This document shows positions 1 through 64,000 of a stretch of 64,000 nt of DNA, in pieces. Every line of letters begins with the position of its first letter. The stretch's first letter is position 1. The stretch covers positions 2,093,501 to 2,157,500 of the forward strand of contig NZ_CP119968.1 of NCBI RefSeq assembly GCF_032163395.1, written 5' to 3'. The notes under the pieces are model-generated. The model was not told the DNA's origin. It worked only from the letters and a program-made list of their open reading frames with translations, and did not search any database. Made by a program: the position numbers and the translations under genes. Source of the stretch: Gloeocapsopsis dulcis. GTDB lineage: Bacteria > Cyanobacteriota > Cyanobacteriia > Cyanobacteriales > Chroococcidiopsidaceae.

Positions 1-1
1 T

Positions 2-517
2 GGTGAAGATGACCGAGTTGAGTTGATCTGCGGACAAATAGTTGAAATGACAGCTAAAGGAACAGCCCATGAAGTCTGCATTACTCGACTCATTAGGGAG
101 TTAGCACAATTAGTAGGCGATCGCGCAACTTTACGCAGTCAATCGCCTATTATTCTTTTTGAAGACAGCGAACCGGAACCGGATTTTACGATTGTACAAA
201 ATCGGATAGATGACTATCTCAGTTCGCATCCAGGCGTAACTGATGTATTGCTAGTAATTGAAGTGGCTGATTCCTCTCTCAATTATGACCAAGAAATTAA
301 ATTACCTCTCTATGCTGAAGCAGGAATTTCTCATTATTGGATATTTAATTTAGGAGAAAACCTTCTAGAAGTCTACAGCGAGCCTTATCAAAGTTCACAA
401 GGCAAATACGGCTATGGAATAAAGCGTATTATATTGCCTCATCAAGCGATCGCTCTTCCCTATCCACCAAATTCATTACTGAATTTATCCAAAATTCTTC
501 CTATTATTCGAGTTTAA
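2..517 (+). CDS. Uma2-family (DUF820) protein, 5' end outside the window
   Basis: The reading frame is open from the first bases of the window, so the true start lies upstream. A TTG at 23 is the first possible internal start, but the codons before it read GEDDRVEL, which continues a normal Uma2 N-terminus. Visible family features are the LICGQIVEM segment, EPDF, and LLVIEVADSSLNYDQEIK followed by YAEAGISHYWIFNL, which carry the acidic and lysine residues of the PD-(D/E)XK-like fold. Uma2 proteins are abundant in cyanobacteria, are predicted endonucleases, and have no settled function. The stop abuts the ATG of the next Uma2 gene with no gap, so the two are probably co-transcribed tandem paralogues. 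Confidence 0.85.
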   Translation, partial: GEDDRVELICGQIVEMTAKGTAHEVCITRLIRELAQLVGDRATLRSQSPIILFEDSEPEPDFTIVQNRIDDYLSSHPGVTDVLLVIEVADSSLNYDQEIKLPLYAEAGISHYWIFNLGENLLEVYSEPYQSSQGKYGYGIKRIILPHQAIALPYPPNSLLNLSKILPIIRV

Positions 518-1138
518 ATGATGTCTCAATCGATAACTCCCACTTCAACCAAGCTAACTTTTGCTGAATATCTTTTCTATCAAGGAGAACCCGATGTTTT
601 ATATGAACTGTTTAGGGGACAATTAGTCTCTATGGCAACGCCTACGGCTTTACATACTAGGATCTGTAATTTTTTAGTCTATCAGTTTCAACGCTACTTT
701 GCTAATGCCGGTTTATCATTAATAGCTACATCAACTGGAGTGAGAACTGAAGAAAACTCATCCCGAATTCCTGATGTTGTCGTTTGTACTCAGAACTTAT
801 GGGAGCAAGTATGTCATAGATCGGGTGCTGGTGTACTAGATTTTGATGAAGTACCTATATTAGTAGTTGAAGTTGTCAGTGACAATTGGCGAGAAGACTA
901 CATTCGTAAACGTGCAGAGTATGCTTTAATTGATATTCCTGAATATTGGATTGTCGATCCTAAAAAAGAACGAGTATGGGTTTTAACTCATCCTGAAAGT
1001 GAAGAGGGATATGAAAGAAGTGAGTTTAAGCAAGGACAGCAAGTAGTTTCGCTGCAGTTTCCAGAACTTATTTTATCTGTCGATCTAGTTCTATCTCCTC
1101 CTGTTGTAGAAGATTTAATGAGGGAAGAACAAATTTAG
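518..1138 (+). CDS. Uma2-family protein, C-terminus cut by an in-frame TAG
   Basis: This second tandem Uma2/DUF820 protein has 206 residues. It contains LTFAEYLFYQGEPD, YELFRGQLVSM, RIPDVVVC, the core PILVVEVVSDNWREDYIRK and EYALIDIPEYWIVDP, so the nuclease-like fold is complete. The TAG at 1136-1138 is followed in the same frame by 33 sense codons ending in TAA at 1240. They encode a charged tail (KQLLEQQVNQERQ ... KLREMGIDPDTLE) typical of the coiled C-terminal end of many cyanobacterial Uma2 proteins. The tail therefore looks recently lost by one nonsense change. The catalytic core is upstream of the stop, so the product may still work. Confidence 0.85.
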   Translation: MMSQSITPTSTKLTFAEYLFYQGEPDVLYELFRGQLVSMATPTALHTRICNFLVYQFQRYFANAGLSLIATSTGVRTEENSSRIPDVVVCTQNLWEQVCHRSGAGVLDFDEVPILVVEVVSDNWREDYIRKRAEYALIDIPEYWIVDPKKERVWVLTHPESEEGYERSEFKQGQQVVSLQFPELILSVDLVLSPPVVEDLMREEQI

Positions 1139-1240
1139 AAACAACTACTTGAGCAACAAGTAAATCAAGAACGTCAACGTTCAGAAAGATTAGCCGCGAA
1201 GTTAAGAGAAATGGGAATCGATCCTGATACTCTTGAGTAA
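1139..1240 (+). pseudogene. Stranded C-terminal tail of the preceding Uma2 gene
   Basis: The frame of the Uma2 gene stays open past its TAG for 33 codons and ends with TAA at 1238-1240. The tail is Gln/Glu/Arg-rich with the MGIDPDTLE ending common in Uma2 proteins. It has no start codon or ribosome site of its own, so it is best read as the severed end of the upstream gene. Confidence 0.6.
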
Positions 1241-1290
1241 GATGGGCGATCGCCTTCACAATAAACAAGCGATCGCATTATCATTGATTT

Positions 1291-2727
1291 TTATTCAGGC
1301 TGGGGAGTAACTGGGTATTGAGTTTGCCCTTCTAGACTATCAGTTTGCGGTTCTCCAGTAGGTTCTGGCGGTATTGGGGAAGCGGGTAGCGTAGGTACGA
1401 CTATTGATGGTGCTTCATCAGTGGGTGAAGGTTGTACTGATGGTGATGGTGATTCACTAGAAGGTTGTGGAGTGTCTGCTGGAGAAGGCGATTCGGGTGA
1501 TGGATCTGGTGCAGGAGATTCAGTAGGAGATGGAGATGGTGTCTCTACTGGTGTAGCTGATTCTTCGGGTTCAACGCGGTTACGTGGACGCCAACGAAAA
1601 GGAGAAGTCGGTTCTTCTGCTTGTGGAGATGGTGTGACTTCTGTGTCATTTTCACCAGTTTGTTGAATATTACTTGGTGGAACTACAGCAGGTGCAGTTT
1701 GTTGAGGACTGTCATCTTCAGATAACACGCTACCAACCGCGACAGCAGCAATACCCGCGATCGCTGCGACTCCAATACCGAGTAAAATTCCAGATAATCC
1801 TCGTTTCCGCTGGGCGACAACCCGTGGTGGAGGTTCAATTGATTGTGGTTGGGGAATCACTGCAACCGTTGCGGCAGTGTGAGTAGGCGATGGTTGTGTT
1901 TGGATATCTGCTGCTGTAAAAGACTCCGAGGGTAATAAAGCAAGCCATTCTGAAACCGTCGCTGGGCGAAACTTAGCTTCTACCGCCATACCACGCATGA
2001 CAGCTTGGTTAATTGCAATACTCAGTTGCGGTTGAATATCGCGGGGTGTTGGCATCGAGACGCGATCGCGTAAACTAGCTGCAACAGGAACCTTTGCGGT
2101 TAATAACGAATATAATGTTGCTGCCAAACCGTACACATCAGTTGCGGGAGTACGCGGTGCGTGAGGTAAATACTGTTCGATTGGTGCGTATCCTTCGGAA
2201 ACAATATTAGTATGCGTTTGTGTATGACCTGGAGTAAATTCGCGGGCAATGCCAAAGTCAATTAAGACAACTTCCTGCGTGCCCTGACGTAAAATAATAT
2301 TTTGTGGTTTAATGTCGCGATGTAATAAATTATTTTTATGTACTACTTGTAAAGCTGCCGCGATTTGGCGAATGTAGTGAATTGCTGTTGCTTCTGAAAG
2401 AGGATTGTTAGGAAAAACAACTTGATCCAACGTTTGACCAGGAACGTAGTCCATTACCATATAAGGCAATGCGTCTTCTATAAAAAAATCGCTCACCCGT
2501 ACAATATTAGGATGGACACAAGCTGCTAATCTGCGGGCTTCGTCCTGAAATTGCCGGTAGAAACTGACAAAATCAGGATGCTGGCGTAGTTCCTCATTGA
2601 TCGTTTTAATGACAACAACTTGACCTAAGTATTGGTGAGTCGCTGTAAATGTAATCCCGAAGCCACCGCGCCCGATTTCTTGGTCTAGGGTATATTTCCC
2701 GCGTTGCAATTTTTTTCCTACTAGCAT
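1291..2727 (-). CDS. Membrane-anchored Ser/Thr protein kinase (Pkn2/Hanks type)
   Basis: An N-terminal kinase domain spans about residues 10-270: the glycine loop [16 protein letters not shown] with the ATP-binding lysine, the catalytic loop HRDIKPQN, the metal-binding DFGIAREF, and YAPIEQY where APE is expected. A single transmembrane helix ([20 protein letters not shown], about 320-340) follows. The extracytoplasmic tail is rich in Pro, Ser, Thr and Glu and has no recognisable domain. I chose the ATG at 2727 because GGGAGG lies seven bases ahead of it; the in-frame GTG at 2733 is too close to that site. Substrates are unknown. PP2C and FHA proteins further along the window are possible members of the same kind of signalling network, which is inference. 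Confidence 0.92.
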
Positions 2728-2788
2728 GTTCACGCCTCCCCAATGAACGATAAAGTATAAATACCGACTTCTACTTTATCGCTCCTCC

Positions 2789-4744
2789 TTAAAAGCGATG
2801 ACCGAAACCGAACTGTAAACGATTTTCTCCTTGGTCATTAAACCCAAAATCAGCACGAATTAAACCGATTGGTGAATTTACCCGAATACCAGCACCATAA
2901 CCAAAGCCCGATCCTGGTTTATCGCGAACTACCGCTGGTTCTCCTAACACTGTGTCTCCCGAACCTAAATCTGAAGCAAAGTCAGCAAAAACGACTCCTC
3001 CCAGAAAATCAAGAATGGGAAAGCGGTATTCTGCCGAAGCTAACACAAACGATCGCCCACTGCCAACTTCACCACTACCATAACCGCGTACTGAATTTAA
3101 ACCACCCAAGTTAAACGCTTCATAGGGTGGTAAATCGCCAATGGTTGTCCCACCTTGGACGTTAAAGGCAAAAACTTCGGGATCGCGATCGCCCCCAATT
3201 AAATCTACAGGGACATACTGACTATAATTTGCCCGCAGGCGACTCATCGAAATCGCACCTTGACCGATGGGAATTGACTGTTCCGCGCTGAGGCTGAGTA
3301 CAGAACCTTCGCTAGGATTGACAAGGTTATTCCGAAAATCTCGCGTTGCTGCAAAAGAGATTGTCGTCAGGTCGTCGCTTCCTGTGCCACTCAAAGTTAA
3401 AGGATTACCCAACTCATCTTCAGGGGAAATATTACCTGCGCGATCGCGGATACTTGTCCGCTTGTAGTTTAACCCCATTGACGCTTGCCAATCATCAATC
3501 GGGCGCTGTAAAGTTACACCTCCTCCAAATTGTCCTTCTCGCGGGCGATCGTCGTTTGGTAACGAAACATCACCATCAAAGGTTTGGGAGATCCCGCGAC
3601 GCCGAAACGCATTGACTTGATACCCGAAGCGATCGGGATTACTCGCCCGATAGGGACTTTTGAAATTTGTATCAAATTGAATATCGCGACGACTGATTTG
3701 GACATTAGCACCGATTGAATCGTTAACGCCGCTAAAATTAAAGTCATTGTAGCTGACTGTCGCAAACAACCCACTATCATCACTGTAACCACCACCCAAG
3801 TTAGCAGCACGAGCAGGTGCTTCTGTCAAGTCATAAATCACATCAACTTTTGTGGCATCGCCTTCTAAAGCAACGCGGACATTTTGGAATAATCCCAGTT
3901 GATATAGTTGTTGTAAGTCTTGTTTGACAGTTTCTTCGCGGAAAACTTGTCCAAGTTTGACATTCAATTCGCGACGGAGAAAATCAGGCTGCGTCCGTCC
4001 TTGAATTAGTTTACCTTTATCGTCAACAAACCTACCATCTTCATCAGAAAAGCGGAATCGCACATCACTAATAACTCCTTCCGCGACTTCCATCGTCAGT
4101 ACGCCTTGTGGGTTAGGGCGAATCGAGATGACCCGCGCCAAGGTGTAGCCATTTTGAGCGTACCACTCATTAATTTGTTCGACGCTTTGACCAAGTGCCG
4201 CTGGACTAATCGTATTGCCAATTTGCGATTGAAAGCGCTCTATTGCTACATTTTGTGGTAATGCTTTTGCACCAGAAAGTTGCAGCAAACGCACGATAAC
4301 AGGTTCCACCTGAAACACCACATTTAACCCTGTAGAAGTAGGATTACTACTTACCGTGGCATTTCTAAATAAATTTGTCTCTAAAATTGCGGCGACATCT
4401 TGTTGTAACTGACTTTCACTAGTTTCTCCCCCAACACGAGTTTTAATCGCATTGCGGGCAATTTGCTGTAATTCTTCGCTTGCACCAATGATTTGTACAT
4501 CCGTTGCAGTCACAAATAGATCGTTACCCGCCGCTGGTAACTGCTGCGAATTAGTCGCTAAGCGCGTTGGACTTGGCGTCGATTCTCTAGTGGGGATAAC
4601 AACCGCATTTTGGTATTCTTGATAATACTGCACATCACTGTTAGGAACTAAAGCTTGAGGACTAGCCGTCGCAAGTGATGTATAAATTAACTCTATGGCA
4701 GTCAAGCCAGCCAAGGTACAAATTGCAGTATAAGAAACATGCAT
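2789..4744 (-). CDS. Omp85/BamA-family outer-membrane assembly protein
   Basis: The protein has a signal peptide, POTRA repeats (VTATDVQIIGASEELQQIAR; LQQDVAAILETNLFRNATV; LRRELNVKLGQVFREETV ... LYQLGLFQNV) and a C-terminal D15-type beta barrel ending in a terminal phenylalanine (LQFGFGHRF). The barrel includes FNLGGLNSVRGYGSGEVG, the VRGY motif of lid loop 6. It should insert beta-barrel proteins into the cyanobacterial outer membrane. I placed the start at 4744 because the signal-like MHVSYTAICTLAGLTAIEL begins there. The frame stays open to an ATG at 4831, but those 29 extra codons lie over a repeat-like stretch (4745-4815) and would bury the signal peptide. Confidence 0.9.
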   Translation of the reverse strand: MHVSYTAICTLAGLTAIELIYTSLATASPQALVPNSDVQYYQEYQNAVVIPTRESTPSPTRLATNSQQLPAAGNDLFVTATDVQIIGASEELQQIARNAIKTRVGGETSESQLQQDVAAILETNLFRNATVSSNPTSTGLNVVFQVEPVIVRLLQLSGAKALPQNVAIERFQSQIGNTISPAALGQSVEQINEWYAQNGYTLARVISIRPNPQGVLTMEVAEGVISDVRFRFSDEDGRFVDDKGKLIQGRTQPDFLRRELNVKLGQVFREETVKQDLQQLYQLGLFQNVRVALEGDATKVDVIYDLTEAPARAANLGGGYSDDSGLFATVSYNDFNFSGVNDSIGANVQISRRDIQFDTNFKSPYRASNPDRFGYQVNAFRRRGISQTFDGDVSLPNDDRPREGQFGGGVTLQRPIDDWQASMGLNYKRTSIRDRAGNISPEDELGNPLTLSGTGSDDLTTISFAATRDFRNNLVNPSEGSVLSLSAEQSIPIGQGAISMSRLRANYSQYVPVDLIGGDRDPEVFAFNVQGGTTIGDLPPYEAFNLGGLNSVRGYGSGEVGSGRSFVLASAEYRFPILDFLGGVVFADFASDLGSGDTVLGEPAVVRDKPGSGFGYGAGIRVNSPIGLIRADFGFNDQGENRLQFGFGHRF

Positions 4745-4815
4745 AGGAAAAGAGGGGTTAGGAGCGAGGGGCGTTAGCGAAGCGGGACGGAGTCCGGGGC
4801 GAGTAGTAAGCATTG
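4745..4815. repeat. Dispersed-repeat-like stretch at the 5' end of the Omp85 gene
   Basis: The run GGGGTTAGGAGCGAGGGG followed by CGTTAGCGAAGC and GGGACGGAGTCC is of the kind scattered through cyanobacterial intergenic DNA. It resembles the STRR patches at 53360-53640. It is in frame with the Omp85 gene and would add a basic, proline-rich leader if translated. Confidence 0.45.
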
Positions 4816-4881
4816 AATGCGAATTACTCATTACCTAATTTATGAACTAACAGACACTTACTGGTGATATTTTGTTTCTGA

Positions 4882-6138
4882 ATGGATAGTTTATCAGCAT
4901 TTTCTCTAGGTTCTAAAATAAAGCTACTTTGTCTTAGTAACGGTCACGGCGAGGATGTTATTGCCGTGCGCATTTTACAGGAATTACAGCAGTTAACTTC
5001 AATTGACATCGCAGCTTTACCGATAGTTGGTGAAGGACACGCTTACTCTCAATTAAGTATTCCCATAGTTGGGGCAGTGCAAACAATGCCTTCCGGTGGA
5101 TTTATTTATATGGATGGGCGACAAGTGTTGCGAGATTTACAAGGTGGTTTGCTAAAACTAACTTTGTCTCAAATTCAGGTAGTCCGTAATTGGGCAAAAG
5201 GTGGGGCAATTTTAGCTGTAGGTGATATTGTCCCGTTACTTTTTGCTTGGGCAAGTGGGGCAAATTACGCTTTTGTCGGCACGGCAAAATCAGAATATTA
5301 CCGAAGAGATGAATCAGGATGGCATCAACGGCGATCGCTACTCTCGCGTTTAGAAAATTTATCAGGTTCAGTTTACCATCCTTTGGATCGTTATTTGATG
5401 AGTCACCCGCGCTGCAAAGCGGTTTTTCCCAGAGACACACTAACAACCAAAACCTTACAAAAATGGGCAATTCCCGCGTTCGATTTGGGAAACCCGATGA
5501 TGGATGGATTAGAGGCACATAATTTATTAAAGTTGGAGCCAGATCCTCAGCGGTTAACAATTCTGTTGCTTCCTGGTTCGCGCCCCCCAGAAGCTTATGA
5601 AAATTGGCAGAAAATTCTCGTCGCTGTCACCGAATTAATCGCCGCATTTCCGACACGATCGCTATTATTTCTCGCGGCGATCGCCCCCACGTTAACTTTA
5701 GAACCATTGTGTCAAAGTCTTGTCGATGCGGGTTTTTCACAAGAAGACTTGACATTTCAGCAAAAAAATGCATTAATTATCCTGACTCAAAATGCTTACA
5801 ACGATTGCTTACATCAAGCAGATTTGGCAATTGCTATGGCAGGAACAGCCACCGAACAATTTATCGGTTTAGGTAAACCAGCGATCGCCTTTCCAGGGAA
5901 TGGACCACAATATACATATGCCTTTGCCGAAGCCCAAAGCCGTCATCTCGGTTCATCATTAACTTTAGTCGAACATCCAAAACAAGTTGCGGATGCCGTG
6001 CGATCGATACTTCAAGATCCAACTCGACTTCAACAAATTGCCGAAAACGGCTATCAACGCATGGGAGAACCAGGCGCAGCCCATCGGATCGCCCAATGTT
6101 TAGTCCAGCAATTCAACTACCCAAATAAAGAATCATAA
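4882..6138 (+). CDS. Lipid-A-disaccharide-synthase-related glycosyltransferase
   Basis: The protein has 418 residues and starts with KLLCLSNGHGEDVIAVRIL, typical of the LpxB-related family of cyanobacteria. Other conserved parts are GAVQTMPSGGFIYM, ILAVGDIVPLLFAWASG, YHPLDRYLMSHPRCKAVFPRD, the nucleotide-sugar binding LLLPGSRPPEAYENW, and AIAMAGTATEQFIGLGKPAIAFPG. True LpxB makes lipid A disaccharide. This branch is a separate family of unknown acceptor, so lipid glycosylation is the safe statement. It is transcribed divergently from the Omp85 gene with a gap of about 140 bases from the preferred Omp85 start, so both envelope genes may share a regulatory region. Confidence 0.85.
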   Translation: MDSLSAFSLGSKIKLLCLSNGHGEDVIAVRILQELQQLTSIDIAALPIVGEGHAYSQLSIPIVGAVQTMPSGGFIYMDGRQVLRDLQGGLLKLTLSQIQVVRNWAKGGAILAVGDIVPLLFAWASGANYAFVGTAKSEYYRRDESGWHQRRSLLSRLENLSGSVYHPLDRYLMSHPRCKAVFPRDTLTTKTLQKWAIPAFDLGNPMMDGLEAHNLLKLEPDPQRLTILLLPGSRPPEAYENWQKILVAVTELIAAFPTRSLLFLAAIAPTLTLEPLCQSLVDAGFSQEDLTFQQKNALIILTQNAYNDCLHQADLAIAMAGTATEQFIGLGKPAIAFPGNGPQYTYAFAEAQSRHLGSSLTLVEHPKQVADAVRSILQDPTRLQQIAENGYQRMGEPGAAHRIAQCLVQQFNYPNKES

Positions 6139-6200
6139 AGATACCCTCTAAAATAAATTACAGAAGGTAAAGTCTCACGCGCTGATGCTTCAGACATTCC

Positions 6201-6231
6201 CTCACCCCTCACCCCTCACCCCTCACCCCTC
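6201..6231. repeat. Heptamer tandem repeat (STRR), CTCACCC-type
   Basis: Four tandem copies of the heptamer CTCACCC(C) unit lie just ahead of the ABC ATPase start. Such heptamer arrays are common in cyanobacterial intergenic DNA. They leave no room for a normal ribosome site before the TTG at 6234. Confidence 0.75.
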
Positions 6232-6233
6232 TC

Positions 6234-7157
6234 TTGATCGCCCTCGAAGTTCAAAACTTACATAAGACATACAAGCAACGGAAAAAGCTAATTGAGGCAG
6301 TACGCGGTGTCTCTTTAACTATCAATTCTGGTGAAATTCTGGCTTTTCTTGGTCCTAATGGTGCAGGAAAGACGACTTGCATCAAAATGATTGCAGGCTT
6401 AATCAAGCCCGATGCAGGATCGGTAAAAATTGCTGGTTCTGATCCGCATCGCAATCCGCGATCGCTACGCTTGGTAGGTGCAGTTTTAGAAGGAAACCGC
6501 AATCTCTACTGGCGACTAACTCCCGAAGAGAACTTAGAGTATTTTGGGGCGTTGCGAGGATTGACTCGTAAAGTCGCGCATAAAAACGGACTGCAATTAT
6601 TAGAACGATTCGACTTAATATCAAAGCGCCGCGCCCCTGTGCAAACACTTTCACGCGGGATGCAGCAAAAGCTTGCGATCGCCGTCGCGTTAGTTCACCA
6701 GCCGCGATTGTTGTTACTCGATGAACCAACGTTAGGTTTAGATGTGGAAGCTAGCCAAAACGTCAAAGCTTTAGTCAGAGAGATTGCGCGTGAAGGCTGT
6801 GCGATTCTACTAACAACGCATCAACTTGATGTTGCAGAGGAAATATCGGATCGAGTTGCAATTATTCAGCAGGGCAAAATTTTAGCAGAGGAATCTACGC
6901 GCGAAATTATCCGGCGTTTTTCAGGTTCAACTTATATTATTGAGATTACTGGTGAGTTAGATGCAGTGCGAACAAGTAAACTTGAGTCTTTAGGGGTTAT
7001 AGTTCAAGCCGGAAAAATGATCTATGAAGGAACGCCCGAAGGCTTGTATCAAGTTTTAGCCGTTCTCAACCCTCTACCCTTAGTCCAAGTCAAACAAGAT
7101 CAGGCTGACTTGACGCAAGTATTCCTCAAAATCGTGCGAGAAAACCGTAATGCTTGA
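6234..7157 (+). CDS. ABC transporter ATP-binding protein (ABC-2 exporter)
   Basis: This is a 307-residue ATPase with Walker A GPNGAGKTT (about residue 42), the Q-loop region GAVLEGNRNLYW, signature LSRGMQQKLAIA, Walker B LLLLDEPTLGLD and switch His in LLTTHQLDVAEE. The arrangement is that of the NatA/CcmA class that pairs with ABC-2 permeases. The only start fitting the domain is TTG at 6234, which sits directly after a tandem repeat, so initiation may be weak or the repeat may have replaced an older start. The gene overlaps the next one by eight bases and forms an exporter operon with it. The substrate cannot be read from sequence. Confidence 0.9.
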   Translation: MIALEVQNLHKTYKQRKKLIEAVRGVSLTINSGEILAFLGPNGAGKTTCIKMIAGLIKPDAGSVKIAGSDPHRNPRSLRLVGAVLEGNRNLYWRLTPEENLEYFGALRGLTRKVAHKNGLQLLERFDLISKRRAPVQTLSRGMQQKLAIAVALVHQPRLLLLDEPTLGLDVEASQNVKALVREIAREGCAILLTTHQLDVAEEISDRVAIIQQGKILAEESTREIIRRFSGSTYIIEITGELDAVRTSKLESLGVIVQAGKMIYEGTPEGLYQVLAVLNPLPLVQVKQDQADLTQVFLKIVRENRNA

Positions 7158-7923
7158 ACTATTCTTAGCTGAACTCAAACGTAGTTGGATTGAGTTTACG
7201 CGCTATCCTGTTGATGCGATCGCCGGAATTTTTATCACTATATCTGTATTTTATGGCTTATTTCTCAGCGCGCGTTACATCGCGGGTCCTAATTTACAAT
7301 TTGGCGACAGACTTGATGCGATCGTTGTCGGCTATGTGCTGTGGACTTTAGTCGTATTTATTGTTGCAAATATCACCGCTGTCCTACAAGTTGAGATTCA
7401 AACGGGAACTTTAGAGCAAGTCATACTAACGCCGTTTGGTATATCGCGAGTATTTTTAGCAAGAGCGATCGCGAGTTTGACAATCAATATTATTGTAATT
7501 ACAGGTATTTTACTTCTAATTCTCTTACTAACAGGACGACAACTATATTTTCCTCCTGCTTTAATTTTGCCGCTTCTGACAGTTTTGTTAGGTGCTTACG
7601 GTTTAGCGTTTATTATGGCTTCTTTGGCTTTGCTATTTAAACGCATCCAACAATTACTCGGACTTACACAATTTGCTTTATTATTTCTACTAGCAGTTCC
7701 CTCGGAAACTTGGAGTGGAACGCTATGGATTGTGCGATTGCTGTTACCAATGACAATGGGTGCTGGAATTCTCCGCGATTTAATGGCACGTAATCTTAGT
7801 TTGAACTTTGTTGAGATTTCGCTTGCCTTTCTCAATGGATTAGGATATTTAGTCTTAGGTCTAATCGTATTTCGTCGTGCTGAAGTTGAAGCGAAGCGGC
7901 GAGGTATTTTAGGAGGATATTAA
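7150..7923 (+). CDS. ABC-2 type transporter permease
   Basis: The protein has 257 residues and about six hydrophobic segments, beginning with AGIFITISVFYGLFLSARYI and including IVGYVLWTLVVFIVANI-like and IIVITGILLLILLL stretches, with the family-typical EIQTGTLEQVILTPFG loop. It overlaps the ATPase gene and would form the membrane half of the same exporter. No SD is needed beyond translational coupling. Confidence 0.88.
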   Translation: MLELFLAELKRSWIEFTRYPVDAIAGIFITISVFYGLFLSARYIAGPNLQFGDRLDAIVVGYVLWTLVVFIVANITAVLQVEIQTGTLEQVILTPFGISRVFLARAIASLTINIIVITGILLLILLLTGRQLYFPPALILPLLTVLLGAYGLAFIMASLALLFKRIQQLLGLTQFALLFLLAVPSETWSGTLWIVRLLLPMTMGAGILRDLMARNLSLNFVEISLAFLNGLGYLVLGLIVFRRAEVEAKRRGILGGY

Positions 7924-7940
7924 ACACTTCTTTCAAAGAT

Positions 7941-8486
7941 TTAGATGCGGTGTAGATAATCAGTTGGTACACTATCTACTAACCAAACACCATTATCAGC
8001 ACAGTAAAAAGTATAACCTGCTTGCTGCATTGCAGCTGTATCTATTGCAAACACGACTGAACGCCCGTGTCTAGCACCAACTTTACGTGCCGTTTCGATA
8101 TCTGGCGATAAGTGTACGTGATGTCGTGACATTTTATTTAATCCATGTTGCTGAATCAAATTTACAGCTTTGTGGCCTGTTCCGTGATACAGCACATTTG
8201 GAGGAATAGCAGGTTCTAATTGTAAGTCAATTTCTACACTATGTCCTTGATTGGCTCGAATTAAAGTCTTGGTAGCATCGAAAGAAAAGCGTTTTTTATC
8301 ATTTTTAGCTACGACTTCATCTAATTCACTACGACTAATCGGAAAGGCGTTTTTAGCACAAGCCATTAATAATTCATCTACCTTAACCCAGCCGCCAAGA
8401 GTTAATTTTAAACCAAGACGTTCCGGTTGATGTCGTAGATGTTTGCTCAGATACTTACTAATTTTTATTAGACGTAAATTATCCAT
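7941..8486 (-). CDS. kptA: RNA 2'-phosphotransferase (Tpt1/KptA)
   Basis: This 181-residue protein matches KptA from end to end: SKYLSKHLRHQPERLGL at the N-terminus, GWVKVDELL, then RANQGHS, LYHGTGHKA, MSRHHVHLS and GRSVVFAID. These hold the Arg-His-Arg-Arg residues of the family's NAD+ and RNA sites. Tpt1 removes an internal RNA 2'-phosphate and transfers it to NAD+, releasing ADP-ribose 1'',2''-cyclic phosphate. It is the last gene of the leftward rtcB operon, 36 bases after the archease stop. In fungi and plants the enzyme finishes tRNA splicing; a bacterial substrate is unproven, and RtcB ligation does not leave a 2'-phosphate. Confidence 0.93.
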   Translation of the reverse strand: MDNLRLIKISKYLSKHLRHQPERLGLKLTLGGWVKVDELLMACAKNAFPISRSELDEVVAKNDKKRFSFDATKTLIRANQGHSVEIDLQLEPAIPPNVLYHGTGHKAVNLIQQHGLNKMSRHHVHLSPDIETARKVGARHGRSVVFAIDTAAMQQAGYTFYCADNGVWLVDSVPTDYLHRI

Positions 8487-8522
8487 GAGCTGAGAGATAT
8501 ATACTATTTAGCAATTCATGGT

Positions 8523-8954
8523 TCAAATATCAAGAATTACTACAGTTTTCCAACCATCGTCTGTTTTCTCTAATTGAAAGCGATGCAAGGTTACAGCTTT
8601 CACATCTATACGTTGGTGATGCTTATTAGGATTTAACTTTTCTCCTTGAGTAACAGCCTTGAGATGATGTATTTTATCTTTTTCTGCAAATTCGACTTTT
8701 TGAGCGCGTAGTAATAGTAATTCGCTGTCTTTGTAATAAATAAATTCTTGTAAGAAGTTAAACAATAATAAATCGAGGGCGTCGTTTTCTAAACTAAAAT
8801 TGCGCGTTTCTTGCACTTCTATTGCTGCTAAGTTGTCGATCATAGCATTCATTGTTGCATCACCTGCAGCGATGAATAATTCCTCTAAATCTTTCCCCCA
8901 AGCGTGAAATGCGATATCGGCGATCGCAATATCTTCCAAATACTCATAAGGCAT
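8523..8954 (-). CDS. Archease (RtcB cofactor)
   Basis: This 143-residue archease has the N-terminal YEYLEDIAIADIAFHAWGK and FIAAGDATMNAMID helices, LLFNFLQEFIYYKD, and the C-terminal metal-binding ending VVILDI. Archease speeds RtcB guanylylation and turnover and widens its nucleotide use. Here it lies one base after the GTPase gene in the same operon as rtcB, which strongly supports the assignment. Confidence 0.93.
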   Translation of the reverse strand: MPYEYLEDIAIADIAFHAWGKDLEELFIAAGDATMNAMIDNLAAIEVQETRNFSLENDALDLLLFNFLQEFIYYKDSELLLLRAQKVEFAEKDKIHHLKAVTQGEKLNPNKHHQRIDVKAVTLHRFQLEKTDDGWKTVVILDI

Positions 8955-8955
8955 A

Positions 8956-9849
8956 TTACTGCTCGCACATTTTCAATTGACTAATAATTTCTTCCTGGTG
9001 TTTGCTTACTTGCCTACCAATAAAGACTAACTCTGTAGCATCTTGCTCAAATGGTTCTAGTTCCCATCGTCCAGCTACAAAATTAAATAGATAAATTTGG
9101 TCAACAAACTTTATAAAGCCTTTTGCCCGATACACATCTTTTTCTATCAGTTTATCGGCAAATTCCTCAAAACATTCTAGCTTTAAAGTAGCCTGTGTTT
9201 TATAACTAAAAGAATCAAATTCTGGTTGATGAACATGATGTGGTTCCGGCTGAATTCGTTCTCTTGCAATTCCAAATAATAAATCTAGATCGACTTGACA
9301 GCGCTGAGTATGCAAAATTTCAGCAACTTCGTTATAGGAGTGTAACTTTGCTTCGATTGCTTGCAACTGTTCTTCTGTTACTAAATCAACTTTATTGAGT
9401 AATATGGTATCTGCGGCTTCAATCTGCATTCGTGTCGTATGACCGACACTAGGATATCTCACCATTGCATCTGCATCAACAACAGTCACTACACCATCTA
9501 ATCGGACTTTGGCTAAACTTTCTTGAATATCAAATACTAATGCATCAGGTTCAGCTACACCTGTTGTTTCCACCACAATCACATCAGGATTAACTGTCTC
9601 AATAATTTCATCAACTGCTGCTTCAAATTCTCCGAGTAGCGAACAACAAACGCATCCGCCACCCAGATCTGCCATTGCGACATTTTTACCTTGAATAACT
9701 TTACTGTCGATCGCAATTTCACCAAACTCATTCATCAAAATAGCAATTTTGTGAGGAATTGAGTTGAGAATATGACGTAGTAGAGTAGTTTTACCACTAC
9801 CTAACGATCCTGTGATAACTGTCAGTGGAATGCGCAGTTCCATATTCAT
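8956..9849 (-). CDS. COG0523 (CobW/YjiA-type) GTP-dependent metal-handling protein
   Basis: The G domain shows Walker A GSLGSGKTT, the metal-binding CxCC in GGGCVCCSLLGE, the switch region VVETTGVAEP, and NKVDL for guanine recognition. The C-terminal CobW domain starts near SFSYKTQATLKLECFEEF, and HHVHQPEFD is a small histidine patch before it. COG0523 proteins insert or store metals (Co, Fe, Zn, Mn) depending on the subfamily. Its ATG lies directly after the rtcB stop, and the archease starts one base after its stop. I infer that it serves the metal-dependent ligase RtcB. It could instead respond to zinc shortage and only share the promoter. Confidence 0.92.
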   Translation of the reverse strand: MNMELRIPLTVITGSLGSGKTTLLRHILNSIPHKIAILMNEFGEIAIDSKVIQGKNVAMADLGGGCVCCSLLGEFEAAVDEIIETVNPDVIVVETTGVAEPDALVFDIQESLAKVRLDGVVTVVDADAMVRYPSVGHTTRMQIEAADTILLNKVDLVTEEQLQAIEAKLHSYNEVAEILHTQRCQVDLDLLFGIARERIQPEPHHVHQPEFDSFSYKTQATLKLECFEEFADKLIEKDVYRAKGFIKFVDQIYLFNFVAGRWELEPFEQDATELVFIGRQVSKHQEEIISQLKMCEQ

Positions 9850-11310
9850 TTAGCCTTTGATATTCCCAATAGGTGTAAACCGGACAACTTTTTTACTAAT
9901 TCCGGCTAACTCAGCGGCTTCAATCAGTTCATCAACATCTTTGTAAGCACCTCCAGCTTCTTCTGCTAAACCAGCCCAAGAAGTACTACGAACGTAAATA
10001 CCTCGTGCTTGCATATCTTTTTGCAGTTTTTCACCACGAAACGTTTTTCGCGCCTTGGTACGACTCATGGTGCGTCCACTTCCGTGCGCAGTGCTAAAGA
10101 AACTTTGTGCGCCACTGGGTACACCTACTAGTAAGTAAGAACCTGTTTCCATACTGCCACCGATAATCACCGGCTGACCAATATTTTCATAACGCGCAGG
10201 AATACCTGTCATTTCAGGGGCAAATGCCCGAGTTGCACCTTTACGATGTACTAAAAGCGATCGCTCTTTACCATCTACAATATGACGTTCTAGTTTAGCC
10301 GTATTATGCGCTACGTCATACACCATATGCATTCCCAAATCTTCTGCAGAACGCCCAAAAATTTCAGAGAAAACCTCGCGAATGCGGTGTAAAATTACCT
10401 GACGATTAGCAAACGACATATTTAAGCCACACTTCATCGCCGAAAAGTAGGCTTGTCCTTCAGGTGAATCGAATGGCGCACAAGCTAACTCGCGGTCTAA
10501 AATTTTAATGCCATACTTGCTTTCCATCACCTTGAGAAAAACTTGCAGATAGTCAGTAGCAACTTGATGTCCAAAGCCACGACTACCGCAGTGGAACATC
10601 ACAACTACTTGATCTGGCTGTGTAATACCCAGTTTTGCTGCTAATTCAGGCTCAAAAATATTTTCTTTCTTAGCAATCTGAATTTCTAAGTAATGGTTTC
10701 CAGAACCTAAAGTTCCGATTTGATTAAAACCACGATCAATTGCTTTTTCACTAATTTTGGCAGAATCGGCACCAGCAATACAGCCATTTTCTTCTATTAG
10801 TTCTAAATCTTCTTCCCAACCATAACCATTATCAACGCACCATCGTGCACCTTGTTCAACAACTTTACGAAATTCATTACGCGATATTTTAACAAAGCCA
10901 GTACTTCCTACTCCTGCAGGAACTCGCTCATAAAGTCGATCGACGACTTTTTTGATATATGGTTTTACCTCATCATATGTCAGGTTTGTCACTACCAAAC
11001 GCATTCCACAGTTAATATCAAACCCAATACCACCAGGAGAAATAACGCCGCCATTCTCAACATCCATAGCCGCTACTCCACCGATAGGGAAGCCATAGCC
11101 AAAGTGTCCATCTGGCATACACAAGGCATATTTAGTTATTCCTGGAAGTGTTGCTACATTCGTAATTTGGTCATAAACTGCATCATCCATTTCTTGAATT
11201 AATTTATCCGTTCCATAAATACGCGCTGGAACGCGCATTCCTTCTTTGTACGAGATCGGAATTTCCCAAATCGTATCTGAGATTTGCTTTAATGATTTAA
11301 TATCAGCCAT
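9850..11310 (-). CDS. rtcB: RNA-splicing ligase RtcB
   Basis: This 486-residue RtcB has all signature blocks: PDGHFGYGFPIGG, GGIGFDINCGMRLV with the metal-binding Cys, GTLGSGNHYLEIQ, MFHCGSRGFGHQ, HMVYDVAHNTAKLE, VHRKGATRAF, GGSMETGSYLLVG, and AHGSGRTMSR near residue 410 with the histidine that takes GMP. RtcB seals RNA 2',3'-cyclic-phosphate or 3'-phosphate ends to 5'-OH ends with Mn2+ and GTP. It is the first gene of a four-gene leftward operon. The 5' leader contains an inverted repeat at 11373-11412. Ribosome-site match before the ATG is weak. Confidence 0.96.
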   Translation of the reverse strand: MADIKSLKQISDTIWEIPISYKEGMRVPARIYGTDKLIQEMDDAVYDQITNVATLPGITKYALCMPDGHFGYGFPIGGVAAMDVENGGVISPGGIGFDINCGMRLVVTNLTYDEVKPYIKKVVDRLYERVPAGVGSTGFVKISRNEFRKVVEQGARWCVDNGYGWEEDLELIEENGCIAGADSAKISEKAIDRGFNQIGTLGSGNHYLEIQIAKKENIFEPELAAKLGITQPDQVVVMFHCGSRGFGHQVATDYLQVFLKVMESKYGIKILDRELACAPFDSPEGQAYFSAMKCGLNMSFANRQVILHRIREVFSEIFGRSAEDLGMHMVYDVAHNTAKLERHIVDGKERSLLVHRKGATRAFAPEMTGIPARYENIGQPVIIGGSMETGSYLLVGVPSGAQSFFSTAHGSGRTMSRTKARKTFRGEKLQKDMQARGIYVRSTSWAGLAEEAGGAYKDVDELIEAAELAGISKKVVRFTPIGNIKG

Positions 11311-11372
11311 TTTTTAGCAATAAATCCTTAATAGCGTTTCTATTTGAGTTATCAACATCTGATCGAGGTTGC

Positions 11373-11412
11373 TAATAGCTAATAGTTAATGGTTCGTGGC
11401 TATTAGCTATTA
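11373..11412. repeat. Inverted repeat in the rtcB leader
   Basis: TAATAGCTAATAG at 11373-11385 is the exact reverse complement of CTATTAGCTATTA at 11400-11412, leaving a 14-base loop. It is built from the heptamer-like unit TAATAGC seen in cyanobacterial STRRs and lies 60-100 bases upstream of the rtcB start, so it may fall in the operon's 5' leader. Confidence 0.7.
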
Positions 11413-11504
11413 ACGATTAACCAACAGGTTGTGGCGTTTACAAACTATTGAGAAGCGCTATACCTATAGTTAAATTCACTTCATCACAAATGCAGAAGTA
11501 CATC

Positions 11505-11705
11505 TTATTTTGGTTCTTCTGCGGGACGTTGAGTTGCAGGAGGATAATCTACAAACTCTTGAGTTCTTGTCGTATTTGTGGTAGCTCCTTCAGGTAGAAG
11601 TTCTTCAGGATCGACGGTTTTATCCGCAGCAACATCCATGACACCTTCAGCATTGGTATTGGGTTTGTCAGAAGTACCTTTATGATTGGCATGACCACTA
11701 GACAT
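11505..11705 (-). CDS. Small acidic hydrophilic protein of unknown function
   Basis: This is a 66-residue protein without hydrophobic segments, rich in Thr, Glu, Asp, Pro and Asn (SSGHANHKGTSDKP ... PPATQRPAEEPK). It looks disordered. The start at 11705 is the only ATG that gives a sensible length. I do not recognise the family. It may be a real small cyanobacterial protein because the frame shows no stop over a compositionally even stretch. Confidence 0.5.
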   Translation of the reverse strand: MSSGHANHKGTSDKPNTNAEGVMDVAADKTVDPEELLPEGATTNTTRTQEFVDYPPATQRPAEEPK

Positions 11706-11826
11706 ATCTATCTCGCATTACTAACTGAACACACATTCAGCTTAGGATCGTAGAATATAGTGCATACCCTATCTAAGGGCTTAGATTCAATCAGCCACTG
11801 CGCGAAGCGATCGCATCTCAGATCTT

Positions 11827-12216
11827 TTACTCACCAACAACAGTTGCACCCATTTGGGCTTCTTGCCAAAGCTTAAACAGTAAAAACTCCATTACATAAT
11901 CCAGATTAGTCACAAAGATACCTTCTTCAGTTTCGGTGTCGAATGCGAACCAAGTGCCGTGGAGGGAAACTTCGACATAGTCTGCGTCACAAGCACACAG
12001 CGTAATGACATCCTCTCCTAAGCGTTGAACCTCAGCTGCAAGCGAATCCAATCCTGGTAAATCAGCGGGTAATAAAAATGAAGCCATGCTAGGTTCGACA
12101 CAAATACGCTTATCTATGCGTAGTGCCAAAGTAACTCGCAGTGCTACCCATTCCTCTAGTGATTGTGTTAAATACTCTAAATAGAAATCGTTATCCAGAT
12201 ATATTAGTTTCAGCAT
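11827..12216 (-). CDS. Conserved cyanobacterial hypothetical protein (alr0857-like)
   Basis: The protein has 129 residues: MLKLIYLDNDFYLEYL, then SLEEWVALRVTLALR, and an acidic end with DTETEEGIFVTNLDYVMEF. It resembles a small soluble family kept across cyanobacteria, named here from memory only. It overlaps the end of the upstream HNH gene by 26 bases, so the two are probably translated from one message. Confidence 0.7.
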   Translation of the reverse strand: MLKLIYLDNDFYLEYLTQSLEEWVALRVTLALRIDKRICVEPSMASFLLPADLPGLDSLAAEVQRLGEDVITLCACDADYVEVSLHGTWFAFDTETEEGIFVTNLDYVMEFLLFKLWQEAQMGATVVGE

Positions 12217-12757
12217 TGTGCTTTGAAGTTCCTCCTATTTCAGGTGGAAACGACTCAGATCGCCAAAAATGTTCAGCAAAAGCAACCGTGGGATGCATTG
12301 GTGCTTTTGGCTTGGTGTACAAAGGCATACCAGCTTCGAGGGGCGTGCGATCGCTTTTACGTTGGTTACACCGTTCGCAAGCCGTTACGACATTATCCCA
12401 AGTGTGTAAACCACCTCTGGATACTGGAAGGACATGATCGAGCGTCAAATGTTTGCGACTTCCACAGTATTGACAGGTATGATTGTCGCGCCGCAGCACT
12501 TCACGCCGATTGACTGACGGAACTTTCCAAATTCGTTCAACACTGGCGACTGTTAATCGAATATATGCTGGAACTGCAAGCACAATACTTGGCGATCGCA
12601 CGAACCAACTTGTCTCTTGAACCAAATCTAGCGCTTCAGCTTTACCTGCAATCAATAACTGAACAGCTCGTCGTACATTGACTTTACTAATCGGCAGATA
12701 ATTTTTGGAAAATACGACTACTGACTGTTCTAACACTTGATTTACGATCACGATCAT
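12191..12757 (-). CDS. HNH endonuclease family protein
   Basis: The protein has 188 residues with an N-terminal VLEQSVVVFSKNYLPISKVN domain common in cyanobacterial HNH proteins and a C-terminal HNH/zinc module: CQYCG, LTLDHVLPVSRGG, WDNVVTACERCNQRK. The two CxxC pairs bind zinc and DH plus N form the HNH centre. The role is unknown; such genes are stable chromosomal residents and are not linked to an intron here. Confidence 0.88.
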   Translation of the reverse strand: MIVIVNQVLEQSVVVFSKNYLPISKVNVRRAVQLLIAGKAEALDLVQETSWFVRSPSIVLAVPAYIRLTVASVERIWKVPSVNRREVLRRDNHTCQYCGSRKHLTLDHVLPVSRGGLHTWDNVVTACERCNQRKSDRTPLEAGMPLYTKPKAPMHPTVAFAEHFWRSESFPPEIGGTSKHNAETNISG

Positions 12758-12775
12758 CTAGCTCCTATATAAAAA

Positions 12776-12804
12776 CCCCCACTTCTGTACACTAGAAGCG
12801 GGGG
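12776..12804. other. Strong hairpin upstream of the HNH gene
   Basis: CCCCC-A-CTTCT pairs with AGAAG-C-GGGGG around a seven-base loop, with one A-C mismatch. It lies 19 bases upstream of the HNH start and next to TATATAAAAA. It could be a leader structure or a terminator-like end of leftward transcription from the right. Confidence 0.6.
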
Positions 12805-13270
12805 GTGGAAACAACCGTTAAATCCTTTTATCTTTGTGTAGGTATAGCTTGCCATCTACACCTCCCGCTTGGCTTCTTTAGTTGTAGTGCAGTTAATAGC
12901 ACATTAAGCAAATCTGCTAAATTTTCATCCTTAATTTTTCTAACTTGCCAATGCTCTAAGCGATCGCCACTGATTTTTTGTCCAAAGTTGCTACCTACCC
13001 CAAATCTATTCACGCTAACTCCTGACTCCCAAGGATCAACACCTAGGGTAGAAATTGTAGAAATAGAATTAAAGCTTATACGTTTCACAGAAAATTTTCT
13101 CCTGCATTGAGGCAACTGAACAACTATCTTGCAGCACTTAGCCGAAGTTTCTTGGCGTAGCCATAGAAAAAATACCAGCTGAATGCCAACGGTTAAGAGC
13201 GTCACTTGAACATTACTTTAAACATACTACACTTGTATTACTAACCTGTCTAGATATTTCAGGAGAAAAA
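12805..13270. other. Region without a convincing gene
   Basis: Open frames exist on both strands (about 100-125 codons), but neither shows a recognisable motif or ribosome site, and each mirrors the other. I see no tRNA or repeat beyond one HIP1-like GCGATCGC near 12960. A ribosome site AGGAGA for the next gene is at 13260-13265. Confidence 0.4.
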
Positions 13271-13600
13271 ATGCATACACTCACACGTACCGCAACTACA
13301 GAGATGGAAGTCACCAGCATTCGTTTGGAAAAAGAACTAAAAGAGCGCCTCAAAGAACTTGCTGGTAATCAAGGTTATCAAGCGTTAATCCGAGATATTC
13401 TGTGGAAATACGTACAGCAGAAATCTGGTGACTATGTTCACTCACCAGCTGATATTCGAGCTAGTATTGCAGCGACAGCTCAAAAAGAAGAACAATGTGT
13501 CATTACAGGACAATCAATTCAACCGCAAGAACCTATGCTATTAGGGTTAACTACTTACGGAGATTTGGTTCCCATCAGCATGAATAGTTTACAAAAATAG
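13271..13600 (+). CDS. Ribbon-helix-helix-like small regulator
   Basis: The protein has 109 residues. Residues 12-50 (EVTSIRLEKELKERLKEL, then YQALIRDILWKYV) have the strand-helix-helix pattern of CopG/MetJ-type DNA-binding proteins. The C-terminal half contains QCVITGQSIQPQEPMLLG, a cysteine-containing segment that recurs in a cyanobacterial family. AGGAG stands seven to eight bases before the ATG. No toxin gene follows, so it is more likely a stand-alone regulator than an antitoxin. Confidence 0.75.
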   Translation: MHTLTRTATTEMEVTSIRLEKELKERLKELAGNQGYQALIRDILWKYVQQKSGDYVHSPADIRASIAATAQKEEQCVITGQSIQPQEPMLLGLTTYGDLVPISMNSLQK

Positions 13601-13644
13601 CACCTTACTGAGAATAACTTAAAGTTTTCAGTAATTTATAGGTA

Positions 13645-13670
13645 GTGGCGGGAATTATGTTTCCCACCAC
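13645..13670 (+). terminator. Probable terminator after the RHH gene
   Basis: GTGG-C-GGGAA pairs with TTCCC-A-CCAC, followed after a few bases by AAATTTT. It lies 45 bases after the stop of the upstream gene. Confidence 0.55.
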
Positions 13671-14020
13671 TCTCAAATTTTATGTAAAAATTTTACATAT
13701 CTGAGCGGAGAACAATTTTTTATAAACATTTAAGCTACTTGATCCCAATTAAAATAGTTGTTCATAATCAGCGAATCTACTGATTCTCTATAACTATAGG
13801 CAGGATAATGTGGAGCAAGAAATACTCAATGTTAGTTTCATCAATTCTTTTATATTTTTTAATTATTCTTTATGCAAATCTTTCTTGAGCAGGGCATCCT
13901 AAGTAACAACGTATTAGCTGTGAGGTGAGCAATTGTGTCAACTCATTCGTGGACAATATTCAATAGTGTATTGCTAAGCATAAAAATCAAGGGATACCTA
14001 AAGAATCGTTCTGTCAATCT
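13671..14020. other. Intergenic region with one palindrome, no gene seen
   Basis: The region is A+T-rich. TATGTAAAA-A-TTTTACATA at 13681-13699 is a perfect 9+9 inverted repeat and could be an operator. I see no open frame with a ribosome site and no RNA gene. Confidence 0.4.
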
Positions 14021-16042
14021 GTGCGACTACTACAACAGAGCAAGTCGAAAATGAAGCCGCTTTTATTGTCGCAATCTTATTGCCCAGATGCAACTAATTG
14101 CTCGCAAAAATATTCAGTTAGATTGATGCAGCATCAACAAGAATCCGCCCATCTGGGAGAACAAATTAATCAGATTATCTTGAATGCCTCTGACGATGAA
14201 ACGCGGCTACTAAAAATAGCACAAATTCTGGGAGAGGCTTTTCAGGTAGATTGGTGTACTATTGTCACGACCGACGAGCAAAATACAGCTCAAGCAGTTG
14301 GTCATTGGTGCTCTCATGATAATTTAACAATTCCACAGCAACCATTATTATCTTCACTACAACAATTGGCAGTAGTGTATGCAAAGTCACCGCTGTTTGT
14401 GTTTGACGATGTTAAGACAGCAGTACCTAATCTCATAGCACAGCTACCACCTGAGATAGGGGCAATGTTGGGTATACCGCTTTGGTGTGAGGGTAAAATC
14501 GGCGGTGTTATCAGCTTTGGGCGTGCACAACCTTATCATTGGAGTGAGGAAGAGCAAGCAAGTGCATTGGCTGTAGCGACATCGGTAGCGATCGCTATTG
14601 CTCAAATCTTACAAAATCGGTTGATCGCCTCTTTACAGCAGCAAGTCGCAACTTCAGCACAATATCAAACATTGATCAACCAAATCACAATGGCTAGCCG
14701 CAGTTCCTTAGACTTAGATCGCATTTTTCAGCTAGCACTCTCCCAAACAGCTCAAACACTCAAAGTAGATCGCGGCTTTATTCTCACTTTAAAATATTTA
14801 GATCCTTTATTCAAATTACGTCAGCGGCATAAGGAAATTCCTCAAGCCTTAGCTAAAGTTGTTTGTGAATGGCAAAGCTGTCATGCCGACTTAGCGACTA
14901 GTCATAGTTCTATCAACCAGTTCTCGATCTCGGAAAGTTCGTTGTGTCAGCAAGTACTATTGAACTTTCCTCAACCAATTGTTATTAATAGTTTAGAAGA
15001 GTTATCTCAACTTAACTGCCAGCAAGAAACTACTGATATCTTTGATGTTCACTCTTGGCAAGCTTTAGCCATACTACCTCTAGAAAATCAGGGCACAGTG
15101 CTGGGATTTTTTGTATTACAACATTCATGCGCTCATCTTTGGCAAGAAGATGAGTTAGCTTTACTCGAACTCGTCAGCACTCAAATCAGTACTACGATTA
15201 TTCAAAGCCAAACTTTGCGCCAAGTCCAATCTTTAGTAGAAGAACGCACGGCTCAACTACAGTGTAGCTTGGAAGTTCAAGCAAAATTGTATGAAAAGAC
15301 TCGCCAGCAAATTGATCAGTTGCGGCAACTCAATCAGTTGAAGGACGAATTCGTGAGTACCATGAATCACGAACTCCGAACGCCATTAACCAGTATGAGC
15401 TTAGCAATTCGGATGCTACGTCAACCTGGATTACCCACAGAACGGCAAGCTAAGTATTTGGATATTTTAGAGCAACAGTGTTCTCAAGAAATCAATTTAA
15501 TTAACGATCTACTCAGACTTCAAGAACTTGAATCACATAAAGCACTGTTGAATGTCGAAACAGTCAATCTTACTACTCAACTTGAGCATATCGCCTGTTT
15601 GTTTGTAGACAAGTGGAAAGATAAAGGACTTGCTTTCACTGTAAATCTCCCCAAAACATCTTTAATACTCCAAACTGATGCTGAAAGCTTGCATCGTATT
15701 CTACATGAACTCTTGACAAATGCTGGCAAATATTCTGAATCCAACTCTACAGTGAAGATCAACGCACAGCATCAAAATAATCAAATTGTCCTGCAACTTA
15801 TTAATTATGGTCCTGGTATCGCTGCAGAGGATGTAACACATATTTTTGATAAGTTTCGTCGCGGTCAAGGTATGACTCAACAAGCAATTCAAGGTACTGG
15901 TTTAGGGTTGGCTTTGGTAAAGTGTTTAGTACAACATATTAATGGTGCGATCGCAGTTTCTAGCAATGTCAGTCAATCTGGCAGTAGTGAGATTTGCTTT
16001 ACGCTGACGCTACCATTAACTTTGAACCAAGCTCAAACTTAG
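14021..16042 (+). CDS. GAF-domain sensor histidine kinase
   Basis: The protein has up to 673 residues. There are two GAF domains (about 60-200 and 215-400; the first has IGAMLGIPLWCEGKIGGVISFG), a linker coil (LVEERTAQLQ ...), then HisKA with DEFVSTMNHELRTPLTSM carrying the phosphorylated His, and HATPase with HELLTNAGKYSES, FDKFRRGQG and GTGLGLALVK. No transmembrane helix is visible, so it is a soluble sensor. Starts at GTG 14021 and ATG 14051 are both possible. A SRPBCC gene follows after seven bases and may share the message. No response regulator gene is adjacent. Confidence 0.92.
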   Translation: MRLLQQSKSKMKPLLLSQSYCPDATNCSQKYSVRLMQHQQESAHLGEQINQIILNASDDETRLLKIAQILGEAFQVDWCTIVTTDEQNTAQAVGHWCSHDNLTIPQQPLLSSLQQLAVVYAKSPLFVFDDVKTAVPNLIAQLPPEIGAMLGIPLWCEGKIGGVISFGRAQPYHWSEEEQASALAVATSVAIAIAQILQNRLIASLQQQVATSAQYQTLINQITMASRSSLDLDRIFQLALSQTAQTLKVDRGFILTLKYLDPLFKLRQRHKEIPQALAKVVCEWQSCHADLATSHSSINQFSISESSLCQQVLLNFPQPIVINSLEELSQLNCQQETTDIFDVHSWQALAILPLENQGTVLGFFVLQHSCAHLWQEDELALLELVSTQISTTIIQSQTLRQVQSLVEERTAQLQCSLEVQAKLYEKTRQQIDQLRQLNQLKDEFVSTMNHELRTPLTSMSLAIRMLRQPGLPTERQAKYLDILEQQCSQEINLINDLLRLQELESHKALLNVETVNLTTQLEHIACLFVDKWKDKGLAFTVNLPKTSLILQTDAESLHRILHELLTNAGKYSESNSTVKINAQHQNNQIVLQLINYGPGIAAEDVTHIFDKFRRGQGMTQQAIQGTGLGLALVKCLVQHINGAIAVSSNVSQSGSSEICFTLTLPLTLNQAQT

Positions 16043-16049
16043 GACAACA

Positions 16050-16637
16050 GTGACTCAACACAACCCTAACCTGGAACTCGTCTCAAATACCGCTGCGCTC
16101 AACGATGCAACAAGCAACTTGGGAGCAACAGAAGCATTGTTACAGGCGGTGGAAGTGCGAACTGAGCGCTTGGCTGAGCGACATCGTCGAATTTCTGCTC
16201 GTATTCAAATTCCCCATACAATTGAGCAAGTTTGGCAAGTCCTCACCGACTATGAGACATTAGCCGACTTTATCCCAAACTTAGCTCGCAGTCATCGCCT
16301 TGAACACCCTGCAGGTGGTATCCGCTTAGAGCAAGTTGGTACCCAGCGCTTGCTTAATTTCAACTTCTCCGCACGCGTAATTCTTGATCTAGAAGAAAAG
16401 TTTCCTCAAGAAATCAATTTTCAAATGGTTGAAGGCGACTTTAAAGACTTCTCTGGTCATTGGTGCTTGCAGCCTTGTTCGCTTGCAGATCAAGCAGGAA
16501 CCAATCTAGAGTACATTGTTCAGATTCTACCAAAGCGTACCATGCCAATTTCAGTTATTGAGCGCCGCTTGAGTAGAGATATGCAAATAAATTTGGTCGC
16601 TATTCATCAAAGAGTCGTAAAATTATTTACTGCTTAA
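16050..16637 (+). CDS. SRPBCC / polyketide-cyclase-like lipid-binding-fold protein
   Basis: The protein has 195 residues with RRISARIQIPHTIEQVWQVL, YETLADFIPNLARSH, LEQVGTQRLLNF and GDFKDFSGHW, the START-like SRPBCC pattern common in cyanobacteria. The GTG start at 16050 has AGGA five bases upstream and lies seven bases after the kinase stop. The ligand is unknown. Confidence 0.85.
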   Translation: MTQHNPNLELVSNTAALNDATSNLGATEALLQAVEVRTERLAERHRRISARIQIPHTIEQVWQVLTDYETLADFIPNLARSHRLEHPAGGIRLEQVGTQRLLNFNFSARVILDLEEKFPQEINFQMVEGDFKDFSGHWCLQPCSLADQAGTNLEYIVQILPKRTMPISVIERRLSRDMQINLVAIHQRVVKLFTA

Positions 16638-16664
16638 ATCTGGTAAATACGTAAGAATGCGAGT

Positions 16665-16795
16665 GCGAATGAATTCGCTGCTAAATAAACCAAGTCCACC
16701 TCGGTGGACTACGGGTAAGGCATGCCTTACCCCTCAAAAATCATGTTTTAGTGTACGAAGGTACACTTTGCTTGAGTAGCCCCGACTTTAGTCGA
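16665..16795. repeat. Cluster of five consecutive palindromes
   Basis: In order: GCGAAT-GA-ATTCGC (16665-16678), AGTCCACC-TC-GGTGGACT (16693-16710), the perfect 20-base palindrome from 16713 to 16732 (GGGTAAGGCA and its complement), AGTGTAC-GAAG-GTACACT (16750-16767), and CGACT-TT-AGTCG (16783-16794). It lies between the SRPBCC gene and tRNA-Glu. A shorter, inverted relative of the first two units is at 38901-38953. It resembles dispersed cyanobacterial repeats and could also terminate transcription. Confidence 0.8.
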
Positions 16796-16919
16796 AGGGT
16801 GTTTGTGATTTATGCAGGAGATCTACTATAATCCCTAACCCTACTTTTGTTTCTAATATGAAAATGAGAGTCAGCTTACCTTGACAAAGTTGCAGTAACG
16901 CCTTTAGTTGGGTTTAAAA

Positions 16920-16992
16920 TACCCCCAGGGGAATTCGAATCCCCGTCGCCTCCGTGAAAGGGAGGTGTCCTAGGCCTCTAGACGATGGGGGC
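16920..16992 (-). tRNA. tRNA-Glu (UUC)
   Basis: The 73-base gene reads on the minus strand. The acceptor arm begins GCCCCCA and ends TGGGGGT with discriminator A; the first pair is G-U, as in cyanobacterial and plastid tRNA-Glu. The anticodon stem CCTCC/GGAGG holds the loop CTTTCAC with anticodon TTC at 16956-16958. The T arm contains GGGGATTCGAATTCCCC. No CCA is encoded. In cyanobacteria glutamyl-tRNA also feeds tetrapyrrole synthesis through GluTR. Confidence 0.97.
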
Positions 16993-17012
16993 GTCTGATT
17001 TGCACTTTTATT

Positions 17013-17042
17013 AGGATAACGAGCTTACCGCAATTTTGTCAA
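17013..17042 (-). promoter_or_regulatory. Promoter of tRNA-Glu
   Basis: On the minus strand TTGACA (17042-17037) is followed after 17 bases by TTATCC (or, one base later, TATCCT), placing initiation about 15 bases before the tRNA 5' end. Confidence 0.65.
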
Positions 17043-17066
17043 CACTTTATGAAAAAAAGAGGTTCT

Positions 17067-17345
17067 CTATGCTAAATCAGATGAATTCCGCAACCGCATC
17101 AGTTGACGGCGCATTTGTGGTGAGGCTTCTAGCTCAGAAATTTCTTGTGCTTCTACGTGTGCTTGCAAAGGTTCCATATACTCGTCAGCCCCGTTAGCAA
17201 ATGCCTCGATCAGCAACTCTAGTAAGTCCTCGCGATTGCGTAAAGCACGCTTTTCTTCAATTAGTCGAAATTTGAGTTGGACGTTACACTCGTAAACGCC
17301 GACTTCGACTTTGCTTTGTTGGGGTGGTATTGCGTCAGATTTCAT
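17067..17345 (-). CDS. Small conserved cyanobacterial protein (possibly Npun_R1517-like)
   Basis: The protein has 92 residues with KVEVGVYECNVQLKFRLIEE, an acidic helical middle (REDLLELLIEAF) and SPQMRRQLMRLRNS at the end. This looks like a small family annotated in Nostoc as a heterocyst-differentiation-related regulator; I am matching from memory and am not sure. It has no transmembrane segment. Confidence 0.65.
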   Translation of the reverse strand: MKSDAIPPQQSKVEVGVYECNVQLKFRLIEEKRALRNREDLLELLIEAFANGADEYMEPLQAHVEAQEISELEASPQMRRQLMRLRNSSDLA

Positions 17346-17869
17346 ATTTTAAATATCCCAATTTTTTGTAGTAATTAAGTAAATAACTGATATATCGATG
17401 TTTGTTTTCAATACAGATTAATAAATCTCAGCCACCTCACCTTAACTTTTCTTTACAAATTTAAAAACCTGAGAATTAAGATCAATATGGTCAATCACTA
17501 TTATTCAACCTTTAAGCTGAAATACAATAAAGTTTCTGTAAGGAGTTTGTAAGGCTTATCTATATTTTTTTATCTACGACGGTTCCAATGGTTTATAAGT
17601 TTCACTTAGCAAACAAGTTATCTTGTCACTCTTGTATTTATTAACACCTAAGAACCTTAAAAAATAAATTTCTTAATTAAAGGAAAAAATAGCGGAGCTA
17701 TAAATTGTGACTTGATCTAAAAGAAAATATCAATTTGGATAGAATGTTAAAAATTTGCCAATCAGGATATAGTAAGTATCGCAAAAATACTGAGAATTAT
17801 TTTTTACTGTTCCCTCTTTATTGCTATTTTAGAAAAGTAGCATTGTGCAAAATTACTAGGAATTTACCC
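17346..17869. other. Intergenic region, no gene seen
   Basis: These are about 520 A+T-rich bases with the leader and promoter of leuD. An upstream in-frame ATG at 17744 exists, but the translated stretch is not leuD-like. I see no repeat or RNA gene. Confidence 0.4.
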
Positions 17870-18412
17870 ATGAACAAAGTCATTCAAGGTAAAATTTTTG
17901 TTGTTGACGATAATATAGATACGGATCAGATTATTCCTGCGGAATACTTAACTCTGGTTCCTTCTAAACCTGATGAATACGAGAAGTTAGGAAGTTATGC
18001 TTTAGTTGGATTGCCCGATCGGTATGGTAAGTTTATTACTTCAGGGCAAATGAAGACAGAATATCCAATTATTGTGGCAGGAGAAAACTTTGGTTGTGGC
18101 TCTTCACGGGAACACGCACCAATCGCCTTGGGTGCTTCAGGTGTTAAAGCAGTTGTAGCACAATCTTATGCACGCATTTTCTTCCGTAACTGCGCAGCGA
18201 CAGGTGAACTCTACCCCTGGGAATCAGTAGAACGTTTGTGCAATGAATTTCAGACTGGTCAAGAAGTTACGATTGACTTTGACCAAAATCAAATTACTAA
18301 CCATTCCCTGAATAAAGTATATGCTCTCAAGTCTTTGGGTGAAGTTAGACCAGTTATTGATGCAGGTGGAATTTTCGCCTATGCCCGTCAAACAGGAATG
18401 ATTTCACGTTAA
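17870..18412 (+). CDS. leuD: 3-isopropylmalate dehydratase, small subunit
   Basis: The protein has 180 residues. VVDDNIDTDQIIPAEYL, KLGSYALVGLPDRY, GENFGCGSSREHAPIALG, AVVAQSYARIFFRN and the ending VIDAGGIFAYARQTGMI match the plant-plastid/archaeal-type LeuD closely. With LeuC it isomerises isopropylmalate in leucine synthesis. The ATG at 17870 is preferred because CTAGGAA lies just upstream and the protein begins at the normal domain edge; the frame is open a further 45 codons upstream. leuC is not adjacent. Confidence 0.93.
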   Translation: MNKVIQGKIFVVDDNIDTDQIIPAEYLTLVPSKPDEYEKLGSYALVGLPDRYGKFITSGQMKTEYPIIVAGENFGCGSSREHAPIALGASGVKAVVAQSYARIFFRNCAATGELYPWESVERLCNEFQTGQEVTIDFDQNQITNHSLNKVYALKSLGEVRPVIDAGGIFAYARQTGMISR

Positions 18413-18528
18413 AGGCGATCGCATGAGAGCGCTGCGCTTTGCGCAATCGCTGAAATTATGGATGTAAACATATGCAAATACGGTCTAAAATGAGTTCAGT
18501 GTGATTCCTCCTGTTAAATCATCCACCT

Positions 18529-18885
18529 ATGGAAGATCAGCTTCTTAAGTCCACAACCCGCCATATACGCATCTTTTCTGCTGAAGTTGACAAAGATGGT
18601 GAGCTAGTGCCTAGTAACCAAGTTTTGACACTGGATGTAGACCCAGACAATGAATTTAACTGGAATGAAGATGCCCTCCAGCAGGTTTACCGCAAGTTTG
18701 ATGACTTAGTAGAGTCCTATACTGGTGCCGATTTGACTGATTATAATCTGCGCCGGATTGGGTCAGATTTAGAGCATTTTATCCGTCATCTCTTGCAAAG
18801 TGGTCAAATTGGCTACAATCTCCAGGGACGTGTTGTTAATTACAGTATGGGTATTCCTCGAGTTGCATCTGATGATAGCAAGTAA
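18529..18885 (+). CDS. ndhM: NAD(P)H-quinone oxidoreductase subunit M
   Basis: This 118-residue NdhM has the core [30 protein letters not shown] and [17 protein letters not shown]. NdhM is a peripheral, oxygenic-photosynthesis-specific subunit of the thylakoid NDH-1 complex that runs respiratory and cyclic electron flow. It appears monocistronic, with a hairpin terminator downstream at 18984. Confidence 0.95.
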
Positions 18886-18983
18886 GTCGTCCTGAGAGAG
18901 AAAATACTAAGTTCAACTTAGCAGTTCAAGGCAGCGATCGCTATTAAAATAGTGGACTTTTAGTGCATTGCTAAAGAATCGGT

Positions 18984-19018
18984 ATCCAGGGATAGTATCT
19001 CGATCCCTGGATTATTTG
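18984..19018 (+). terminator. Terminator downstream of ndhM
   Basis: ATCCAGGGAT and ATCCCTGGAT form a perfect 10-bp stem with a nine-base loop, followed by TATTTG. The T-tract is short, so efficiency is uncertain. Confidence 0.6.
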
Positions 19019-19090
19019 CACCATTTTGAACTCATCAAGCTTGCAAGCTAAGTTTTAAAGGTAGTGAATAACGCGAGTTATTGTATAAGC

Positions 19091-19363
19091 TTACCACCAC
19101 TTACGATCGCCTTCTTCATCAACTCGTGCTTGCCTGATTACATCTGAGATTTCTTCTGCATCTTTAACGTGATGTAGAGCCTTTTCTTCTCCATCTGGTT
19201 CATCTACTACAAAATATGCCGGAACTTCGATATGATCTCCTGTGATATCTGGAGCATCTACTGCAAGCTGCTGAGATTTTTCTTCAACTGTTTCGGGTTG
19301 ATCGGAAATAACATCGCCAGGGTTTACGGCACGATGAGTATCTTTTTCTTGTTCGTTTGCCAT
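19091..19363 (-). CDS. Acidic hypothetical protein
   Basis: The protein has 90 residues, strongly acidic and hydrophilic (PETVEEKSQQLAVDAPDI; EPDGEEKALHHVKDAEEISD), ending in KWW. It has no hydrophobic segment. I do not recognise it. The start at 19363 is followed by an even coding composition over the whole frame. Confidence 0.6.
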   Translation of the reverse strand: MANEQEKDTHRAVNPGDVISDQPETVEEKSQQLAVDAPDITGDHIEVPAYFVVDEPDGEEKALHHVKDAEEISDVIRQARVDEEGDRKWW

Positions 19364-20163
19364 AAATTTGCAAGAGTAACTTTACATTAAACTAATTTTC
19401 ATTACAGATTAAAGAACAACAAGGGCGATCGCATCTTTCCAACGACATAATTTGATAATTACAAGAAGTGATACTTTCGAGATTGCTAGCGCCGTTTTCC
19501 TACTATCTTATATATAAATTTTACTGAAACATAACAACTTCACATAAATCCTAAACTCTTGCCATTAGGACTTATTTTTACTCTATTACTAATAACTCAC
19601 TGCCAAAACACTGACCTTTAACGATTAGCTGTACTTACTCAATTTCGCAAAAAGTATTATAGTAAAATTAAGTTCATCAATAATTTCTGAAAAGTGGTAT
19701 TCTGAATTAGAATTAAGATGATTTAACTCTTCTGTACATTAACTTTGTTGCAACTATATAATACAATGCCTCGTCAAAATAAATATTTATTGGGGAAATA
19801 GACAAGAATTAAGTTAACAGATATATCATTGAGAAAATAAATAGCTAATATATTACTCTATGAAGCAAGTACAAGAAACTATATTTGGTGAACACAAGTC
19901 ATTATTAGGGAAAACTAACACTACTAAACTTCACTTAATATAAAGCAAGATTAATTAAGAAGTTTGAACATTGTGAAAGAAAAGCCTATCCTAGAATTAG
20001 AAAAATTGTATCAAACTACGAATCAAATCATGAAACTTGTTCTGACAGCAGAATACCAGAGAAGTTTTGCACGAAGCTTTTAATGTGGCAATTTAGAGAG
20101 TAATCAGTTTTTCATAGTAGGACTGCTGTACAAAATTCTCAATGGCTGATTGGTGCGAAAACT
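19364..20163. other. Long A+T-rich gap with a 36-codon frame
   Basis: These are 800 bases without a recognisable gene. A frame from GTG 19973 to TAA 20083 encodes a 36-residue Lys/Glu/Leu-rich peptide that may be a remnant. No repeat array, tRNA or hairpin stands out. The end must hold the promoter of the PP2C gene. Confidence 0.4.
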
Positions 20164-22404
20164 ATGCAAAATGAAGCAGCAAGGCTCCAATGTCCAAACG
20201 AACGCTGCAAAGCTGCCAATAATGAAAGTGATAAGTATTGCCAGCAATGCGGCACATTTATACCTAAACTCTACCTGTGGGCAGTAGGATCAGGTATTGA
20301 AGAGTATCGAGTTGGAGAAGTTGCCGCTGAGCGATATTTACTGAAAAGTGAACGACTATTTCTTGACACCAAGCCAGGCTTACCACCAGAAACACAGCCT
20401 TATGAAATTACGACTACAACAAAACCATATTTAAGATTAATTCCCTACCGCCTCCAGGTTCCTCAAGTCTATGGTTTTTTGCTAGGACACGCTAATTCTG
20501 AGATTTTATTGTTAGAAGCACCGATTTATTCTCAAGCAACGCCTATGGCAGGACAGTTGCTACCAACACTATATGATGCTTGGCAAAAGGCAACGTCACT
20601 ACGACAATTACATTGGCTATGGCAAATTGCGCAATTATGGCAACCTCTCAGTAGTGAACGAGTTGTGTCTAGTTTACTGGATCTCCAGCTACTGCGTGTG
20701 GAAGGATCTTTGGTACGATTATTGCAACTGCAAGCAGATCAGAGTTCTCAACCAACCCTAGCCGAACTAGGTCAGTTGTGGCTAGAGTTAGTAGACCAGG
20801 CACAACCAAATATTGCTGAATTTCTTCATCAATTATGCGGTTCTATGTTGAAGGGAGTATTGAGTACAGATGCTCTGGTGACGGCATTAGATCGAGGCAT
20901 TACCGAAATAGGGCGATCGCAAGCTCGAAAATTAGTTGTTAGCACTTACACAGATCCTGGACCTACTCGGCAACGCAATGAAGATGCATGTTACCCTTCC
21001 AGTGGTACGACAATAACATCACCAACACCAGCACTAGCAATTGTTTGTGATGGCATCGGTGGTCATGAAGGAGGTAATGTTGCTTCACAATTGGCAGTAG
21101 ACATATTACAGCAAGTCAAGCAACTGCCATTAGATGATATCAACTTGGATGCCACAACACTTAGTCATGAGTTGGAACACTTTGTCCGAGTTGCTAACGA
21201 TCAGATCAGCCAGCGCAACGACAACGAACATCGCTTTGGTCGTCAACGCATGGGAACTACCCTAATTATGGCATTAGAGCGTGCGCATGAAATGTACATT
21301 ACGCACGTAGGAGACAGTCGGGCTTACTGGATCACTCGCACAGGTTGCCATCAATTGACTTTAGACGATGATGTCGCTTCTCGTGAGGTCCGCTTGGGCT
21401 ATTCACTTTATCGCAATGCTTTAGCACAAGCATCGTCTGGTTCGCTAGTACAAGCTTTAGGAATGAGTTCTTCAGCGGCATTGCATCCGACTGTACAACG
21501 GTTCGTACTTGATGAAAACTCCATCTTTTTGCTGTGTTCTGATGGTCTAAGCGACTATGATCGCGTGGAAGAATATTGGGATACAGCAATTTTACCTGCA
21601 ATCAATGGCAATATTCCGGAAGCAGATGTCGTTGCCCGATTAGTCGAAATTAGTAATACACAAAACGGACACGATAATGTCACTGTTGTTCTTGTCAGTT
21701 GTAAAGTTGAATACTCTGAGCCAGCAATACCGCTATCTGTAACTTTAGTTGAAGACATTGCTCACTGCCACGAGCGCGATAATACAGCAAAAGCGATCGC
21801 TTATCGCAAAGAACAAACTAAAGTCAATCTTACTTCTACTAGACGTCTCTCGCTACCCATAGTACTTGGAGCTATCTTGCTGTTGATGGGTGGAGGGCTG
21901 CTTACTTATTTTTTACTAGGACTCAATCGCAGAAATCAGCCCCTAAGTTACCCCACAATGCTATCTCCGATTGCATCACCTACAGAACCGCCAATCACTC
22001 CATCTGTCGCAGCTAGCACGCTATCAGTTGGTACTTTAGTCCAAATTAACCGTCAAATTGATCTTGAGCAAAATCCAAACGCGATCGCTGCTTCCACCTC
22101 ACAATCTCAAATCGCCCAAGTGCCTACAAACGGGATTTTGAAAGTAACTGGCAAAAAAGAAAACCTTCAGCAAGGAGATTTACTTAGGCTAAAATTTCTT
22201 TGCGTCACTAATAATACAGCAGACCTTAATGCCAGCCCTAACGCTACGCAATTACAACAGAATACAACTTTACAGACGATTCAATTAGGACAAGAGGGAT
22301 GGATTGATCAAACAACATTGCTACCGAATATTGAAAAAACTCTAGGTCAAACAAGAAGCAATTCTTGTCCTATTTCAACTAATTCAACAATGCCAACTCC
22401 TTAA
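20164..22404 (+). CDS. Membrane-anchored PP2C-family protein phosphatase with zinc ribbon
   Basis: The protein has 746 residues. It starts with a zinc ribbon (CPNERCKAANNESDKYCQQC, residues 10-29), then an uncharacterised region to about 250, then a PP2C domain (about 258-520): RQRNEDAC, VCDGIGGHEGG, MGTTLIMAL, THVGDSRAYW, LLCSDGLSDY and GHDNVTVVLV, with the metal-binding aspartates present. A transmembrane helix (LPIVLGAILLLMGGGLLTYF) and an extracytoplasmic tail with LQQGDLLRLKFLCV follow. It dephosphorylates Ser/Thr residues, probably opposing Hanks kinases. A conserved hypothetical follows on the same strand, and an FHA protein converges on it. Confidence 0.92.
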   Translation: MQNEAARLQCPNERCKAANNESDKYCQQCGTFIPKLYLWAVGSGIEEYRVGEVAAERYLLKSERLFLDTKPGLPPETQPYEITTTTKPYLRLIPYRLQVPQVYGFLLGHANSEILLLEAPIYSQATPMAGQLLPTLYDAWQKATSLRQLHWLWQIAQLWQPLSSERVVSSLLDLQLLRVEGSLVRLLQLQADQSSQPTLAELGQLWLELVDQAQPNIAEFLHQLCGSMLKGVLSTDALVTALDRGITEIGRSQARKLVVSTYTDPGPTRQRNEDACYPSSGTTITSPTPALAIVCDGIGGHEGGNVASQLAVDILQQVKQLPLDDINLDATTLSHELEHFVRVANDQISQRNDNEHRFGRQRMGTTLIMALERAHEMYITHVGDSRAYWITRTGCHQLTLDDDVASREVRLGYSLYRNALAQASSGSLVQALGMSSSAALHPTVQRFVLDENSIFLLCSDGLSDYDRVEEYWDTAILPAINGNIPEADVVARLVEISNTQNGHDNVTVVLVSCKVEYSEPAIPLSVTLVEDIAHCHERDNTAKAIAYRKEQTKVNLTSTRRLSLPIVLGAILLLMGGGLLTYFLLGLNRRNQPLSYPTMLSPIASPTEPPITPSVAASTLSVGTLVQINRQIDLEQNPNAIAASTSQSQIAQVPTNGILKVTGKKENLQQGDLLRLKFLCVTNNTADLNASPNATQLQQNTTLQTIQLGQEGWIDQTTLLPNIEKTLGQTRSNSCPISTNSTMPTP

Positions 22405-22681
22405 GCATCTCCCAATTAATTATCCAACTTAAACTTTATTTTGGCATATCACTTTTATTTACCAAAAGTTAGTAAAAGATCCATCATCTGGAAGACCTTT
22501 AACATTAAAAATATAGTTAAAGTTTGATAGCTCTGAAGTTCAAATACTTGATTTTGTTGAAGATAAATAAACCTATGGCATGTGAAATGTAGCTCTTTCC
22601 AGCAATTACGGAAATAGCTACGAAGCAAGTGTAGCTATACATACCAGCAATTTTCTGTCAACGCATTTCAGGAGTTCTACT

Positions 22682-23329
22682 ATGGTACAAGAATTCAATC
22701 CAGCGCAAAATGGGAGTAAATACACTCCCCCACCAGCGCAATTGGATTTATTAGCAGCACTTTTATCATCAGAAAATGCTACCTACCCATGGAATCCTGC
22801 AGATCCAGAAGCAGTGATTTATTTTGAAGAACAAGATCAACTTGCAATTGAACTATTGTCAGAAGAAGAAATTAAAGCACGTTCCCAGCACTTATACTCA
22901 AAATTAGAGCAAGTTTGGGATAAAGCAACACCCAACTGGAACAATTCTTTTGATAACGTTAGTTGCAGGCGAGATTGGCAAAACCACTTTATCACTTTTG
23001 TACCTCAAAGTTGGCTAGAAGCGATCGCTCATCAAGCTCAACAAGTTTTCCCTACTGAAAGTTCGCTGGCAGAAAAATTAGTAGAGTGCGTTTGTGGTTT
23101 ACTTCCAAGCTTAGTTGAAGAAGATCTGCTGGTACTCGCTTGCCCTTTCGCAGCTACTACACGCAACGCCAAGCAAGAATCTGAAAATGTCATTAGTCAC
23201 CTACAACACCGTAAGTGGGACGAGTTGTCGGAAATTGAACAAGCAAAAGCAAGTTTGGCGATCGCCCGTTATACTTTAGCGCAAATGAAACTAGCAAACA
23301 GTCCTTATACCAATGGGCAGCAACATTAG
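22682..23329 (+). CDS. Conserved cyanobacterial hypothetical protein
   Basis: The protein has 215 residues and is soluble, with LDLLAALLSSENATYPWNP, an acidic helix (LAIELLSEEEIKARSQHLY), FVPQSWLEAIAHQAQQVF and a C-terminal EIEQAKASLAIARYTLAQMK. No catalytic motif is visible and I do not recognise a named family. AGGAG lies about eight bases before the ATG. It lies between PP2C and the FHA-PrsW gene. Confidence 0.75.
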   Translation: MVQEFNPAQNGSKYTPPPAQLDLLAALLSSENATYPWNPADPEAVIYFEEQDQLAIELLSEEEIKARSQHLYSKLEQVWDKATPNWNNSFDNVSCRRDWQNHFITFVPQSWLEAIAHQAQQVFPTESSLAEKLVECVCGLLPSLVEEDLLVLACPFAATTRNAKQESENVISHLQHRKWDELSEIEQAKASLAIARYTLAQMKLANSPYTNGQQH

Positions 23330-23375
23330 TAAAATCTTGTCTGTTTTCTGACGTACAGTTCATGACTACATAATT

Positions 23376-24731
23376 TTACGAGCGTTTTCCAAACCAAGTA
23401 GCAAAGTTTTGCGATCGCGTTGGTGAAATTACCCGTGCTTTTAATATTGCTGCGGTTAAAAATGCATACGAAACAACACCAACAACCGCTAGAAGTAAAC
23501 TGCTGAGAAGTCCTGTGGCATTCCACAATGCATGAAGTATCGCAGCGCTCAAATACCCTGTTCCTAGGATTCGCCAGCGCTTGCGTGATTTCAGCACACT
23601 CAAGCCAATAAAATAACCAAAATAGCCACTATACGCCATATGTCCGGCTATTGATCCTAATATTCGAGGAATCAAGAGTTGAAAACCAACAAGTTCACCC
23701 ACACCACCCTGGGCTGCTGCATTATGAGTAATTTCTGGAACATATTGTCTCAGTGTTTCTACTAGAGTAAAACTCATAGCGGAAGCTGTACCTAGTAAAA
23801 TTCCATCTAGCGGTTCTGCAATACCAATGCGTTCTCGCCAAGGAGATTGTAGACGTCTCCCGATTATATAAGCACAAAGTACTGGTAAGGCTTTGAGCAG
23901 TTCTTCCATTAAACCAGCACCAAAAAACATCCGCATCAATAATTCAGGGAAGCTTACGGAGTCAGCTGTTAGAGGAATATGCCCAGGAAGTAATCCGCGA
24001 AAAACAAAAATGAATAATGGTAAAATAGGACTTAGCAAAATTAGGAAAGAAGCGATCGCAACTCCTAAAATTGCCCACCAAGGCTTACGCTTACCACAAA
24101 GCTGATAAATGAAGTAATATGCAGCACCCGCAAGGTAGATGGCAACAAGTATCTGATTAAAATATGCTGTTTCAGGTCTGCCTACCGTAGCAAACATTAA
24201 AACAACAAAGATAACCGTTAGAACTCCTGGAATAAGATATGCCTTACTTGTCAAGTCCTTTGCCGTAGCTGCAATTGGAAATAACTGAGTAAAGCTGACT
24301 GACTGCTCTGAAGATGAAGTTCTAACCAGCTGCAGTGCTTCTTTTGGTGCAGATTGTAAGGTATGTTGTAAGTGAGTTGTATACTCAAAAACAAATTCTG
24401 CACCGTTATATCCTAGCGTAATGCGATCGCCCGCGCGTAACTCCTGACATTGCTCCAAACGACGCCCATTGACATAGGTACCATTGGCACTATTCAAGTC
24501 ACAGATCAGCCAACGCCGCTGAATGCCACTATTCAGCATTGGTCGGAAAACTACATGACGGCGAGAAACCATGCCATAGATATTAGAATCTAGTACAATC
24601 TGGCAACTAGAATCGCGCCCAACAATGACCTCTTGAGTTCTAGACAGGGGATAGCGGCGACTAATATCCAGTTCCCCTGCACTATTACGAGGTAATTGCT
24701 GTAAAAATCCCTCAGTGTATTGTCCGGTCAT
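23376..24731 (-). CDS. FHA domain fused to a PrsW-type intramembrane metalloprotease
   Basis: The protein has 451 residues. An N-terminal FHA domain (about 30-115) has VIVGRDSSCQIVL, SRRHVVF and LNSANGTYVNG. Multiple membrane helices follow, carrying the four PrsW motifs: EELLK (EExxK), FTLVE (FxxxE), GHMAYSGYFG and HALWNA. FHA domains bind phospho-threonine, and PrsW proteases cleave membrane proteins such as anti-sigma factors. The fusion suggests a protease recruited or switched by protein phosphorylation, which is inference. It converges on the hypothetical gene next to PP2C. Confidence 0.88.
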   Translation of the reverse strand: MTGQYTEGFLQQLPRNSAGELDISRRYPLSRTQEVIVGRDSSCQIVLDSNIYGMVSRRHVVFRPMLNSGIQRRWLICDLNSANGTYVNGRRLEQCQELRAGDRITLGYNGAEFVFEYTTHLQHTLQSAPKEALQLVRTSSSEQSVSFTQLFPIAATAKDLTSKAYLIPGVLTVIFVVLMFATVGRPETAYFNQILVAIYLAGAAYYFIYQLCGKRKPWWAILGVAIASFLILLSPILPLFIFVFRGLLPGHIPLTADSVSFPELLMRMFFGAGLMEELLKALPVLCAYIIGRRLQSPWRERIGIAEPLDGILLGTASAMSFTLVETLRQYVPEITHNAAAQGGVGELVGFQLLIPRILGSIAGHMAYSGYFGYFIGLSVLKSRKRWRILGTGYLSAAILHALWNATGLLSSLLLAVVGVVSYAFLTAAILKARVISPTRSQNFATWFGKRS

Positions 24732-24865
24732 GAGTTGGAATACTGTGTTGGCAACAGCATACAGCAGTTAGTCATAACTGCGCTCAAAATTGCCAGATTC
24801 ACTCCCTACTGGTGTAGTAGTAAGTCTATACATATTGAGAATGTCACCTAAATTGCCTTAGGCTT

Positions 24866-25075
24866 CTATTTACTGTTTGCAGCATTGGTATCACGCACCG
24901 CTGCATAAAATAAAAAGCCAGTTAGAGGAATACTAGTTGCCAGAATAACACTTGTTACAGTTACCCCTAAATCTGGTTGCCCAGAAGAAAGTTCAAATAC
25001 TGAACCCACTGCGGCGATCGCTGCTATGCATGAACCACCAAGAAACAGCCCACTTTTAGGCGTCATTGTATTCAT
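24866..25075 (-). CDS. Small two-helix membrane protein
   Basis: The protein has 69 residues from the ATG at 25075, which has AGGAAAA about nine bases upstream. Two hydrophobic segments (GLFLGGSCIAAIAAVGSVF and VTVTSVILATSIPLTGFLF) are separated by a short loop. A longer frame from 25144 overlaps the deformylase gene and is unlikely. It is 13 bases downstream of def and perhaps co-transcribed. Function unknown. Confidence 0.65.
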   Translation of the reverse strand: MNTMTPKSGLFLGGSCIAAIAAVGSVFELSSGQPDLGVTVTSVILATSIPLTGFLFYAAVRDTNAANSK

Positions 25076-25088
25076 TATTGTAATTTTC

Positions 25089-25652
25089 CTAAGCGAATGG
25101 TTTAACAGCTTTTGCCGAGAAGCCGTGCTTTGATAGCTCAGCATTCAGTGCGATTTGATTTTCTACTCGATCAACAAATAGTACTCCATTGAGGTGATCG
25201 ATTTCATGTTGAATGCAACGCGCTAGTAACTCATTAGCTTGTAATGTTCGAGGACGTCCGTTTTCATCCTTGTAGCTAATCTCAACAACTTGTGGACGGA
25301 CAACATCCAAATAGATGCCAGGAATACTCAAACACCCTTCTTGCATCACACACAGTTCTGGACTAAGTTTTTTAACCGCTGGATTCACTAAAATCAGTGG
25401 TGGATTAGCAGGGTTGTCTGGTTCGCAATCAATAACAATCACTTGTTTTTGGACTGCCACTTGCGGTGCTGCTAACCCAATACCATCGGCACTGTACATT
25501 GTTTGCAGCATTTCTTTAGCAAGGAGGCGGAGTTCTTGATCGACTTTCGCAACCCGCTTAGCCGACTGGCGCAAAGCGCGATCGCCTAGAAAGCGAATAT
25601 CTAACGGAGGGTTTTTTAATTTTTGTTTTTCAACAACAACTTCAGAAGGCAT
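25089..25652 (-). CDS. def: Peptide deformylase
   Basis: The protein has 187 residues with all three metal-site motifs: GIGLAAPQV, EGCLS and QHEIDH. It removes the formyl group from new polypeptides and binds Fe2+ through Cys and two His. The ending is slightly longer than average, which is normal in cyanobacteria. Confidence 0.96.
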   Translation of the reverse strand: MPSEVVVEKQKLKNPPLDIRFLGDRALRQSAKRVAKVDQELRLLAKEMLQTMYSADGIGLAAPQVAVQKQVIVIDCEPDNPANPPLILVNPAVKKLSPELCVMQEGCLSIPGIYLDVVRPQVVEISYKDENGRPRTLQANELLARCIQHEIDHLNGVLFVDRVENQIALNAELSKHGFSAKAVKPFA

Positions 25653-25742
25653 GGAACTATAACTCGCTTTTTGGCGCTAACTTTCTCATTTTTATTTTAT
25701 CAAGCCTCGATTCTCTCTATTCTCGCTTGTTCTTCGGAATTC

Positions 25743-26228
25743 CTAAAACAAACCAAGAGTAAAAGATTGATCAATTGGGAAAGTAGCACCAATTCCCAAC
25801 CAGAGTGTGACTAAAATGCCAATTAAAAAAACAATCGTGGCAGTTGGGCGGCGAAATGGATTTTGAAATCTATTGACACTCTCGATAAATGGAATACATA
25901 TTAGCCCCAATGGAATAGAAACCATGATCGCAATACCCAATAGTTTGTTAGGGACAATGCGAAGAATCTGAAAAACTGGGTACAGATACCACTCTGGAAG
26001 AATCTCTAGTGGGGTGGCAAAGGGATTAGCAGGTTCTCCCATCATAGTTGGATCAAGTACTGCCAAACCTACACATAAAGCTAGAGTTCCAAGCATGACT
26101 ACCGGAAAGATGTAGAGGAGTTCATTCGGCCATGCAGGTTCTCCGTAGTAGTTGTGCCCCATTCCCTGCATCAGCTTTGCACGTAGTTTTGGATCGCTTA
26201 AATCAGGCTTCCTAGAAATTCCTGCCAC
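25743..26228 (-). CDS. petD: Cytochrome b6f subunit IV, petB not adjacent
   Basis: The protein has 161 residues, the normal length, with [33 protein letters not shown] (the PEWY glutamate of the Qo site), FQNPFRRP and LTLWLGIGA-like third helix. It is a complete subunit IV. The start is GTG with AAAGGAG upstream. In cyanobacteria petD normally follows petB; here a divergent TetR gene takes that place and no petB exists in the window, so this may be an extra or relocated petD. Two operator-like palindromes lie in its upstream region. Confidence 0.93.
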
Positions 26229-26337
26229 AGCTTAGCTCCTTTTTCCTCAAGTGGTGTATGTTCAGGTACGAAAACTTTGCAAGACAAATCATCCCGCCCT
26301 GGTTAAGCTGGTTGAGTTAAATCTTCCTCGATTAGGG

Positions 26338-26351
26338 AGACAAGTTTGTCT
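26338..26351. promoter_or_regulatory. Operator-like palindrome 1 (petD/tetR intergenic)
   Basis: AGACAA-GT-TTGTCT is a perfect inverted repeat. An identical 14-base copy lies 45 bases to the right. Both precede the TetR start, as expected of an autoregulated TetR family gene. Confidence 0.7.
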
Positions 26352-26382
26352 CCTGCAAATTGCTGCTAGTATATCCTTATGG

Positions 26383-26396
26383 AGACAAGTTTGTCT
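26383..26396. promoter_or_regulatory. Operator-like palindrome 2 (petD/tetR intergenic)
   Basis: This is the second copy of AGACAAGTTTGTCT, ending eight bases before the preferred TetR start. TATATC at about 26369 between the copies could be a -10 element. Confidence 0.7.
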
Positions 26397-26404
26397 ACTT
26401 TGCC

Positions 26405-26974
26405 ATGGTAACTTCCGAATCGAGTGCTGCCCGTCAGCAAATCTTAGAAACAGCGTCGCAACTCTTCTACCAAAAGGGTATTCAGAATGTTGGTATCAAT
26501 GAAGTCATTGCTACATCAGGAGTTGCGAAAAGAACTTTATACAGACATTTCCCTTCAAAAGACGATTTGATCCTCGAAGTCATGCAACATAGAGCGAGGC
26601 AGTGGTTAAGCTGGTTTGAAGACGCTGTCACTAGCAAAGGTGGCACAGCTAAAGAGCGCCTTCTTGCGTCCTTTGATGTCCTTCAGGGATGGTATGCTAA
26701 TCCTGACTTCCGAGGTTGCCCTTTCATCAATGCAGTTCTGGAGATAGCAGATGCATCTCATCCGGCTCACCACGTCTCGGTTCAGTTGAGAGAGACGATC
26801 CGCACGTACATTATGCAACTAGCCGCTGAAGCAGGTGTGCGCGATCCTGCTTCGTTCTCACAGCAGTATTTGCTTCTGATTGGAGGAGCGAGTCTAATGG
26901 CAACGATTGAGGGAAATCCCATTGGAGCGCAATATGCTCGGAAAGCTTTGTCTGTCTTGATTGATGCTATCTAG
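26405..26974 (+). CDS. TetR/AcrR family transcriptional regulator
   Basis: The protein has 189 residues from ATG 26405. The helix-turn-helix is in ARQQILETASQLFYQKGI, VGINEVIATSGVAKRTLYRH and FPSKDDLILEVM. The rest is the helical ligand domain. An upstream ATG at 26360 is in frame but runs across the second operator copy, so I prefer 26405. It probably represses its own promoter through the two palindromes and could also control the divergent petD. Ligand unknown. Confidence 0.88.
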   Translation: MVTSESSAARQQILETASQLFYQKGIQNVGINEVIATSGVAKRTLYRHFPSKDDLILEVMQHRARQWLSWFEDAVTSKGGTAKERLLASFDVLQGWYANPDFRGCPFINAVLEIADASHPAHHVSVQLRETIRTYIMQLAAEAGVRDPASFSQQYLLLIGGASLMATIEGNPIGAQYARKALSVLIDAI

Positions 26975-27149
26975 CAATATCGGTGATATCGGTATTAAAG
27001 GAGCATTGATGTTGATCAAGTACGCTTGTTCTATAGATTTTTTTATCCTTGGTAGAGACGTACCAAAATACCTATTAATGTTGTTTCAAGTCAGCGAAGA
27101 AAGCAGTATTTACAATTAAGATAACCTATAGTTGCTTTAACTCTCCGCT

Positions 27150-27413
27150 ATGGCAATCAGCACTGAAGCCCTCAAGCAAGATATTGATCGACTTACCAAC
27201 GAGCAACTTCAGCAAGTAGCTGACTTCATCGCCTTTCTAAAGTTTCAAAATAAACGCCATCGCCACCGTGCTATTCTTGACACTACTCAGTTGGCTACCC
27301 TGGCGACTGAGTTTGCAGAGGAAGACCGCGCACTTGCTGAGTTAGGAATGAGTGATTATACAGCAATGCTTGAGCAAGAAGATCAGCATGAATCGAGTGG
27401 CTATTTGCAGTGA
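27150..27413 (+). CDS. Small antitoxin-like protein
   Basis: The protein has 87 residues: LKQDIDRLTNEQLQQVADFIAFLKFQNKR, then a basic linker and an acidic end. The N-terminal helix resembles DUF2281/VapB-like antitoxins of cyanobacteria. No toxin frame follows; the next ATG (27389) opens only 12 codons, so it may be an orphan or have lost its partner. Confidence 0.6.
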   Translation: MAISTEALKQDIDRLTNEQLQQVADFIAFLKFQNKRHRHRAILDTTQLATLATEFAEEDRALAELGMSDYTAMLEQEDQHESSGYLQ

Positions 27414-27506
27414 AGATGTATTGTGATTATCAAACCTAAGTTAAATTTCAGTGAGATTGCTACTAAAGATAACATGATGGAGAAGAAGTAATAATCAAGT
27501 TTAGGT

Positions 27507-28340
27507 ATGCGATCGCAGTGGGAATGTTTATTACAAAATGTGGGTGAATGGCAGGGTTCATTTACTCGTTTTTCCCCGCAAGGAGAGTTACTCGAAGATA
27601 CTCCTACCGTTGTTTCCTTAGAGGGGATCGACAACAATCAAACAATGCGCCAAATTATTCGTCGCACTTTACCTGACCAAACTGTAAACGAGAAAGTTTT
27701 ACAATACAGCACACTGGGGAAGCAGATTTTATTTTTTGAAAATGGTGCTTTTTCCCAAGGCTCAATACAACTCGCTCCCTATTCGGAGTTTGGTGCAGAA
27801 CATGGCTTAATTGCTGGCGATCGCCGCTTACGCTTAGTACAATTATTTGATAAAACTGGAAACCTCAATAGAATTACTCTAATTCGCGAAAAACTTCCCA
27901 ATGCAACAACACCAGAACGCCCAGTGCTGAAGGTTGAGGACTTAGTTGGAGAATGGCATGGCGAAGCTGTAACGCGATATCCAGATGGGCGTGCAGTTGA
28001 TACTTATCCCACAAAGCTACGTGTAGAAAAAACGAGCGACAGCCAACTTGTGCAACACCTTAGCATTATCCAGCAAGGTTCGCAGCATACAATCAGTTCA
28101 ACTGGAAAAATTTCAGGCTCAGTTTTATCGTTTGAAACAGGTTCGCAATGGAATCAAGTGTTACTACTTCCTGATGGTGCTTCTGCTGCGTCTCCTCAAC
28201 ACGTTCGCATTGGACAAGCTTTTTTTCTGGAACTTGGTTGGCTAATGCAATCGGATCGGCGTCAAAGGATTATCCGCCGTTATAACGAAAAAGGTGAATG
28301 GTACAGCTTGACGTTGGTAACAGAAACAAAAGTAAGTTAA
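27507..28340 (+). CDS. DUF3598 family protein (lipocalin-like)
   Basis: The protein has 277 residues with two related beta-rich halves: WECLLQNVGEWQGSFTRFSP at the start and LVGEWHGEAVTRYPDG in the middle. The W-G-F pattern is that of DUF3598, a cyanobacterial and plant family with a CpcS-like lipocalin fold. Ligand unknown. It converges with the PAP2 gene and overlaps its end by four bases. Confidence 0.85.
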   Translation: MRSQWECLLQNVGEWQGSFTRFSPQGELLEDTPTVVSLEGIDNNQTMRQIIRRTLPDQTVNEKVLQYSTLGKQILFFENGAFSQGSIQLAPYSEFGAEHGLIAGDRRLRLVQLFDKTGNLNRITLIREKLPNATTPERPVLKVEDLVGEWHGEAVTRYPDGRAVDTYPTKLRVEKTSDSQLVQHLSIIQQGSQHTISSTGKISGSVLSFETGSQWNQVLLLPDGASAASPQHVRIGQAFFLELGWLMQSDRRQRIIRRYNEKGEWYSLTLVTETKVS

Positions 28341-29248
28341 CCGCACCTACTTGTTAAAGGTGTAGCTGAAAATCGCATCCAACCAAAAACTATTGGTGCA
28401 AACAGTAAAGCCCATAATGCAGCCACAAAAAACACCAATGCTTCCAACACAACCTGATCGTCAAGCAATAGTGGAACTAGTAACAGCGGAATCAATACAC
28501 CTAGTCCAATCAACAGCTTAAGTGCTTGTCCTGTACGGGAAATAGGTGTAGGAGAAAATCGAATGTAACAATATTCAATTAAGCCACCAACAACAAAACC
28601 GGCAACCGTTCCCATAACGTGCCAAACTCTTGCCGAATCTCCAGCAAAAGGAACTGCTACAAGCACTGCGGCAAGTATTAAACCTCCCCAAAATTGAAAA
28701 AACTGAAATGATCGCCTAGTAAAAAACTGATCAAGCGTTGGTAATATTCGTAAGTAAGCAACTATTAGTACCGCACCAATCAACGCACCACCAATAACAT
28801 CTCCTAAATAGTGAATGCCAAAGTACAAGCGGGCTAGCATGACACCCACAACAGCGATCGCTGTAATAAATTTCGGCATCCAATTCAAAGTCGCTAGCAT
28901 CCCCCATATTGAGGTTGCAAGTGCACTGTGTCCACTAGGGAACGAGGATGTGAACTCATCTTTCCAGACGATAATTCGCGGATCTTCTGGGCGCGGTAAT
29001 CCAACTAAAGTTCCAATAACTAGGTCAATTGTCATGGAAAAGACAACAATGCCAACTAAACTATAGGCAAGTCGCCGACCAGAAATCCAAAATGTCAAAG
29101 CTGTTAGTAACAATACACCTTGGGTATCGCCAAGATAGCTAAATAACTCAAATAGCCAAGACCGACTAGGGCTAAAAACCTCTTGTATCCTAACAATAAG
29201 GTCAGTTTCCCATAACAAATCTCCAAAGCCCATTGTTACAATTATCAC
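28337..29248 (-). CDS. PAP2-family phosphatase, membrane bound
   Basis: The protein has 303 residues and many hydrophobic helices. The three PAP2 motifs are present: GLPRPEDPR, PSGHSALA and ARLYFGIHYLGDVIGG. The family removes phosphate from lipid phosphates such as phosphatidic acid or undecaprenyl diphosphate. Substrate cannot be settled from sequence. Confidence 0.9.
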   Translation of the reverse strand: MIIVTMGFGDLLWETDLIVRIQEVFSPSRSWLFELFSYLGDTQGVLLLTALTFWISGRRLAYSLVGIVVFSMTIDLVIGTLVGLPRPEDPRIIVWKDEFTSSFPSGHSALATSIWGMLATLNWMPKFITAIAVVGVMLARLYFGIHYLGDVIGGALIGAVLIVAYLRILPTLDQFFTRRSFQFFQFWGGLILAAVLVAVPFAGDSARVWHVMGTVAGFVVGGLIEYCYIRFSPTPISRTGQALKLLIGLGVLIPLLLVPLLLDDQVVLEALVFFVAALWALLFAPIVFGWMRFSATPLTSRCG

Positions 29249-29318
29249 GTTTTCGACAGCAGTAAGTCGCCAATGTATAGCAATTATCTGACTTTTGCTG
29301 CAAAAGTGGTAACTTAAT

Positions 29319-29900
29319 TTACATCAAAGAACACTGTCGCTGGAGTGCTTGAGTTAGTAGTACCTGATACTCGCGCTGAGTTACTCGATAAGCTCCAAAC
29401 CGCTCCAAGTGAGGATTCATCATCTGGGCATCAAAGAAGACAAAACCGCGATCGCGTAATCGTTCTACCAGCTTAACGAGTGCAACTTTTGAGCCATCAG
29501 AGATACGGTAGAACATGGATTCTCCAATAAAAGCTCCGCCAATCATAATTCCCAAAATTCCCCCTGCTAGCTCATCACCATGCCACGTTTCAAAGCTATA
29601 AGCCCAACCAAATCGGTAAAGTTGCCAATAAATGTCCTGTAACTCTGGAGAAATCCAAGTGGGTTCTCGATTTGCACACCCAGAGACAACACCAGAGAAG
29701 TCACGGTTCACTGCAACAGTAAATTTTCCAGAGTTCAGTACTCGTCGTAGTGACTTAGGATAACAAAAACGTTCATCTAAAGGGATTAGTGTGCGATCGC
29801 GGCTGGTATACCATCCCAAAACGTTTGCTTCATCAGCCATCAGAAAATAGCCTTGAGCGTAACCTTGAATGATCGCAGAAACATCATATGCCATCTTCAA
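29319..29900 (-). CDS. aat: Leucyl/phenylalanyl-tRNA-protein transferase
   Basis: The protein has 193 residues with [33 protein letters not shown]-like [34 protein letters not shown] and [16 protein letters not shown]. Aat adds Leu or Phe to proteins with basic N-termini, marking them for ClpS/ClpAP. It lacks the longer N-terminal domain of the E. coli enzyme, as usual in cyanobacteria. Confidence 0.93.
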
Positions 29901-29930
29901 CCGCGAGGGGAATAGCGGATAGGGTTTTTA

Positions 29931-30056
29931 CTACTGACTGGGAAACTGCTGCTTCTTAACATAAGCCTTGATTTGTTCAACTGTAACACCTCCACAACTA
30001 GCGACGAAATAAGCTCTCGTCCAAAATACAGGTTTGCTGTAAAGACTCACAAGCGA
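29931..30056 (-). pseudogene. tnpA: IS200/IS605 TnpA (Y1 transposase) C-terminal remnant
   Basis: Reading the minus strand from about 30050 to the TAG at 29933-29931 gives SLYSKPVFWTRAYFVAS, CGGVTVEQIKAYVKKQQFP and a short end. This is the last helix region of IS200/IS605 TnpA, including the catalytic tyrosine in KAYVKKQ. Upstream sequence is not TnpA-like, so only about 40 codons remain. It sits directly beside the G+C-richer ABC operon. Confidence 0.8.
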
Positions 30057-30074
30057 TGCGATCGCCCTTGAGAA

Positions 30075-30911
30075 CTAGCGCACCAGTCGGGGATACAGTC
30101 TTCCACAAAACGCGATGAGAACTGCTGTCACACTAGCCAAAACAACAAAGTTAAGCAGCAGACTATAGCTACCAGCCTGCTCCATCAGCATCAGATCCCG
30201 CAGAGCATCGACGAGGTAAGTGAGTGGGTTGAGCCGCGACAAGACCTGTAGCCAAGGGGGCATAATCGAAATTGGATAAATTGCATTGCTGGCAAAGAAC
30301 AGCGGCATCATCATTAGTTGACCCACCCCCATCACCCGTTCATGCGTCTTAGCCCAGCAGGCCACAATCAGAGACAGCGTTGAAAATAAGGCTGCCCCCA
30401 GCATCACGGCGATCGCCACCCCCAGTACTGCCAACGGATTCCAGTCCAGATTAACCCTTAAAAGGGCCGCTACCGCATAAACAACGACCAGTTGAGACAA
30501 ACACCGCACACCTGCGCCAATGGCTTTTCCCAATACCAGAGCTGCTCGCGGAGCTGGACTGACCATCAGCTTGTGCAAAATGCCGAGGTCTTTTTCCCAA
30601 ATCACTAGCAGCCCCGTGAAGATCGACATAAATAACACGCTTTGGGCTAAGATTCCTGGTGTCATAAAGTCGATATAGCTCAGATTTCCCGTCGGAATAC
30701 CGCGCACCTGGGTAAATACCTGCCCAAAAATCGTTAGCCACAGCACGGGTTGAACCGCACGGGTAAACAGCTGAATAGGGTCATGGCGCAGCTTACGGAT
30801 TTCTAGTTCTGCAGCCACCAGAGCTTTTTCAATAAATTCACGAACGGTAAATCCAACTCGGTTCGTCTTAACCCAGTCGTTGTGCGGTACGTCGCGTGGT
30901 TGAAGTGTCAT
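30075..30911 (-). CDS. ABC-2 type permease (DrrB-like)
   Basis: The protein has 278 residues from ATG 30911, which has GGAGG five to six bases upstream. An upstream in-frame ATG at 30983 lies further inside the ATPase gene and has no such site. It contains RHDPIQLFTRAVQPVLWLTIFG and then about six helices, with the ABC-2 signature near LSRLNPLTYLVDALRDLM. It pairs with the ATPase, whose 3' end it overlaps by 44 bases. Base composition is richer in G+C than the surrounding genes, suggesting acquisition. Confidence 0.9.
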   Translation of the reverse strand: MTLQPRDVPHNDWVKTNRVGFTVREFIEKALVAAELEIRKLRHDPIQLFTRAVQPVLWLTIFGQVFTQVRGIPTGNLSYIDFMTPGILAQSVLFMSIFTGLLVIWEKDLGILHKLMVSPAPRAALVLGKAIGAGVRCLSQLVVVYAVAALLRVNLDWNPLAVLGVAIAVMLGAALFSTLSLIVACWAKTHERVMGVGQLMMMPLFFASNAIYPISIMPPWLQVLSRLNPLTYLVDALRDLMLMEQAGSYSLLLNFVVLASVTAVLIAFCGRLYPRLVR

Positions 30912-31671
30912 GATAGCCTCCGTCTTCTTCAGTGGCAAGATAGTCACCGGTGTAATGGATAAACACATCATCCAGTGTGGCATCTGGGCGTTGAATTGCG
31001 GTTTTGAGAGTGGCAGGTGTGCCTATCGCTACTTGTTGCCCGTGGTAAAGGATGGCAAGGCGATCGCACAACACATCGGCCTCATCCATAAAGTGAGTCG
31101 TCAAAAAGACCGTTGTGTTGTAGTCCTGCTGTAGCTGCAGGATCAACTCCCACATGGCTTTTCGCGCTACTGGGTCTAGCCCCACTGTAGGCTCATCTAG
31201 AAATAACACTGAGGGATGATGCAGGGTCGCTTGAGCAATTTCTAGTCGTCGAATCATGCCACCAGAATAGGTATTTACCAGCCGATAGGCTACACTTTCT
31301 AGACCCACATAGTGCAGGGCAGCTTTAATCCGCTCTAGCCGCTGCCGCCGAGGCACACTATAGAGCTTCGCCACAATCAGCATATTTTCATAGCCTGTCA
31401 GGGTACCATCAACAGACAGGGATTGGGGAACATAGCCAATGCGACGCTGAACCGCCATTGACTGGCGCGCAATGTCATACCCTGCCACGATTGCTCGCCC
31501 AGAACTGGAGGGCAACAGGGTCGTCAGCATTTTAATCAGTGTACTTTTGCCAGCGCCATTCGGCCCTAGTAGACCAAACACCTCCCCCGGTTCAACAGCC
31601 AGACTGAAGGCATCGACGGCGGTTCTTGAGCCGAAGCACTTGGTCAGTTCATGAATAGTGACAATAGACAT
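30868..31671 (-). CDS. ABC transporter ATP-binding protein (DrrA-like)
   Basis: The protein has 267 residues: Walker A GPNGAGKST, YVPQSLSVDGTLTGYEN, signature YSGGMIRRLEIA, Walker B LFLDEPTVGLD, and TTHFMDEADVLCDRLAI. This is the daunorubicin-resistance/NodI-like class of drug or lipid exporters. It stands between the MarR regulator and the permease in a three-gene leftward operon. Confidence 0.92.
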   Translation of the reverse strand: MSIVTIHELTKCFGSRTAVDAFSLAVEPGEVFGLLGPNGAGKSTLIKMLTTLLPSSSGRAIVAGYDIARQSMAVQRRIGYVPQSLSVDGTLTGYENMLIVAKLYSVPRRQRLERIKAALHYVGLESVAYRLVNTYSGGMIRRLEIAQATLHHPSVLFLDEPTVGLDPVARKAMWELILQLQQDYNTTVFLTTHFMDEADVLCDRLAILYHGQQVAIGTPATLKTAIQRPDATLDDVFIHYTGDYLATEEDGGYHDTSTTRRTAQRLG

Positions 31672-31682
31672 GGGAGATTGTT

Positions 31683-32129
31683 TTAGGAATCAGTAAAGAG
31701 GTTGCTGAGAATAGATAGCCCAGCCATAACTTGATTGCGTTGCTCGTTAGATAGCCCCTCTAAACGGCTGGCTACACTGGCGAGAGTTGCCCCATACACG
31801 CGCTCCATCTCAGTGACCCCCGCTATGGTCAAGGTCAAGGCAATACGCCGCCGCTCATAGAGATCCTCCATGCGATGCACCAGTCCCCGCTGAACCAGCC
31901 GCTCAACTATCCCAGACATTGTCGGACGGGTAACATCTAAGTAGTCTGCTACCTCAGAAAGGGAGGATTGGGGCTTGCGTTGGAGAAAGTACAGCACTCG
32001 TAGCTGCGATAGGGATAAGTGTGGCTCTCCATGATGGCGAATTTCAGTGCGCAAAAACCGCGTCATCGCTGGAATAACTGTCATGATATCAGCGGCACAC
32101 TGGCTTGGAGTGATTGTCTGAGTCACCAT
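31683..32129 (-). CDS. MarR-family transcriptional regulator
   Basis: The protein has 148 residues with a winged helix: LSLSQLRVLYFLQRKPQ, SLSEVADYLDVTRPTMSGIV, ERLVQRGLVHRMEDLYERR. It is first in the operon with the ABC exporter, so it most likely represses it and responds to an exported compound. Transcription starts in 32130-32290. The frame shares the higher G+C content of its two partners. Confidence 0.9.
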   Translation of the reverse strand: MVTQTITPSQCAADIMTVIPAMTRFLRTEIRHHGEPHLSLSQLRVLYFLQRKPQSSLSEVADYLDVTRPTMSGIVERLVQRGLVHRMEDLYERRRIALTLTIAGVTEMERVYGATLASVASRLEGLSNEQRNQVMAGLSILSNLFTDS

Positions 32130-32289
32130 TCAATATAGTTTGGTTGGTAAATAGTTAGTTAACCTAACAGTTAGTGTAGCTCAATGAAGGTAATTCTAAC
32201 GCTGCTGTTTTCTCTAGCTGAGCATTTGGGCTGACAAGGCAGCGATCGCACTTAGACACTGTATTACCGATAACGCGCTCAAAGCCCCT

Positions 32290-32299
32290 GTTTTCAAAC
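32290..32299. repeat. Target duplication of the IS4-family element, left copy
   Basis: GTTTTCAAAC occurs directly left of the inverted repeat and again at 33755-33764 directly right of the other one. Length (10 bp) is in the range known for IS4-family elements. Confidence 0.85.
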
Positions 32300-33754
32300 C
32301 TTGTCATTACCCACATTTTGCGTTTCAAAGTAAAATGCGTGGATGAACATAAATGACTTCAACGACGTAGAAAACTGGGTATCTCAACAATGGGGACAAG
32401 CTCAATTGGGAGATGCCAGACGCAACCAACGAGCAGTGAACAATTGGGCAGGAGATCGCAAATAATCCGGATGCCAGTCTGCCAGAACAAATGGGTAGTT
32501 GGGGCGACCTCAAAGCAGCATATAGATTGCTGAATGAAGAAGATGTAACACATAAAGCATTAAGTCAAGGACATTGGCTTCAGACTCGGCAACAAGCGGC
32601 GATGACAGAAGCAAGAGTAGTTTTATTTGTGCAAGACACGACGGAGTTGGACTACACCCGTCAAGTAAAAACAAAGAACTTAGGTCATATTGGAGATGGT
32701 AAAGGCAGAGGACTGATGTTACACAGTTGTTTAGCAGTAGTACCACAGCCAGGAAATCCAGAGATTATCGGGCTAGCAGCGCAAGAAGTTTGGCGACCAG
32801 AGCAAATCAAACGTGGAAGCGAAACTCGTACACAAAGAGCGTATCGACGTACACAATCAGATGTGTGGGCAGAAATAGTCGAAGCGATTGGTGTTGCGAT
32901 CGCAGCCAGAAACACAACAAATTTGGTGAGTGTCGGTGACAGAGGCAGTGACGTATTTTCTTATATCAGAAGAGCAACAGCCATCAACTGGAATTGTTTG
33001 ATTCGAGTGTGCCAAGACCGTGTGATTCACACAGTTGATGGTGTTAAAGGACGACTGTTGAGTTTTGTGCGGTCTGTGCCAGCCATGGCTAGTAAAAGTA
33101 TCGTCTTGCGGGGTCGTGATGGTGAACCTAAGCGCAGCGTTAATTTACTGGTTGCTTGGTCAAAAGTGTTAATTTTTCCACCGACTCGCGGACCAGAACG
33201 TCGTACTCAACCAATTTCTTGTTGGTGTATGCGAGTTTGGGAAGCGACAGATAGCCCAGATGCATTGGAATGGGTTCTGTTGACAACAGTACCAATTAGC
33301 GACACCAACTGTGCATTGTTACAAGTTGATTGGTATGCAGTACGTTGGGTAATTGAAGAGTATCATAAATGTCTTAAGACTGGCTGTGCAGTAGAACAAA
33401 GACAATTGACTACTGCTGCTGGACTCGAAAGATTTCTGGGCTTTTTGGCAATTGTTGCTGTCAAGTTATTACAACTGCGAACACTCAGCCGTAGTCATCC
33501 TAAGCACCTGGCTTCCTCCGTCGTTCCACTCATCATGCTCAAAGTGTTAATCGCTAGACTTGGTTTGCTAAAGTGGGAATTGACTCTGGCTGAATTTTGG
33601 CGGGGCTTGGCTCGTCTTGGTGGCTTTATTGGTCGTAAATCCGATGGTAATCCTGGCTGGCAAACTTTATGGCGTGGTTGGTCACGACTGCAAGATATGT
33701 CTTGGGGTGCCAGCCTTGCACTCGAAGCTTTTTAAAAATGTGGGTAATGACAAG
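32300..33754 (+). mobile_element. IS4-family (Tn5-like) insertion sequence, 1455 bp
   Basis: Terminal inverted repeats of about 20 bp: CTTGTCATTACCCACATTTT at the left edge (32300) and its complement at the right edge ending at 33754. A 10-bp target duplication flanks it. It holds one transposase gene, frameshifted near its start. It lies inside the left-end hairpin of a TnpB element, so it arrived later than that element. Confidence 0.9.
32343..33735 (+). pseudogene. IS4-family transposase with an early frameshift
   Basis: ATG 32343 opens a frame (MNINDFNDVENWVSQQWG ... LGDARRNQRAV) that stops at TAA 32463. The rest continues one frame over from about 32443 (IGQEIANNPDASLPEQ) through 33735. 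One extra base in AACAATTGG near 32442 explains the break. The remaining part is intact: FVQDTTELDYT (first Asp), VSVGDRGSDVFSY (second Asp), and YAVRWVIEEYHKCLKTGC (YREK-type Glu). The shift is not at a slippery sequence, so the copy is probably inactive. Confidence 0.88.
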
Positions 33755-33764
33755 GTTTTCAAAC
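33755..33764. repeat. Target duplication of the IS4-family element, right copy
   Basis: GTTTTCAAAC is identical to 32290-32299. Confidence 0.85.
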
Positions 33765-33842
33765 ATGGGGATGTAGGGGGCAGGGGATTTTAATCCCCGT
33801 CAATATTTTGCAGGCTGACGCAAGATATTCTAAAATTTCTAG

Positions 33843-35063
33843 ATGGCAACAACAACACTCACCTTAAAACTTCCGCTCTTACGGCTTAATCAAGCCAAGG
33901 TACAGGAATTTTTGCGTTTGCAGGAGTTGAATACTGATATTGCCAACCAATTATTAACAATCCCTAAAGGAGAGCGAACAAAGTTAACCAGTAAAGACTT
34001 TAACCACATCGAAATTGGTTCAGCTTGGATCAACCAGACAATTCGCAATACTAATGCAGCTACCAAAGTTAAGCAGTTTAAAGTGCTACCGCTGGAGACA
34101 AACAACCAGAATTGGTCGTTGCATAAAGTAGGTGAGACGTATTCACTGGGTTTTGGAGTGTTGCGCGGTATCAAACAAAGAGTTCCCTTAGAAATACATC
34201 AATCCAAGTATCAAGAAATTTTAGACGGCGTACTTAACAAAACCGTACAAAAAGGTTCTATGAAGCTATGGCGCTCTAAAAAAGGTAAATGGTATGCCTT
34301 GTTATCGGTGTCAATGGAAGTTCCTGATGCAGATAAACCTCAAGGTTGGATTGGTGTAGATAGAGGGCAAAATGTCCTAGCAGTTGCTTCTACGCCATCT
34401 GGAATGCCGAAGTTCTGGAAGTTTGCTCAGATCCGCAAAATTCGCAAACACTATGCTGCTAAGCGTAGGCGGTTACACAAAGCGAAGAAGATGCGAGTCA
34501 TTAAGCGGCTAGAACAAAAAGAGCGTCGGATGATCAAACACATTAATCACATGATCAGCAAGGAAATTGTGGAGCTAGCTGTTGACTTGAAGTGCGGTAT
34601 TCGCTTAGAAGATTTGTCTAACATCAGGCAAACAACTCAGCAGAAGAAAAAACAGAAGTCAGATGCTAGTTTCAACCGCGACTACTGGAGCTATTTTCAA
34701 CTAGAGCAATTTATCTTTTTCAAAGCTCAAATGGCTGGAGTTGCAGTTGAAAAAGTTCCCGCTGCATATACAACAAAATCCTGTCTTAAGTGCGGCGCGA
34801 TTAATCAGCGAGATAAACACAACTACACTTGTCGTCGATGTGGATACAGAGGACACGCTGACTACGGAGCCAGTAGAAATATTGGCAACTGGGTTGGTTT
34901 GTCCTGCCCGATTGAGCTTCAGAAACCTTTGAGTGTAATGGTTAAAGGCGTTCAGTCGGGCGAGGTGAATGGCACTCCTCTAAGCTTGGTAAGTGGATCT
35001 AACTCTTGTATGGGGTTAGTGACACAAGAACAAGAATCCCCTGCCTTTAACGAAACGAAGTGA
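33843..35063 (+). CDS. tnpB: TnpB-family RNA-guided nuclease (element 1)
   Basis: The protein has 406 residues. RuvC residues appear in GWIGVDRGQNVLAVAS (Asp), CGIRLEDLSNIRQ (Glu) and HADYGASRNIGNW (Asp). The zinc finger is CLKCGAINQ ... YTCRRCGYRG. A basic bridge region (KHYAAKRRRLHKAKKMR) lies between. The catalytic set looks complete. The last codons and the stop lie inside the right-end hairpin, so the ORF overlaps the 3' part of its own guide RNA. It is only distantly similar to the second TnpB at 40146. No ribosome site is evident. Confidence 0.9.
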   Translation: MATTTLTLKLPLLRLNQAKVQEFLRLQELNTDIANQLLTIPKGERTKLTSKDFNHIEIGSAWINQTIRNTNAATKVKQFKVLPLETNNQNWSLHKVGETYSLGFGVLRGIKQRVPLEIHQSKYQEILDGVLNKTVQKGSMKLWRSKKGKWYALLSVSMEVPDADKPQGWIGVDRGQNVLAVASTPSGMPKFWKFAQIRKIRKHYAAKRRRLHKAKKMRVIKRLEQKERRMIKHINHMISKEIVELAVDLKCGIRLEDLSNIRQTTQQKKKQKSDASFNRDYWSYFQLEQFIFFKAQMAGVAVEKVPAAYTTKSCLKCGAINQRDKHNYTCRRCGYRGHADYGASRNIGNWVGLSCPIELQKPLSVMVKGVQSGEVNGTPLSLVSGSNSCMGLVTQEQESPAFNETK

Positions 35064-35081
35064 AGGTATGGGGAGTGTCAA
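34960..35081 (+). ncRNA. Predicted omega RNA (reRNA) scaffold of TnpB element 1
   Basis: TnpB elements make a guide RNA from the ORF 3' end through the right end. The terminal hairpin here is 35038-35073 and the scaffold ends at TCAA (35081); the guide would start at 35082. The 5' limit is a guess. Confidence 0.5.
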
Positions 35082-35139
35082 TTTAGAATTTAACTAATGC
35101 TTAGAATAATCGACTAACCATTAGCAGCCGAGTCTTATA

Positions 35140-35469
35140 ATGTCTGAGCCAATTCCACCGATTACTCTGCCTCCACCAGAAAACCCACAAACCGAAGGGG
35201 AGTGGTTGCAACAGGTTTTGCAGCGGTGGCTTGATGAAGAATTTTTGCCAGAACCAGTTAATCAGCAAATTGCTCAACGTGCGGCTCAAATTTTTGTCCG
35301 GCAAAGAATGGAAGGCGAAAACGACTTAGGTTCGCTGGTTCTTGCGATTGTCACTGAAATGCAAGCCTTTGATTTTTCGCAAAGTTTTTATGGTGAATTT
35401 GCGATCGCTAATGCAGTCAGCGACCTACTTTTAGATAGTTTAGGTATTGATCGCTGTTGCGGTCAATAA
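35140..35469 (+). CDS. Conserved cyanobacterial hypothetical protein
   Basis: The protein has 109 residues with a proline-rich start (PIPPITLPPPENPQTEGEW), WLQQVLQRWLDEEFLPEPVN, QRAAQIFVRQRMEGENDLGS and a helical end with LLLDSLGIDRCC. It is soluble and acidic. I recall similar short proteins across cyanobacteria but no function. It lies just right of the TnpB element. Confidence 0.7.
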   Translation: MSEPIPPITLPPPENPQTEGEWLQQVLQRWLDEEFLPEPVNQQIAQRAAQIFVRQRMEGENDLGSLVLAIVTEMQAFDFSQSFYGEFAIANAVSDLLLDSLGIDRCCGQ

Positions 35470-35562
35470 AGAAGAAATTGGATTCGGGGAGCAGGTTTCA
35501 GGGATTAAGAGCTTCTGACCCTTAACCCTTCTCACATATCATTCCCCGTTGCTCCTTTCTTA

Positions 35563-35865
35563 TTACCAGCTAGATTTGACAACTCCAGGAAGTAATCCTT
35601 GGTGCGCCCATTCGCGCAATACGTGGCGAGATAAACCAAAATCCCGATAGACTCCTCTAGGACGCCCTGTAACCCAGCAGCGATTATGCAAGCGTGTTGG
35701 AGCGCTATTGCGTGGTAGCTGTTGAATTTGGCGATGAATTTCCAACTTTTCGCGTTGTGAAGTTGCTTGCTCAAACTGCTCAACTAAAGCTTCCCGCTTT
35801 TGCGCATATTTTGTCACGAGTTTTTGGCGCTTTTTCTCGCGCTCAATCATACTTTTTTTAGCCAT
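35563..35865 (-). CDS. rpsN: 30S ribosomal protein S14
   Basis: The protein has 100 residues: [31 protein letters not shown] and [20 protein letters not shown]. This is the zinc-free, long bacterial/plastid S14. It stands alone, outside the main ribosomal operon, as in other cyanobacteria. Confidence 0.97.
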
Positions 35866-36039
35866 TTACAGTTTTTCTAATTCCTGATTAAAGACAGCAT
35901 TCTTCATTTTAGCTTTTTATTGGGCGTTGACAACAATTCAAGTTTAGGGTTCGTGTATCTCTAGTCATAAATACATGAGAAATCTGGGATCTTAGATTAC
36001 AATAAGTTGCCAAGAAGCTATTAATGAAACTATCTTAAG

Positions 36040-36588
36040 ATGCGATCGCTTCTCTTGATCAGCCTAAGTATTGGCATGGTTCCATTACTATCATCAACTG
36101 TGCAAGCAGTACCAGAGCCTTCGACAGAGCCATTGGAATTAAGCTTGTTGGAGCCAGGTGCGCCTTTAAACAATAGGTATGTTATTACAGCAAACACAAT
36201 CTCTCAAAGCGACCTTACTATTCCTAGTTTATGGTGGGCGAGAGAACAGTTTGCCAGTCAACTACTAGACAATTGGATTGCATATCCTGCTGATGGCACT
36301 AATGCTGGACGCATTGACTTGATTGTCAACCGCCGTCTTTGGAATGCACTTGACTACCTGCAACGTTACGAATTTGTGAATCGCTTTGGTACGGTAGCGA
36401 GAGATTATGGTTACAACATTCGGGTATTCAACTATCGACAGGAACTTTTAGCAACATATACTTGCGAGTTCACCACAACTCCCCAATGCCAGATTGGCTA
36501 TCTCAGCACGACAGCAAGCTCGGGATTGCGGCGATTCGGTGAAAGTCAAAACGGTACTATGCTACAACAGGAGACAGAATCACAGTAG
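36040..36588 (+). CDS. Secreted hypothetical protein
   Basis: The protein has 182 residues with a signal peptide (MRSLLLISLSIGMVPLLSS, cut near TVQA). The mature part has IPSLWWAREQFASQLLDNWIAYP, then RIDLIVNRRLWNALDYLQRYEFVNRFG and a cysteine pair (TCEFTTTPQCQ). It resembles a periplasmic family seen in cyanobacteria; function unknown. The start codon lies within a HIP1-like ATGCGATCGC. Confidence 0.75.
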   Translation: MRSLLLISLSIGMVPLLSSTVQAVPEPSTEPLELSLLEPGAPLNNRYVITANTISQSDLTIPSLWWAREQFASQLLDNWIAYPADGTNAGRIDLIVNRRLWNALDYLQRYEFVNRFGTVARDYGYNIRVFNYRQELLATYTCEFTTTPQCQIGYLSTTASSGLRRFGESQNGTMLQQETESQ

Positions 36589-36627
36589 AAATTATGAGAA
36601 TTGTCAAGTAATTTGTGGTGTGGGAAT

Positions 36628-37374
36628 TCACACTCTCACTATCAAAACTGGTGCTCCTTCGTGTCTTTGAGGAGCGCTAGCATCTTCTACTGTGATAGCA
36701 ACTGCTGTCACCAAGTCTCTATTACGATAGACCTGAGGCACCTCAATATTTTCTAAAGCATTTCCGTTAGCACCTACTCCAAATACTGCTGTTAAGATGG
36801 CGTTTTTGTCATCAGTTGTAATGGGCGCACCTTGTTGTAAAACTGTCCACAAAGCATAAACTTTTCCAGGCGGTAGTTTAGGCAAGTTTTGGGCGTTTAA
36901 CTCAGCTTCTAGAGTACTGGGATCGACTGTTAGTGTAGCTGATGCAGAGACATTTGTATCTTGGGCTTGAAGAACAAAAGTTAAGGGTTCAGCTTGTTGA
37001 ACTTCAGTTTGTAAAGCGTGTAGAGATTGCCATAAGCGATAATTACTAATACCCAACGCAGCAATTAACACTGCTGCTGCAACTCCCATTGTTTGAGCCC
37101 AGGAAAATGAACGCTGTGGACGTGCGATGCTCAAGGGTTTATTTTGATGCTGATTTGCATCCAAAATAGCGGCACGCAGATGGCTTGGAGGTGCTACTTC
37201 AGGTGGAGCATAAGTCATTTCTAATGCCTTTTGCATCTGTGCAACTTCTTGGGCGATCGCAGGGTTATTTGCCAGAAGTTGCTCAAACTCTTCTATTTCC
37301 TCTGGACTCAGATCGCCAAGGACATACCCAGCAATTAATAACTGTAACTGTTCTGACGGCATCGACCAAACCAT
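36628..37374 (-). CDS. Anti-sigma factor (RskA-like)
   Basis: The protein has 248 residues: a cytoplasmic helix region (LLIAGYVLGDLSPEEIEEFE, LLANNPAIAQEVAQM), one transmembrane helix near 100 (MGVAAAVLIAALGISNYRLW), and an extracytoplasmic RskA domain (LPKLPPGKVYALWTVL). The zinc-binding HxxxCxxC motif is absent. It lies eight bases after the ECF sigma gene and should hold that sigma factor at the membrane. Confidence 0.9.
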   Translation of the reverse strand: MVWSMPSEQLQLLIAGYVLGDLSPEEIEEFEQLLANNPAIAQEVAQMQKALEMTYAPPEVAPPSHLRAAILDANQHQNKPLSIARPQRSFSWAQTMGVAAAVLIAALGISNYRLWQSLHALQTEVQQAEPLTFVLQAQDTNVSASATLTVDPSTLEAELNAQNLPKLPPGKVYALWTVLQQGAPITTDDKNAILTAVFGVGANGNALENIEVPQVYRNRDLVTAVAITVEDASAPQRHEGAPVLIVRV

Positions 37375-37382
37375 AGTTGGGG

Positions 37383-37961
37383 CTATCGAATGTAATCTGT
37401 GAGGGTTTGACGCAGTTTGAGAAGACCCCGCCGCGCTCTAGCTTTCACAGTACCTAAAGGAATTTCTAGTCGCTTGGCAATTTCTGACTGACTAAGTCCA
37501 TCATAGTAAGCCATTTGCAGAATTTGCTGTTGACTGTCTGACAACTGGGAGAGTGCTGCTTGTACCTCCTGAGACTGTTCGCTACGAAAAACTTGTTCAA
37601 AGAGAGAATCAGTAACATGCTGTGCTTGGTCTCTCCACTGTCCAAAAAACTCGCGGGCTTTACTACGCGATCGCACTCGATCGATTGCCCGCGATCGCGT
37701 CAAGATTGCCAAGAATGTTCTCAGTGAGCCTCGACTTGGCTCGTAGGAAGACGCTTGGATAAGATTGAGAAAAACATCCTGAGTGAGATCTTCTGCTTCC
37801 TGCGGATTGCCAAGAATTTTAAGTGCTATTCCATAAACTAATCCAGCATTGCGATCGTAAAGAATGCCTAAAGCAACATCCTGACCAGCTTGTAGTGCGA
37901 GGTATAGTTCTACATCTGTTAGGGTTAAATTTTCAGTGTTGCTAGGTTGCTCAGAAGGCAT
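37383..37961 (-). CDS. ECF-type RNA polymerase sigma factor
   Basis: The protein has 192 residues. Region 2 is LGILYDRNAGLVYGIALKIL and AEDLTQDVFLNLIQ; region 4 is LSDSQQQILQMAYYDGLSQ with SEIAKRLEIPLGTVKARARR. It is co-transcribed with its anti-sigma factor, an arrangement in which the pair usually autoregulates. Target genes cannot be read here. Confidence 0.95.
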   Translation of the reverse strand: MPSEQPSNTENLTLTDVELYLALQAGQDVALGILYDRNAGLVYGIALKILGNPQEAEDLTQDVFLNLIQASSYEPSRGSLRTFLAILTRSRAIDRVRSRSKAREFFGQWRDQAQHVTDSLFEQVFRSEQSQEVQAALSQLSDSQQQILQMAYYDGLSQSEIAKRLEIPLGTVKARARRGLLKLRQTLTDYIR

Positions 37962-38059
37962 TGTACCTACTAAGAAGGTTTACTGTCTGAGGTGATTGTA
38001 CGATTAATCCTATCTAAATCGAGTTGAAGTGGAACGGCTTATACGATAAGTGTATTCAC

Positions 38060-38419
38060 CTACAGATCGATTGATGGATTGGGTGTTTCTGGTTGAAGTG
38101 TATAGCTTGTAAGTCGCCAATCATTAGTTGTAGCTAGTGAAGTGCCAAGTGAACCATCAGCTTGTTTATTAAGCTTCATCCAAAGCGTACCATGTTCGCC
38201 ACAAAAAAATTCTTCAATCCAGGAGTTACGATCCACACATACATCTTTAGTAGTTAATAACAACACCCCTGTGTGAGATATTTTTACGCATCTTTGGTTT
38301 TCTAATACTCCTGTATAAGATAAAAAGTACTTTAGGCTGCCTACGCGCCATAATCGGCGATCGCATTTAGGGCAATAAAACCGCTGTACATTTTTCTGCT
38401 TACTACGTTTACTAGGCAT
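38060..38419 (-). CDS. Zinc-ribbon-containing conserved hypothetical protein
   Basis: The protein has 119 residues: FYCPKCDRRLWRVGSLKY at the start, then CVKISHTGVLLLTTKDVCVDRNSW and FFCGEHGTLWMKL, which offer a CxxC and a C-x2-H pair. It lacks a named domain. Similar proteins occur in cyanobacteria. Function unknown. Confidence 0.7.
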   Translation of the reverse strand: MPSKRSKQKNVQRFYCPKCDRRLWRVGSLKYFLSYTGVLENQRCVKISHTGVLLLTTKDVCVDRNSWIEEFFCGEHGTLWMKLNKQADGSLGTSLATTNDWRLTSYTLQPETPNPSIDL

Positions 38420-38964
38420 TAGAAACCTCTTATCTATAATAGTGTCCTCAACAACATAGAGAAACTTGTTTATCCTGCATCATGAATCATTAATTTTTCT
38501 CTGCATATTTCACGGTGAGCTTTTTAATTTAAGAAAATCTTGCTTAGAAAGCAATTGAAATTAGCAGATGAATTAACTCAAATGGAAAACGTGGGCTAGG
38601 CACTTTCACACCCACGTCCATCTCAAATTCACCAAGTTAACTATCTTAGGACAAATTCATGAATTTTTTACCAGTGTGAAATCTCATCTTTTATAGTGAG
38701 TATAAACTTACTCTTGTCAGACCTGATCCACCATTAATATCAGGTTTAATTGATGAGATCTCTTCTACTACGCAAACTAGATTTAGAGTCGAGTCAAGAG
38801 CCATAAAAGCCATCTTAAAACTTTATTTTTGCCTATAGTAATTAGTAACAGAACAATTTAGTCGCTAGTGTTACTATCACTTGAACATCATAAAGTTTAA
38901 TAAGTCCACCTCCGTGGACTTTATTTATTTAGCAGCGAATGAATTCGCTGCTGTTTAAAATTTG
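38420..38964. other. Intergenic region with several hairpins
   Basis: No gene seen. ACGTGGG (38589-38595) pairs with CCCACGT (38611-38617); ACCTGAT near 38720 pairs with ATCAGGT near 38740; and a palindromic repeat occupies 38901-38953. It may hold a small RNA, but I see no clear promoter and terminator pair. Confidence 0.45.
38901..38953. repeat. Two-palindrome repeat, inverted relative of the 16665 cluster
   Basis: AGTCCAC-CTCC-GTGGACT (38903-38920) is followed by TTATTTATTT and then AGCAGCGAAT-GA-ATTCGCTGCT (38931-38952). The reverse complement has the same order and spacer type (GCTGCTAAATAAA) as 16665-16710. Confidence 0.75.
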
Positions 38965-39762
38965 CTATCTACCTCTAGAAGTGATGGTAGCAGCAATACC
39001 AATTAAATTACCTTTACGGAAGTTACCCATAAAAGTAGCTCTTCCTGTTTCTAAATCTACAGTATACAAAGATCTACCGGCAGCAATAAATCCGACATTT
39101 TCTCCATTACGAGCAGTCACAATATCAAATCCTGCAATCGGTGGTAAGTTAAAACCTAGCGATCCTACTGTATTTAAAACACCATCGTTGGGTGGATTCT
39201 GAGTAACTAGAGAATCAGAATCATAGTCTAGATTATAAAGTGTGGTACTAGTAACTTCAGGTCTAGAGTTAGTATATGCAGAAGCAGTTACTCCTATTGC
39301 TTGAGGAGGGTTGTAATTGAGAGGTGTATCTACGATGACTTCTCCAGTGTCAACATTGATTCTATAATTCTCACCATTATTTGCTACCAATCTCAACCTG
39401 TCAGCAACTGGATTGAAATCAAAACCGGATTGAAAGCCTCCACTAAAGCTTACTGACAAAGTGCTTACCAACGTAGCAACACCAGTGTCACTGTTAATTG
39501 TGTATATCTTATCAGTGTCTGTAATTGCGTAAAGTTTACCATTCGCAGGGCGGAAGTCTATTCCTAGAACGTTTCCGTCAACTCCTTGAATTTTGGTCTG
39601 ATTAGAACGGCGAGAATTGTATTCATACGTAACTAACGTATTATCGGTCTTTAGCCCAATGATTTTGTACGCTGGTCTACTCAGCGCTGGGGCAAAAGTA
39701 AAAATCTGACAACCTGCAACTAAGAATGCTACTACTGCGGCTTTACCCAATCGATTAATCAT
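38965..39762 (-). CDS. DUF4394 secreted protein
   Basis: The protein has 265 residues with a signal peptide (GKAAVVAFLVAGCQIFTFAP). The body has repeated blade-like units: LVTYEYNSRR, VLGIDFRPANGKLYAITDTD, FDFNPVADRLRLVANNGENY, NVDTGEVIVDTPLNY, LYTVDLETGRATFMG. This is DUF4394, a predicted beta-propeller. A cysteine at the signal end (AGC) could also make it a lipoprotein, although the following residues are hydrophobic. Confidence 0.88.
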   Translation of the reverse strand: MINRLGKAAVVAFLVAGCQIFTFAPALSRPAYKIIGLKTDNTLVTYEYNSRRSNQTKIQGVDGNVLGIDFRPANGKLYAITDTDKIYTINSDTGVATLVSTLSVSFSGGFQSGFDFNPVADRLRLVANNGENYRINVDTGEVIVDTPLNYNPPQAIGVTASAYTNSRPEVTSTTLYNLDYDSDSLVTQNPPNDGVLNTVGSLGFNLPPIAGFDIVTARNGENVGFIAAGRSLYTVDLETGRATFMGNFRKGNLIGIAATITSRGR

Positions 39763-40094
39763 TACCCCTCCATCAACTTATCTTTGTCGTGGTGAATTGA
39801 ATTCGTTGCTACTCCCAATCGCAAGTGCAATTGGTTTAAACGACTCTAGTACGTCGCCAACGACAAATTGGATTCACTAAGTTCAAAAAAAATTCTCTAT
39901 TTTTCTTGAAGCCTTTACTGGAGACAAGCTGAACGATAGATTTCACATAGCTTCTAGAGATCGAGTCTATCTCGGATGTCGCGCATAGGACTCCCGTTAC
40001 ACCAAAGGTTAGCGGGGAGGCTTCCGGTGAGCGCCAACCGAACCGATGAATTGCGACCAAACAAACAACATCGCGGAGCGATACTTCTACACAG

Positions 40095-40122
40095 TTGACA
40101 TAAGCATGTAGAAAATTATAGA
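40095..40122 (+). promoter_or_regulatory. Promoter of tnpB 2
   Basis: TTGACA (40095-40100), 16 bases, TATAGA (40117-40122). GGAG precedes the ATG at 40146 by six bases. Confidence 0.6.
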
Positions 40123-40145
40123 GTAAGGGAAGTATTGGAGTCGAA

Positions 40146-41357
40146 ATGCTTACCCTAACTTACGAATACAAGCTAATCCCAACGCGGCAGCAGGTTTTGG
40201 ATATTGAAAACATCCTAACTGTTTGTCGTAAAGTCTGGAATTTCGCTTTACGCGAAAGAAAAGACTGGGTTAATTCTCGTAAGTGCAGGGTAGACGCTTG
40301 TTCTTTAGATCAGGAATACATAATACAACCGGCTATATCATTTCCTAATTACCATATACAAGCTAAAAACTTAACCGAAGCGAAAAGAGTCATTCCCGAA
40401 CTAGGAAGTGTTAACGCACAAGTACTGCAACAAGTTTTAAGAACACTAGATAGAGCTTGGGATGATATCTGGAAAAGGGGTTTTGGTTTTCCTCGCTTTA
40501 AAAAACACTTTAGGATGAGGTCTTTTGTGTTTCCACAACTTAAGGGCGAGATAGTGAAAGCAAATCACGTGAAGCTACCTCAACTGGGTTGGGTAAATTT
40601 TCATGTTTCTAGAGCGATTCCAGATGGATTTAAGGTTAAACAAGCTAGGGTAGTTAGAAAGGCTTCTGGGTATTTCGTCATGCTGTCTTTGCAGCTAGAT
40701 GTTAACGTACCTGAAGTACCCTTTCACGGTCATCCGATAGGCATTGATATTGGGTTGGAGAGTTTTTTAGCTACTTCTGATTCTGAGTTGGTGGCTGCTC
40801 CTGCGTTCTTTAATTCACTTCATAGCAAGCTGGAATTGCTGCAAAGAAAATTGAAGCACAAGAAACTAGGCTCTAATAATCGTCGCAAACTCAATTCTAA
40901 AATAGCTAGACTCCACCAGCAAATAACTGATACAAGAAAGGACTTTCACTGGAAGTTATCTCACCATCTTTGTGATAGAGCAGGGGCAATATTTGTAGAA
41001 GACATCGATTTCAGAACTTGGGCTAAAGGTATGTTTGGTAAACATACTTTAGATGCTAGTTTCGGTCAGTTCTTCAACATTTTGTCGTATGTTTGCTGGA
41101 AAAGAGGAGTATTCTTTGCAAAAGTAAGTAAGGATTATACTTCTCAAATCTGCCCTGAATGTGGTGCGTTAACAGGAAAGAAAGGACTTTCCATCCGAGA
41201 ACATAATTGTCCTGAATGTGGATATAAAACGCATCGTGATGTAGCCGCAGCTCAGGTAATCAGAAATCGAGGAGTCAGTGCGGTCTTGGGGTCTCACGCC
41301 ACTTGCTTTAAGTCGGCAGAGCCGCTGTTTAGCGTAGTGGCTTCCCAAGTGGAGTAA
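40146..41357 (+). CDS. tnpB: TnpB-family RNA-guided nuclease (element 2)
   Basis: The protein has 403 residues. It begins YEYKLIPTRQQVLDIENIL, the usual TnpB N-terminal helix-turn region. RuvC: IGIDIGLESFLATS (Asp), AIFVEDIDFRTW (Glu), CGYKTHRDVAAAQVIRNRG (Asp). Zinc finger: CPECGALTG ... HNCPECG. All catalytic residues are present and the frame is intact. It has its own promoter-like sequence and ribosome site. Unlike element 1, the right-end hairpin lies about 100 bases after the stop. Confidence 0.95.
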   Translation: MLTLTYEYKLIPTRQQVLDIENILTVCRKVWNFALRERKDWVNSRKCRVDACSLDQEYIIQPAISFPNYHIQAKNLTEAKRVIPELGSVNAQVLQQVLRTLDRAWDDIWKRGFGFPRFKKHFRMRSFVFPQLKGEIVKANHVKLPQLGWVNFHVSRAIPDGFKVKQARVVRKASGYFVMLSLQLDVNVPEVPFHGHPIGIDIGLESFLATSDSELVAAPAFFNSLHSKLELLQRKLKHKKLGSNNRRKLNSKIARLHQQITDTRKDFHWKLSHHLCDRAGAIFVEDIDFRTWAKGMFGKHTLDASFGQFFNILSYVCWKRGVFFAKVSKDYTSQICPECGALTGKKGLSIREHNCPECGYKTHRDVAAAQVIRNRGVSAVLGSHATCFKSAEPLFSVVASQVE

Positions 41358-41508
41358 CTGACGTGAATCCTTGCTGTCGGACAGCCAGTGGGGTTACAAA
41401 CTGCTTCTGGAGGCGTACTGTCGGGGACTGGTAACAGTCTAGATAAGTGCTTGTGAGAGAAGAATCTCCCGCTTGAAGCCCGAAGGGGTTAAGCGGTGAG
41501 AGTGTCAA
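41330..41508 (+). ncRNA. Predicted omega RNA (reRNA) scaffold of TnpB element 2
   Basis: The 150 bases after the tnpB stop hold several stems and end in the right-end hairpin and TCAA. The guide would begin at 41509, inside the flanking solute-binding protein gene. The 5' limit is uncertain. Confidence 0.55.
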
Positions 41509-42638
41509 GTTCGGATTGTTTGCCACAGAGCATCATATTGTTGCTGTACGGTAGCAGGTAGAGGTAGTAAAAACTCACTGCGTTGCAATTGGGCATCAGT
41601 CAGTATGATTCGCGATCGCTGCCTACTTCCTAGTAGTAGTTCTGTGGGAACGGGTGAAGTTCCATTACTGCGTAGCGAGATTTGCTGTGCTATTGGGGGC
41701 TGCCAACAAAAATTAATCCATTGTGAAGCTAAAGTAGGTAAAACTGCATTGACTGGATTGACCCACAAATCTGCCCAAAGTGCTGTTCCAGATTGAGGAA
41801 CGACTACTGCAATTTCTCGATAGCGCTGCATCACTGGCAAAACATCGGTTGACCAACCTACTGCTACCCAAGTATCACCAATAATTAAAGGTTCAATATA
41901 TCGATTAGAACTGTATAGTCGCACTTGTTGATGTAAAGCCTGCAGTTGCTGTTCTAAGTTTGGTATTTCATTAAGATTTTGTGTGTTGTAAGATTGACCG
42001 AGTCGTTTGAGTGTTAAACCGATTACCTCCCGCGACTGATCGATTAAAGAAATACGCGATCGCAATTCAGGACGCCATAAATCACTCCAATCAGTCGGTG
42101 TCCAACCCAAAGAATTAATTTTATCTCTGTTATAAAGTATGACTGTGCTACCCCATCGATAAGGCGCTGCCCATATTTGTCCTTGGGCATCAGGTTCGCC
42201 TTGCTGATTGCGTCTGACTAATTCTTGCCAACGGCGCGGTAAAGCATTCCAAGTTTGAAGTTGAGTAATATCCAGAGGTTGAATGAGTTGCTGTTCAATG
42301 GCTGCTGCTAGCCAGTAGTCTCCTAAGGACATTAAAGCAGCAGGGTTCGGTGACTGAGATTGCTGAGTCAGAAAAGGAAGCGATCGCGATGGTGTTCGAT
42401 TGGCTTGCTCATGCCAAGCTTGTAATTGGTTAAATATCTCTTGTAATTGGGCAACAGGTGTAAACCTTGCTCGTGGGTTTTGCTGTATCTGCTGATGAAA
42501 TCGATCGACAATAATCGGTGGTATCGAACCACGCAAAAACTGCACCTGAAGAGTATCGCTTACTTGTGGATTACACCCTGCTAACAGCTGTGACAGTGCT
42601 AAAGTACCTGTACCAAATAAAAAAGTCCGTCGATCCAT
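41505..42638 (-). CDS. Extracellular solute-binding lipoprotein (PotD-like), 3' end rewritten by a TnpB element
   Basis: The protein has 377 residues. The N-terminus DRRTFLFGTGTLALSQLLAGC joins a twin-arginine motif to a lipobox, so it is a Tat-exported lipoprotein. The body (FLRGSIPPIIVDRF, GDYWLAAAIEQQLIQPLDI, AAPYRWGSTVILYNRDKI, WSTDVLPVMQRY) is that of spermidine/putrescine-type binding proteins. The stop TGA (41505-41507) lies within the TCAA end of TnpB element 2, so the native last residues were replaced or removed. No ABC permease or ATPase is adjacent. Confidence 0.88.
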   Translation of the reverse strand: MDRRTFLFGTGTLALSQLLAGCNPQVSDTLQVQFLRGSIPPIIVDRFHQQIQQNPRARFTPVAQLQEIFNQLQAWHEQANRTPSRSLPFLTQQSQSPNPAALMSLGDYWLAAAIEQQLIQPLDITQLQTWNALPRRWQELVRRNQQGEPDAQGQIWAAPYRWGSTVILYNRDKINSLGWTPTDWSDLWRPELRSRISLIDQSREVIGLTLKRLGQSYNTQNLNEIPNLEQQLQALHQQVRLYSSNRYIEPLIIGDTWVAVGWSTDVLPVMQRYREIAVVVPQSGTALWADLWVNPVNAVLPTLASQWINFCWQPPIAQQISLRSNGTSPVPTELLLGSRQRSRIILTDAQLQRSEFLLPLPATVQQQYDALWQTIRT

Positions 42639-42648
42639 AATTGAATTG

Positions 42649-43287
42649 TTACACGCTGCGCTGCTCTACACCAAAGCCTACCAAATCGATCGTGGTGGGT
42701 ATCTCATCAACATTTTCGGGTCGTTGGTAAGTTATAATTGTCCGCAACCGTAAGTTTGGCGCTACCATGCGCATCTGATCTACTGCTACTGAGCGTCGGT
42801 AGTAAGTTGTCATCTCTAAGGTTTGACGTGTGGGTTGATATGTAAACCTCCCTACTGCTGTTCCAGTTTCAGAATAACCTTCGTCTCGCAAATAAAACCC
42901 TTGAATCACCTCTGCCTGCGGTTCTGTGACAACTTGTGCGGCTACAGGAGGCGGTAGTTTAATCGCTGTACTTTCAGCCGAAATGTACATATCTGGAACA
43001 AATAAAGCTTGCAAACTCATTGACACAGTTTCACCAGTTTCGGAGCGAGTATCAAAAGAAATCGCAAATCCTGGTAGTTCTTGTTGCATTGTTGATGACT
43101 GTACTTCTAATTTTATTCCTGCTTGAGTTGATAATGTTAAAATCCGCTGCTTATCTATTAATGTAATCGGTTCTACGTGATACTCAGTATAAGACCGTTC
43201 TATACTGCCTTGTGGCATTGAAAGATAAGTGCGTTCTGTAGTCCATTTCCCGCTACAAGCAGTAAAAAATTCTGGAAAAGTAAGCAT
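42649..43287 (-). CDS. CpcS/CpeS-family phycobiliprotein chromophore lyase
   Basis: The protein has 212 residues with FPEFFTACSGKWTTERTYL, ERSYTEYHVEPI, GRFTYQPTRQTLEMTTYYR and LRLRTIITYQRP. This fits the lipocalin-like S-type lyases (CpcS/CpeS) that attach phycobilins to Cys of phycobiliproteins. The exact target protein is not determined. It ends 10 bases before the solute-binding gene on the same strand. Confidence 0.8.
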   Translation of the reverse strand: MLTFPEFFTACSGKWTTERTYLSMPQGSIERSYTEYHVEPITLIDKQRILTLSTQAGIKLEVQSSTMQQELPGFAISFDTRSETGETVSMSLQALFVPDMYISAESTAIKLPPPVAAQVVTEPQAEVIQGFYLRDEGYSETGTAVGRFTYQPTRQTLEMTTYYRRSVAVDQMRMVAPNLRLRTIITYQRPENVDEIPTTIDLVGFGVEQRSV

Positions 43288-43724
43288 TATTTCCTAAATG
43301 TATCGCTGCCTATCTATTTTCCCTCAATAGCCTAGAGATGAAAGATTTACTTTTATAAAGTGTGCTGTATTCGCTAATATTCTAATAGCGTGAGTATTAT
43401 TACTAGTCAAGCTTATTCTTTGAGGCGATCGCTTCTTAAAATTTTACTTAGTTAATAGCAACCACTTACATGGCATAAACTCACAAAAATCAGCATTTAT
43501 CAGGATCTCCTGGACTAAAACAGCTTGAAATTTTACTCATCTACATCAATCAAGGAATTACGACTTCCTGCTGTTATTTATTTCTGTTGAGAATCATAGA
43601 TTAATGTGTCGCTTCAAAAGCAACATTATCAAAAGTTAAATGTTTCATAAGTAGCGTTAACTTTGCTATTTTGTTGCCTAGCATAGAGAAATATATTCCT
43701 TCGGGCAATGAGGCAGTTAATTTT
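43288..43724. other. Intergenic region, no gene seen
   Basis: The divergent promoters of the lyase and coiled-coil genes must lie here. One HIP1 site (43424) and the small palindrome CAGGA-TC-TCCTG near 43504 are visible. No RNA gene recognised. Confidence 0.4.
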
Positions 43725-44096
43725 ATGGAACCGTTACAAAAACAAGTTGTCACCTTAAGCCACAAAGTTGATACGTTATATCAAGCAATCGAACAACTCA
43801 ACGGCAGAGTTTCTGAAGCATTGTCAGAGTGTCGCTTAGCTCCTACACAACAAGCTCATCAGTCTTTACACAACATAGAAGGACGTTACCTACATCAAGG
43901 ATACAGAGTCTCAAAAACAACAATGGGACACAAAGACGTGCTAGAAGACAATAGCAGTCTCGACAATCAGCGTCAAAGTGGTGAGAAGGAACTTGCACCA
44001 GAAATTCAAATTCAACGTCTGACAGCACAGCTAACGGCTGCATACAATCGAATTGCAGCTCTAGAAGAGCAACTACTAGCACAAAGAATTCACTAG
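43725..44096 (+). CDS. Coiled-coil hypothetical protein
   Basis: The protein has 123 residues from ATG 43725; a TTG at 43671 could extend it. Two heptad-like coils are at the ends (LQKQVVTLSHKVDTLYQAIE and RLTAQLTAAYNRIAALEEQL) with a polar middle. Function unknown. It converges with the CobT-like gene four bases downstream. Confidence 0.65.
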   Translation: MEPLQKQVVTLSHKVDTLYQAIEQLNGRVSEALSECRLAPTQQAHQSLHNIEGRYLHQGYRVSKTTMGHKDVLEDNSSLDNQRQSGEKELAPEIQIQRLTAQLTAAYNRIAALEEQLLAQRIH

Positions 44097-44100
44097 TAGA

Positions 44101-45216
44101 CTAGTGCTCATCGCTAACAGCTTTTGAATAACGGTCTAGTAAAGCTTCGATTGTTTGTAAAAGTTGACTTTGGTTCCAATCTTGAGTTAAGCAAGCAGCA
44201 ATGCAGCAACCGCCAGCTGCTACCCCTTCCTTGACAAAGCCTTGTTCATAAACCTGTAGTTGAGGATATCGAGAATTTTTAAAACTTAGTTCTGTAGCAA
44301 GCAAAGGGACTCTGCCAATAAGTTGTGCTAATTCAACTGTACTCCCTGTAGGATCTTCTGCAACCCAACGAGTGGTTCCGACAACGACTTCTTCAGGCTG
44401 CCATGAGATCTCAAAAGTTTCGGCTAATGCTTGCATCAAGGCATATACAGCCAGCATTTGTGTACCACCAGCCAGAAGCACACCTTTAGAACGACTCAGT
44501 GCGATCGCCATTCCAGCAACTGCGATTTGCATCGGATCGCCCACAGCAGCGATTAGCGCCAAAGGATCTTTCAGTGGTATTTTGTCTCCCAGCTGGGCAC
44601 GTTGTAACCCTAATTGAACCAGTGCCCACTTTTGTTCGTGATTGCAAATTGGGTGACTACTGTTTACTTTCCCTGCTGCGGCAATACCCAATCCTGTTAA
44701 TACTGCGAGTGCTGTTGTTGTGCCACCGACGACGCACTCGCCTAAAATAATATACTCCTGTGACTGACGTGCTAGTTGTTCGCCCCAGTAAACACCTTGC
44801 TCCCATAAACGTTTAACTGTTGCTAGTTCCAACGCACAGCCTTGACTTAAACATTTGGCAGCAGTACCACCTAAATTGATGGTTGGTACGCTAGGGATTT
44901 GAGGTAATCCAGCATTAAAAAGATAAATTGGCAACGAAAGTGCTTCTACAACAGCACGCGAAATAAAGACAGGGGAAGCGCCTGCTTGCAGCGGTGGTAA
45001 AGGATATTGCGGCTGAGGCTGCGGACCATTAAATAAAAATTCTGCATCTGCGATCGCAGTATACTGCCGCGCTTGTGGAGTATTTCCAGCAGCAGAAATT
45101 CCTGAAATTAACCCTGTTTCGGTAAAACCCAAAACACAAGCTAATACAGGAGAACAACCCCGATACCGCCGCAGCCATTCTTTACCTTGCTTTTCTTGGG
45201 TGTAAACATGAATCAT
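44101..45216 (-). CDS. cobT: CobT-like nicotinate-nucleotide phosphoribosyltransferase (TIGR00303 type)
   Basis: The protein has 371 residues. VLACVLGFTETGLISGIS, GASPVFISRAVV, ECVVGGTTTALAVLTGLG, DPMQIAVAGMAIALS and VLLAGGTQMLAVYAL are typical of the archaeal/cyanobacterial CobT branch, which transfers ribose phosphate from nicotinate mononucleotide to the lower ligand of cobamides. In cyanobacteria the ligand is often adenine (pseudocobalamin). It follows the DUF2232 gene on the same strand after 20 bases. Confidence 0.88.
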   Translation of the reverse strand: MIHVYTQEKQGKEWLRRYRGCSPVLACVLGFTETGLISGISAAGNTPQARQYTAIADAEFLFNGPQPQPQYPLPPLQAGASPVFISRAVVEALSLPIYLFNAGLPQIPSVPTINLGGTAAKCLSQGCALELATVKRLWEQGVYWGEQLARQSQEYIILGECVVGGTTTALAVLTGLGIAAAGKVNSSHPICNHEQKWALVQLGLQRAQLGDKIPLKDPLALIAAVGDPMQIAVAGMAIALSRSKGVLLAGGTQMLAVYALMQALAETFEISWQPEEVVVGTTRWVAEDPTGSTVELAQLIGRVPLLATELSFKNSRYPQLQVYEQGFVKEGVAAGGCCIAACLTQDWNQSQLLQTIEALLDRYSKAVSDEH

Positions 45217-45236
45217 GAATAGCGATTAGCACTTAG

Positions 45237-45944
45237 CTACTCTTCATAATCCATTAAAACTTGCACCCATTGCGGAGGACGCGGAATTGAATTGCCTAAA
45301 CGATCGAGAAGAAACCAGGCTGCTAGGTGGACAACAAATAAGTAAACGATATTTTGAACGAACACCAGGGCGATCGCACCTACTTCAATTAACATAACAC
45401 TCGGCTGCGCTAGTAATCCCAGTCGCAAAAATGCCCATTCTGCGAATCTTGTTACTTGGGTGATTGTATATACCCAGAGATCTTCACCTGATAAAACCGA
45501 CAATATCCAAAATCGAAAGAAGAAACCAATCGTACCCAATAATGCACCTAGAATGATTGAAACAACCCAAGGAACACGACGATGCCATGCCGCACCAAGC
45601 AATACCCCCATCAAAGCAAACGGCATAATGTACAAAATCCCGCGAGTTGGTCCCAAAAGTACCGATAGCAGCAATCCTGAAACTCCAGTTGCCATCCAAG
45701 CTGCCCTTGTTCCCCACCGTAGGTAAACTAGTGCAATGGGTACAGGGAAAAAAATTCGTAAGAGTGGTCCTAGGGATATGTAGTAATTGATAAACCAAAT
45801 TAAGCTTGCAGTACTAGCAAGAAATGCGGTTTCTACCAATTTCAAAGGAGCAGAACTCTTGCTTTGTGCTACCAATGGATGACTCACAGATATTTTTGTA
45901 TGCGGTAAAGCACTTTCCTCGTTGCGACTTACGGAATCACTCAT
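45237..45944 (-). CDS. DUF2232 integral membrane protein
   Basis: The protein has 235 residues with about six helices (VETAFLASTASLIWFINYY, LLRIFFPVPIALVYLRWG, AWMATGVSGLLLSVLLG, IMPFALMGVLLGAAW, VSIILGALLGTIGFFF). DUF2232 resembles substrate-binding S components of ECF vitamin transporters. Next to cobT it may import a cobamide precursor, which is inference. It lacks its own ATPase here. Confidence 0.8.
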   Translation of the reverse strand: MSDSVSRNEESALPHTKISVSHPLVAQSKSSAPLKLVETAFLASTASLIWFINYYISLGPLLRIFFPVPIALVYLRWGTRAAWMATGVSGLLLSVLLGPTRGILYIMPFALMGVLLGAAWHRRVPWVVSIILGALLGTIGFFFRFWILSVLSGEDLWVYTITQVTRFAEWAFLRLGLLAQPSVMLIEVGAIALVFVQNIVYLFVVHLAAWFLLDRLGNSIPRPPQWVQVLMDYEE

Positions 45945-46044
45945 GTAATTTTTTTATAAAAAGATAACCATAACTCTATTCAAAAGGGGTTGGAGATTAA
46001 AGATCAACGATCAAGCTTATTTTCTGATCCCTGACCTCTAATTC

Positions 46045-46743
46045 CTACATTATCAATCGTTCCAGTGCTTTTAAATTGGGTATGGAAAGTATTTGTTGTT
46101 GACGCAGGATTAATCCTTTTTTTTCTAATTTTGTTAGTACTCTTGTAACTGTCTCTCGTGCCAAGCCACTCAAACCACTTAATTCTCGATGCGGTAAGTT
46201 AGGAATTTGGACTCCTGTTTCATCTTGGATGCCTTGTCCTTCCGCCAAAAACAATAGAGTATCTGCGACGCGTGAAACGCTGTCAGATTCCCGCAGTCGT
46301 AAGCGGCGATTGACTTGGCGCAAGCGCCGTGCCATCAGTTGCGATAATCGAATTCCTGCCAAAGGTTCGGTTTTAATTAATGCCACAAAATCGTGTGCGG
46401 GCATACTACCAATGACAGTAGAAGTCAGTGTAATCGCATCTGTTGAACGGGGGGCTTCATCCAAAGCTGCCATTTCACCAAAGATTTCTGCTTTACCCAA
46501 AATGTTGAGCGTGACTTCTTTGCCATCGAGATTGTAAGTCCGAATTTTTACCCAACCTTCGAGAATAAAATAGACTGAATTGCCCCAATCATTTTCGAGT
46601 AAAATAACTTGATTTGCTGGATGTGTCCGCGTGACAAGATGAGCAGTCGCTTTCTCCACAGCTGTTGTGGGCATTCCTCGAAAAAAAGGTGCTGAGTAGA
46701 TTGATGGATTGACAGGCGTCTGGGGGTTGTGTTGGTCATCCAT
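46045..46743 (-). CDS. Crp/Fnr-family transcriptional regulator
   Basis: The protein has 232 residues with a cyclic-nucleotide-binding barrel (LENDWGNSVYFILEGWVKI, EIFGEMAALDEAPRSTDAI) and a winged helix (LPHRELSGLSGLARETVTRV, LTKLEKKGLILRQQQ). It is nearer to the cAMP-receptor-like group (SYCRP1-like) than to NtcA, whose GAVKLSRVYEAGEE signature is missing. The pocket signature is FGEMAALDEAPRSTDA; a pocket Arg and Ser/Thr are present, so cAMP binding is possible. Confidence 0.9.
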   Translation of the reverse strand: MDDQHNPQTPVNPSIYSAPFFRGMPTTAVEKATAHLVTRTHPANQVILLENDWGNSVYFILEGWVKIRTYNLDGKEVTLNILGKAEIFGEMAALDEAPRSTDAITLTSTVIGSMPAHDFVALIKTEPLAGIRLSQLMARRLRQVNRRLRLRESDSVSRVADTLLFLAEGQGIQDETGVQIPNLPHRELSGLSGLARETVTRVLTKLEKKGLILRQQQILSIPNLKALERLIM

Positions 46744-46794
46744 AACTTGATTTCGTGAACGGCTTGCTGTGGATTTGCATTTGAAACTTGTCTG

Positions 46795-47472
46795 TCAAAG
46801 TTGGATTTGAGTAACGGCGATCCGTCCTGAGAAACAAACATCCACGTCAGTTCCAGGAGTGCGATCGCGCATAGCATATTCTCCTACATAAAATAGATTT
46901 TCTCCCTCAACACGATATTTCAATGGTAGTGGTTGCTTACAGGGTTCACAAAATACTACTTCTGGATCAGGTTCTCCTGGCTCTAAATGAGGTAAATTTA
47001 CATTCCAAAAGGTTCCTGGCACCCAAGGGCGCTGTAGCAGATCTGCTAGAACATTTGCTGTCCAGCGGGCTGCAACATCCCATTCAACATGTCTTTTTCC
47101 TTTACGGTAATGAGAAATCGCAATCCCTGGAACTCGATGAAATGCGGCTTCTCTTACTGCAGCAACAGTTCCAGAGATGTAAGTGTCTGCTCCCATATTT
47201 CCGCCAGCATTGATACCCGATAAAACAAATTTGACATCAGGTAAAAGATGTGTTAAGGCAACTCGAACGCAATCTGCTGGAGTTCCGGTGATCGCGTATT
47301 CTACTTGAGATCTTTGCTCGACATGAATTGGCTGCGTTGTTGTCACTTGATGACCACAACCTGAGAGATGCGCTTTGGGCGCAACTAAAACTCCTTGACC
47401 ATTCACTGCTTTAAGTAATGCTCGAATTCCAGGGGCGTCAATCCCGTCATCATTTGTGAGAACTAAAGTCAT
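46795..47472 (-). CDS. surE: 5'/3'-nucleotidase SurE
   Basis: The protein has 225 residues: LVLTNDDGIDAPGIRALL (metal-binding Asp pair), GTPADCVRVAL and LSGINAGGNMGADTYISGTV. SurE dephosphorylates nucleoside monophosphates in stationary phase and stress. The end overlaps no neighbour; the Crp gene follows on the same strand. Confidence 0.95.
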   Translation of the reverse strand: MTLVLTNDDGIDAPGIRALLKAVNGQGVLVAPKAHLSGCGHQVTTTQPIHVEQRSQVEYAITGTPADCVRVALTHLLPDVKFVLSGINAGGNMGADTYISGTVAAVREAAFHRVPGIAISHYRKGKRHVEWDVAARWTANVLADLLQRPWVPGTFWNVNLPHLEPGEPDPEVVFCEPCKQPLPLKYRVEGENLFYVGEYAMRDRTPGTDVDVCFSGRIAVTQIQL

Positions 47473-47846
47473 TTGGTGGGGCTATGTAAGAGAGGTCAAG
47501 ATTCAGGGAATAAAGGTAGGAGTCTAATATTAACGTTTTGTTGATTCGCTGCATTTGTAGTCTCGCAACAATTTTTGGTTGAGTTTCTTTCTACTTTGTT
47601 AGAAATCCCAGGAATTAAATTCATTGAGCAGTTGATGTACTCTTAACTCCCTGACCTCTGACCCCTTCTGTTGCGGTAGTATTTTGAGATGAAAGCAATT
47701 GGTAGTTGGTGAATAGCTTAAACAAAACATATGAACTCGTAAATAAAGAACTTTCTGCGTTTAAATTTAGTGTATGTCAGCCTTCTCACAAGCTAAAGGC
47801 TAGCAGCTAATTGCTTTTTTATTCGTCGTCTATCGGTTTAGTTCCG
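47473..47846. other. Intergenic region, no gene seen
   Basis: Divergent promoters of surE and the Psb32-like gene are expected here. TGACCTCTGACCCC-type repeats near 47650 resemble STRRs. No RNA gene recognised. Confidence 0.4.
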
Positions 47847-48560
47847 ATGAAACTCCTCAATCAATTTTTTAATCCAATAAACTACTTACTACGTTCGGTT
47901 TTGCCACTCATAGTGATGTTACTCTCGTTGACACTAGGGATAGCACCTGTTAACGCGACTGGTGTGTACCAGATGCCACAAGTTTCAGCAAGCGATCGCA
48001 ACTGGGTGATCGATCAAGCTGAAGTCATTAGCCGAATTAACGAAGGCAAAATTGGCAGCGCTTTGGAAGATTTAGCAAACGAGACAGGTAACGAAGTCAG
48101 ATTAGTCACAGTTCGTCGCCTCGACTACGGGGAAACTATCGATAGCTTTACGCAAAAGTTGTTTACCAAATGGTTCCCGACACCAGAAGCGCAGGCTAAT
48201 CAAACTTTACTTGCGATCGACACGCTGACAAATAACACGGCAATTCGCACTGGTGACAAAGTTAAGACATTGTTGTCTGATGATACAGCTCAAAGTGTGG
48301 TGACAGAAACCGTGCCAGCACCGCTTCGCGAAGGTGAAAAATATAATCAAGCCTTCTTAGATGCCAGCGATCGCCTAGTCGCAATTTTATCTGGCAAAGA
48401 AGATCCAGGGCCACCGCAAATTGCTCAATCTGTGAGTGTCGAAGGTACGTTTAAAGCAAAAGACGAAACGGACACGAACAACGCGACGATTTGGGTTATT
48501 GGTTTATTACTTGCTGCAACAGTTATTCCTATGGCAACTTACTACTTATATGTCAGGTAG
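47847..48560 (+). CDS. TPM-domain protein, Psb32-like
   Basis: The protein has 237 residues from ATG 47847 with a signal peptide (LLRSVLPLIVMLLSLTLG), a TPM domain (WVIDQAEVISRINEGKI, LANETGNEVRLVTVRRLDYG, KWFPTPEAQANQTLL, IRTGDKVKTLLSDD) and a C-terminal transmembrane helix (IWVIGLLLAATVIPMATYYL). Psb32 guards photosystem II from damage at the thylakoid. An in-frame upstream start would precede the signal peptide. Confidence 0.85.
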   Translation: MKLLNQFFNPINYLLRSVLPLIVMLLSLTLGIAPVNATGVYQMPQVSASDRNWVIDQAEVISRINEGKIGSALEDLANETGNEVRLVTVRRLDYGETIDSFTQKLFTKWFPTPEAQANQTLLAIDTLTNNTAIRTGDKVKTLLSDDTAQSVVTETVPAPLREGEKYNQAFLDASDRLVAILSGKEDPGPPQIAQSVSVEGTFKAKDETDTNNATIWVIGLLLAATVIPMATYYLYVR

Positions 48561-48577
48561 TTAGCAATTAACATCAA

Positions 48578-48961
48578 CTAATCCTGAATATATTCTTGCC
48601 CAGATACCAAAGCATTCTCAGCTCGGACAAACTCGCGACCAAGATAAGCAGCATGGTCTAATAGAGTCACTGGACAGGGCTGAGTTTGTTCAAAGATTTT
48701 GACGCAAAGCTCTTTTGCAGTTCTAGCAGAGTACGCTGTGGTGTGAGTTCGTTCGACTTTCCCGCGTGCCGGAATTACCTTTCCTGTTTCTGGGTCAACG
48801 GCTAAACCGCGCTCATCAATGACATTTGTAAAATGTTTAGCACAAATTAATTCAGCTTCGCAATCTAGATAAATAATAAAGTATCCTGATGGGTCAAGGT
48901 CAATGTGACGTTGTGAAAGTTTATTATCGATTGCTGCTAAAGATTCAATCGTTTGATTCAT
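48578..48961 (-). CDS. DUF4346 protein
   Basis: The protein has 127 residues: IDLDPSGYFIIYLD, ELICAKHFTNVIDERGLAVDP, VERTHTTAYSARTAKEL, LLDHAAYLGREFVRAE. This is DUF4346, small and soluble, found throughout cyanobacteria and in some dihydropteroate-synthase-related proteins. Function unknown. Confidence 0.85.
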   Translation of the reverse strand: MNQTIESLAAIDNKLSQRHIDLDPSGYFIIYLDCEAELICAKHFTNVIDERGLAVDPETGKVIPARGKVERTHTTAYSARTAKELCVKIFEQTQPCPVTLLDHAAYLGREFVRAENALVSGQEYIQD

Positions 48962-49250
48962 CGTGTGTTAATTGCTTTACCAATTTTTTATCCTATAACT
49001 AGTGTAATTCTTCTATCTTTTTCTGTTGTTCAGGACTCAACACGACTTGCTGTGCGCCAAGGTTTTCTTACAGTTGCTGCGGTGTACTTGCTGCAACAAT
49101 GTTTTAGGTGCGATCACGCCTTCTTTAGGCTTTAGCGCAAATTATTAGAGTCAATGCAGCTTTTGCGAAATATATTGAGAGCAATTTGCAATTGCGCTAC
49201 TATTTGAAGCATTAATATCATCCACTCAACTGCTGATTTAACTCAAGCCG

Positions 49251-50252
49251 ATGACCATAACGATCTCGCAACAAGCGTATTGGGAGTTATTTCAAGAAAT
49301 ACAGGAGACAAACTTCCCCCTAACTTCCTTGACAAAAGACGGTTGCCGCGATCGCACTGATGAATTTGACACAATCTGGAACTATCCCGTCGCATTGGGG
49401 CAAGGTTTTTTCCGCATCATTCAACTACAAGAAGGTTTAGAACTGGCGATCGCCGACTATCAGCTTCATGATGACTTAACGCTTGTTCTAAATGACTGCG
49501 AACACCCGATTGAATGTGATTTCAGGCTTACAGCTCATTCTGACCAAAGGCAAACTTCAGCAGATTGCTGGGAGGCGACGCTGTGTGGCAGTGGTTTAGC
49601 TCCTGCAGAACGCTATCACCAACTAGGGCAACAACGGTGCTTACAAGTCAACGTTCACATGGAACCTGGGCAGTTTCGTTCATTTGTTGGTAATTCATCT
49701 GGAGACGTGCCCGATTCATTGCATCACCTGTTAAGGACGTTTGACCAAGCGTATATGTTCGCTCTAGTGATGCAACAGCCCAAATGTACGTCATACTTCG
49801 ACAGATTCTGCACTGCCCGTATCACAGCATGATGAAGCGGATGTATCTCGAAGGCAAAGTGTTAGAACTTTTAGCGCTTCTCATCGACCAAGAGATCCAA
49901 TACTGTACTGCTACAGCCAGCCCGCGTCGGCTGAAATCTAATGATGTGGAGCGCATTCACTTGGCAAAAGATATTTTGTCAAAGCAAATTGCAGATCCAC
50001 CTTCACTACGGCAACTTGCTCGAATGTCTCAGTACACTTAAGCGCGGGTTTCGCCAGGTTTTCGGTACGACAGTGTTTGGTTACTTGCATCACTATCGTT
50101 TGGAGCAAGCCCGCCAGCTTTTAGAAGCAGGAGACATGAATATTACTGAAACCGCTCATGCGATTGGATTTGCAGACCGCAGTTATTTTGCAGCGGCTTT
50201 CCGAAAAAAGTTTGGGCTGAATCCTAGCCGATATTTGAAAGCTCGCGATTAA
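49251..50252 (+). pseudogene. AraC/PchR-like regulator broken by two frameshifts
   Basis: Three overlapping frames form one AraC protein. Frame one, 49251-49832, covers the sensor part (WNYPVALGQGFFRIIQLQEG; QVNVHMEPGQFRSF). Frame two from about 49784 gives VILRQILHCPYHSMMKRMYL and LEGKVLELLALLIDQE and stops at 50041. Frame three from about 50028 gives TLKRGFRQVFGTTVFGYLHH, LEQARQLLEAGDMNITETA and GFADRSYFAAAFRKKFGLNP, the DNA-binding domain. The breaks are near 49785 and 50030. Family members of this shape regulate siderophore receptors, and a receptor relic follows. Confidence 0.9.
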
Positions 50253-50353
50253 GCCACCTTCATTAGTTGAACAGAAATTCCCTTTAGTCCCCAAATTGTT
50301 CCGTCTAGTCATCGCAGCGATCGCCTATACTCACTTCCCTTCCGCTATCTTTA

Positions 50354-52101
50354 TTGAAAGTTATTCTTGATTATCTGAAGCAGCAAGCTATTAACCAACG
50401 GTTTGATAGGCTGCTGAAGCAAGTGTGTGGAGTTATGGTGATGCTGAGTCGATTGATGATGTTGTTTAGCTTGTTTCCAGTTCTGATGGCACAAGTGGCT
50501 TGGGCAGAGATGGAGACTGAACAATCTTCACCGCATCAGACAATTCCAAATATTCCTCGTCTCAATCAATTCGATCAACCTGCAACCACTGTTGATGAAT
50601 GGGTGACTCAGCTTACCCAATTTTCAAACACTCAGGTGAGAAATGTTTTTCTAACTCCCACTGTAGGCGGAGTGAATGTCATCTTGGAATCTGGTCAGCC
50701 GCTCCCAACCCCGTTAACTTCAGTGGTTGGCAATGCCTTCATTGCTGAATTCGCAAATACAGAATTGCATCTTGCAGAGGGCGAATTTCAAGCGGCGAAT
50801 CCAACCAAAGGCATTGCATTGGTGAGTGTGACAAGTTTGCCCAATAACCGCGTTCGAGTGGCGATTACGGGAGTAGATACTCCACCAACTGTCAATCTCA
50901 GCCTAGAATCCCAAGGCTTAGTGCTAGCCATCACCCCCAAAACTGAAATCGTGACAACGGATGAGGATGCCATCGAAATTTTGTAGTTACAGGGCAACAG
51001 GAAGAGGGATATGTCGTTGAAGACGCGACTACTGCCACCCAAACTAATACTCCACTACGAGATATTCCCCAATCGATTCAGGTAATTCCGCGCCAGGTGA
51101 TTGAGGATCAGCAGGTAATTCAGGTTCGAGATGCACTTCGCAATGTGAGTGGGGTGCAAGAAGCCAATACGTTTGGAGGGTCCCGCGATTCCTACATTAT
51201 TCGGGGATTTGATCAGTTTCGAGGTGGCTTTTTGCGCAACGGATTTCGGGAAGGGGGATTGAGTGCCCCGCCCGTTGAAACGGCAAACTTAGAGCGGATT
51301 GAGGTGTTGAAAGGACCCGCTTCGGTCTTATATGGGATCTTGGAACCAGGTGGCGCGATTAATCTGATTACACAACCCTTAAGCGAACCCTATTATTCAC
51401 TCCAAGGACAGTTTGGCAGCTTTGGTTTGGTGCGTCCATCGCTTGATTTTTCGGGATCGCTGAATGGCGATCGCACCTTACGATATCGACTCAATGCTGT
51501 CTATCAATGGGATGGTGGCTTTCGAGACTTTGACCAGAAGATCGAGCGTTACTTTATTGCCCCAGTAGTGTCCTGGCAAATGAATGACCGGACTAAACTG
51601 ACATTGGAGGCATCGTCTCTAGAAGATGTGCGCCCGTTTGATCGAGGTTTGGTTGCCCTTGGTGATGGGGTAGCTGATATTCCCTTTAACCGAATTTTAG
51701 GCGAACCGGACGATCGGTTCACACAAGATGAATTTAATCTAGAGTATCGATTTCAGCATCAAATCAGCGATGACTGGACGATTCGCAATGGGTTTCGCTT
51801 CACATCACGAGATACCCGATTTACCGCCGCAGAACTCGAAGGTGGACTCGATGAAGAAACCGGCATTCTGTCTCGCTGGTGGAGCGATAACCGATCTAAT
51901 TCTGAACGCTATGCCCTACAAGCCAAGGCTTATTTTTACCGAAGTAATCTTCTGGCTTTAGAAGGACAACCCCAAAACGGAATTGAGGATGCACAGAAAG
52001 CTGCGGCGATCCTTGAATCTAGAGGAGAGTCAGGAGGGGCAGCAGCGATGCGGCAACTTGCAGAAAATATTCGCCAAGGCATTGAAGACGGGGAATTTTA
52101 A
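50354..52101 (+). pseudogene. TonB-dependent siderophore receptor, frameshifted, truncated and fused to a foreign tail
   Basis: Frame one (50354-50986) has a signal peptide and an AMIN domain (TQVRNVFLTPTVGGVNVILE; TPPTVNLSLESQGLVLAI). A frameshift near 50978 moves the reading to the frame that gives VVTGQQEEGYVVEDA, then the plug: TPLRDIPQSIQVIPRQVI, VRDALRNVSGVQEAN, YIIRGFDQFRGGFLRNGFRE, IEVLKGPASVLYGILEPGGA. The barrel stops abruptly after NSERYALQ (about 51920). From there the frame reads AKAYFYRSNLLALEGQ and QKAAAIL ... MRQLAENIRQGI, which is the C-terminal end of a TPR-like protein. Confidence 0.88.
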
Positions 52102-52165
52102 TAAAGATGAGCGTTATCTTTATCTGTCACTTGTTTCTATTACCAATAAACCTTAACTAAGATAC

Positions 52166-53359
52166 TTATTTGTCTCCTTCCCGCGCTTTCTGGTTGTAAG
52201 GTAACTCCGCATTAATCGCCTCAATTTCTAGCTGTTCATACTCATTTGCCTCGCGGATATACGAACACAAAATTTGCTCTAAACGACGATTGTAAAAGCG
52301 GTGCAAACTGTAATTGGCACTTGCAGGAAAGCCGCGACGTTTTTTGTGACGTCCCCCCGCACCAGGATCGAAGATTTGGATATTGTGAGAAATCGCCCAC
52401 TCAATTGGCGTGTAGTAGCAAGCATCAAAGTGCAAGCAATCAATTTCTTGGAAACTTCCCCAATAACGTCCATATAAGCGATCGCCTTTGGTTAAACAAA
52501 ACGACATCCCTAAAGGTTGACGCGTATCGCGATCGCTATACGCAGCAAAAAACACAACTCGATGCTGGTAATTGGAGTGTAACTGCTCAAAAAATTTTTT
52601 TGTCAGGTACTTACTACCCCACCAGCCAAATTTGTCGCAGGTATCAGCATAAAAGTTGTACATTAACGGAAACATCGATTTCGGAATTTCATCGCCAGTA
52701 AGTGGCTGCAGTCGTAAGCCATTTGTTGCAACGGCTTTGCGTTCGCGTTTAATATTCCGCCGTTGATTCGCATTAAATACAGCTAAATAATCATCAAAAG
52801 TTTGGAAGCCTAAATTTTGCCAGACATAACTATGGTTAATCCAAGTCGTGAAACCATGACGTTCTAGTACACTTTGCCATTGGGGATCGACATAGAGAAA
52901 ATGACAGCCAGAAATCCGGTTTTTGGCACAAAAAGTATCAATTGCACGCACCATCAACTCAGTTATCTCGTCTTCATCTTCGCCTGGAGCGATTAAAAAG
53001 CGATAGCCTGTTGCTGGTGTAAACGGTGACATTCCCAAGAGTTTGGGATAGTATCGCACGCCAATTCTTTGGGCTAAATCTGCCCATTGATGATCGAAGA
53101 CAAATTCACCGTAGCTGTGACCTTTAAAATACAGTGGTGCTGCGGCAATTAAAGTGCGATCGCGCCACACAGTTAAATGATTGGGTAACCAACCCGCCTG
53201 AGCAACCGCACTACCCGAACTTTCAAGATTGTGCAGCCATTCCCACTCAAAAAATGGTGTTGTCAGCGGCATTGCTAGCGCATCCCATTCAGTCTGAGGC
53301 ACTTCAGCAATATGATTAATCCAAGCAACAGAATAACGGGGCTTGAGTTGTTCCACCAT
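52166..53359 (-). CDS. GNAT-like acetyltransferase (DUF482, FemAB-like)
   Basis: The protein has 397 residues: TPFFEWEWLHNLESSGS, APLYFKGHSYGEFVFDHQWA, YYPKLLGMSPFTPATGYRFL, NQRRNIKRERKAV, GRYWGSFQEIDCLHFDACYY and DPGAGGRHKKRRGF. It is a DUF482 member, an acyltransferase-fold family related to peptidoglycan-bridge enzymes. Substrate unknown. Full length. Confidence 0.9.
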   Translation of the reverse strand: MVEQLKPRYSVAWINHIAEVPQTEWDALAMPLTTPFFEWEWLHNLESSGSAVAQAGWLPNHLTVWRDRTLIAAAPLYFKGHSYGEFVFDHQWADLAQRIGVRYYPKLLGMSPFTPATGYRFLIAPGEDEDEITELMVRAIDTFCAKNRISGCHFLYVDPQWQSVLERHGFTTWINHSYVWQNLGFQTFDDYLAVFNANQRRNIKRERKAVATNGLRLQPLTGDEIPKSMFPLMYNFYADTCDKFGWWGSKYLTKKFFEQLHSNYQHRVVFFAAYSDRDTRQPLGMSFCLTKGDRLYGRYWGSFQEIDCLHFDACYYTPIEWAISHNIQIFDPGAGGRHKKRRGFPASANYSLHRFYNRRLEQILCSYIREANEYEQLEIEAINAELPYNQKAREGDK

Positions 53360-53640
53360 TGTTAAATGAGGGGTGAGGGGTTAGGGGCTAGGGGTTAGTA
53401 GTGAGTAGTGAGTAGCTAGTGGTTAGTTTTGGGTTTTGAGTCCTAAAGAGTTTTGAATTTTGAATTTTGAGTTTTGTTCGCGTAAGCGTGCCGGAGGCAA
53501 TCATTAAAAGAATTTTCTTAACTCAACACTCAACACTTCACCACTCATAACTCTCTTAAGCTCAACACTCAACATTCTTAACGAGTAACTCCTCAGCTTC
53601 CCCTGCTCTAGTTTCCTTGACCCCTCCTAAATAGGGTAAT
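53360..53640. repeat. STRR patch with no gene
   Basis: It holds degenerate heptamer repeats GGGGTTAGGGGCTAGGGGTT and TAGTGAG, then TTTTGAA-type repeats (53450-53475), and ACTCAAC-type repeats near 53520-53575. The TTTTGAA units are the same as in the rnpB insert at 57808. CGCGTAAGCGTGCCGGAGGC is a dispersed cyanobacterial word. Confidence 0.7.
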
Positions 53641-54399
53641 CTAATCTTTTACGCGCTGCCGCCGATAGTGTAAAAAGACTTCTTGATTAACGACTTCCGC
53701 TGAGAGTAGTTCTAGACGAGGAGCTAACTGCTCCGAAACAAATCCTGTTCCTTCTACAGGGGTAGGAGCATCAGCGCCACCTAAAATGAGCGGACAGACA
53801 GTGAGCCAAAATTCGTCGATTAAGTCGTCTGCAATGAGAGAAGCGACTAATTCTCCACCACCAATGACTACCAAACGTGATATACCCAGATTGGCAAGCT
53901 GTTGCAAGGCACTAACCCAATCAATACCATTCGCAGCAGGTGCTTCGCATACTAAGATCCGCTCAAATTCTAAGCCTTCGTGCCAGCGTCTCGCACCAGG
54001 AGTTGTAGTGAGTAACCAGCGACTAACTTCTTGGCGGAAAAAACGTATTTGAGGATCAATCTTAGCTGACAAGGAAGCTACAATTTGCAATGGCTGTGAC
54101 GGTAAATTTTGCTGTAAGCGTTGTTGTAAGAGCTGGGGGTCAGAAACACTCATAGTCGTGCCGTAAGTCCGTAGAGTTCCGGCACCAAATAGTACAGCAT
54201 CCGCTGCAGCCAATTGTTTTTCTAAATGCGTTTGATCGACCGAGGAGGAAAAACGGGCAGGAGATCGCTGCACATCCGCGATTTTGCCATCCGCACTCAT
54301 TGCCAAAACTACGCTAGTTTGAGGTCTTTTTTGATTGCTATCCACCATGACTTCTACTTTCTTAAGTAACTGCTTGCGCAAGTGCGATTGATTGCTCAT
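53641..54399 (-). CDS. RibD-family (bacterial reductase-like) protein
   Basis: The protein has 252 residues: TSVVLAMSADGKIADVQRSP, LAAADAVLFGAGTLRTYGTT, GISRLVVIGGGELVASLIAD, DEFWLTVCPLILGGADAPT. This is the RibD C-terminal/DHFR-like reductase fold with the GGG nucleotide-binding segment. It lacks a deaminase half, so it may act on a pyrimidine intermediate of riboflavin synthesis or another pterin-like substrate. ATG 54348 is an alternative start. Confidence 0.88.
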   Translation of the reverse strand: MSNQSHLRKQLLKKVEVMVDSNQKRPQTSVVLAMSADGKIADVQRSPARFSSSVDQTHLEKQLAAADAVLFGAGTLRTYGTTMSVSDPQLLQQRLQQNLPSQPLQIVASLSAKIDPQIRFFRQEVSRWLLTTTPGARRWHEGLEFERILVCEAPAANGIDWVSALQQLANLGISRLVVIGGGELVASLIADDLIDEFWLTVCPLILGGADAPTPVEGTGFVSEQLAPRLELLSAEVVNQEVFLHYRRQRVKD

Positions 54400-54726
54400 G
54401 CTGCTATTTTGCTAATGCCTCAGTTGTAGCAGTCAGTATTATAAAATTTCATACTGATTGCGGGGATAAAGGTTATTATTTATACATTGATTAATAAAAA
54501 TACTCTTTAACCCGATGGTATAGCAAAAGCTAACTTAGGATAAGACGTCATAATGTAAAGCATTGTACTTTAGCTAATATATGCGATAAAACATCTGATG
54601 TTAAAAATGCTTTTCGCCACAGAACAATGTTTTTACACTTATAAAAACACGTTCTGTTTAGCCGATCTGTAAGTAGGTAATCATTGCTATTGCGCTGTTG
54701 GGCTTTCCTTCCCAGTGAGAATCATT
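54400..54726. other. Intergenic region, no gene seen
   Basis: This A+T-rich region holds the divergent promoters of the RibD-like gene and the sensor kinase. CATTGTACTTTAGCTAATATAT near 54560 is promoter-like. The words ACAATG/ACACGTTCTGT near 54630 form no clear palindrome. Confidence 0.35.
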
Positions 54727-56700
54727 ATGGCTAAGCCAGGTCAATCTTTGTTTCGCCGCATTTTGTTGTCGCGAATTTTGTTGTTGAGCGTACCAGTCCT
54801 CTTAATCGGCGAGGCTGTTGCTTATAGAAAAGCACGTTCTATTTTATTGGAAACTGCACGCCAAAATCTTACTGAAAGCGCAATCAGAAAAAGTGAGAGT
54901 ATCGAAGACGCGATCGCTGCCCTAAAAGCGATTTCAATTATTGCTAGCCAAACACAGATACTACAAACAGGAACAGCAACGCAGGGGCAGCAGTATCTTA
55001 ATCAATTGGCGGGACAACTTCCAGATTATGTTCAGTGTGTGCGCCTAGTAGAACTACAAACTCAAAGACAAGTTGCCAGTACCTGTGGAAATATTTGGGC
55101 TAGTAAGGATGCTTCGCTACCAGAAACGCAAGTGCAATCGCCCGTAGGTACTAACCAGGTCAATGTAACTGCTTTGTTACCTTCAGATTTGCCCACTGTA
55201 CCCCAGAAGACACTACTGGGTAGTAATAATGTCCGCGGTCAACTGCACTTACGCTTATCTACTCCTGTCTACACTCCCACAGGTCAACCTCGCTATACCT
55301 TAAGTATTCAAGCGTCTTTAGGACAACAAGAACGGACGCGGCGTGGTTCATTGACAGGTTATACCGTTGTGATTTCTCAGAACGGCACAATCTTGGCACA
55401 TCCACTCACAGAGTGTGTGGGACGAAATATTCAGCAAGAACCTGATGCTCAACGATTGCAAAGAATTGTGGAAAAGGCGATCGCCGGACGCCAGGATATG
55501 CAAAATGTCTCTTTTGCTAAAGATGGTGTAAAGTTTCTAGCTGGCTACAGTGCAATTTCTAGCCCAATCACAAATGAATCAAACCAGTCCTGGACAATCT
55601 TAGCCGTCACCCGTCTAGATAATGCCCTATATGGTCTACGCGAAATTAAAATTATTCTGATTGTCCTAACAGTCGGGTTACTCGGTGCAAGCTTACTCGC
55701 AACACGTTATTTAGCTCGTGATTTGGCACGACCACTAGAAAGATTACGCGACTATGCCTTAAATCTCCAAAGTCACCATGTTGTAGAACGAGTACCACAT
55801 AACTTCAAAATTCGAGAGTTTCAACAGCTTGCAGAAGCTCTAGAGCGGATGGTAGAACGATTGACAGCATCCGCAGAAGAAATTGAAACAGCGTGGGAAG
55901 AAGCCCAAGCAGCTAATCAGCTTAAAAGTGAGTTTTTAGCTACGACATCTCACGAACTGAGAACGCCGCTCAACGCTATTATTGGGTGTATTCGTCTTGT
56001 CCGCGATGGTTGTTGTGATGACCGTGAAGAAGAGATGGAGTTTTTACTCAGAGCCGATGAAGCCGCAATTCACTTATTGAGTATCATCAATGATGTCCTT
56101 GATGTTGCCAAAATCGAGGCAGGGAAGCTCTCCGTTATTTTAGAACCAACTGATTTACGACAACTCCTCAAAGAAGTCATTAATCTACAAACAGTTCATA
56201 TTCAACAAAAAGGCTTACAACTTGTCGTACCTCAAGGAATGGAACCAATTCCTGTACAAGCAGATCCAGCAAAGCTAAAGCAAGTACTGCTCAACGTTAT
56301 TGGTAATGCCGTTAAGTTCACAGAGCAAGGCAGTATTATAATTAGTACTCGACTGGAATCGGTTGCGGAGGCGTTACCTAGTAGTAGTCAATCACGCGTA
56401 GTCATCACTGTAGAAGACACGGGAGTTGGTATCGACCCAGCACTACAGCACAAACTTTTTCGACCCTTCGTTATGGTAGATGGAACAACAACACGCAAGT
56501 TCGGCGGAACTGGTTTGGGACTTGCGATCTCGCGCAATTTGATCGAGTTAATGGGGGGAACTATTGCATTGTATAGTGCTGGCAGTGGTCAGGGAACAAC
56601 AGTTGCAATTACTATGCCCGTGATGGATTTATCACCATTTCGTTCACATCATGTCCTCGAATCACGAGTGTTTGAACACTCGCATCCTACTAGCTCTTAA
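54727..56700 (+). CDS. Membrane sensor histidine kinase (Cache-HAMP-HisKA-HATPase)
   Basis: The protein has 657 residues from ATG 54727; an in-frame GTG at 54715 adds four. There is a transmembrane helix (ILLSRILLLSVPVLLIGEAV), a periplasmic Cache-like domain to about 300 (GYTVVISQNGTILAHPL), a second helix (IILIVLTVGLLGASLLATRY), HAMP (DLARPLERLRDYALNLQ), HisKA (SEFLATTSHELRTPLNAIIG) and HATPase (NVIGNAVKFTEQG, VEDTGVGID, GGTGLGLAIS). It ends without a receiver domain. The 3' end overlaps the convergent rnc gene by 11 bases. Confidence 0.93.
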   Translation: MAKPGQSLFRRILLSRILLLSVPVLLIGEAVAYRKARSILLETARQNLTESAIRKSESIEDAIAALKAISIIASQTQILQTGTATQGQQYLNQLAGQLPDYVQCVRLVELQTQRQVASTCGNIWASKDASLPETQVQSPVGTNQVNVTALLPSDLPTVPQKTLLGSNNVRGQLHLRLSTPVYTPTGQPRYTLSIQASLGQQERTRRGSLTGYTVVISQNGTILAHPLTECVGRNIQQEPDAQRLQRIVEKAIAGRQDMQNVSFAKDGVKFLAGYSAISSPITNESNQSWTILAVTRLDNALYGLREIKIILIVLTVGLLGASLLATRYLARDLARPLERLRDYALNLQSHHVVERVPHNFKIREFQQLAEALERMVERLTASAEEIETAWEEAQAANQLKSEFLATTSHELRTPLNAIIGCIRLVRDGCCDDREEEMEFLLRADEAAIHLLSIINDVLDVAKIEAGKLSVILEPTDLRQLLKEVINLQTVHIQQKGLQLVVPQGMEPIPVQADPAKLKQVLLNVIGNAVKFTEQGSIIISTRLESVAEALPSSSQSRVVITVEDTGVGIDPALQHKLFRPFVMVDGTTTRKFGGTGLGLAISRNLIELMGGTIALYSAGSGQGTTVAITMPVMDLSPFRSHHVLESRVFEHSHPTSS

Positions 56701-57421
56701 CCATTTCGGTTTCTTGAGTGCTCAGTGCTAAAAAAGCAGCTTGCGCGGCAGCTTGTTCCGCTGCTTTAATCGATCTTCCTGTACCTTGCCCTAGTTCTCG
56801 CCCTTGTAGCCACACTTGAGCAGTAAAGCGATCGTGAATGTTGCCTCGATGGTTAATTTCTTGTACGCGATACTCTGGTAAAATTTTATAATGAGCTTGC
56901 GTCCATTCTTGCAAAGCTGCTTTATAGTTAAGTCGAGCTGGATCAGAGCGAATCTGAGTTGCTAACTGCTTGAAATGAAGATCTAGCCAAGGGCGGACTA
57001 ATTCTAAATTATGGGTACTGAGATACAAAGCTCCTAAAACTGCTTCAAAAGCATCAGCTAAACGCGATTCTTCTCCTGCTTTGTCTCCAGTTGCACTACC
57101 TGCAACTAACAAATATAATCCCAAGTCGTATTTGTCAGCTAGAGTCGCTAAAATGCGATCGCTCACTAAAACTGAACGAACTGCCGCAAACTCTCCTACA
57201 GGAGACTCAGGATAGGTTTCCCACAAAACTTCAGCAGCAACAAGTCGCACCACTGCGTCTCCAATAAATTCCAACTGTTCATAGTTTGCTTGTGCAGAAA
57301 CGCTGGGATGAGTTAGCGCTAGATCTAGAAGATGCCATTGTACTGGTGCTTGTGTTGGTAGCCCTAGTTTTTGTACAAGATTTTGTAATTGCTTTTGACG
57401 ACGTGGATAACTTAAGCTCAT
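56690..57421 (-). CDS. rnc: Ribonuclease III
   Basis: The protein has 243 residues from ATG 57421. The catalytic block is NYEQLEFIGDAVVRLVAAEV and the second acidic pair is in ESRLADAFEAVLGALYL; the dsRNA-binding domain (YKAALQEWTQAHYKILPEY ... GQGTGRSIKAAEQAAAQAAF) ends the protein. The frame is open to 57463; neither start has a good ribosome site, and MSLSYPRRQKQLQ is the usual cyanobacterial beginning. It lies 149 bases downstream of rnpB on the same strand. Confidence 0.93.
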   Translation of the reverse strand: MSLSYPRRQKQLQNLVQKLGLPTQAPVQWHLLDLALTHPSVSAQANYEQLEFIGDAVVRLVAAEVLWETYPESPVGEFAAVRSVLVSDRILATLADKYDLGLYLLVAGSATGDKAGEESRLADAFEAVLGALYLSTHNLELVRPWLDLHFKQLATQIRSDPARLNYKAALQEWTQAHYKILPEYRVQEINHRGNIHDRFTAQVWLQGRELGQGTGRSIKAAEQAAAQAAFLALSTQETEMVKS

Positions 57422-57569
57422 TGGAGGAAGGAGGGTGCAGCGTTTAGGAAATAAGTCAGGCAAAAAAGCAAGAGGCTATCAATCAATCTTCTACTGATTA
57501 TTTATATTTTCCCATCTGCCCTTCTTCGTATCCTCAGTGAATATTTCATTTACTTTTTAAGATGAGGTG

Positions 57570-58018
57570 GGGAAAGAGTAAGACATAAGCCGGGTTCTGT
57601 TCCTTCCTAACAACAATGTTGTTAGCGAAGTGCAGTTATCTATCTGGGACGCCTGTTACCAGACGCCTCTAGCGGTTCACAATCAGCGGAACTGGTAAAA
57701 GACCAACCATAGTTCCTACGACCTTGCTCCCAACCGGGGTTTACCGAGCCAGCGCCTCTCGACGCTGCTGGTGCGCTCTTACCGCACCTTTGCACCCTTA
57801 CCGCAAAGTTTTGAATTTTGAATTTTGAATTTTGAATTAGTAACTCAAAACTCAGCACTCATAACTCATAACTCTTTAGCGGCGGTATGTTTCTGTGGCA
57901 CTATCCTCACGGTCGCCCGCACTGGGCGTTACCCAGCAAGTTTGGTCTTTCGGGAGTCCGGACTTTCCTCAGAACAGTGACTAAAACTGTTCCGCAACCG
58001 CTGCGCCTACTCTTTCCC
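57570..58018 (-). ncRNA. rnpB: RNase P RNA (type A) with an STRR insert
   Basis: On the minus strand GGGAAAGAGTA (58018-58008) pairs with TACTCTTTCCC (57580-57570) to form P1. Conserved pieces include GAGGAAAGTCCGGACTCCC, GACCAAACTTGCTGGGTAAC, CGTGAGGATAGTGCCACAGA (conserved core), CCCGGTTGGGAGCAAGG and the 3' part CCCGGCTTATGTC. An STRR stretch (57808-57885) occupies the P12 position. Length about 449 bases. The reading frame of 72 codons within it is a by-product. Confidence 0.95.
57808..57885 (-). repeat. STRR insert in rnpB
   Basis: Four TTTTGAA heptamers (57808-57837) are followed by AACTCAA- and AACTCAT-type repeats up to 57873. GAATTTTGAATT and AACTCAAAACTC pair over 12 positions if G-U is allowed (57827-57838 with 57842-57853), so the insert can fold into a hairpin of its own. 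Confidence 0.75.
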
Positions 58019-58047
58019 TAAATCTAGTGTAATCCTTGATGGAGTTG

Positions 58048-59247
58048 TTATCTACGCGATCGCCTTTGGAGAAGAGGAATTTTGCTAGTATTGCGCTGCT
58101 CAGTATCATCGGCGATTGTGGAATAATTCTCAAACCAGCCACGCCGCCAGAAAAAGACCACGAGTAAAGCAGCGATCGCCCCCATACTTGCTAAACACAG
58201 CGGATATCCCCAGTACCAATTTAATTCCGGCATGTTCCAAGGCGATCGCTCAGGATTAAAATTCATCCCGTATACTCCAGCAATAAACGTTAACGGAATA
58301 AATATCGATGAAATCACTGTCAGCAACTTCATAATTTCATTCATCCGGTTATTGACAGCGGATAAATAAACATCCATTAAACCTGCAGCCAATTCGCGAT
58401 AAGTTTCCACCATATCCAAAACTTGGACTGCATGGTCATAACAGTCACGCAGATAAATCCTGACGCTTTCACTAATCTGTTCGCTGCCATCTCGAATTAA
58501 AGAATTAATGGCATCTCTTTGTGGCCAAATTGCTCGCCGCAGTGTCAATAAATCTCTTCTAACCCGATAAATCTTTTCTAAAGTTTTACGTGTTGGGTTA
58601 CTTACAACTTCTGCTTCTAAATCTTCTATTTCTTCACCATAATCTTCTAACACGGGGAAAAACCCATCAATAATTGAATCTAAAAGCGTATAAAGCAAAT
58701 AGTCTGCTCGCTGTTTGCGGAGTGTTCCTTTATTCTGGCGAATGCGCTGTCTTACAGGTTCAAAGCAATCATGCTCTGGTTCTTCCTGAACTGTCAGTAG
58801 ATAATTTTTACCTAACACAAAACCCACTTGTTCGCTGTAAAAGCCAATTTTGTTTTCTTTGGGAATAACCATTCGCGCAATCACAACCAATTGGTCTTCA
58901 TGATCTTCAACTTTTGGACGTTGCGGAACATTCACGACGTCTTCTAGTAGCAGAGGATGCAGCTTAAACACATTGCCCAACCTTTGCAAGATATCTTCAC
59001 TTCCTAAACCTTGGACATCAACCCAAGAAATCGACTCACTATCCAAGTAAGGAAGGCATTCTTCTGGCGTGCTGACTTGTTTACGCGTGGCATGAGCTTC
59101 GTTGTAGTCAATCAGCACAATAACTGGAGGCGGTGCATCTTCCTCGATACTCAAAGTCCCTGGCAAACTTCCAGGTTGCTCGTAGAAGAAATCTTCACGG
59201 GGGAATTTTATCCCAGAAGGAGAAGGTTGAATAGATGTTTTGAACAT
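58048..59247 (-). CDS. corA: Magnesium/cobalt transporter CorA
   Basis: The protein has 399 residues from ATG 59247; the frame is open to 59301. The large cytoplasmic part has SWVDVQGLGSEDILQRLG, LHPLLLEDVVNVPQRPKV, FVLGKNYLLTVQEEPEHD, YLRDCYDHAVQVLDMVETYR. Two C-terminal helices (VISSIFIPLTFIAGVYGMNF with the GMN motif, then CLASMGAIAALLVVFFW) complete CorA. It should import Mg2+. Confidence 0.94.
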   Translation of the reverse strand: MFKTSIQPSPSGIKFPREDFFYEQPGSLPGTLSIEEDAPPPVIVLIDYNEAHATRKQVSTPEECLPYLDSESISWVDVQGLGSEDILQRLGNVFKLHPLLLEDVVNVPQRPKVEDHEDQLVVIARMVIPKENKIGFYSEQVGFVLGKNYLLTVQEEPEHDCFEPVRQRIRQNKGTLRKQRADYLLYTLLDSIIDGFFPVLEDYGEEIEDLEAEVVSNPTRKTLEKIYRVRRDLLTLRRAIWPQRDAINSLIRDGSEQISESVRIYLRDCYDHAVQVLDMVETYRELAAGLMDVYLSAVNNRMNEIMKLLTVISSIFIPLTFIAGVYGMNFNPERSPWNMPELNWYWGYPLCLASMGAIAALLVVFFWRRGWFENYSTIADDTEQRNTSKIPLLQRRSRR

Positions 59248-59443
59248 GCAAAAGTAGGGGTTATACTGTTTTACTTTAAAGCTGATATAAATAGGCAGCA
59301 AGGGAAAACTTATTTGTAGCTTTCATTTAGTGAAATGGTATTAAATAGTCATTTTTACGCTTTCTGCCAAATAGTATTAAAGAGCAGTTTTTCTCAAGTT
59401 CGGGAGATACTATTGCATGATACTAGCCGCGCTCTACTTTCAT

Positions 59444-59476
59444 AAAAAAGCAGTTTGTTGAAAGTAACAAACTGCT
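59444..59476 (-). terminator. Rho-independent terminator of groL
   Basis: Read on the minus strand, AGCAGTTTGTT (59476-59466) pairs with AACAAACTGCT (59459-59449), an 11-bp perfect stem with a six-base loop, followed by a run of T. It lies 31 bases after the groL stop. Confidence 0.92.
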
Positions 59477-59506
59477 TATATTCGTTAATTTATGGCGGTG
59501 GTGGAA

Positions 59507-61174
<1,668 letters not shown>

Positions 61175-61196
61175 CTAGCGCTTCCAATTTTCCAAT

Positions 61197-61223
61197 TTAG
61201 CACTCTCAGAAGCAGAGTGCTAA
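61197..61223 (-). promoter_or_regulatory. CIRCE element (HrcA operator)
   Basis: TTAGCACTC, nine bases, GAGTGCTAA: a perfect match to the CIRCE consensus, 32 bases upstream of the groL start. HrcA should repress groL here in the absence of heat stress. Confidence 0.97.
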
Positions 61224-61358
61224 CCTTGCAAGGAAAAAAGGTGCTTTTTGTGGTAGACACAGCCTAAATGTTGCGTAAATCACACAAAAGGAGCGAGGGG
61301 GAAAAATTAGAAAAACTTCAGTTGTGGTATAAAGTCCCCTGAGGAACAAAAAATTTAA

Positions 61359-62018
61359 TCAAACCCAACTTGCTGCTTCTTCCCAACCTAAACCTTTACG
61401 CGCGATCGCAGGTTCACTTTCTGTAAAATCTAAGATTGTAGAAACCTGGTATCCAGGTTCAGAACCATCATCAACAATGATATCTACTAACTTGTCTAGA
61501 CGGTCAAATAGTTCTACTTGTGAGTTAGCTTCTGCTTGTGCGGAAGAAGAACTGAATTGTCCATTGTCATCTTGAGGTAAGTGCGCCGAAGTGGAAATAA
61601 TTGGATTTTCCAAAGCATTCAATAAAGCTTGCGACACTGCATGATCGGGTACGCGAATTCCAGTAGTTTTCCGCTTGGAATTTTGTACTAAGCGTGGTAC
61701 CAACTTGGTTGCTGGAAGGAGAAAAGTATATGGTCCTGGAATCAAGTGCCGCATGATGCGATAAGCTGTATCGTTGACTCTGGCATAAGTCGCCACGTTG
61801 GATAACGAAGGACATAAAAATGTTAGCGGCTTATCGTTGGATTGTTGCTTAATTTGTCGGACACGTTGTACTGCTGACTTTGAATTCAAATCGCAGCCGA
61901 TCGCATAAACTGTATCCGTAGGGTACAGCATTACTGCTCCATCGCGGAGCAGATCAACAATCTGTTCGACTGTGCGTACTTGCGGAGTTTCGGGATGAAT
62001 AGTGTAAGTTTTAGCCAT
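61359..62018 (-). CDS. Sua5/YciO/YrdC-family L-threonylcarbamoyladenylate synthase-like protein
   Basis: The protein has 219 residues: [85 protein letters not shown]. This is the YrdC fold that makes threonylcarbamoyl-AMP for tRNA t6A. The C-terminal Sua5 domain is absent. YciO-type paralogues of unproven activity have the same shape, so the exact role is not certain. Confidence 0.88.
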
Positions 62019-62095
62019 GGCGATTTCGAGTATTCAATGCTGGCAGTATTCTTAATAAGTATCACCTGTTACCTATTACCCATTACCTTGTACCT

Positions 62096-63325
62096 ATGAC
62101 GAAGCTAGCGTATTTAGAGTGTCCTACTGGTATTGCGGGAGATATGTGTTTAGGGGCACTTGTCGATATTGGTGTTCCCTTGGAGTATTTAATAGAACAG
62201 CTTAAGGGATTAGGCATTGCTCAAGAGTATGAGTTACAGGTAGAGCCAGTTCACCGCAAGGGACAATTAGCAACCAAAGTTCACGTAAGATTGCTACAAA
62301 AACATCATCACGGACGACATTTACCAGAAATTGAGCAACTTATTACATCTGCTAAATTACCATCACGGGCGCAAAAGTGGAGTTTAGAAGTCTTTCGCCA
62401 ACTTGCAGTAGCCGAAGGAGCAGTTCATGGTATTGCACCCGAAAAAGTCCACTTTCATGAAGTTGGTGCAGTCGATGCAATTGTTGATATTGTCGGTACT
62501 TGTTTAGGGTTGGATTGGTTGAAAATTGATAAATTGTACTGCTCAGCGCTGCCTACAGGAGGTGGTACAGTAAAAGCGGCACATGGGCGATTGCCAGTAC
62601 CCGTTCCAGCAGTATTAAAGTTATGGCAAATGCGGGGCTGTCCAGTCTATAGTAACGGTATTGAGCGAGAATTAGTTACACCTACCGGAGCTGCGATCGC
62701 AACAATTGCTACTGATTTTGGCGCTCCACCTGCCATGACTTTGCACAAAATTGGCTTAGGAGCTGGTTCTAGTGATTTGCCAATTCCCAATATTTTACGC
62801 CTATGGTTAGGTGAGAGTAGAGGTCAGGAATCAGAGATCAGGAATCAGGGAGTTAACATTAGTGATGTCAATTCTTGTATAGAGACAATTGCGGTATTAG
62901 AAACGCAAATTGATGATTTGAGTCCCCAAGCGATCGGGTATGTTTTTGATGCCTTATTTGCGGCTGGCGCTGTGGATGTGTTTACACAGTCAATTGGAAT
63001 GAAAAAGTCACGTCCTGGAATTTTACTCACTGTAATCTGCCATCCTGAACAGTTGGACGCTTGTGAAGCTGTCTTATTTCAAGAAACAACAACTTTGGGT
63101 ATTCGTCATTCATTGCAGCAACGCACTATTTTGCCACGAGAAATTCAAAAAGTTGATACTGAATATGGCACAGTAAGGGTTAAGGTTGCCTGGATGGAAA
63201 AAAAGTTGGTTAATGTCCAGCCAGAATACGAAGACTGTGCGCAACTAGCAAAAAAACATCAAATTGCTTGGCGCGAAATTCACCGACAGGCGTTACATAG
63301 CTGGTATACACAACTTGAAAACTAG
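62096..63325 (+). CDS. larC: LarC-type nickel insertion protein (nickel pincer cofactor)
   Basis: The protein has 409 residues: [93 protein letters not shown]. LarC inserts Ni into the pincer cofactor of lactate racemase-type enzymes. Around residues 240-255 a TCAGGAATCAG-type STRR is present in frame, giving [14 protein letters not shown] in a linker between two conserved blocks. larB/larE are not in the window. Confidence 0.92.
62818..62853. repeat. In-frame STRR inside larC
   Basis: GGTCAGGAATCAGAGATCAGGAATCAGGGA has two copies of ATCAGGAATCAG-type units, typical intergenic STRR words in cyanobacteria, here inside a coding region without a frameshift. Confidence 0.6.
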
Positions 63326-63363
63326 TGATGGCAAGCGATCGCTTCATGTCATAGTGCCAATGA

Positions 63364-63413
63364 CAAAAAAAGTCAGGCGATTGGTGTATATCAAATCCAA
63401 ACTTCCTGACTTT
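63364..63413. terminator. Bidirectional terminator between larC and the LEA-like gene
   Basis: AAAGTCAGG pairs with CCTGACTTT. On the minus strand the hairpin ends in a run of seven T, favouring the LEA-like gene; on the plus strand the T run is short. Confidence 0.65.
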
Positions 63414-63463
63414 ATAGCGCGATCAACTTAACAGCAGTTTTAATTAAGCACGATTCAGCTTGA

Positions 63464-63970
63464 TTATTCTACAGTCTCACCAACTTTATCGCCTGCTTTA
63501 TAAAGCGATCGCTGAGTAGCTTTTCCAGCTTGATAAGCTTTGTCTTGGACGTCTTTACCGGCTGCTGTGACGTTCTCTGCTGCACGACTTGCACTTCGAT
63601 TTACATCTCTAGCCGTTTCTTTAGCGTTTTCTTTAACGTTACTTGCAGCGCGGTTAGCACCGTGAGTCACATCATCAGTTGCATCAAGGGTATTCTCCTT
63701 GATATTTTCAGTACCCCGCTTTGTTGCTTTGCCTAATTCTGCGGCTGTACTTTGCGCTTTATCTTGAGCGGCTTTAGTGCTACGCTGTACATTCTTACCA
63801 AAATCTTCTGCGTTCTCACCTTTCTTGTCAAGAATGCGCTTGGTGTTTTCGCCTACACTACCTGTTTCGTCAATTACGTTTCGCTCAGCGTTTTCCTTAA
63901 GCGCAGCTGCGCGATCAGCAGCCTTTTCTAATCCTCGTGCTCTAGGATCTACGTCACTGAATTCATTCAT
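63464..63970 (-). CDS. LEA/apolipoprotein-like stress protein
   Basis: The protein has 168 residues from ATG 63970, which has AAGGAGGG just upstream; an in-frame upstream start at 63997 lies before that site. The sequence is a long amphipathic, Ala/Lys/Glu/Asn-rich helix with repeating 11-mer-like units (SNVKENAKETARDVNRSASR; TAAELGKATKRGTENIKEN; DVTHGANRAAS). It resembles late-embryogenesis-abundant or CsbD-like stress proteins that protect cells on drying. No cysteine or hydrophobic core is present. Confidence 0.8.
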   Translation of the reverse strand: MNEFSDVDPRARGLEKAADRAAALKENAERNVIDETGSVGENTKRILDKKGENAEDFGKNVQRSTKAAQDKAQSTAAELGKATKRGTENIKENTLDATDDVTHGANRAASNVKENAKETARDVNRSASRAAENVTAAGKDVQDKAYQAGKATQRSLYKAGDKVGETVE

Positions 63971-64000
63971 TGACCCTCCTTCAAAAGGAGTAGTCACAGC

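Follow-up and report, generated by a model that had tools for sequence, protein, structure and literature searches.

RtcB joins RNA ends carrying a 3'-phosphate or a 2',3'-cyclic phosphate to a 5'-OH, and archease activates this ligase by guanylylation. RtcA and KptA (Tpt1) both act on 2'-phosphates, KptA through the catalytic tetrad Arg-His-Arg-Arg; to our knowledge, the E. coli rtc operon has neither an archease nor a COG0523 gene. The metals used by RtcB in the cell and its escape from zinc poisoning have been described as unresolved (PMC10944509, PMC10630183); the first of these reports calls the in vivo metal uncertain and Zn(II) inhibitory, as it blocks guanylylation. Members of COG0523, defined by the GTPase motifs, the Walker B glutamate, NKxD and CxCC (PMC2770081), differ in the metal that they take: Zn(II) for YeiR and YjiA, which bind Mn(II) with a Kd of 0.1 mM or weaker, and Co(II) for CobW (PMC7895991). 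RtcB, archease and ligase do not appear in the main text of the COG0523 classification by Haas et al. 2009 (PMC2770081). Literature searches found no paper pairing RtcB with COG0523 or describing the three genes together; matches for archease with CobW and for RtcB with metallochaperone were judged unrelated from titles and the beginnings of abstracts, combinations of related terms gave none with COG0523 among the best 10 of 348 matches, and the COG number gave no match.

In the window, the stretch of 64,000 nt analysed here, ORF reading revealed intact rtcB, GTPase, archease and kptA genes on one strand, and confirmed the coordinates and the gaps of 0, 1 and 36 nt given in the initial annotation (Table 1). 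Between positions 7900 and 11900 no minus-strand terminator-like site was found, the three sites detected being all on the plus strand (2.4 expected by chance), and promoter-like sites were not in excess (8 versus 11.3 by chance). Gene spacing and the lack of minus-strand terminator-like sites agree with a putative single four-gene operon. The four genes had been described as a "complete" RNA-repair operon; all are present, but this wording over-reads the locus, as the unit conserved elsewhere comprises the first three only. The conserved core is thus the trio rtcB-COG0523 GTPase-archease, and kptA is a local addition.

Table 1. Genes, motifs and clade-marking codons of the cluster (window positions).
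Feature	Position	Strand	Description
rtcB	9850-11310	minus	486 aa, ATG start; long archaeal-type 3'-phosphate RNA ligase
RtcB C64 codon	11119-11121	minus	within CMPDGH; Cys in 64/64 GTPase-linked RtcBs, 0/29 outside the clade
RtcB E388 codon	10147-10149	minus	within GSMETGSY; Glu in 98% of 64 GTPase-linked RtcBs, Gly in 29/29 outside the clade
COG0523/G3E-type GTPase, RtcB-linked subfamily	8956-9849	minus	297 aa, ATG start
GTPase P-loop (Walker A)	9784-9810	minus	residues 14-22
GTPase CVCC metal-binding motif	9643-9654	minus	residues 66-69; invariant in 84/84 aligned
GTPase NKVD guanine-specificity motif	9385-9396	minus	residues 152-155; N, K and D invariant in 84/84
archease	8523-8954	minus	143 aa, ATG start
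kptA/tpt1 RNA 2'-phosphotransferase	7941-8486	minus	181 aa, ATG start; local addition to the trio

The window RtcB matched PF01139 above the curated cut-off (560 bits, 426/426 positions) and was aligned to the P. horikoshii enzyme, whose metal/GMP ligands are Asp95, Cys98, His203, His234, His329 and His404 (PMC10630183). Its metal/GMP residues C101, H206, H240, H335 and H409, present in all 93 sequences compared, identify it together with the domain as an RNA ligase. The archease also scored above the cut-off of its family (PF01951, 131 bits), in which it is placed by D13, K119 and D142, aligned to solved archeases and conserved in at least 93% of 64 sequences; these residues are probably the counterparts of the human metal/phosphate ligands D51, K156 and D178 (PMC10944509). 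KptA was assigned to Tpt1/KptA by PF01885 (PTS_2-RNA, 181 bits, above the curated cut-off), by NF002014 (277.7 versus a cut-off of 239) and by R18, H19, R66 and R139, identical to those of the solved Tpt1 7kw8.

The CobW-like GTPase with CxCC and Walker A noticed earlier between rtcB and archease was borne out by its motifs and by matches above the curated cut-offs to PF02492 (cobW, 158 bits) and PF07683 (CobW_C, 48 bits). The GTPase motifs, Walker B glutamate, NKxD and CxCC were invariant in 84/84 aligned sequences (two genomes being counted twice), which identifies a COG0523 protein of the G3E class; the invariance of CxCC argues for metal. The scores for the NCBIfam equivalogs stayed far below their cut-offs (CobW, 131.6/332.1; YjiA, 116.9/361; ZigA, 109.8/600 bits), so the protein belongs to none of them. 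In a tree without the fragment L205 and three duplicate rows, the RtcB-linked group was separated from 14 COG0523 paralogs with an SH-aLRT of 99, although some paralogs still sit on long branches; when included, L205 fell outside the linked group with a support of 29. The nearest solved structure was YjiA, which is Zn-bound in 4ixm, and the AF2 model supports a YjiA-like fold (E 4e-18, TM 0.49, rmsd 18), with a pLDDT of 73 overall and below 50 for residues 41-72 around the CxCC switch, a region for which the model is uninformative.

The initial annotation had made its proposal dependent on the proximity of the GTPase and rtcB in related genomes, and this proximity is conserved. Among the 80 closest GTPase relatives kept (50-94% identity, 14 phyla), archease lay within 300 nt of the GTPase in 69/80 loci, rtcB in 60/80 and both, in the order rtcB-GTPase-archease, in 59/80, with distances taken between stop-to-stop ORF ends and several misses being contig ends. 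A linked neighbour was found in 13 of the 14 phyla, and the order was kept down to 50-55% protein identity while the flanking genes change. Inside a distance of 4 kb from the GTPase, other gene families reached at most 11/80 loci, and the family at the top was almost wholly from Verrucomicrobiota; the largest other neighbour family overall was present in 15/80 loci, at 4 kb or less in 6. A further conserved neighbour was rejected, the remaining families being read as lineage synteny or antisense ORFs, and no ORF in the 80 loci matched two family models, as a fusion would. The trio is sporadic across many bacterial and archaeal phyla: a GTPase orthologue was found in 4/244 cyanobacterial genomes and in the 1.5-kb flanks of 5/69 archease loci, or 3/67 without L099 and L148, which were picked as survey centres because the GTPase was present. 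Fischerella thermalis PCC 7521 and Chlorogloeopsis fritschii PCC 6912 are among the bearers of the trio. Phage or plasmid carriage was discarded, as neither IMG/VR (query A2) nor PLSDB (window GTPase, E 1e-40) gave a match, and so was anti-phage defence, for which PADLOC gave two weak P-loop matches only.

The link also extends to the type of ligase. In a tree of 96 RtcB sequences, all 64 GTPase-linked RtcBs fell inside one clade of 67 with a local support of 100, and the GTPase was absent from the 1.5-kb flanks of the 29 RtcBs outside it (0/29). Besides C64 and E388, C241, next to the metal ligand H240, was present in 98% of the clade versus 45% elsewhere. Three clade members lack a full GTPase in their genomes (none in L158/G577 and L133/G410, a weak match of E=7e-18 in L105/G369) and retain both C64 and E388, which are therefore clade markers independent of the GTPase. 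For this reason, and with total cysteines averaging 7.4 in the 64 linked sequences versus 7.8 in 32 others, a cysteine-rich RtcB was dismissed as proof of metal transfer. RtcB was present in 11 of the 14 genomes without a complete rtcB in the locus read, and the sequences readable there by motif search were 8/8 of the CMPDGH/GSMETGSY type, including distant rtcB genes (G254, G607 and G618).

As a separate observation, covarying inserts resembling introns interrupt six archaeal rtcB genes of the same clade, all at one site after MPDGH, so that splicing of the rtcB mRNA may depend on RtcB itself.

Recurrence of the trio across phyla suggests an overlooked partner that controls the metal of RtcB. 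We favour, with a probability of about 0.6, a GTPase that serves the two-metal site of RtcB specifically, as a GTP-gated metallochaperone or metal editor. When loaded with GTP, the protein would use CxCC to hold a thiophilic metal, namely Co(II), Zn(II) or Fe(II). Ahead of a guanylylation cycle or between cycles, it would then either place the right metal in the C101/H206/H240/H335 site or remove a wrong one (Zn). Points that weigh against this reading are the sporadic distribution of the trio, the three clade members lacking the GTPase, the unraised cysteine content of the linked RtcBs, the weak distance correlations of deep pairs and the poor model around the CxCC switch. Judged from sequence, GTP-dependent metal binding and transfer is the most likely function of the GTPase; RtcB as client, metal as cargo and GTP gating of the transfer are what we infer. 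The earlier proposal of metal delivery to, or protection of, a Mn2+-dependent ligase survives in part: the link to RtcB is strongly supported and a role connected with metal fits best, but Mn2+ delivery is disfavoured because the affinity for Mn(II) is very low in YeiR and YjiA, the two COG0523 proteins in which it was measured. Regulation by zinc starvation was rejected, as no Zur-like box was found upstream of the window rtcB, where the best site had 5 mismatches to an approximate consensus, equal to the shuffled background. The 32 cyanobacterial loci searched gave a mean of 5.16 mismatches (best 4) versus 4.96 in mononucleotide shuffles, and in the positive control 2/7 COG0523 paralogs of the same genome had a site with 1 mismatch. 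A metal-type GTPase in the same operon across 13 phyla makes the RtcB metal question directly testable. If RtcB is the client, an orphan COG0523 subfamily gains one, and the RtcB-archease pair would become a three-part system in the lineages bearing the trio.

More tentatively, the RtcB clade may be a ligase with a metal identity of its own, its altered metal site marked by C64, E388 and C241, and the GTPase its GTP-gated chaperone, with Co(II), Zn(II) or Fe(II) as cargo in place of Mn(II). GTP and metal status would then switch RNA repair, and in this lineage of operons, found in bacteria and archaea, the RtcB system would have the GTPase as its third core part.

A gatekeeper that is not a carrier, comparable to MeaB with its mutase or PYROXD1 with human RTCB, docking on un-guanylylated RtcB, shielding its active-site cysteine and leaving on GTP hydrolysis, is an unlikely alternative, although human RTCB needs protein protection against metal-induced oxidation by a guard that competes with archease (PMC12263435, PMC10944509) and client protection is known for G3E proteins, MeaB among them (PMC2770081). 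The invariant CxCC points instead to metal, and the trio is also found in DPANN archaea and Desulfurivibrio. These organisms are expected to be largely anaerobic. COG0523 proteins can also serve as recruiters, and weak matches of 18/50 members to NF047431, the model of a ribosome hibernation factor-recruiting GTPase (best 4e-07), would fit a metal-sensing recruiter like mycobacterial MRF, which would respond to zinc status by directing RtcB and archease to ribosomes or tRNA that are damaged; this is improbable, since the CobW, YjiA and ZigA models matched 50/50 members far better and no zinc-type regulation was found for the operon.

A dedicated pathway of all four genes, with KptA clearing a 2'-phosphate left by RtcB or a partner nuclease, is very improbable, even if the catalytic residues are intact and kptA lies directly after archease in G614 as well as 36 nt from it in the window. 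Only the window's own locus, 1 of 30 cyanobacterial kptA loci, had archease in the 1.5-kb flanks, 28 of the 30 being loci from other genera without it; among 11 archease loci of the family, kptA directly followed archease in 2 and lay 0.8-1.6 kb away in 2 more, with other sequence between both genes in G005 and G613. The two genes also differ in frequency (kptA 32/244, archease 11/244 cyanobacterial genomes). KptA as a core or integral member, as first annotated, was rejected on the rarity of this adjacency. It would rather have joined locally as an accessory, in the slot after archease that holds rtcA in nine relatives, and this slot may serve the cleaning of 2'-phosphate ends. Least probable of all is a GTPase with an unrelated housekeeping role, hitch-hiking in a horizontally moved rtcB-archease cassette. 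The sporadic distribution would suit it, as would the pairwise distances of the trio proteins (r 0.86-0.91 over 64 loci), a correlation that is high overall and uninformative for deep pairs (406 pairs; RtcB-GTPase 0.035, RtcB-archease 0.33, GTPase-archease 0.39); against it stand the gene order preserved at low identity amid changing flanks and the same RtcB type in genomes with rtcB elsewhere.

Compared with known systems, the cluster resembles the E. coli RtcBA operon in that rtcA directly follows archease in 8/36 cyanobacterial trio loci, but the window cluster itself has no rtcA. The human PYROXD1-RTCB pair (PMC12263435) is alike by analogy, as a dedicated partner that copes with the sensitivity of this active site to metal and oxidation; unlike the GTPase, PYROXD1 belongs to the flavin oxidoreductases, and a protective role of the window GTPase would be purely hypothetical. 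With the COG0523 metallochaperones CobW, YeiR, YjiA, ZagA/YciC and ZigA the GTPase shares the G3E domain, GxxGxGKT, CxCC, NKxD and CobW_C, its fold being nearest to YjiA; it differs in falling below the NCBIfam cut-offs for CobW, YjiA and ZigA, in lying beside an RNA ligase and in lacking a Zur-like box. In the 49 archease loci with a flanking rtcB, archease came first in 37 and rtcB in 6, as in the window, with both on opposite strands in another 6. As in the rtcB-archease operon described by Desai et al. 2014 (PMC3973293), the archease ligands and the metal/GMP residues of RtcB are conserved; the two genes are adjacent there, whereas in the window a COG0523 GTPase lies between them and the RtcB belongs to a distinct clade.

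The four same-strand genes, packed with gaps of 0, 1 and 36 nt in the order rtcB, COG0523/CobW-type GTPase, archease and kptA, were borne out by ORF calling and Pfam searches, each gene being intact and well above its cut-off. The functional residues of RtcB (C101, H206, H240, H335, H409), archease (D13, K119, D142) and KptA (R18, H19, R66, R139) were also intact, as were the P-loop, CVCC and NKVD motifs of the GTPase. Elsewhere in the window, a class A RNase P RNA, a tRNA-Glu gene and a stand-alone HNH protein of 188 aa were detected; the HNH part of the latter is akin to IscB/Cas9 HNH domains, with scores far under their cut-offs.

Coordinates of the genes and inserts described in the text
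Feature	Locus	Position	Strand	Insert length
rtcB	window	9850-11310	-	
COG0523/CobW-type GTPase	window	8956-9849	-	
archease	window	8523-8954	-	
kptA	window	7941-8486	-	
RNase P RNA	window	57571-58013	-	
tRNA-Glu	window	16920-16992	-	
HNH protein	window	12191-12757	-	
alpha/beta hydrolase	L012 (G005)	4256-4849		
inserted ORF	L013 (G197)	8753-9376		
inserted ORF	L224 (G612)	3934-4794		
rtcB insert	L067	7295-7362		32 nt
rtcB insert	L070	1150-1215		30 nt
rtcB insert	L235	1549-1605		21 nt
rtcB insert	L236	2761-2817	-	21 nt
rtcB insert	L237	2728-2792	-	29 nt
rtcB insert	L239	1451-1518		32 nt
hairpin insert	L128	709-774		30 nt

The proximity of GTPase and rtcB in relatives, which the initial annotation had expected, was conserved. 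A GTPase orthologue (E<=1e-60) was present in 4 of 244 cyanobacterial genomes; archease adjoined it in all four, and rtcB either adjoined it as well or was separated from it by a single inserted gene. A profile built from the four proteins retrieved 217 relatives from GTDB genomes, and at the best 80 of them, with distances taken between stop-to-stop ORF ends, archease lay no more than 300 nt away, on the side expected, at 69 loci, rtcB at 60 and both at 59. At any distance, same-strand archease was found downstream at 76/80 loci and same-strand rtcB upstream at 67/80; at least one of the two was present in the available DNA of 79/80, the exception (L077) being a 4.4-kb contig. Going by their record titles, these loci, many of them from metagenome bins, come from ten phyla of bacteria and four of archaea, with looser spacing in DPANN archaea (L069, L080, L083, L086, L090, L094). 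Other gene families each came within 4 kb of the GTPase at 11 loci out of 80 at most. An alpha/beta hydrolase is inserted before kptA at one locus, and two different ORFs separate rtcB from the GTPase at two others.

Archease itself was detected in 11/244 cyanobacterial genomes, 9/115 of the phylum of L061 (titled Verrucomicrobia), 96/115 of that of L069 (titled Aenigmatarchaeota) and 50/119 of that of L051 (titled Acidobacteria). When 69 loci from the last three phyla were examined (9/9, the best 30 of 96 and the best 30 of 50), the GTPase was within the 1.5-kb flanks at five (L099, L129, L132, L135, L148); as L099 and L148 were survey centres picked for having it, the fair count is 3/67. At L136 (G255) it was about 7 kb away. 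Archease-centred surveys show the trio to be one sporadic lineage of RtcB-archease systems and not a universal feature. Where archease and rtcB were both visible (n=49), archease came first at 37 loci, rtcB at 6, and 6 had opposite strands. RtcB was found at E<=1e-100 in 65/244 cyanobacterial genomes; its long type (>520 bits) was restricted to eight, with archease in 8/8 and the GTPase in 4/8.

Full-length RtcBs (n=96; partial and interrupted sequences left out) were placed in a FastTree tree, where 64/64 proteins from GTPase loci fell inside one clade of 67 (local support 100), and none of the 29 RtcBs outside it had the GTPase in its flanks. Three members (L158, L105, L133) lacked a flanking GTPase, and their genomes held no orthologue, with one weak match in G369 (L105). 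Among several clade-typical residues, C64 (100%), C158 (95%) and E388 (98%) were present in the clade versus 0%; since C64 and E388 are kept in the GTPase-less members, they are clade markers and no proof of coupling to the GTPase. Independently of linkage, RtcB was found in 11 of 14 GTPase genomes whose locus DNA showed no complete rtcB, and 8/8 legible to motif search were of the CMPDGH/GSMETGSY type, encoded far from the GTPase in G254, G607 and G618. The other three fell outside this reading, L237 and L239 having inserts after MPDGH and L240 being partial; G620-G622 gave no RtcB match. The RtcB frames of L067 and L092 span about 850 and 1000 codons, and L092 diverges directly after the NC motif, as an intein would. 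The NCBIfam intein-bearing RtcB model was the best match of the window RtcB, below cut-off.

The GTPase motifs, including CxCC, were kept in 84/84 aligned sequences (two genomes counted twice). The window protein, 94% identical to that of G. crepidinum LEGE 06123, scored well under the NCBIfam cut-offs for CobW, YjiA and ZigA, and its nearest solved structures were YjiA. A search of its own genome gave 11 matches representing eight genes, seven of them paralogs of 37-42% identity. COG0523 paralogs of this genome and others (n=14) split from 85 RtcB-linked rows with SH-aLRT 99; a first tree that included a fragment gave the same split at support 29. Against a Zur-box consensus, no Zur-like box was found upstream of rtcB, and one with a single mismatch preceded 2/7 own-genome paralogs. 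The near-perfect Zur-box-like palindromes upstream of paralogs L002 and L007 suggest that these, and not the rtcB-linked GTPase, serve zinc starvation.

KptA had been annotated as a member of a complete operon, which the survey did not uphold: kptA was present in 32/244 cyanobacterial genomes, and archease flanked it at 1 of 30 loci examined, that of the window. Within the family of this organism, archease was found in 11/19 genomes, with the GTPase beside it in 11/11; kptA came immediately after archease in two of them, the window and G614, and was 0.8 kb (G613) or 1.6 kb (G005) away in another two. The slot after archease was occupied by rtcA at 8/36 cyanobacterial loci and in G601. The 2'-phosphate cyclase activity of RtcA was reportedly offered by Das and Shuman in 2013 as the rationale for rtcAB operons. 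We infer that 2'-phosphate handling is the theme common to kptA and rtcA in this slot.

Nothing relevant on RtcB/archease combined with COG0523 was found in the open-access literature searched. The main text of the COG0523 classification, the part checked, is without RtcB, archease or ligase; ten of the subfamilies stand in its Additional File 3 (Haas et al. 2009). RNA repair systems are reportedly the subject of a 2016 work by Burroughs and Aravind. An earlier mention of the trio is possible.

As to mechanism, PMC10944509 and PMC10630183 describe a two-metal RtcB site of cysteine, aspartate and histidines, activated by Mn(II) and blocked by Zn(II), and call the metal in vivo uncertain; reports conflict on Co(II). 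The initial suggestion was metal delivery to, or protection of, the Mn2+-dependent RtcB. Supply of Mn2+ is disfavoured: delivery by such a thiolate GTPase appears unlikely because, according to PMC7895991, YeiR and YjiA, which take Zn(II), have a Kd for Mn(II) of 0.1 mM or weaker, and the metal of CobW is Co(II). Instead, the GTPase could provide a thiophilic metal to an RtcB that is adapted to it or, alternatively, remove zinc from RtcB. The main rivals to such metal handling would be a guard role, like that of PYROXD1 (PMC12263435), and a recruiter role, like that of MRF.

An insert at one identical point, directly after the MPDGH codons, was present in six rtcB genes of DPANN archaea whose genomes have the trio GTPase; spacing was normal at the remaining 80 of 86 distinct sites examined. 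Three of the six lengths were not divisible by three, and in-frame stops were found in 4/4 inserts translated. The inserts had common edges and a fold of exon helix, 3-bp helix, 3-nt bulge and hairpin; four had fold z-scores between -2.6 and -3.2, and those of L235 and L236 were about -1.1 and -1.3. Two-sided changes occurred in 8/16 pairs across these six related sequences (shuffles: mean 3.0, 0/500 as high) and in at most 3 when the pairing was slid. G442 rtcB (L236) has a further candidate insert, of 33 nt, between its GFDI and NCG codons, and the rtcB of L128, which goes with archease of the other type, has a hairpin insert near the corresponding place; both had z-scores of only about -1.4. 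The six inserts are likely archaeal mRNA introns, in a gene whose own product is the ligase for sealing introns of this kind; if so, RtcB has to take part in splicing the mRNA that encodes it, which may create a feedback loop. They resemble the relaxed bulge-helix-bulge introns described in PMC6379350, although their middle helix has three pairs instead of the canonical four.
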